The notes under the pieces were generated by a model, which saw only the letters and a list, made by a program, of their open reading frames with translations, was not told the origin of the DNA and did no database searches. A stretch of 22,324 nucleotides of DNA, from positions 1 through 22,324 of IMG/VR virus record IMGVR_UViG_3300021077_000029; one strand, 5' to 3'. Origin of the DNA: a virus. Each line of letters begins with the position of its first letter. Positions within the stretch are counted from its first letter, which is position 1. The translations under genes and the position numbers were made by a program. This document shows positions 1 to 22,324 of this stretch, piece after piece.

Positions 1-3000
1 GTGCCCACGCTGCGGCCTGGCACCCAGCCGCCGTTGAAGGTGTCGAGCAGCATGGAGTTGCGGGCCCCGCCGTCCGCGCCGCCCTGCGGCCAGTAGTGGC
101 CGGCACCGGAGGCCGTACAGGTGTCCAGCCGGACCACCGGGTCGGATGAGCGGTGCGGAAGCTGGAACCACCGCGTGTTGATGCACTGACGGATGCCCTG
201 AAAAACGACGTTGCGAACGGTGAGGTCCATACACTGGTTGACCTCGATCCCGTCATCCCAGGAGTTCTTCATCGTGCCGCCCTCGATCACGACCAGGCCC
301 ACCGAGAGGGCTTCCCCGATGTGGATGTTCGAGCCTGCGAAGTACCCGTTGTCACAGCTCGTGTTGTGCACGAAGACGCGGTCGATGAGGCGCTGCGTGA
401 CGGTCGCGGTCTCCTCGGTGTTCGCGTTGCTGAAGCCGTAGATGGAGATCTCTTTCTCCTGGCTGGCCAGCGTGCAGCCGTCGATGACCAGTTGGCGCAT
501 GAAGGACCACTGCGTCGGGTTGGTGGCCGTGAGCCCGCCCTTGAAGAAGATCCCGTTCAGCGGGGCGAGGGACGGCAGGCCGGTCGTCTGGCTCCGTAGC
601 GGAGCTCCGTGGAGGGTGAGGTTCTTGAAGACGAAGTTGTCAGCGTTCGGGGAGTCGCGGAGCCAGAAGATGCTGCCACACTCGGCTGAGGGCACGCGCC
701 CGTTGTCGTTGAAATCCAGGTTCTGCACGACCAGATTGCCGTAGGTGTCGTGCGTCTCGACGTTGCCGTAGGTCGGGGTGTAGATGAAGGCATAGCGGGT
801 CGTGTTCCCGGCCTGGAAGAGGATCTGCGCGTTGGCTACGCCGCCGGTCGTCGAGAGGCCGTCGACGAAGATCATGCCGGCGCGCTGGACCGAGGACCCG
901 GAGCGCGGCTGCCAGGTCGTCGTGTCGAGCCAGTCGTTGGTGCGGATCGTGGCCAGCAGGATCGTCGGGTTGGTGATCAGGTAGCTCTTGCCCGGCGTGA
1001 AGTGCAGGTAGCCTTGCCCGGCGTTCTGGCAGGCCGTCCAGGCCGAGCCGATGGCGGCGGTGTCGTCGTGGGTCTTGTTACCCACCGCCCCGTAGCCGTC
1101 GACGTTGAACGGCAGGATGCTGGTCACGGTGAAGTTGATACCGTTGGTCTGCGAGCCGTTCACGACGAGGTGGACCGGCACCGAGGCTCCCATCGCCTCC
1201 AGGGGTGCCATGGCCCGCACCGAGGTATCCGTCCAGTCCGTGCAGGCCGTGGCCTCGTAGTTCCCGAAGTAGACCTTGCTCGGGCCCCGCACCGCACCGA
1301 AACCCACGCCGGTCAGCGTGACCCATGTGCCGGGGGTCCCCGAGCTGAGCGAGATCGCGGCCAGGTTGCCCGGTGGGGGCGGCGTGGGAGCGGTCCCTGT
1401 GGCGACCGGCCGCAGCCCCACACCGTCATACCACATCAGCGTCTTGCTGCCGAGTCCGTCCGGCAGCATGACCTGGAGCGGGGCGCTGACTAGCGAGGCC
1501 CCGTCGTAGCGCAGGAACGGTGGCGCGTCGACCGTGAAGCCGAAAGCATTGGACGGCAGCCCTGACACCGTCACGATCCACGTCCACGGCCCGTGAGACA
1601 GCGAAGGGACGGTGGCTGTGAACTGCGTGGCTGACCAACCCCCCGTCGTGGTGGCCACCGTTCCTCCGAGCTTCACGACCGAGGATCCCTTGCTGGCGCC
1701 GAAACCTGTTCCCGTGACCGTGACCGAGTGCCCGATAGGGCCGTGGCTGACCGACAGCCCGGTGATGGTGGGCCCGGTTGAGACCGTGACCTTGGCCACG
1801 ACCATCGTGCCGTACTGGGCAGCAGACCCGGTGGTGGTGACCCTGTGGGTGTATACCCGGTCGCCGTCGGTCGGCGGCGTGAACGGCCCGGCGATAGCGA
1901 AGTTGCGGGTAGCACTGGCAAACTGGAGAGCCGAGTCGCTGATGTCGGCATCGCCGGAGCTGCCGGTGTCCTTGGTGCCGCTGTCACGCAGGTAAAGGTT
2001 TTCCTCAGTCGTGGCGTCGTAGCCGGTGGCTGCCAGGTAGAAGGCGGTGTTGAAGCCCACGCCCCCGATGCTGCTTTGGTTCAGCAGGTAACGCTGGTAG
2101 GTCTCGATGACCGAGCTGGTGCCCACGCCCTGGCCTCCGACCCGGAAGTAGGAGCAGAACTTGGAGAGCCCCCCGGCGTTGGAGAGCTTGATGTACAGCC
2201 GGGCCTGCTGGAGCATGCACTCGCGCCCGGTCGCGTTTCCGCCGTGGCTGACGACCGTGTAGACCCCGCCGTCGGTGAGCCCCGAGAGGGCGAAGCTCTT
2301 CTGCGAGCAGGTGACGTTCACGTTGGTGAGGTCTGCGGCCAGTGTGGAGCCGCTGACCGGCGTGGCCGAGGCCGTACCGGCCGTGACCAGCGAGAGGCCG
2401 GCATTGACGCCGTAGGAGGCGTTGGCAGCGGCCATCACGGTCTCCAGGGTCAGCGCCGAGGCATCACCGGGGATGTTCGCCCAGTCGGCAGCCACGTACT
2501 GCCAGAAGCTGTGGTAGCCCGTGCTGCGCTCGGCGTAGGCCGTCGTGTAGTTGTCGTCCAGGTAGAGCGTCGCGTCGTTGGTGGCGGTCGGCGTGCCGGA
2601 CACCTGCCAGGTAAACAGCGGGACCGCGATCTTGGTCTTGGTCGCGGTGGCATCCTGCTGGATGATGACCCGCGCCCGCCACACGCTCTGCCCGGCAGGA
2701 CCGCTGGTGCCGACCGCGTAGGTCTTCAGGCCCGCTGCCGGGGTAAAGGCTGCCCGCTTGCGGACGATAGACTCGCCGGTCGCCGTGGTGATGACGGTCT
2801 TCGGCGTGGCATCAGTGATGTCGAAGAGAGTGACCGTGCCGCCGGATCCCGTGGCGTCCGACTCGATGATCTCGAAGAAGAACAGCGGGTTGCCGTCGTA
2901 GTCGGACGGGTTGAGCTGGAACATCGTGCGAGCGAACCACGTCGTGGCCCCGGCACTGGAGGCCAGGGCCATGTCGACCAGCTCGATCGCGGTTTCGATG

Positions 3001-3011
3001 AGGGCTCCCAC
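1..3011 (-). CDS. Tail spike / fibre protein with beta-helix, 3' truncated by window edge
   Basis: An open minus-strand frame starts at GTG 3011 and runs off the left edge without a stop (1003 codons visible). I translated it by hand because no stop lies in the window. Residues 1-400 are a Thr/Ser/Gly-rich beta-type region of unknown fold. Residues about 413-490 and 545-630 each carry an IPT/TIG-like signature (SVTVTGTGFG and WVTLTGVGFG), an Ig-like fold common in phage adhesins. From about 635 the text YGAVGNKTHDDTAAI matches the entry of pectate-lyase-like right-handed beta-helices, and the remainder has short repetitive N/G/V-rich rungs. The likely role is host-surface binding or polysaccharide depolymerisation. 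It is the last gene of the visible structural block and starts 11 nt after the preceding stop; the ribosome binding site is weak. Catalytic residues cannot be assigned. Confidence 0.82.
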   Translation of the reverse strand, partial: MGALIETAIELVDMALASSAGATTWFARTMFQLNPSDYDGNPLFFFEIIESDATGSGGTVTLFDITDATPKTVITTATGESIVRKRAAFTPAAGLKTYAVGTSGPAGQSVWRARVIIQQDATATKTKIAVPLFTWQVSGTPTATNDATLYLDDNYTTAYAERSTGYHSFWQYVAADWANIPGDASALTLETVMAAANASYGVNAGLSLVTAGTASATPVSGSTLAADLTNVNVTCSQKSFALSGLTDGGVYTVVSHGGNATGRECMLQQARLYIKLSNAGGLSKFCSYFRVGGQGVGTSSVIETYQRYLLNQSSIGGVGFNTAFYLAATGYDATTEENLYLRDSGTKDTGSSGDADISDSALQFASATRNFAIAGPFTPPTDGDRVYTHRVTTTGSAAQYGTMVVAKVTVSTGPTITGLSVSHGPIGHSVTVTGTGFGASKGSSVVKLGGTVATTTGGWSATQFTATVPSLSHGPWTWIVTVSGLPSNAFGFTVDAPPFLRYDGASLVSAPLQVMLPDGLGSKTLMWYDGVGLRPVATGTAPTPPPPGNLAAISLSSGTPGTWVTLTGVGFGAVRGPSKVYFGNYEATACTDWTDTSVRAMAPLEAMGASVPVHLVVNGSQTNGINFTVTSILPFNVDGYGAVGNKTHDDTAAIGSAWTACQNAGQGYLHFTPGKSYLITNPTILLATIRTNDWLDTTTWQPRSGSSVQRAGMIFVDGLSTTGGVANAQILFQAGNTTRYAFIYTPTYGNVETHDTYGNLVVQNLDFNDNGRVPSAECGSIFWLRDSPNADNFVFKNLTLHGAPLRSQTTGLPSLAPLNGIFFKGGLTATNPTQWSFMRQLVIDGCTLASQEKEISIYGFSNANTEETATVTQRLIDRVFVHNTSCDNGYFAGSNIHIGEALSVGLVVIEGGTMKNSWDDGIEVNQCMDLTVRNVVFQGIRQCINTRWFQLPHRSSDPVVRLDTCTASGAGHYWPQGGADGGARNSMLLDTFNGGWVPGRSVG

Positions 3012-3022
3012 GGTTCGCCCTG

Positions 3023-3706
3023 CTACGTGTCAGTGGCGACTACGCAGTCCCCGGCCGTCATGTTGGGATCGGCAAGCGCGGCTGCCTGAGTCATGACGTA
3101 GTAGTCGGTGATGCCGTGCCCGATCATGGCCCCGAGCAGCCGCAGGTAGGCCGCGTTGAGCTGCGGCAGATCGGCGGTGGCGACGTGGGAGGCGTCGTAG
3201 ACACCGGTCGCCAGGTTTGCCAGGGCTGCCGTGCCGAAGGCAGGCTTGTTGGAGATCGAGGCCCAGTCGCTCGCCCCGGCAGGACCCGGAGCCCCGGCCA
3301 GGTTGGCCCCGGTGTCGAGCCAGCCGGAAACGTACTTCTGGTAGACCTTGTTGCTCACGATGTCCAGGGCGCAGTCGTTCACGGTGCCCAGGTTGGAGGC
3401 CGGTGGCCCGGAGGTAAAGAACCATTTGCTCGTGGCCCCGACGACCGAGAGGTCGGGATCGACAGCCGGGACAGGCTGCGGATAGCCGTCGCCGGCATCG
3501 AGGAAGACCCGCGACGGGCCGCTAGCAATGTCGACCAGGAAGTCCAGCTCGTTGTGGATCCCCGGCGTCAGCGGCTGCGTGAGCGGCAGGCCGCCCAGGT
3601 CCGTGCAGGCAGCAGCCGAGGTCATGGCGCGGTCAAGCCAGATCCGCGCCGACCCCGGCCCGCTGCCCTCCTGCTCACACAGGACGTAGAACTCGTGGAT
3701 CGCCAT
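3023..3706 (-). CDS. Virion protein, tail-fibre or decoration-like (collagen-like patch)
   Basis: A 227-aa protein with ATG at 3706, two nt after the upstream stop. The N-terminal half is hydrophobic and beta-rich. Around residues 130-165 is a fibre-type linker: a short collagen-like GAPGPAG run followed by DWASISNKPAFGTAALA, which resembles the WASIxxKPxF repeat seen in many phage tail fibres and trimeric needle proteins. The C-terminus has alternating Ala/Asp/Thr-rich text. It sits between small head or neck candidates and the tail spike, so a virion-surface or fibre-base role is an inference. The enzyme signatures I looked for are absent. Confidence 0.7.
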   Translation of the reverse strand: MAIHEFYVLCEQEGSGPGSARIWLDRAMTSAAACTDLGGLPLTQPLTPGIHNELDFLVDIASGPSRVFLDAGDGYPQPVPAVDPDLSVVGATSKWFFTSGPPASNLGTVNDCALDIVSNKVYQKYVSGWLDTGANLAGAPGPAGASDWASISNKPAFGTAALANLATGVYDASHVATADLPQLNAAYLRLLGAMIGHGITDYYVMTQAAALADPNMTAGDCVVATDT

Positions 3707-3708
3707 GG

Positions 3709-4353
3709 CTAGGCCGCGATCAGCTCAGCGTAGACGTTCTGGACGGTGATGACGTCCGATGCGCCCGGCGTGAGGCACAGGCCCACGTACGGAGCTGCGG
3801 CGTAACGCACGTCGAAGGCCGAGCTGACGGTGTTGACCACCACGCAGGGGATCTGTGCATGGCCGGTGGCTGCCAGGTTGTGGACCATGATGTACTCGCC
3901 TGCCACCACACCGGATGCTGAGAGCGGGCCGCGAACGATGGCCTCGACCCAGTTCCAGCCCTCGTCACCGGCTGCGGTACCGGCAGGCTTCACGAAGCTG
4001 ACCTGGGCGGTGTCGGCCACGGTGCCGGCCGTTCCGAACGCGATGTCGATGGTGCTCGACGCCGAGCCCGCGCCGGTCTTGGTGAAGCTGAAGCCGAAGC
4101 GCAGCCGGGTGCCGATCTGGAGGCCGGTCGGCGGGATGATGAGCTGCGAGCCCGCCAGGTAGGTGCGGGCGACCGGGACTGACTGCGAGGTGGTGGAGTA
4201 GTTCGAGCTGACCAGGCGCGAGACGGCCAGGTTGACGCCGTTCTCGTCGATGGACCGCAGGTGAGGCACGGTCATGTTGGCCAGATAGAAGGCGGTCTTC
4301 CCGGTCGCGGGCGTGTTCGGCGCGGCGACCTTGTTCAAGCGGAGAAACGACAT
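3709..4353 (-). CDS. Hypothetical virion protein (beta-sandwich-like)
   Basis: A 214-aa protein starting at ATG 4353 (MSFLRLNKVAAPNTP). The sequence opens with a short basic segment and continues with alternating hydrophobic/Thr-Gly beta-strand text such as GTRLRFGFSFTKTGAG and GEYIMVHNLAATGH. This is typical of jelly-roll or carbohydrate-binding-like decoration and fibre proteins. It is preceded by SD-like purines and packed 10 nt from the gene above. Its position between capsid-distal small genes and the fibre genes suggests a virion protein. I do not recognise a family. Confidence 0.65.
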   Translation of the reverse strand: MSFLRLNKVAAPNTPATGKTAFYLANMTVPHLRSIDENGVNLAVSRLVSSNYSTTSQSVPVARTYLAGSQLIIPPTGLQIGTRLRFGFSFTKTGAGSASSTIDIAFGTAGTVADTAQVSFVKPAGTAAGDEGWNWVEAIVRGPLSASGVVAGEYIMVHNLAATGHAQIPCVVVNTVSSAFDVRYAAAPYVGLCLTPGASDVITVQNVYAELIAA

Positions 4354-4362
4354 TGCGACTCC

Positions 4363-4671
4363 TTACGTGATGTCGAGGACGCCGTTACCGAGGATCTCCA
4401 GGGCGATGCCCTTGGCGATCTCGAAGTACATGGGCGCGTACGTGCAGAACTCTGCCGGGATGGTCGAGCTGGTGGTGAGGAGGTGCCCGGTGGCCTCCAG
4501 GTCTTCGATGGCGCTGGTGGGCAGCACGTTAGCCGGGAGGCTGGCCCAGGGGCGCATGCCGTTGCCCTGCTTCACGATCCCGGCGTCGATTGCCCAGGCC
4601 CACACACCGTCAGGGATGGTGCCCGCGCCTTCCCACTCTGAGAGCGTCCCGATGCGGATGTTACCGATCAT
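4363..4671 (-). CDS. Small hypothetical protein, paralogue of upstream neighbour
   Basis: A 102-aa protein with ATG at 4671. Its last 22 residues (YFEIAKGIALEILGNGVLDIT) align with the last 22 of the next gene upstream (4683-4973), with the same E-I/L-x-x-G-x-ALE...DIT pattern ending exactly at the stop. The bodies differ. The pair looks like a tandem duplication whose C-terminal motif has been kept, perhaps as an assembly or docking tail. The location just downstream of the capsid gene suggests a head-associated or neck role, which is inference only. Confidence 0.6.
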   Translation of the reverse strand: MIGNIRIGTLSEWEGAGTIPDGVWAWAIDAGIVKQGNGMRPWASLPANVLPTSAIEDLEATGHLLTTSSTIPAEFCTYAPMYFEIAKGIALEILGNGVLDIT

Positions 4672-4682
4672 GCCCGCCCCCT

Positions 4683-4973
4683 TTAGGTGATGTCCATGTA
4701 CGCGCCTGAAGCCAGCTCAAGTGCGTAGCCGGAAAGGATCTCGTAGAAGCCCGGCACGGTCACGCCGAAGCCCGACTGGATGGTGGTGTCGGCGCTGGCA
4801 TACTGCGAGACCGGCACCAGGCCGTTGGCGTAGTCGACGATGACGTGGAGCTGGCCGGTGGGCTCCCAGTAGCCCGCCACGGGCTTGCCGGCATCGACAG
4901 CGGCCGGGACGGTGGCTGAGGCGATGCCACCGATCTCTGCTATCGGGTTCCCGTTCTTGTCTAGCAGGGCCAT
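4683..4973 (-). CDS. Small hypothetical protein downstream of capsid, paralogue pair member
   Basis: A 96-aa protein with ATG at 4973, preceded by a strong GGGAGGG Shine-Dalgarno at a 2-4 nt gap. The N-terminus MALLDKNGNPIAEIGG resembles short head-fibre or linker proteins, but I do not recognise the family. The C-terminal 21 residues match those of the following gene (4363-4671), as described there. It is the first gene after the capsid gene and is separated from it by about 107 nt of non-coding DNA. Confidence 0.62.
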   Translation of the reverse strand: MALLDKNGNPIAEIGGIASATVPAAVDAGKPVAGYWEPTGQLHVIVDYANGLVPVSQYASADTTIQSGFGVTVPGFYEILSGYALELASGAYMDIT

Positions 4974-5020
4974 CGGCCCTCCCTCTCAGTCAGACGGGAC
5001 CGGCCGAGCAGTCCCCGGTG

Positions 5021-5034
5021 GGGCTAAAAAGCCC
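5021..5034 (-). other. Short hairpin in capsid-downstream gap
   Basis: The only non-coding gap in the left structural block (4974-5080) contains GGGCT, a four-base loop and AGCCC. In the minus direction the loop is T-rich, but no U-tract follows the stem. It could attenuate transcription after the highly expressed capsid gene. It is a weak terminator candidate at best. Nothing else is visible in this gap. Confidence 0.3.
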
Positions 5035-5080
5035 GTCCCGGCATCTCTCGACCGGCCCCCGTCCTTCCTTGACTCGTCGG

Positions 5081-6646
5081 TTACGCCTGCGTCCGCACGC
5101 CGACGATGGAAGCCTGGACCGGCGGGTGGTAGCACTTCAGCGTGCTCGTGTAGAAGTTCGAGTACGGGAAGCTGCGGCCGGACCGTGCGAGCTCGAAGTA
5201 GGTGTATGGGGTCTGCATGTCGATGGCGAAGCCCCTGGACTCCTTCGAGTAGGTGTAGGGCACCTTCTCGGTGATGAACAGGAACGTGCCGTCTTCCATG
5301 TAGGGGTGCGCCCAGACGGGGATCTGCGCTGCCTGCGCGGGGATCATGCCCGCCGCGAACTTGTTGAGGTAGCTGCCGATGAACGTGCCGCCGACCAGGC
5401 CGCCACGCTCGTTGACCAGCTCCAACTTGTAGAGGTTGCCCGAGTTGATGGCCATGAGCTGATCGGTCACGGCACCGACGCCGCGGCTGCCCGCGATGAT
5501 CAGGGTCGGACCACAGTGCCAGATGTCCCACAGCGGCTGGAGGATCTGGTCGAACTCCTTGATGCCCGAGCCCCCTGCGGTCAGCTTCGCGCCGGCGCAG
5601 TTAACCAACTGCTGGTAGGTCCCGAGATCCTGGCCGTAGACGGTGTGCTTCTGGCACCAGGCCAGGATGCCTTCCGGCACGTAAGCCTGCACCGTGCCGT
5701 CTGCCGTGCCGTGGGTGTGGTTGGTATCGCCACCGGATCCCACGTTCACGTACGCGCCCACGGTGCCCGAGCTGGAACCCGAGGAGCCGTCGATCTCGAC
5801 GCAGGTGCTGGTGACGTAGCACTGGCCACCGCTGACCACGATGGAGTCACCGTGAGCGGTGGTCGAGCTTGACGGCCAGTACATCGTGTTCGGGTCTGCC
5901 AGGGTGGCCCCGACAGCAGTCGTGCCCATGTAGATCTTGTAGCCGACTGCGCCGGCCACAGGGTTCCACGAGAGCTTGCACTTCAGGCAGGTGCTCTGCG
6001 TCGGGCTGAGGGTCTGGCCGATGGACTCACCGAGTTTCTTGCTCGATGCGATTGCGGCGTCCACGGTCTTGTTGGCGAGTGCGCCCTGGGCGGTGATGGC
6101 CGCCACGACGACCTTGACCGGGGGCGTGTAGGAACCCGACCCCACGTTGGTCGCCAAGCCGTCCGAGCTGCCGTCCACGAGGGCGGCGTAGTTCCCGGCC
6201 AGGGTGATGATCTCTTCGAGCTGGAGGAGGTCCGTGAGCGAGATCATCATCTCATCCTGCAGCGGGTCGCTGAAGCCCTGGCCCTGCGGGATGGCCTCCC
6301 ACTGGACTTCGGCCTGGACGGCCTGCGTGCAGTAGGCCGCGTCGATCTCAATGGCTCCCGAGACTACGGCCTGCCCGACAGCGCCGGGGGCGGTGCCCAT
6401 GGCGGTCGCCTTGTTCCAGGCACCGGGGCCGAGCTGCATCTTCCAGTTGACGGTCGCGCCGCCCTGCTTGGGCGTGTCGACCGGCACACGGGCACGGAGT
6501 CCCGCGTACAACGGGAGCATCAGCTTCACGACGGGCTCCAGGTTGACGCCCGCCCATCCCTGGCCGACCGTCAGGGCCTTCCTGATTTCACCCGCCAGGA
6601 CCGGCGACGCGCCGATCACCTGGGCAAGCCTTTGCATGTCGTTCAT
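5081..6646 (-). CDS. Major capsid protein, HK97-type, with inserted FN3-like domain
   Basis: A 521-aa protein starting at ATG 6646. The N-terminal part (residues 36-165) has capsid-like text including an N-arm/E-loop region with a VNWKM strand and a long spine-helix candidate (DEMMISLTDLLQLEEIITLAGN). The C-terminal part (residues 325-521) has P-domain-like sequence including LIIAGSRG, WAHPYMEDGTFLFITEKVPY and a receptor-like ending. Between them, about residues 172-315, sits a Gly/Ser-bordered insert. It contains LSWNPVAGAVGYKIYMGT, a clear fibronectin-III-type strand pair, plus four cysteines. It follows the protease/scaffold gene, the usual order for HK97-like phages. The insert probably projects from the capsid surface. 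Confidence 0.82.
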   Translation of the reverse strand: MNDMQRLAQVIGASPVLAGEIRKALTVGQGWAGVNLEPVVKLMLPLYAGLRARVPVDTPKQGGATVNWKMQLGPGAWNKATAMGTAPGAVGQAVVSGAIEIDAAYCTQAVQAEVQWEAIPQGQGFSDPLQDEMMISLTDLLQLEEIITLAGNYAALVDGSSDGLATNVGSGSYTPPVKVVVAAITAQGALANKTVDAAIASSKKLGESIGQTLSPTQSTCLKCKLSWNPVAGAVGYKIYMGTTAVGATLADPNTMYWPSSSTTAHGDSIVVSGGQCYVTSTCVEIDGSSGSSSGTVGAYVNVGSGGDTNHTHGTADGTVQAYVPEGILAWCQKHTVYGQDLGTYQQLVNCAGAKLTAGGSGIKEFDQILQPLWDIWHCGPTLIIAGSRGVGAVTDQLMAINSGNLYKLELVNERGGLVGGTFIGSYLNKFAAGMIPAQAAQIPVWAHPYMEDGTFLFITEKVPYTYSKESRGFAIDMQTPYTYFELARSGRSFPYSNFYTSTLKCYHPPVQASIVGVRTQA

Positions 6647-6690
6647 CCTCGTGGCTCCTTCGTCACGTCGCGTTCAGCAGGGATCCGGGC

Positions 6691-8511
6691 TCAGCCCTGG
6701 GCCGCGTACAGCGGCGGGGCCACGATCTCGAGTTCACTCATCTTCGCCTTGCAGAGACTGCGGATGTCGTCTTCGAGCTGACCCTGGCTGTTGCCTGCGA
6801 GCTCGAAGGCGTGGTAGATGCCGTTGGGCCCTTCGCTGGTCAGCGCCTTGGCGATCTGCGCCTGCCGGGGGTCGCCGCCGCTGGCATCGTTGGGGAGGTC
6901 TCCGGTGGCCATCTTCTGGACGCCGGGGTTGCCCTGGGCCACGAGGGCATCCATGCGGCCCTGGAGGCCGGACGCGATGTCCTGCGGCGCGTTCGAGAGG
7001 GTGACGTGCTGGCCGCCCGGCTCGGGATCCCCGGCCTTACCGGGCACGCCCTGCGGGTTGCCGTCCTGGAAGCCGGCCGCCGGTCCACCAGCACTCATGC
7101 CGTCCGTGACCTTCACGAGCGCGTTGTCGATGATGACCGCCTGGCCGTCCCAGGTCAGGAAGCCGTCGACCGTCTTGCCGAAACCCGAGCACTTGGTGGT
7201 CGTGCTGGTGGTCGAGCCGGGGGTGTCCACGGTCACGCTGGCCGGACTGCCGCTGCCCGAGGAACTGCCCGAGGAGCTTGACGGGCTGGAGGGCGGGCTG
7301 ATGGGGCTACCCGAGGCCTCCATGCTGAAGCTCGTCGGGGGCTTGCTTGACGAGCCCGAGCTGCTGCCGGACGAGCTGCCGGACGAACCGCTGCTCTTGC
7401 TGGAGCTGCTGTCCGAGCTGGACGGGCTGGAGCTGGAGCTGCCCGAGCTGGAGCTGCCCGAGCTGCCGGTCGATGAGTCGCTGGTGCGGTCACCGAGGAC
7501 TGACAGCGCGGCCGACGCCTGGGCGGCTGCATCCGGGCTGCTTGATGCGTCGCTGATCAAACTCTGCACCGAGGAGATCAGATCGCTCGTGGTCGCCTTG
7601 GCGAGCAAGTCGAGCGAACGGATCTCGTCGAGCGAGAACGCAGCGAAGACCTTTCTGATGGCTTCGGTGTCCACAGGTGCCTCCGGGGTACGGGTATCGA
7701 CAGGTCTGGCAGACGGCACGACGGCCGCTTTATGGAGCGAACCGGGGTTCGCCTGGCTGGTGACGGTGATGACGGCGGGTGGCATGACCTGGCCGGTCAC
7801 GGCGCTGTCGCCGCTCGACTGAAGGCTCGTCCAGGTGGTCTCACGGGCGACCTTCTCGGGTGCCCCGAATACGAAGCCGTCGGGCCCCTGCTCGTAGCTG
7901 ACCCGACAGTAGCCCTCGTTGGACTCGTAGATCACCCAGTCGTCAGAGAACTCATCGACGTAGCAGTAGCTGTCGCCGCAGATGGCCCGCAGCGCGTCCT
8001 GGAGCTTCTGACGGATCTGGTCGACCTTGCCCTGGATGCCGCCGTCGCTGCTCGATGAGCTGGAGGCTTTGACCACAGTGATCAGGGCTGAAGGGTTCGC
8101 GGGAACGTCCACAAGGCTCAACTCCACGATCTCGATGACATCCAGGATCCGGGCGTCCTTCTCGAAGTGCCACGACGGGGCGTCGCCGCCGATGCTGAAT
8201 CCCTTGAGGACGCCTTCACGGCACTTGGTCAGCGTGTCCTCACCGTCCCGCGATGCCGACAGGTAGACGCGCACCCCGACGGCCTTCGCGGACTCATCGG
8301 CCCACCACTCGACCAGCTTGCCGACAGCCTTGTAGGGATCGTGCTGCTCGCGGACTCCCATGATGTCGGCGGCGGCGGCGAAGGCCACCTTGGCTACGCT
8401 CAACGGGATCACATCGCCCTGGCGGTCTAGCACCTCGGCGGTAGCCACGCCCTCGACCAGCCGTTTCTCGGCGTCTACCTTGGTGATGGACAGCGGGATG
8501 TCGATGCGCAT
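6691..8511 (-). CDS. Prohead serine protease fused to Ser-rich linker and scaffold-like tail
   Basis: A 606-aa protein starting at ATG 8511; the frame stays open further upstream, but that part is antisense to the plus-strand HTH gene. Residues 10-140 are a phage prohead protease of the U35/HK97 gp4 type: GDVIPLSVAK, His57 in REQHDP, Ser106 in LKGFSIGG and the closing ELSLVDVPANP. Residues about 185-225 contain a YESNEGYCRVSYEQ segment often fused to such proteases. A very Ser-rich low-complexity stretch (about residues 345-425) follows, then a C-terminal domain of about 150 aa with a charged helical end, possibly scaffold or delta domain. The protein would cleave scaffold and capsid during head maturation. 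It lies immediately before the capsid gene. Confidence 0.85.
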   Translation of the reverse strand: MRIDIPLSITKVDAEKRLVEGVATAEVLDRQGDVIPLSVAKVAFAAAADIMGVREQHDPYKAVGKLVEWWADESAKAVGVRVYLSASRDGEDTLTKCREGVLKGFSIGGDAPSWHFEKDARILDVIEIVELSLVDVPANPSALITVVKASSSSSSDGGIQGKVDQIRQKLQDALRAICGDSYCYVDEFSDDWVIYESNEGYCRVSYEQGPDGFVFGAPEKVARETTWTSLQSSGDSAVTGQVMPPAVITVTSQANPGSLHKAAVVPSARPVDTRTPEAPVDTEAIRKVFAAFSLDEIRSLDLLAKATTSDLISSVQSLISDASSSPDAAAQASAALSVLGDRTSDSSTGSSGSSSSGSSSSSPSSSDSSSSKSSGSSGSSSGSSSGSSSKPPTSFSMEASGSPISPPSSPSSSSGSSSGSGSPASVTVDTPGSTTSTTTKCSGFGKTVDGFLTWDGQAVIIDNALVKVTDGMSAGGPAAGFQDGNPQGVPGKAGDPEPGGQHVTLSNAPQDIASGLQGRMDALVAQGNPGVQKMATGDLPNDASGGDPRQAQIAKALTSEGPNGIYHAFELAGNSQGQLEDDIRSLCKAKMSELEIVAPPLYAAQG

Positions 8512-8614
8512 GGCCCCCGTTTTCGCCACGACCCTCCGGCTCACCTTGACGGTGAAGGAAGGTCCGGTGACGCATCGAACAAATCCCGTACTGAACCCTG
8601 GCCGGGAGGCAACG

Positions 8615-8851
8615 GTGGAACTGGACGAGCTAGTGCGGCGCCGCGAGGCGCGAACGTTCGTGACGGACGGCAATGCCCGCGAGATGCGCAAGCAGCTCGG
8701 GCTGCGGATCTGGGAGGTCGCGGCTACCCTGCACGTCAGCCGCTCGACGGTCAGCGAGTGGGAACGCGGCACGGTCACGCCGTCCGGGGATTCAGCCCTG
8801 CGGTACTACGATCTGCTGGTCGGCGTGGCCAGCCGGGGGGCCAAAAAGTAG
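8615..8851 (+). CDS. Xre/Cro-type HTH transcriptional regulator
   Basis: A 78-aa plus-strand protein. The GTG start at 8615 is chosen because GGGAGG lies at 8604-8609, five nt upstream; the longer frame upstream is antisense to the protease gene. Residues 20-60 form a helix-turn-helix: REMRKQLGLRIWEVAATLHV then SRSTVSEWERG, the classic Xre recognition-helix text. It runs opposite to the surrounding structural genes, sits in a 410-bp interval between the gp10-like gene and the protease, and is followed directly by a hairpin. It may repress a phage promoter in the divergent 8512-8614 interval. Whether it is a morphogenesis-timing regulator or a lysogeny-type repressor cannot be told. Confidence 0.8.
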   Translation: MELDELVRRREARTFVTDGNAREMRKQLGLRIWEVAATLHVSRSTVSEWERGTVTPSGDSALRYYDLLVGVASRGAKK

Positions 8852-8870
8852 GAGCCCCGGCGGGGGCTCC
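8843..8870 (-). terminator. Rho-independent terminator (minus direction)
   Basis: A perfect 8-bp stem (GGAGCCCC, four-base loop, GGGGCTCC) lies at 8851-8870. On the minus strand it is followed by TACTTTTTGG, giving a U-tract at 8847-8843. It would stop transcription coming from the MuF/gp10-like genes before it opposes the plus-strand HTH gene. On the plus strand it immediately follows that gene's stop but lacks a U-tract. Confidence 0.65.
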
Positions 8871-8924
8871 TGGCAGGGTGAGCGGGGGATGCTCGACTCG
8901 ACTGCTTGCCCTACGATTCGTCCC

Positions 8925-9446
8925 TCAGAGCCGCCTTCCTTCAGCGATGGCCTTCCTGAGCCCGGCCGCGAACCCGACGCCGATGGCTTTGCGCAACGCA
9001 TCGAGCTTGCCCGGCCAGATGTAGCCCCGGCTCTCCATGGCGAACATCCAACGCTCCCCGAGGTGCGCTGCCGTCCAGGCCGAGCCCGTGTGGCCGGCTC
9101 CGGACTTGATGACGTGGCCCCCGCGGCCGCGGCTGACCGGCCAGGCCAGCACCTTCTTGGTTTTCGGCACGATCATCTCGTGCTTGGGTCCGTACAGGCC
9201 GGTGCCCCACAACGGGTAGCGGGCGTATTCGACCGCGATCAGCTTCATCGACAGATCCTGCACCTCGCCGTGGGCCGTCTTGCCGAGCGTGTGCGTGCGC
9301 CGGTAGGAGCTGCCGGGGGCCTGGCTCGGGTAGCGTGCGAGCTCGCGCTTGTAGGCTGCTGCCGCGTTCTCCAGGGCGTAGCGCAGGGTGCCCGGCCAGT
9401 CACGCAGCGTGGGCCCGAGGATGACTTTGACGTGCTCGCCGGGCAT
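8925..9446 (-). CDS. HK97-gp10-like / head-tail connector-type protein
   Basis: A 173-aa protein with ATG at 9446 overlapping the MuF stop as TGATG. The text resembles phage proteins of the HK97 gp10 / minor tail completion type: a long N-terminal helix (LRYALENAAAAYKREL), then YPLWGTGLYGPK, KVLAWPV and HTGSAWTAAHLGERWMFAMESRGYIWPGKLDALRKAI. The GxGxYGPK...VLAWP...RG order is typical. In the virion such proteins seal the head-tail interface or end the tail tube. It is translationally coupled to the MuF-like gene and followed by a terminator. Confidence 0.65.
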   Translation of the reverse strand: MPGEHVKVILGPTLRDWPGTLRYALENAAAAYKRELARYPSQAPGSSYRRTHTLGKTAHGEVQDLSMKLIAVEYARYPLWGTGLYGPKHEMIVPKTKKVLAWPVSRGRGGHVIKSGAGHTGSAWTAAHLGERWMFAMESRGYIWPGKLDALRKAIGVGFAAGLRKAIAEGRRL

Positions 9447-11101
9447 CAGTCTGCCTCGGCCAGAGGCTCGCCCGCACCGATAACCGGATCCACACCGTCA
9501 CTCGCGGGCGGGTTGGCTGCCACGTCCTCGTCCTCGAACCCTGCCGGGATCACGACCCACTCGCAGCGACAGTTGTGGATTATAATGCCGTTGCAAGCAA
9601 ACATGTGCCACGGTTCAGACTGGAGGTCATAGACGTGCCCGACATAACGGAAGTGCCGAATCTCACAGACCTCATCGAATCCTACATTGGCGGGGTATCG
9701 CTGAAGGAGTGCGCGGAGCGGTCCGGCATATCGCGATTCATCTTGCGTGACAGGTTCGAGAAGGAGGGCGTTACGATCCGCGACCGCTCGGGCGGGATGT
9801 ATGCCCGCATGGCTAAGACTACCAAGGCTGAGAGGCAGCGGCTGACCGCTGCTGCAAACAAGGCTGCCAGGGGCCGCACCTGCACCCGAGAAGAAAGGAC
9901 GAAGCGAGCTGCTACTATCGAGCGACTTACTCTGCGCGCGACCGACCAAGAACGCTGGTTGGCTGAACGTCTGCGGGAGACGGTTTCCTACGGCCCGCTC
10001 GTCCTCCAGAGAGCCGAGGGCATTTACAACATCGACCTCGCGGTGCTCTGCCCACCACTCGCGGTCGAGCTGTTCGGCGGCACTTGGCACACGGCACCTC
10101 GTCATGCCACGAGACAGCGCGAGCGCGTCGAATACCTGCTCGATCATGGCTGGCATCTCGTCGTCATCTGGACCGACAAGCCGCTCTGGATCGGAGCAGT
10201 AAATTACCTCGTCACCCTGCTTGATGAGCTGAGCGATTCGCCATCCGGCCCTCGTCAGTACCGCGTGATCCTTGGTGACGGCCAACCTGCGCCCCGAACG
10301 AAGACATATCTCAACTGCGAGCCCTTCGTACCGACAGCGTGTCGCCCCCGTCAATCCGGGGACGGATACGAACTGCCCCGGTAGCACGCAGCCGGGGTGG
10401 CTAGCATCCGGCGGCTGCGGTTCCTGACCGTCGATGTTGTAGGGGCTGGCCTCTGCAAGGCCGGCGCAGACCGAGCACACCACGTCGTCGTTACTGTCGT
10501 CCCACTCGCCCTGCGTCGAGCCCAGCCGTTCCCCGATGATCTGGCTCTCGGCGGTGCAGAGGCGCGTGCCCTCCGTGGTAGCGATCAGCGCAGAGCGCGA
10601 CGGGGCGAACCAACGGCCCAGGGAAGTCTCAAGCGCGGGCTGGCCGGGGTTGGCCGGGTCTGAGGCCCAGGCCATCGTCTCGCGGTGGACGGCATCGCGC
10701 ACGGTCGCGCTCACGCCCTTGAAGCCGCCCGGCACCTCGCGCTCGAAGTTCTGCACGTAGCGGTCGTAGATGTGCTCGGCCCGGACCTCATCGACCTCGT
10801 GGCCGGCATTGGCGAACCACTCGCCCTCGCCCTTGGCCAGGATCACCGACGCGGCCCGCGTACCACTGCTGAGGCCGTCCTGGATGGCGGCCTCCATGCG
10901 GTTCAGCACTTCCGGGGATAGCAGCTCGCCGTACTCGGCCTTCGCCACCTTGGCTCGTACAGACGAGAGCTGTGAGCGCAGGATCTGCCAGCCTCGCTTG
11001 TAGCCCTTGGCGGCCTCGGCCTCCAGCACGGCCCGCGCTTTCTTGCGGGCCAGCTTGACGACCAGGCGGTGCCCGGTCAGACGGGCAGGCAGCATTGCCA
11101 T
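9446..11101 (-). CDS. MuF-like head morphogenesis protein interrupted by an intein
   Basis: A 551-aa precursor. Residues 1-237 and 511-551 are the exteins, giving a 278-aa mature protein after splicing. They include VCSVCAGLAEASPYN and the junction HPG/CRCEW, which recreates the HPxCRC motif that closes MuF-type (phage Mu gpF-like) domains. Residues 238-510 are an intein (separate entry). MuF proteins sit next to the portal gene and act in head assembly or are packaged in the head; the position fits. The start could be ATG 11101 or the ATG two codons later; the SD is weak and the gene overlaps the upstream stop by 25 nt. Production of the mature protein depends on splicing, because the intein splits the conserved Cys-rich motif. 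Confidence 0.85.
   Translation of the reverse strand: MAMLPARLTGHRLVVKLARKKARAVLEAEAAKGYKRGWQILRSQLSSVRAKVAKAEYGELLSPEVLNRMEAAIQDGLSSGTRAASVILAKGEGEWFANAGHEVDEVRAEHIYDRYVQNFEREVPGGFKGVSATVRDAVHRETMAWASDPANPGQPALETSLGRWFAPSRSALIATTEGTRLCTAESQIIGERLGSTQGEWDDSNDDVVCSVCAGLAEASPYNIDGQEPQPPDASHPGCVLPGQFVSVPGLTGATRCRYEGLAVEICLRSGRRLAVTKDHAVLTRAGWRIAQLIKQGDEVIYCSDPERLVGPDDDEMPAMIEQVFDALALSRGMTRCRVPSAAEQLDREWWAEHREVDVVNALGSLEDERAVGNRLPQTFSQPAFLVGRAQSKSLDSSSSLRPFFSGAGAAPGSLVCSSGQPLPLSLGSLSHAGIHPARAVADRNALLLEPVTQDESRYAGPLRALLQRYPANVGFDEVCEIRHFRYVGHVYDLQSEPWHMFACNGIIIHNCRCEWVVIPAGFEDEDVAANPPASDGVDPVIGAGEPLAEAD
9581..9586 (+). promoter_or_regulatory. Candidate -10 box of the antisense endonuclease
   Basis: A perfect TATAAT lies 49 nt before the GTG start on the plus strand. 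No good -35 is visible at the usual distance. On the minus strand these bases are Ile codons ATT-ATA of intein block G, followed by ATC. ATA is very rare in this GC-rich window, which suggests the codon choice serves the promoter. Confidence 0.5.
9635..10384 (+). CDS. Vsr-like (EDxHD-type) homing endonuclease encoded antisense to the intein
   Basis: A 249-aa plus-strand protein. GTG 9635 is chosen because GGAGG at 9622-9626 precedes it by 8 nt; the frame is open back to GTG 9575 inside intein block G. Residues 7-50 form a helix-turn-helix module (YIGGVSLKECAERSGISR... GVTIRDRSG) seen in phage homing enzymes. A basic linker follows (residues 60-100). Residues 104-185 form a PD-(D/E)XK/Vsr-like nuclease: QERWLAERL (Glu106), YNIDLAV (Asp134), VELFGGTWH (Glu145, His152), HGWHLVVIWTDKPLW (Asp181). 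The closing YRVILGDGQPAP is common at the end of such enzymes. The size is close to that of known EDxHD homing enzymes. The TAG stop is the complement of intein Leu3. It probably cleaves intein-less MuF alleles and so spreads the intein. Confidence 0.82.
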   Translation: MPDITEVPNLTDLIESYIGGVSLKECAERSGISRFILRDRFEKEGVTIRDRSGGMYARMAKTTKAERQRLTAAANKAARGRTCTREERTKRAATIERLTLRATDQERWLAERLRETVSYGPLVLQRAEGIYNIDLAVLCPPLAVELFGGTWHTAPRHATRQRERVEYLLDHGWHLVVIWTDKPLWIGAVNYLVTLLDELSDSPSGPRQYRVILGDGQPAPRTKTYLNCEPFVPTACRPRQSGDGYELPR

Positions 11102-11331
11102 GGCGGGCCTGCTTCACGGTCGAAGCGGTCATAGCCCAGGCAGCGCCGGGAGTTCAGCACAAAGTCGGCCTGGGCGGCGGCCAGGTCAGCCCCGCTGCCG
11201 AAGACCGGGAAGCCGGCATCCTCGCCGATGACCGCGATCTGCCCGTCTGCGAGCTCGCAGACGCTGGCCGGGGCGTAGACCTGAGTCGAGGCCACGAAGA
11301 TCATGGGCGGTGGGATCGCGGCGACCCTCAT
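11077..11331 (-). CDS. Hypothetical protein between MuF and wHTH gene
   Basis: An 84-aa protein with ATG at 11331 overlapping the upstream stop (ATGA), and running 25 nt into the MuF-like gene. The text is mixed hydrophobic (MIFVASTQVYAPASV, QIAVIGEDAGFPVFG), with two cysteines close to the C-terminus. I do not recognise a family. Its place between portal-side genes and MuF fits a small head-associated or accessory protein. The tight overlap on both sides supports that it is translated. Confidence 0.55.
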   Translation of the reverse strand: MRVAAIPPPMIFVASTQVYAPASVCELADGQIAVIGEDAGFPVFGSGADLAAAQADFVLNSRRCLGYDRFDREAGPPWQCCLPV

Positions 11332-11801
11332 TGCCAGTACCGCTGCCCGAGGTGGACGAGCACGCGGTCGGCAGCAGCCGGGTCGAGACCGTCGATGATC
11401 TTCATACAGGTCTGCAAGGCGTAAGCTTCCTGCTCGGGCGGGGTGAGCGGTGCGGTCCTTATCTCACTTTTGGGCGCTTGCGGTGAATCAGGCCGGGCGC
11501 TATCTAACTCCGGTGAGGTTCCGGGCCCGATGACCTTGCTCGGGACCTTGACCGTCAGGGGCGGGCAGGAAGCTTGCTCGCAGACCTTGTGGCGCACGGG
11601 CTCGACCAGCCGGTAGCTGGCACCGCGCTTCTCAATGACGTGCCCGGCGGCGCGCAGCTCCTCGATCACAGCTTTCTGGACTGCGGCGGTGCCGGTGATA
11701 CCGAGCTTGTGGTTGTGGACAAACCCGTCGTCGCTGTCCTCACCGTGGAGGTGGCTGAGTACGGTGAGCGCTCGCGGCGAGAGGCCGGCTACCAGGGTCA
11801 C
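11328..11801 (-). CDS. Hypothetical protein with winged-helix-like N-terminus
   Basis: A 157-aa protein with ATG at 11801, overlapping the portal stop by 4 nt. Residues 1-70 look like a winged helix: SPRALTVLSHLHGE, then HNHKLGITGTAAVQKAVIEELRAAGHVIEKRGASYRLVEP, where the last part reads as recognition helix plus wing. A Pro/Ser-rich linker follows. Residues 115-157 (LTPPEQEAYALQTCMKIIDGLDPAAADRVLVHLGQRYW) form a short helical tail common in phage regulators. It may be a DNA-binding accessory. Its place inside the head operon, between portal and MuF, is unusual for a regulator. Confidence 0.65.
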   Translation of the reverse strand: MTLVAGLSPRALTVLSHLHGEDSDDGFVHNHKLGITGTAAVQKAVIEELRAAGHVIEKRGASYRLVEPVRHKVCEQASCPPLTVKVPSKVIGPGTSPELDSARPDSPQAPKSEIRTAPLTPPEQEAYALQTCMKIIDGLDPAAADRVLVHLGQRYWQ

Positions 11802-14188
11802 GACTCACCGCCCGGTTTCTGCGGAGTGCCGTCACCGACCGGGGTCTCCGTGGTCGTCGTGCTGTCGGACCCGCTCGTCCAGGTCGCGGCGGCGACAATC
11901 GGGATCCCGCCTGCCTCGATGGCAGCCACGAGCCGTTCCTGGCAGAGCTTCACGGCCTCATCCCCGACCAGGGCTGCCAGGTCAGACCACATATCGTCCC
12001 ACTTGGTGGCGTGCTTCAACGTCCAGTCCATGTCGGGGCTGAAGGGCTGGTTGGCCACCGCATCGACGAACGGGCTCATGATCGGCTTGTTCTCGACCGG
12101 GAAGAACAGGCCCTGGTCGATCAGCACGGGCCTGCGCTCGTCAGACGGATGGGTAAGCCAGTTGCCCTTGATGCCGTCACCCATGCGGCGGTCTAGGTTG
12201 CCGCCCAGGTAGTCGAGCACAGCCGCCCGCTCGACCCAGTAGGGACTGTACTCGGAGGGCGGCTGTGCAGGCTGGCGGTGGGTCACGTACATGCTGACCA
12301 CGCCGGGCTGGTCCTCGACCTTGGCCACGTAGGCCACGGGGCAGCAGTAGAGGCCGAGCGTGCGGTCCAGGATGTAGGCGGCGGCGTCGCCCAGGTACTG
12401 CGGATGCCCGACGCGCTCGATGAGCTTGGGATTCTCGTCGGCGTAGGGCTTCCAGATCCCGGTACGCGGCTCCTTGCCTTCCGGCACCAGGGCCACGATG
12501 TAGACCCCGTTCGCGTGCCCGCCGAAGGGCACCTCCAGGGTAGCGTTCGGGGCGGCCAGCGGAGCGCCGTAGTAGTCGTCGTCGCCCTCGTCCACGCCGC
12601 AGATCTTCTTGACGGCCAGCTCGTGACGTCCGAGGGATTTGCTGGCCGATGAGGGTTTACTGCGGGAGCGGGGAGCCGAGGTCGTTTTGCCGGGGCTCAG
12701 GGTGCCCTCACCGATGATGCGTGCCGCCAGCTTGGTGTCCTGGCTGGACGGCGTGGACTGCCCGTCGTAGGCCGCAGGAGAGATCGAGCCGTCGGTCGTG
12801 CTGCTGCCGGTGGAGGAGCTGTCCCCGGTAGCGACCTGGCTGGCCGGGTCGGTCGACTTGGCCCCCTTCGTGAGCCAGTCGCTGATGTTGGTGATGCCGT
12901 TGTTGCGGATCACGCAGAGGATGTCGCCCCCCGGCAGCTTCTCCTGGCCGACTGCGGCGCGGGCCTCGTTCAAGGTGATCAGCCCCCCGGCGAACTGCGT
13001 GACGGCGGCGGTCTGCATGGATGCCGGGTCGAGCCCCTGGGTGGGAAGCTGGAGCTCAAAGATCACGTCGTTGCCGCCGCCGACTGCGCGGATGAACTCG
13101 CGGCAGGCGCGCTGGAGGTACATCTGGAGGGGCCCGAGCCCGATGCGGTAGAAGGTCTGCGTGGCCATGTCCATGAAGCCCTTGCCGCCCAGGCCCTTGC
13201 CCGGCGTGTCGCCCAGCTCAGACGGGGGCACGCCGCAGGCCAGGCCGAGCCGGTGGTAGCAGACATCGTAGAGCTGCTGGGGGAAGTCCGGCTTCTTGGT
13301 CGGGATGAAGAACGGCTTGAACGGCACGACCTTGATACGGCTGCGCTCTTCCAAGCTGCCTGCCCTCATGGTGCTGTTGAAAAGCTGTTCCCACTGTTCG
13401 ACCTGAGCCGGGGTCAGTTGCTCCTCGCCGTCCTGGCCGAGGATCCCTTCCGGCATGTTGCCTTCGCGGTAGTGCGCAAGCTCGAAGCCGTTGATGTTGG
13501 CCAGGATGAGGCAGGCCGTCCATGCCTCCTCGATGGGGCTCATGCCATACGGCGCGTTGTAGCGCGGCCAGCGCGGGCGGTACCAGATCTTCGAGCGGTC
13601 GAACCAGTTGAACGGCATGCCGTGGATGATCTGCACGAAGGCCGGCTCCGGGGGTTTCGGTGTGTGCCCGTGGGCGTCGATCAGGGTGAAGATCGTGGTG
13701 CCGTCGATGTACTCCAGGGCCTTATCGTCCATGTTCCAGCCCAGGCAGCCCGAGTCGAAGACCACGGCGTTCTGGATGAAGCGCGTGGCCCACACGTCGA
13801 AACCGAGATCGCGGTCCGGGGAACGCAGGAACCACTCCCAGGCCGGGTCTTGGCTCACGTCGTTGCCCTTCGAGTCGTGCAGGGACGGCGTGAAGATGAG
13901 GAACTCCTTGCAGAGCATGTGGACGATGTGCTTCAGCTCGTCCAGGGTCTCCCAGGCCAGCGCCAGGGCGTTGAACGGCATCAGGCCGTAGCTCGTGCGG
14001 GGTGAGATCGTGGCGTTGACGTTGGGCGGGTAGTCGATGGCGCGGGGGAAGTCCTCTTCCCAGGGCTTCGACGTGGGGCGTATCGGCGTGCCGGGCCCGT
14101 AGAGGGTCTGCTGCCAGGATGCGGGGGTGGGCTGCTCGTTCAGCGGCTTTGGCCGGAACAGCTTACTGACAGGATCGAAGAAGCCCAT
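11798..14188 (-). CDS. Portal protein fused to a PI3/4-kinase-like C-terminal domain
   Basis: A 796-aa protein with ATG at 14188. Residues about 60-440 are a phage portal: NGFELAHYREGNMPEGIL, GVPPSELGD, the TFYRIGLGPLQMYLQR helix and the LITLNEARAAVGQEKLPGGD ending used by many portals. A Ser/Thr-rich linker (450-520) follows. Residues 555-770 look like a PI3/4-kinase-like or SCO1664-like fold: GIWKPY (Lys580, nucleotide-binding candidate), DAAAYILDRTLG, VSMYV (hinge), AVLDYLGGNLDRR (Asp666, catalytic-loop candidate), NWLTHP, and RRPVLIDQGLFFP (Asp691, metal-binding DxG). The portal would form the dodecameric DNA gate at the head vertex. The extra domain could modify a host or virion molecule. 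The total length is far above the usual 400-550 aa. Confidence 0.85.
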   Translation of the reverse strand: MGFFDPVSKLFRPKPLNEQPTPASWQQTLYGPGTPIRPTSKPWEEDFPRAIDYPPNVNATISPRTSYGLMPFNALALAWETLDELKHIVHMLCKEFLIFTPSLHDSKGNDVSQDPAWEWFLRSPDRDLGFDVWATRFIQNAVVFDSGCLGWNMDDKALEYIDGTTIFTLIDAHGHTPKPPEPAFVQIIHGMPFNWFDRSKIWYRPRWPRYNAPYGMSPIEEAWTACLILANINGFELAHYREGNMPEGILGQDGEEQLTPAQVEQWEQLFNSTMRAGSLEERSRIKVVPFKPFFIPTKKPDFPQQLYDVCYHRLGLACGVPPSELGDTPGKGLGGKGFMDMATQTFYRIGLGPLQMYLQRACREFIRAVGGGNDVIFELQLPTQGLDPASMQTAAVTQFAGGLITLNEARAAVGQEKLPGGDILCVIRNNGITNISDWLTKGAKSTDPASQVATGDSSSTGSSTTDGSISPAAYDGQSTPSSQDTKLAARIIGEGTLSPGKTTSAPRSRSKPSSASKSLGRHELAVKKICGVDEGDDDYYGAPLAAPNATLEVPFGGHANGVYIVALVPEGKEPRTGIWKPYADENPKLIERVGHPQYLGDAAAYILDRTLGLYCCPVAYVAKVEDQPGVVSMYVTHRQPAQPPSEYSPYWVERAAVLDYLGGNLDRRMGDGIKGNWLTHPSDERRPVLIDQGLFFPVENKPIMSPFVDAVANQPFSPDMDWTLKHATKWDDMWSDLAALVGDEAVKLCQERLVAAIEAGGIPIVAAATWTSGSDSTTTTETPVGDGTPQKPGGES

Positions 14189-14229
14189 GCGCCCCGTGTT
14201 CGCCGTCGGTAGGGTGTTTCCCTTCCCCC

Positions 14230-15813
14230 TCAGCCGCGCAGGCCGCGAGCTGCCATCAGGGCCACGCGGTTGGCCTCGGCAGCGGCTTCCTCGCGTTCTG
14301 CCTGCCGCCGGGCTTGGTCGTCTGCGATCTGGTTGGGGTCGTTGCTCTCAATGGCCGGCGCAACGTCCTCGTCCGGGGGATCCTCGCCGCGAGCCACGGC
14401 CAGCTCGCGCTCGCGGTTCTGGCGCTTGCGCTTCTCGGCCTCCAGCCAGGTCTCGGGGTTGCGCGGGATCTCGCCGCGCATCCGCTGCCCGATCTTGGCG
14501 ATCTCGTCGGGCGTCCAGATGCTGCCCTTGTCCACGGCCATGACCAGATAGCGGCTCGCATCCTGGCCGTGGTCGCACTCCTTCACGGGCTCCGAGTCCT
14601 TGATACCGTCCTTCCAGACGTACAGCTCGACCTCGTCCTCGGTGGAGGTGGGCTGCTTGGAGTCGACCAGATCAGCGTCGGTGGTCAGGGCGCAGTCACG
14701 CAGGTAGACCACGCCGTGGCTGCTCAGCCGGGCCTGGTTGGCGAAGCGCTGCTTCACGGCCTGGATGCCGACCGAGACTGACTTCTTGGCCGCGATGGTG
14801 CCGACCCCCCAGTGTTTTTCCAGGGTCGCCCGGCCCTCGGCGTCATGGTCGCAGATGATACCGCCGCCGGGGAAGTCCTCACCGACGCGGTACATCCAGT
14901 CGTGCACTACCTGGCAGACATCTTCGACCAGCATCTTGGTGTGGTAGAGCTCAGCGAAACGCAGCAGGGTGCCGGTCTCGGGATCCTGCGCCCAGGCTTG
15001 CCAGCAGAACGGGTGGGTGTAGCCGAAGTCGATGGACCACCAGCGCGTCCAGTCGCGGGGCGGCAGATCCCCAGGGTAGAAATCAGAAGCCGGCCGCAGG
15101 TGGATGTCGCGGTCGAACTCCTCGTAGATCATGCCCTCGGCTGCCACCCAGAGGCCGTGGCGCAGGCGCTTGAGGCGCACGCCGGTCAGCGCGTCCAGCT
15201 TGCTGATGTAGGCCCGGCCCGCGTCAGAGAACTCGCGGGCGGCGTGGTCGTAGAGGCTCGGGTTGTCTTCGTGGGCAGTCTCGATCATCCGCAGCTTGCC
15301 TGCCTGGGCACGCTTCAGGATCCAGTGGTTCGGGCCCTGCGGGTTGCAGTCGCCCAGGATCCGCATGTTCGGGAGCACGCCGTTGCGCAGCCGGGTGATC
15401 AGCATTTCCCAGTCGCCTTCCTCGATCTCGGTGGCTTCCTGCACGTAGACCAGATCCAAGTCCGAGGACATCAGCCGGGACGGCTCGTTCAGTCCTACCG
15501 CGATGATCCTGGCTCCCGTCGTGTGGTAGCGCCACTCGCTGTTGCCGTACCAGCGGGCGTCGCGGGGGTTGATGATGCGCTGCAAGGTGACGAGCACACT
15601 CTGCGTCATGGACTCGCGGGTGCGGCGGGCGATCAGCACCCGCAGGTTGTCGTGGTCTTTGCAGATCAGGTTCAGTAGCTCGCAGATGGCTTGGCTCTTG
15701 CCCGTACCGGATGGCCCGGACAGGATGACCTCCGGCTCGTCGGCATCGAAGACCTTGGCGCTGCCGCCGAAGTAGTCGTAGGGGATCTCTTTCACGCGGC
15801 CGGGCTCAGCCAT
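14230..15813 (-). CDS. Terminase large subunit
   Basis: A 527-aa DNA-packaging motor with ATG at 15813, overlapping the small-subunit stop by 8 nt. The ATPase domain has Walker A GPSGTGKS (33-40), Walker B LDLVYVQEA with catalytic Glu126, and the coupling motif GDCNP (154-158). The nuclease domain has the acidic triad candidates Asp262 (SIDFGYTHP), Asp322/Asp324 (CDHDAEG) and Asp418 (HGQDASRY). The C-terminal 90 residues are charged and helical. It cuts concatemeric DNA and pumps it through the portal encoded next. All key residues are present, so it should be functional. Confidence 0.95.
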   Translation of the reverse strand: MAEPGRVKEIPYDYFGGSAKVFDADEPEVILSGPSGTGKSQAICELLNLICKDHDNLRVLIARRTRESMTQSVLVTLQRIINPRDARWYGNSEWRYHTTGARIIAVGLNEPSRLMSSDLDLVYVQEATEIEEGDWEMLITRLRNGVLPNMRILGDCNPQGPNHWILKRAQAGKLRMIETAHEDNPSLYDHAAREFSDAGRAYISKLDALTGVRLKRLRHGLWVAAEGMIYEEFDRDIHLRPASDFYPGDLPPRDWTRWWSIDFGYTHPFCWQAWAQDPETGTLLRFAELYHTKMLVEDVCQVVHDWMYRVGEDFPGGGIICDHDAEGRATLEKHWGVGTIAAKKSVSVGIQAVKQRFANQARLSSHGVVYLRDCALTTDADLVDSKQPTSTEDEVELYVWKDGIKDSEPVKECDHGQDASRYLVMAVDKGSIWTPDEIAKIGQRMRGEIPRNPETWLEAEKRKRQNRERELAVARGEDPPDEDVAPAIESNDPNQIADDQARRQAEREEAAAEANRVALMAARGLRG

Positions 15814-16321
15814 CGTGGATCCTCACCACCCGCAGCGTGACCTCGCCGTCCAGGGCCACGACCTCCGGGGCGTCGATGCCGAGCAGCCGGGCGCGGCGCT
15901 CAGAGACACGCACCAGGCAGTTGATGGCCTGCACGACCGGCCCGTCGTCGATCAGCTCCACCTGCTTGCGCCTGTCGGGATCTGCCGGGTCGGTCACGCT
16001 GACGACCGCGCCCTGGTAGAGCACGAGGTGGCGGCGCAGCAGCACCTTGTTGGCCTCGCGCTCCAGGTTGTCGAGCTTGGCCAACTCCAGCGCCCGTGCC
16101 CGGTCCTGCGTCTCGCCGTACTCGGACAGCCGCGTATCGAGCCCCTTGGTATAGGCGTTGTGGGCAGCCTGCCGCGTGCAGCCCAGGGCCTCGCCGATCT
16201 GCTCGAAGGTCATGCCACGGGTCCGCATGTCGAGCGCCCTCATGCGACGCTCCATCGCAGTCAGCTTGGCAGCCTGGTTGTGCCAGTTACGGTTCGACGG
16301 GTTGGTCATCAGAAGCTGCAT
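15806..16321 (-). CDS. Terminase small subunit-like HTH protein
   Basis: A 171-aa protein directly upstream of the large terminase. Residues 25-60 hold a helix-turn-helix (MRTRGMTFEQIGEALGCTRQ followed by AAHNAYTKGL). A charged helix (ARALELAKLDNLEREANKVL) and RRARLLGIDAPE follow, a phrase frequent in small terminases. The role would be recognition of the packaging site on phage DNA. The start is uncertain: ATG 16321 or ATG 16309, neither with a strong SD. Either way it overlaps the end of the previous small gene by more than 20 nt. Function rests on HTH plus position. Confidence 0.75.
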   Translation of the reverse strand: MQLLMTNPSNRNWHNQAAKLTAMERRMRALDMRTRGMTFEQIGEALGCTRQAAHNAYTKGLDTRLSEYGETQDRARALELAKLDNLEREANKVLLRRHLVLYQGAVVSVTDPADPDRRKQVELIDDGPVVQAINCLVRVSERRARLLGIDAPEVVALDGEVTLRVVRIHDG

Positions 16322-16439
16322 CCAGCAGCTCGCGGAGCTTGGGTGACTTCACTTCGGCAATGGCCTCCAGCTTCAGCAGGGCGCGGCAGAGGTGGGATCC
16401 GATGAAGCCGGCACCGCCGGTCACGACTGAAACGTTCAT
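16287..16439 (-). CDS. 50-aa protein with epimerase-type Rossmann N-terminus
   Basis: A short frame from ATG 16439. Residues 3-22 (VSVVTGGAGFIGSHLCRALL) are nearly a consensus NAD(P)-binding start of an extended short-chain dehydrogenase (sugar-nucleotide epimerase, GGxGFxGxxL). It then leaves the family after about 22 residues (KLEAIAEVKSPKLRELL) and stops after 50 aa, where epimerases have about 300. It is probably a captured fragment, or a domain end fused to a short helix. The SD is poor and the 3' end overlaps the small terminase. The frame is also open back to GTG 16490. Confidence 0.4.
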   Translation of the reverse strand: MNVSVVTGGAGFIGSHLCRALLKLEAIAEVKSPKLRELLDAASDDQPVEP

Positions 16440-16498
16440 GGCCGCAGATTCTACGCCATCGGGGGGAAGTCCTGCCCAGGCCCCAGCCACGGAGCCCG

Positions 16499-16744
16499 TC
16501 AGTCCCTGTTCACACTGATCTCGATGAGCCTCACTTCATCAAGCACACGCCACGTTACTGGCTCGTTTTCCTCAGGGCGCGTAGGAACGTCGGGAGGCGC
16601 TTGCCCCCCGGTCGGTGGGTGTCCAGCCTCGGAAGTCCTCCGCACCGTGTGGGGGGTGCCGTAGCCGGGCATGGCACAGCGGCCCGTCGTGAACAGACCG
16701 GCCAGCATCATGTCGGTGGCCAACTCGTCGTGGTCCTCGGTCAT
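16499..16744 (-). CDS. Hypothetical 81-aa protein
   Basis: It starts at ATG 16744, coupled to the upstream gene by stop/start overlap. The sequence begins MTEDHDELATDMMLAGLFTTGRC and carries a Pro/Gly-rich middle, with a C-terminal strand-like segment (VTWRVLDEVRLIEISVNRD). The middle is low-complexity and probably disordered. I do not recognise the family. Confidence 0.5.
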   Translation of the reverse strand: MTEDHDELATDMMLAGLFTTGRCAMPGYGTPHTVRRTSEAGHPPTGGQAPPDVPTRPEENEPVTWRVLDEVRLIEISVNRD

Positions 16745-16983
16745 CAGCGTTTCCTCCAGCTCGGCCGCATGTCGGGCCGTTCGTGGTGGTCCAGGTTGCC
16801 CCACTCCCAGCCGCCCAGCAGCTCGGGGTCGAGCTCGTAAAGCAGATCCCGCAGCCGCTCAGGGTCGAGATCCGGGTGAGCCTCACAGATGGCATCGCGC
16901 ACCAGGATGCCGGGACCCCGCTCGTCGTCGGCAAACGACTCCAGCAGAGCTCGCAGATCGCCGGGCGGCGCCAGGACGCTCAC
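16744..16983 (-). CDS. Hypothetical 79-aa acidic helical protein
   Basis: ATG 16983 overlaps the preceding stop by 4 nt. The protein is acidic and helical (LRALLESFADDERGPGILVRDA, LDPERLRDLLYELDPELLGG) with a basic C-terminal tail. No catalytic or metal motif is visible. It belongs to the compact string of small genes between RusA and the terminase. Confidence 0.55.
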   Translation of the reverse strand: MSVLAPPGDLRALLESFADDERGPGILVRDAICEAHPDLDPERLRDLLYELDPELLGGWEWGNLDHHERPDMRPSWRKR

Positions 16984-17180
16984 CGGGTCCTCAGCTCAAA
17001 GTAGTCGCAGGACTCGTTGAAGCGCACGACGTGGCCGCGCTTGAAGTTGCGGCCGTCACCGCAGATCCCGTCATCGCCGCTCGACTCGCTGGTCTGCCGG
17101 GTGTTGTCCGGGCGTACCCGGCGGCGGCAGTTGCCGCAGCACATCCACTCGCCGTTCAGCTTGTCTCGCCGGTCAGCCAT
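16980..17180 (-). CDS. Small cysteine-rich (zinc-ribbon-like) protein
   Basis: A 66-aa protein whose ATG (17180) shares a base with the RusA stop (TGATG). It has CCGNC near residue 14-18 and later single Cys residues (GICGDG, NESCDYF), a spacing that could form a zinc-binding knuckle. The rest is polar and basic. Small zinc proteins are common beside phage recombination genes. The function is unknown. Confidence 0.55.
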   Translation of the reverse strand: MADRRDKLNGEWMCCGNCRRRVRPDNTRQTSESSGDDGICGDGRNFKRGHVVRFNESCDYFELRTR

Positions 17181-17551
17181 CAGTCCTCCCAGGTCAGCAC
17201 GATCTCGGTGCGCGGCCAGTGGCTGTCGAAGCGGCGGTGCGCTGCCACATCGGCCAGGTCACTGTCGTCCGGCCAGGCCTTCCCGTTGAGGGCATCCTGC
17301 ACGGACTTGAGCACGTTGTCGGCGTCGGCGCGACGACGGTTAGGGAAGTAGGCCCACACCTCCAGGCGTGGGATCCCGCAGCCCCGGCGTCCCCGACAAG
17401 CGTTGGCGAACTGGATGCGCACGGCGTTCTCGTAGACCACGGTCGAGCTCGGTGTGTACCAGTGGACCTTGCCGTCGCGGCCGGGCCTGCCTTTGCGGGC
17501 ACGTTGCTTGGGCTGCGGCTTGCCCCACACCGTGAAACGCAGCTCGCTCAT
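17180..17551 (-). CDS. rusA: RusA-family Holliday junction resolvase
   Basis: A 123-aa protein from ATG 17551, which overlaps the preceding stop as ATGA; the longer frame upstream is shadow. It opens MSELRFTVWGKPQPKQRARK. It contains RRRADADNVLKSVQDALNGKAWPDDSDLAD, the RusA signature with the catalytic Asp cluster (Asp76, Asp78, Asp95/96). RusA enzymes cut four-way DNA junctions symmetrically and resolve branched phage DNA before packaging, which suits the position upstream of the terminase. The length is the family norm. Confidence 0.9.
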   Translation of the reverse strand: MSELRFTVWGKPQPKQRARKGRPGRDGKVHWYTPSSTVVYENAVRIQFANACRGRRGCGIPRLEVWAYFPNRRRADADNVLKSVQDALNGKAWPDDSDLADVAAHRRFDSHWPRTEIVLTWED

Positions 17552-17904
17552 GACTGCCTCCGCTCGAAGCAGTGACAGAATCCATCCTCGAACGTCATCG
17601 CGTAGTGCGGCCCACATGAGTAGGAACCAACAGCCGATGAGCCGACGGTCCACTCTTTGCAGGTGCCCTTGAGACGACCGTCTGTCATCTTCACCCCGTC
17701 GTACCACTTGTCGCACTCCCCGCACGTCCCTCTGGCGTTCGCTACCTCCAGCAGGGCGGCGTCGGCGCGGTTCTCGCGGACATAGCGGATGTTGTACGCG
17801 CTGTTGAGGATGAAGTTGCGCTTGCCATCGACTGCGTATGCCCGCACCGCCTCCCCCTGTCCGAGCGGGCTGGCGAGCAGGTCGGTGATCGTCTCAAAGG
17901 TCAT
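17548..17904 (-). CDS. Cysteine-rich hypothetical protein
   Basis: A 118-aa protein. ATG 17904 has an AAAGGTGA Shine-Dalgarno just upstream, while the longer alternative start lacks one. The second half has CGECDKWYDG, KGTCKEW, YSCGPHY and CHCFE, eight cysteines in pairs, so one or two zinc sites are likely. The first half is an alpha/beta segment without a recognisable motif. It is coupled to rusA by a 4-nt overlap and is the first gene of the minus-strand string running into the packaging block. Confidence 0.65.
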   Translation of the reverse strand: MTFETITDLLASPLGQGEAVRAYAVDGKRNFILNSAYNIRYVRENRADAALLEVANARGTCGECDKWYDGVKMTDGRLKGTCKEWTVGSSAVGSYSCGPHYAMTFEDGFCHCFERRQS

Positions 17905-17975
17905 GGCGTCACCTTTCTTATCGGGGCAACGTTGGATGGGCAAGGAGGATCACGTCGCCAGTCCTAAAGAATGTG

Positions 17976-18001
17976 TTGACACGTGCCGATATGGGTATAA
18001 A
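17976..18001 (+). promoter_or_regulatory. Candidate plus-strand promoter for the HTH gene pair
   Basis: A perfect TTGACA (17976-17981) is followed 14 nt later by TATAAA (17996-18001). The spacing is shorter than the usual 16-18 nt, so strength is uncertain. It lies in the 132-bp gap between divergent genes, which holds no other feature I can support. Confidence 0.5.
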
Positions 18002-18036
18002 GTGGACACAAGGTCGGGCAACAGAGTGGAGGGTCC

Positions 18037-18177
18037 ATGTTCCAGATTCAGCGCAAGAACAGTAAGGGCGAGTGGGTAGTCGTGTGGCAGACTCCCCGCC
18101 TGAAGTTCGCTCAACTGCGACTCGCCGTCGAACTCCAGCACTCCGACGACCCTTGTCGCATCGTTGAAGTGGCGTGA
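18037..18177 (+). CDS. Small hypothetical protein, first of a plus-strand pair
   Basis: A 46-aa protein with ATG at 18037 and GGAGG at 18028-18032. It opens MFQIQRKNSKGEWVVVWQTP and continues with a short helix (LKFAQLRLAVELQHSD) and VRIVEV-like ending. Together these suggest a small alpha/beta fold. It ends one nt before the start of the HTH gene, so the two are co-translated. I do not recognise it. Confidence 0.62.
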   Translation: MFQIQRKNSKGEWVVVWQTPRLKFAQLRLAVELQHSDDPCRIVEVA

Positions 18178-18178
18178 C

Positions 18179-18358
18179 ATGGCCGACCTTCTCAAGCCGC
18201 AGGACGTCGCCCGCCTGCTCGGCGTGAACCCGCGCACGGTCAAGCGGTGGGCAGAGTCGGGCAAGCTCCCGGGCGCATTTCGGACGCCTGGCGGGCATTG
18301 GCGGATTCCAGAGTCAGCGGTCATGGCAGTATCCCAGCCTCTCGAGCCAGGTACGTGA
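18179..18358 (+). CDS. MerR/excisionase-type HTH protein
   Basis: A 59-aa plus-strand protein from ATG 18179, one nt after the previous stop. The whole protein is a helix_turn_helix_17-like domain: LLKPQDVARLLGVNPRTVKR, WAESGKLPGAFRTPGGHWRIP. The wing FRTPGGHWRI is typical of excisionase and BldC-like DNA-binding proteins. It could be a regulator or a recombination directionality factor. Its 3' end overlaps the end of the opposite-strand dcm C-terminal gene by 38 bp, so the two transcripts would collide. Confidence 0.82.
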   Translation: MADLLKPQDVARLLGVNPRTVKRWAESGKLPGAFRTPGGHWRIPESAVMAVSQPLEPGT

Positions 18359-19193
18359 ACGCCGCCGCCATGCACTGAGGCACCTGTCCGTTACCAAGCG
18401 CTCGCAGTCGGTCCACCCGCGAGGGGACTCCTATCGCAACACGGGCGATGCCAGCTTCCCAGGAGCCGTCATACCAAGCCGCTTGGCCGTAGCGTGAAGG
18501 AACCTGTGACAGCGGGTGCAGAGCGTCTGTAGGTTCTCTGGCGTCAGGTTCGTGATGTCCTTGTCGGCATGGTGGACATGGAGTTCCGTCGTCGTCCCGC
18601 ACGCCGCACACTGACTCTCGCGGTGTTTCCGCGCCCTCCAGAGCCACCCTTGCCGACCGATCTCCGTCCGGGCGTTCGCACACCTTAGACCGCAATACTT
18701 CCGATGAGAGAACGCCAGATTGCTCTCTAGCGTCCCCTTGTAGCGCTTCCGCGTCATCGGCTTTCCGCACCGCTCGCACGTCTTCGGCGTCTCCTGCTTG
18801 CGCTCCAAGGTGGTCCTCTCTGTTGCGCATTAGCCACTCCTCGAAGTCTACCATATCAGGAGCCACTAATGCGGTCCAGCGAAGCGGCCAGCCCATGAGA
18901 AGTTCCACCCAATCCGGTGAGAGTGAGCCAGGCTTCGACTCGCTGTGCGCCACCTGTTCGTTCAGCGGCCGACTGTTGCGCTCCATCGTCTCCTGACTCG
19001 CCTTGCCGTTCTTCCAGTCCCGCGCCGAAGCCGTCGCCCACGTCTGCGGGGTCGAAGCGCCACGGGCTACCCGCGCCGCGATCGCCTGCCCCGTCAGGTG
19101 CGACTCGTCCGTCATCCCCGGATGCTCGCCGTAGATGGCTCGCGGAGTAAGCCAGTATCCACAGCCGCTTGCGTCGATGTGGGGCGCCGACAT
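18321..19193 (-). CDS. C5-cytosine methyltransferase, C-terminal part (target recognition, motifs IX-X)
   Basis: This minus-strand frame lies one base off the catalytic half. The ATG at 19193 (with GGGAG six nt upstream) is the best internal start, giving 290 aa, but no start is certain. Features in order are YWLTPRAIYGEHPG, SARDWKNGKAS and NSRPLNEQV, then LSPDWVELLMGWPLRWT, which are phage dcm target-recognition text. The end, GIARVAIGVPSRVDRLRALG then NGQVPQC, is motif IX/X. About 110 codons in between are the alternate-frame reading of a nested HNH gene. Either the locus makes a two-subunit enzyme like M.AquI, or a 1-nt shift near 19167-19140 broke one gene. Confidence 0.68.
   Translation of the reverse strand: MSAPHIDASGCGYWLTPRAIYGEHPGMTDESHLTGQAIAARVARGASTPQTWATASARDWKNGKASQETMERNSRPLNEQVAHSESKPGSLSPDWVELLMGWPLRWTALVAPDMVDFEEWLMRNREDHLGAQAGDAEDVRAVRKADDAEALQGDAREQSGVLSSEVLRSKVCERPDGDRSARVALEGAETPRESVCGVRDDDGTPCPPCRQGHHEPDAREPTDALHPLSQVPSRYGQAAWYDGSWEAGIARVAIGVPSRVDRLRALGNGQVPQCMAAAFTYLAREAGILP
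18431..18808 (-). CDS. HNH endonuclease nested in dcm C-terminal frame
   Basis: A 125-aa protein from TTG 18808, with GAGAGGA as SD. A first zinc knuckle is formed by CERCGKPM (Cys11, Cys14) and YCGLRCANA (Cys39, Cys43). The HNH domain has CAAC (Cys67, Cys70), ELHVHH (His79/80), TNLTPENLQTLC (Asn92) and CTRCHRFLH (Cys97, Cys100, His101, His105). It is a small free-standing homing-type nuclease. It lies in the same strand but a different frame from dcm, placed between the LMGWP motif and motif IX, and the dcm frame stays open through it. Confidence 0.85.
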   Translation of the reverse strand: MERKQETPKTCERCGKPMTRKRYKGTLESNLAFSHRKYCGLRCANARTEIGRQGWLWRARKHRESQCAACGTTTELHVHHADKDITNLTPENLQTLCTRCHRFLHATAKRLGMTAPGKLASPVLR

Positions 19194-19710
19194 CGTCTGC
19201 TCCCAGCACGCACCACTCCGCATCGAACCCCGCTTCGGCCAAGTCTCCGAGAACGGTTCCGAAGTAGCCGCTGCTGAGAAGTCCAGGCACGTTCTCGAAG
19301 AATCCCAGCGGCGCTCCGCTTTCTCGTAGAACGCGAACGGCGTGTGGCCACATGTTGCGCGGGTCGTCTTCCCCGAGCCGTTTCCCGGCCTGCGAGAACG
19401 GCTGGCATGGAAAGCCGCCGGTGACGATGTCGCAGGAGTCGGGGACGGGGTGGAAGTCTCGAACATCGCTGTGGCAGGGAACGTCGGGAAATCGGGCGGA
19501 GAGCACGCGCTGGCAGTAGGCATCCCACTCAACTGCTGCTGTGAGGTGCCATCCGAGGAGCATGGAGCCGAGCAACCCTCCCCCACTGCCGGAGAACAAG
19601 CTGAGTTCACGGAGTCCTGCCGTTTCACTTCCTCGCCCAAAACCGCCCCCCCCCGTTCCTGGTTTGCGGCTGCCGGGGTTCCCGGCTCGTGGTGTAGGCC
19701 ACTTCTTCAT
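18856..19710 (-). CDS. C5-cytosine DNA methyltransferase, catalytic part (motifs I-VIII)
   Basis: A 284-aa frame from ATG 19710, which overlaps the HNH stop as ATGA. After a leader (KKWPTPRAGNPGSRKPGTGG) that reads like a piece of a phage dcm recognition domain, the catalytic motifs follow. They are motif I LSLFSGSGG (36-44), motif IV GGFPCQPFSQAG with nucleophile Cys102, motif VI FFENVPGLL (Glu139) and motif VIII GAPHRRKRLWILA (175-187). Past residue 188 the frame leaves the family and ends without motifs IX-X, which lie in the neighbouring frame (18321-19193). It would methylate phage DNA to evade restriction. A 9-G run lies in the leader. Confidence 0.8.
   Translation of the reverse strand: MKKWPTPRAGNPGSRKPGTGGGGFGRGSETAGLRELSLFSGSGGGLLGSMLLGWHLTAAVEWDAYCQRVLSARFPDVPCHSDVRDFHPVPDSCDIVTGGFPCQPFSQAGKRLGEDDPRNMWPHAVRVLRESGAPLGFFENVPGLLSSGYFGTVLGDLAEAGFDAEWCVLGADDVGAPHRRKRLWILAYSASHLRRASGDDGRVAPDGAGDRGAGSPWRFDPADVGDGFGAGLEERQGESGDDGAQQSAAERTGGAQRVEAWLTLTGLGGTSHGLAASLDRISGS
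19646..19654 (-). repeat. Nine-base poly-G tract in the dcm leader
   Basis: A run of nine G on the coding strand sits 22 codons into the methyltransferase frame, just before motif I. With nine G the leader is in frame with motif I. With eight, the leader text continues as GGAVLGEEVKR in the frame of the C-terminal half. Such tracts slip readily during replication or sequencing. Confidence 0.7.
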
Positions 19711-20225
19711 CCATGCCGCCCACCGAAGTTGTCCTGCTTGTGATCGTGCTTCCAGTGGCAAGAGCGGCACATGCGGACGTAGTCGGTCAGGTTCGCGTAG
19801 TCGCCCGTGATGTTGGCCCAGTCATAGGCGCGGCGCTTGTCGGTCGCGCCGCAGACATCACACTTCTGCGGCGTACCGAAGCGGCGGTCCAGGCGGCGAT
19901 GCATCTTGCCGATGCTGGCGTCATCTCCACGCCAGTTGGCGTTCGCCTCGCCCCACTGGTTGCGAGGGATGGCCGGCCGGATCGTGACGCCGCCTCTGTT
20001 GAGGACGCCCGTGATCGCCTTGCGGCTGACCCCGTATCGGTCGGCCAGTTCTTGCAGTGATGACCCAGCGACGTAGAACGAGCAGATGGCGGCCTCGTCC
20101 AAGATGAGACGCAGGGACTCCGACTTGGCCTTGCGCCACTCAGGCGTGCAGCGGCGCTTGGCGGACTCGGACATACGGCGTCGAGTCTCAGGGGAAATAC
20201 GGGGGGTGCTATCATCAGAGCGCAT
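19707..20225 (-). CDS. HNH homing endonuclease with HTH domain
   Basis: A 172-aa protein. ATG 20225 is preceded by GGAGG with a 4-nt gap; the longer frame upstream crosses the promoter and is rejected. Residues 10-35 are a NUMOD3-like stretch (SPETRRRMSESAKRR). Residues 40-84 are a helix-turn-helix (FYVAGSSLQELADRYGVSRK, GGVTIR), closely alike in layout to the module of the intein-associated nuclease. The HNH domain has CDVCGATD (Cys122, Cys125), AYDWAN, NLTDYVRMC and RSCHWKHDHK (Cys153, Cys156, His157, His160). It has its own promoter and hairpin leader, and sits within the dcm 5' end. Confidence 0.88.
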   Translation of the reverse strand: MRSDDSTPRISPETRRRMSESAKRRCTPEWRKAKSESLRLILDEAAICSFYVAGSSLQELADRYGVSRKAITGVLNRGGVTIRPAIPRNQWGEANANWRGDDASIGKMHRRLDRRFGTPQKCDVCGATDKRRAYDWANITGDYANLTDYVRMCRSCHWKHDHKQDNFGGRHG

Positions 20226-20249
20226 CGGACCTCCAGTGTCCGTTGCCAC

Positions 20250-20277
20250 GCCCCCGGAGTTTGCCGCTCGCGGGGGC
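20250..20277 (-). other. Leader hairpin of the HNH gene
   Basis: A 7-bp perfect stem (GCCCCCG and CGGGGGC) lies between the -10 box and the HNH ribosome binding site on the minus strand. It is not followed by a U-tract in that direction. It probably shapes the 5' leader of the HNH transcript, or shields the gene from read-through translation. Confidence 0.45.
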
Positions 20278-20286
20278 CTTTCGATG

Positions 20287-20295
20287 ATTATAGCA
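20287..20295 (-). promoter_or_regulatory. Extended -10 promoter of the HNH gene
   Basis: TGCTATAAT on the minus strand is a perfect extended -10 element, about 60 nt before the HNH start. It begins immediately after the last dcm-like codon of the orphan 5' end. Extended -10 promoters need no -35, and none is seen. The AT-rich element stands out in GC-rich surroundings. Confidence 0.65.
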
Positions 20296-20337
20296 CGCGC
20301 CGCCGGCTCCGGTGAAGAGGGAGAGTTCACGCATGAT

Positions 20338-20469
20338 TCATCGTCCATCGCGGTACTGCTCTGCGCTGAGGCGGTCAGGCATGGCTCTGGGTGCGGCGCT
20401 TGAGGTCGGCCAGCCACCGGCTTCCACGCTTCTTCGAGGGGCGGTCAGGGCGTCGGTCAGGTCAGACAC
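20338..20469 (-). CDS. Small hypothetical 43-aa protein
   Basis: It starts at GTG 20469, overlapping the upstream stop by 8 nt, with a near-perfect AAGGAGG six nt before the start. The product (SDLTDALTAPRRSVEAGGWP...) is polar and basic, without a recognisable domain. Its stop lies 3 nt before the ATG of the orphan dcm 5' end. This suggests it was once the coupling gene in front of dcm. Confidence 0.5.
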   Translation of the reverse strand: MSDLTDALTAPRRSVEAGGWPTSSAAPRAMPDRLSAEQYRDGR

Positions 20470-21157
20470 CGTCGGCCTCCTTGCGCCACACATACGCCGT
20501 GCCGTCGTTAGCCACTCCGTAGAGGTAGCACCCCCGCGTCGCCAGCTCGGCCAGTGGCAACCAAGGGTTATCGGCGTCGTCGCGGACCATTGAGGCCCGC
20601 ACGCTGGCCCACACGCTGTCCCGCACGCTGTCCCGCACGCTGGCCCACCCGCTGGCCTGTACGCTGGCGCGTACGCTGTCCCACACGCTGGCCGCGTTGA
20701 CGATCTTGACTGCCTCTTTGCAGCCCAGCATGGCGAGGTGTCGGTTGACGTGCTCCAGCACGGTCGCGTCGTCGACCACGCCCAGCGGCGCGGCCCGTAG
20801 AGCGAGGTCATAAGCCCGGTGCACGCGCTCGGCGTCGGGCAACGGCAGGGCGTCCCAGCGGATCACATCGGGTGCTTCCCAGGTCGCACGGTCGGGATAG
20901 CGCGCCAGCAGATGCCGCTCGATGGCCGACTCGTGACGCGCCTTCGAGACGAAGGTCTCCTTGTCTACCTTGATGCCGCCCACGTAGCTCACCTCGGGCC
21001 AGCTCTTCGGCGGCTGCCACTCGTAGAGGTTGCAGGCGTCCTGCTGGGTGGTCGTGAGCCCGTGCAGCGCCATGATGGTGGTGTGAGAGTCGGTCAAGCC
21101 GTAGCCGTCCAGCACCTTGGCGGCGCGGGTCAGGCAGAAGCTGTGGCGTTCACACAT
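20462..21157 (-). CDS. Hypothetical protein with ASV(R/W) tetrapeptide repeats
   Basis: A 231-aa protein from ATG 21157, preceded by AGGAGG. The N-terminal 150 residues are globular with VYHxx-like helices (ESAIERHLLARYPDRATWEA, ERVHRAYDLALRAAPL) and do not match a family I know. Residues about 156-191 are eight tetrapeptides of the form (A/D)-S-V-(W/R/Q), encoded by 12-bp DNA units. A final segment (ELATRGCYLYGVANDGTAYVWRKE) reads like a beta hairpin. Similar repeats occur in hypothetical proteins of phages and high-GC bacteria, but their role is unknown to me. Confidence 0.7.
   Translation of the reverse strand: MCERHSFCLTRAAKVLDGYGLTDSHTTIMALHGLTTTQQDACNLYEWQPPKSWPEVSYVGGIKVDKETFVSKARHESAIERHLLARYPDRATWEAPDVIRWDALPLPDAERVHRAYDLALRAAPLGVVDDATVLEHVNRHLAMLGCKEAVKIVNAASVWDSVRASVQASGWASVRDSVRDSVWASVRASMVRDDADNPWLPLAELATRGCYLYGVANDGTAYVWRKEADGV
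20601..20696 (-). repeat. Eight tandem 12-bp units
   Basis: On the plus strand the unit is ACGCTG(G/T)CC(C/G)(A/G/C)(C/G), repeated eight times in register without gaps. One unit begins CCGCTG instead. Being a multiple of three, gain or loss of units would keep the reading frame of the surrounding gene. Confidence 0.8.
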
Positions 21158-21209
21158 GCGGTTCCTCCTCGGTAGCGGTGAATCGGTCAGTCAGGGTAGT
21201 CATGGTCAT
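21150..21209 (-). CDS. Possible 19-aa coupling peptide
   Basis: An ATGA overlap with the stop of the acidic gene opens a 19-codon frame (MTMTTLTDRFTATEEEPHV) that ends 8 nt inside the next gene. It could be a leader that carries ribosomes from one gene to the next. The start has no SD of its own, so this is weak. Confidence 0.25.
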   Translation of the reverse strand: MTMTTLTDRFTATEEEPHV

Positions 21210-21646
21210 CCCTCGTAGGTGTCAGCCACGGCGGCCTCATCAGCCTCGTCGCTGCCTTCTGCCAGGGCCTTATCCAGCTCGTTTTCGCCGGGATCCGCGT
21301 CGAAACTGCTCGGGATCTGCGCCACTCCGGGCCCGATCTGTGCCGGCGCATGGCTTTCGAGCTGGTCATCGGCTGCCTGAGCCTCGGCCGGGTAGTCGTC
21401 CTCGTCGCGGTCGTCGCCGTCGTCCGGGCGGACGTCTTCGGTGGCGTCGATGAACTCTGCATCGGTAGCGCGGCTTAGACGATCCAGGTCATCGAGCCGC
21501 TCTTGGTTATCGCGCAGGTTCTTGCGAGCGGTGTCGACGGCCTTCTCGCGGCGGTCCACCTCACTCAGCAGAAACTGACGCAGCCGGGCAGCAGCGGCGT
21601 CGGCTGATTCCACTGTGCTGGTATCGAAAAGCTGTTCCTCGGTCAT
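21206..21646 (-). CDS. Acidic coiled-coil hypothetical protein
   Basis: A 146-aa protein from ATG 21646, which has GGAG upstream. Residues 16-65 are a long charged helix with heptad character (RLRQFLLSEVDRREKAVDT, RKNLRDNQERLDDLDRLSR). The remainder is Asp/Glu/Ala-rich and probably disordered. Acidic coiled-coil proteins of this type occur in phage early operons as DNA mimics or replication accessories, but nothing here proves that. It lies downstream of the helicase-loader-like gene. Confidence 0.65.
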   Translation of the reverse strand: MTEEQLFDTSTVESADAAAARLRQFLLSEVDRREKAVDTARKNLRDNQERLDDLDRLSRATDAEFIDATEDVRPDDGDDRDEDDYPAEAQAADDQLESHAPAQIGPGVAQIPSSFDADPGENELDKALAEGSDEADEAAVADTYEG

Positions 21647-21656
21647 GGTTCTCCTT

Positions 21657-22157
21657 TTAGGCGTCGAAGGGCAGGGATTTCATGGTGGCGACGGGCGGTG
21701 CGGGAGCAGGCCCGAAGGTGTCGGCAAACTCATCCGGCTCGGGCTGCTCGACGTAGGGCCGAGGGTTTGCCGGCCGCTCTCGTGGCGTCCTACCAGCGTT
21801 CAGATCGCGGGCCACGGAGCGCAGGCCGAAGTGGTCGTTCTCACACTGTTGGACGATGTTGCCGTACTCGGATTTCCAGATGGCCACGTGGGACGACTTG
21901 CAGACCGGGCAGTGGTCTTCGAGCTCCGCGCCTGCCGGGGCTCCCAGCAGCATGCGGATCTCGGCCACGGTGGGCAGGCTGGTCGAGGTCTCGATCAGCT
22001 TCTGCACGGCGTAGGTCACCTCGGACGGGTCGAACTCCACGAGGCCCAGGCAGTAGGCGCCCTCACTCTCCTTGTTGAAGCTCTGCCGGGGGAAGGCTCC
22101 GCGCAGGAGCCGGACTGCCGCCAGCAGCGAGACCGGGTAGGCTTCCGAATCGCTCAC
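21657..22157 (-). CDS. Helicase-loader-like / replisome organiser protein with zinc ribbon
   Basis: A 166-aa protein from GTG 22157, with GAAGGAGAAGA just before it. Residues 1-75 read like the helical N-terminal domain of phage DnaB-loader or replisome-organiser proteins (SLLAAVRLLRGAFPRQSFN, YAVQKLIETSTSLPTVAEIRMLL, with the usual PTVAEIR ending). Residues 84-110 hold HCPVCKSSH and CENDHFG, a probable zinc ribbon. The tail is proline-rich. It would bring the replicative helicase to the phage origin. The family call rests on pattern memory only. Confidence 0.55.
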   Translation of the reverse strand: MSDSEAYPVSLLAAVRLLRGAFPRQSFNKESEGAYCLGLVEFDPSEVTYAVQKLIETSTSLPTVAEIRMLLGAPAGAELEDHCPVCKSSHVAIWKSEYGNIVQQCENDHFGLRSVARDLNAGRTPRERPANPRPYVEQPEPDEFADTFGPAPAPPVATMKSLPFDA

Positions 22158-22323
22158 TCTTCTCCTTCAGGACGTGGCCGATGACACTGTTGACCGAGGC
22201 TTCGTGCTCGCGGTCGGCATTGGCAGATGGCCGGGGGTCGCCGTGGTGTTCGCCGTCGGCATACTCACGCCAGCGGCAGGGATCCTTGGCCAGGAAAGTG
22301 CGAGCGTGCTTGTGGATGCAGTC
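22063..22323 (-). CDS. C-terminal part of a gene cut by the right window edge
   Basis: A minus-strand frame enters at the edge and stops at 22063, giving 86 visible residues. The first 50 look protein-like (DCIHKHARTFLAKDPCRWRE, ANADREHEASVNSVIGHVL). The last 30 overlap the start of the next gene by 95 nt and look like shadow text. The stop may therefore be a different one if the frame is wrong. No domain is recognised. Confidence 0.4.
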   Translation of the reverse strand, partial: DCIHKHARTFLAKDPCRWREYADGEHHGDPRPSANADREHEASVNSVIGHVLKEKSERFGSLPGLAAGGSPAPARSLPPAELQQGE

Positions 22324-22324
22324 G

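Follow-up and report, generated by a model that had tools for sequence, protein, structure and literature searches.

An antisense homing endonuclease-like gene within the intein of a phage MuF-like head gene

The locus described here lies in a 22-kb metagenomic viral record (IMG/VR IMGVR_UViG_3300021077_000029), the whole 22,324 nucleotides of which were analysed and are referred to as the window. On the minus strand, a MuF-like gene is interrupted by an intein, opposite which the plus strand carries a gene for a protein resembling homing endonucleases (Table 1). The product of the host gene matches the head protein family PHROG 15127 (5e-14), homologous intein-bearing genes are annotated as MuF or head morphogenesis genes, and the neighbours in the window are portal, terminase and protease genes. 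The portal ORF (11798-14188, minus strand; 796 aa) has a long C-terminal extension. Further along the same strand, two overlapping frames at 18321-19770 resemble the N-terminal and the C-terminal portion of a C5 cytosine methyltransferase, possibly separated by a frameshift, and 19707-20417 encodes an apparent free-standing HNH endonuclease with a helix-turn-helix (HTH) domain, to which the intein nuclease has a weak secondary match.

Table 1 Features of the intein-bearing locus in the window. The caret marks the insertion point.
Feature	Position	Strand	Basis or remark
MuF-like minor capsid / head morphogenesis gene, intein host	9446..11101	-	ORF, 551 aa
N-extein of MuF-like gene	10391-11101	-	
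C-extein of MuF-like gene	9446-9571	-	
Intein, 273 aa, between codons at HPG^CRC	9572..10390	-	Pfam Intein_splicing, E=1.2e-11
Block A catalytic Cys1 (TGC)	10388..10390	-	sequence
Block B TxxH (TKDH)	10265..10276	-	sequence
Block F HVYDL; codons opposite the nuclease start codon and Shine-Dalgarno	9623..9637	-	
Block G NGIIIHN, then Cys+1	9572..9592	-	sequence
Central sense spacer, about residues 100-225, predicted mostly disordered, kept open, opposite nuclease domains	9716..10093	-	
Homing-endonuclease-like gene, GTG start, TAG stop, 249 aa, HTH plus Vsr/EDxHD-like nuclease	9635..10384	+	
HTH region, residues 10-61	9662..9817	+	AlphaFold2 helices; HTH families in homologues
Nuclease domain, residues 104-213	9944..10273	+	profile and fold searches
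Invariant YNxD, D134	10034-10036	+	homologue alignment
Invariant E145	10067-10069	+	homologue alignment
GGAGGT (Shine-Dalgarno), 7 nt upstream of GTG; block F codons in reverse complement	9622..9627	+	
TATAAT (-10 like) opposite block G	9581..9586	+	p=0.017 at window locus

An initial sequence-only reading had placed an intein with all its splicing blocks on the minus strand inside the MuF-like gene, and its coordinates hold: blocks A, B, F and G, Cys1, the TxxH motif, the C-terminal HN and the Cys at +1 are all present, and the Pfam splicing profile is matched. Across homologue alignments Cys1, TxxH and the C-terminal Asn are almost invariant, and T39 and H42 of block B are invariant. AlphaFold2 folds the two ends of the sense intein into a HINT domain with pLDDT mostly above 90, for which the best Foldseek match is the Mtu RecA intein and the top matches are all inteins, and gives the middle a pLDDT mostly of 39-69, about 45. 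No group I or group II ribozyme core was matched in Rfam at the gathering threshold in the window or in three homologous loci (L001, L007 and L014), and on this ground an intron reading was rejected.

The plus-strand frame is open over 9575-10384 and ends in a TAG at 10382-10384. The sequence-only reading had taken this entire interval as the nuclease frame; its openness was borne out, but the start most likely lies at the GTG at 9635, behind the GGAGGT at 9622-9627, rather than at 9575. The register is exact, with every intein codon the reverse complement of a nuclease codon. The proposal that the plus strand encodes an HTH and a 'Vsr-like' endonuclease gained support from profile and fold searches. 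In addition to the HTH, the ORF matches REase_MTES_1575 (2.5e-6, below Pfam's own cut-off), and its HMM profile hits include 3hrl (DUF559) and the I-Bth0305I catalytic domain (3r3p), that protein being an EDxHD homing endonuclease. The top Foldseek match of the predicted structure is Vsr (1cw0; prob 0.95, E 0.04), which we regard as supportive rather than decisive. The AlphaFold2 model, built with 69 homologues in which YNxD and the subsequent E are invariant, has a mean pLDDT of 88 and is disordered only at residues 232-249, which stand opposite the intein start. Many nucleases of other loci (L003, L006, L009-L015 and others) carry a second N-terminal HTH, with which the intein grows to about 320 residues instead of about 270, both frames lengthening together.

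Searching with the plus-strand protein (tblastn) matched 107 phage records, and 116 at E<=0.01; scans of IMG/VR contributed 80 loci kept of 187 plus 52 additional loci, and bacterial genomes contributed 9. Carriers include Salmonella and Escherichia Guernseyvirinae, phages of Pseudomonas, Klebsiella, Vibrio, Edwardsiella, Aggregatibacter (Aaphi23), Gordonia, Mycobacterium and Rhodococcus, and a Helicobacter prophage. Among the matches listed, the nuclease overlies a gene annotated as head or minor capsid or as hypothetical protein; inspection of the fetched loci showed the match to run antiparallel to that gene. The public records inspected are annotated without the nuclease, and the two-strand arrangement has apparently been overlooked by database annotation. 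In nearly all cases the insertion is at the HPN^C[RK]C motif of MuF, with other positions in MuF used in L008, L015, L217 and L249. Homologues keeping only one of the two frames would have argued against the sequence-only reading; among the 157 nuclease loci, however, the opposite frame is open through the match in 155, and N- and C-terminal splicing HMM matches flank the nuclease in 148. As the sense ORF is thus continuous through the nuclease rather than split into two ORFs, a split-intein reading was rejected. A query with the first 73 residues of the intein recovered the antisense nuclease in 80 of 80 kept loci, in the same register in 79, and in every locus carrying both units the nuclease lies on the opposite strand rather than in frame between blocks B and F. 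This association of about 100% is not an unbiased frequency, since sampling used either the nuclease or an intein region overlapping it: the N-terminal query region stands opposite the nuclease C-terminus, and the resulting 80-locus set overlaps the nuclease-found sets.

Departures from the common arrangement were also seen. In Acinetobacter phage IME285 (L153:455-1348) the homologous nuclease is free-standing and convergent with a MuF gene with an intact empty site, possibly as an ancestral or an escaped form; a free-standing nuclease also occurs in P1068. A single indel shifts both frames in L103. Seventeen loci have a nuclease-frame stop within the tblastn match, which in L016 and L017 is upstream of the start codon. 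In L137 and L138 the nuclease frame looks truncated (171 aa from the usual start) beside an intact intein frame, perhaps representing a degenerating endonuclease in a homing cycle.

The openness of the plus frame was rejected as evidence by itself, being not significant in this GC-rich window: at 66% GC only about one sense stop is expected opposite the nuclease, and numerous long antisense ORFs occur elsewhere in the window. Significance was therefore drawn from the homologues. Across 92 representatives, no sense stop was seen opposite Leu and Ser codons of the nuclease, against about 470 expected, and the frame opposite the free-standing nuclease of IME285 contains 12 stops. Together with the tblastn matches, the opposite frame open in 155 of 157 loci and the shift in substitution pattern described below, this confirms coding on both strands as more than a chance feature.

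Signals for expression of the nuclease appear to be embedded in the splicing codons. Among 130 loci, the nuclease start opposite the block F His is ATG in 107 and GTG in 15. This His is written as CAT, giving an antisense ATG, in a ratio of 74:11, compared with 276:479 in the exteins (p=1e-19), and the block F Leu is CTC in 70 of 85 cases compared with 963 of 4036 in the exteins (p=5e-29), supplying the antisense GAG of the Shine-Dalgarno GGAGGT; a Shine-Dalgarno-like match is present in 83 of the 92 representatives. Opposite block G, many members have promoter-like elements, TGnTATAAT or TTGACA-N17-TATAAT, the latter at a fixed distance in several members, the end of its -10 being 26 bases upstream of the start. 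Compared with synonymous recodings drawn from the codon usage of the exteins at the same locus, such elements are in excess in 52 of 92 loci at p<0.05 (Fisher 4e-50), a result that a differing base composition of the intein could inflate. In the window the TATAAT is built from the Ile codons ATT-ATA, which are rare there (ATC 151, ATT 5, ATA 2). Scanning the window for consensus promoters gave no -35/-10 pair, only this lone TATAAT without a -35, so that the promoter claim is carried by the recoding test across the family, and the window's own sequence gives a modest signal (p=0.017).

An important question is whether selection acts on both frames. Because no close relative of the window was found, and single-protein IMG/VR scans with its own proteins found nothing, selection was measured only in relatives, by counting substitutions at the three sense codon positions, the first of which pairs with the antisense wobble position. 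Between Escherichia phage Snoke and SE1, substitutions at positions 1/2/3 number 58/37/143 in the extein and 61/13/25 in the intein middle. Over 14 separate pairs, the ratio of position 1 to position 3 is 724:1339 in the exteins vs. 976:614 in the intein middle (Fisher 1e-56), the position-1 excess in the middle being present in 14 of 14 pairs, and amino acid identity in the middle is 0.72 for the antisense and 0.56 for the sense product, with the exteins reversed. Along the intein, the first 20 codons are of the sense type (11/7/37 per 100), codons 20-60 are constrained in both frames, the middle is of the antisense type (39/15/23 per 100), a zone about 40-20 codons from the C-terminus is mixed and dual-coded, and the last 20 codons are again of the sense type (6/3/28 and 11/9/30 per 100). 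The sequence-only reading had called for a comparison of this kind in homologues, and the substitution patterns show purifying selection on both strands. Its statement that both coding units occupy the same bases stands, with the refinement that dual constraint is not uniform along the overlap: judged from substitutions, the middle is mainly antisense-constrained and the outer splicing blocks mainly sense-constrained.

These patterns bear on two rival explanations. The plus frame could be a by-product of GC-rich codon-on-codon antisense, the sense middle being the real functional domain, as the abundance of long antisense ORFs in the window and the low number of expected stops would allow. We consider this extremely improbable, given that the middle changes at position 1 rather than position 3 in all pairs, that nuclease-family similarity and a confident fold are found on the plus strand only, that the arrangement is retained in phages of 35-45% GC, and that codon choice is biased at the nuclease start and Shine-Dalgarno. 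Conversely, the intein could be dead, with its splicing motifs as fossils and its sense frame open solely through antisense constraint. The sense middle, predicted to be disordered and following the antisense constraint, would fit such a relic, but the position-3-dominated evolution of the outermost 20 codons at either end, the near-invariance of Cys1, TxxH and Asn, the lack of sense stops that an antisense gene would tolerate (as the 12 opposite the free-standing relative attest) and the structural role of the host gene make it very unlikely.

The search for intein-containing and empty MuF alleles, which the sequence-only reading had proposed, yielded both in Guernseyvirinae relatives of the element, the window's own allele having no close relative. 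Filled and empty versions of HPN^CRS occur there, and the exact empty site is present in many Guernseyvirinae, e.g. phage GRNsp50, with MuF proteins 95-99% identical. Between Snoke and vB_StyS-sam the intein is 4.3% diverged and its flanks 32% and 21%, and between SE1 and W5 the intein is 0.5% diverged and its flanks 12% and 14%. As the inteins are far less diverged than their flanks, they have moved between diverged phages, and such transfer, read here from sequence divergence, is what homing predicts. The antisense nuclease could nevertheless serve something other than homing, for example as a DNA-binding regulator or as an exclusion nuclease directed against other phages. The protein has one or two HTH domains, and its nuclease activity and target are predictions; against this, the D and E of the Vsr/EDxHD active site are invariant, the gene is located inside an intein, the element is polymorphic for presence and has been transferred between diverged phages, and its relative I-Bth0305I is a homing endonuclease. 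We therefore regard a regulatory or exclusion role in place of homing as unlikely, and exclusion could be an extra effect of homing.

Taken together, the element is very probably a mobile MuF-gene intein whose splicing domain and homing endonuclease are encoded on opposite strands, as the sequence-only reading had proposed; homologues that keep both frames, each under purifying selection, favour that proposal. From these data we infer splicing, promoter use, cleavage, target and homing as follows. The MuF transcript would be translated straight across the intein, which would be excised by its terminal HINT segments (blocks A/B and F/G), the middle being merely a tolerated spacer. A separate antisense transcript would begin at a promoter within the C-terminal intein codons, and translation from the Shine-Dalgarno and start codon opposite block F would yield the HTH and Vsr/EDxHD nuclease. 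During mixed infection the nuclease would cut intein-free MuF alleles at the HPN^CRC codons, and repair of the cut would copy the whole element into the empty allele.

Several known systems share parts of this design. Fractured genes, reportedly described by Dassa et al. in 2009, are said to contain split inteins whose two halves are separated by a free-standing gene for a Vsr-like endonuclease; as here, an endonuclease of the Vsr/EDxHD group forms its own gene between intein halves, but host gene and intein lie in two frames, whereas the sense frame of the present element is continuous and its endonuclease antisense. Canonical mobile inteins, such as those in mycobacteriophage TerL (PMC5050341), carry a LAGLIDADG or HNH endonuclease in frame and have in common with our element the HINT domain, in-frame insertion at a conserved site, an endonuclease inside the element, empty alleles and horizontal transfer; unlike in these, the endonuclease of the window is a separate opposite-strand gene that has start signals of its own, and the middle of the sense chain is a spacer. 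ShiLan, a hidden HNH insertion in phage methylases (PMC11855218), likewise hides an endonuclease in an alternative frame of an insertion that is open in the host frame, but on the same strand and without a splicing domain or ribosome-binding site, whereas the window element uses the opposite strand and has both a splicing domain and a Shine-Dalgarno. Nuclear rDNA group I introns with antisense homing endonuclease genes, such as Didymium S956-2 (PMC13182076), also place the endonuclease opposite the host gene inside a self-splicing element; these are RNA introns with little dual coding pressure, in contrast to a protein-level element with both strands protein-coding. I-Bth0305I, an EDxHD homing endonuclease of a group I intron (PDB 3r3p; family in PMC3943268), and the Vsr/DUF559 nucleases share the fold and key acidic residues with the window nuclease, but not one of these known relatives is encoded opposite an intein. 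The Snoke intein was published without mention of an antisense gene (PMC6776784), and later notes describe such inteins as unusual (PMC11162368). An antisense endonuclease in an intein was not found in the literature readable to us, and a 2025 preprint on actinophage inteins (Gosselin et al., 10.1101/2025.01.02.630785) may overlap with this work.

It is likely, with somewhat less assurance than for the element itself, that these loci form a large, essentially unannotated and previously undescribed class of phage inteins, nearly always at or near the MuF HPN^CRC site, in which block F/G codons double as the start, Shine-Dalgarno and promoter of an antisense homing endonuclease, and about 820-1000 bases encode, in exact codon register, a protein-splicing element on one strand and the enzyme for its mobility on the other. 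If true, this would be a new intein architecture, with splicing and mobility as fully overlapping opposite-strand genes, and an unusually compact mobile element. It would also be a natural example, repeated many times over, of extended sense-antisense dual coding whose constraint is legible strand by strand at single-base resolution, with relevance to the origin and persistence of overlapping genes; the H-V-Y-[DN]-L codons of block F, which when reversed already resemble a ribosome-binding site and start codon, suggest a route of origin. Finally, because the records inspected are annotated without the nuclease, homing may be overlooked in well-known Salmonella, E. coli, Pseudomonas and Gordonia phages.
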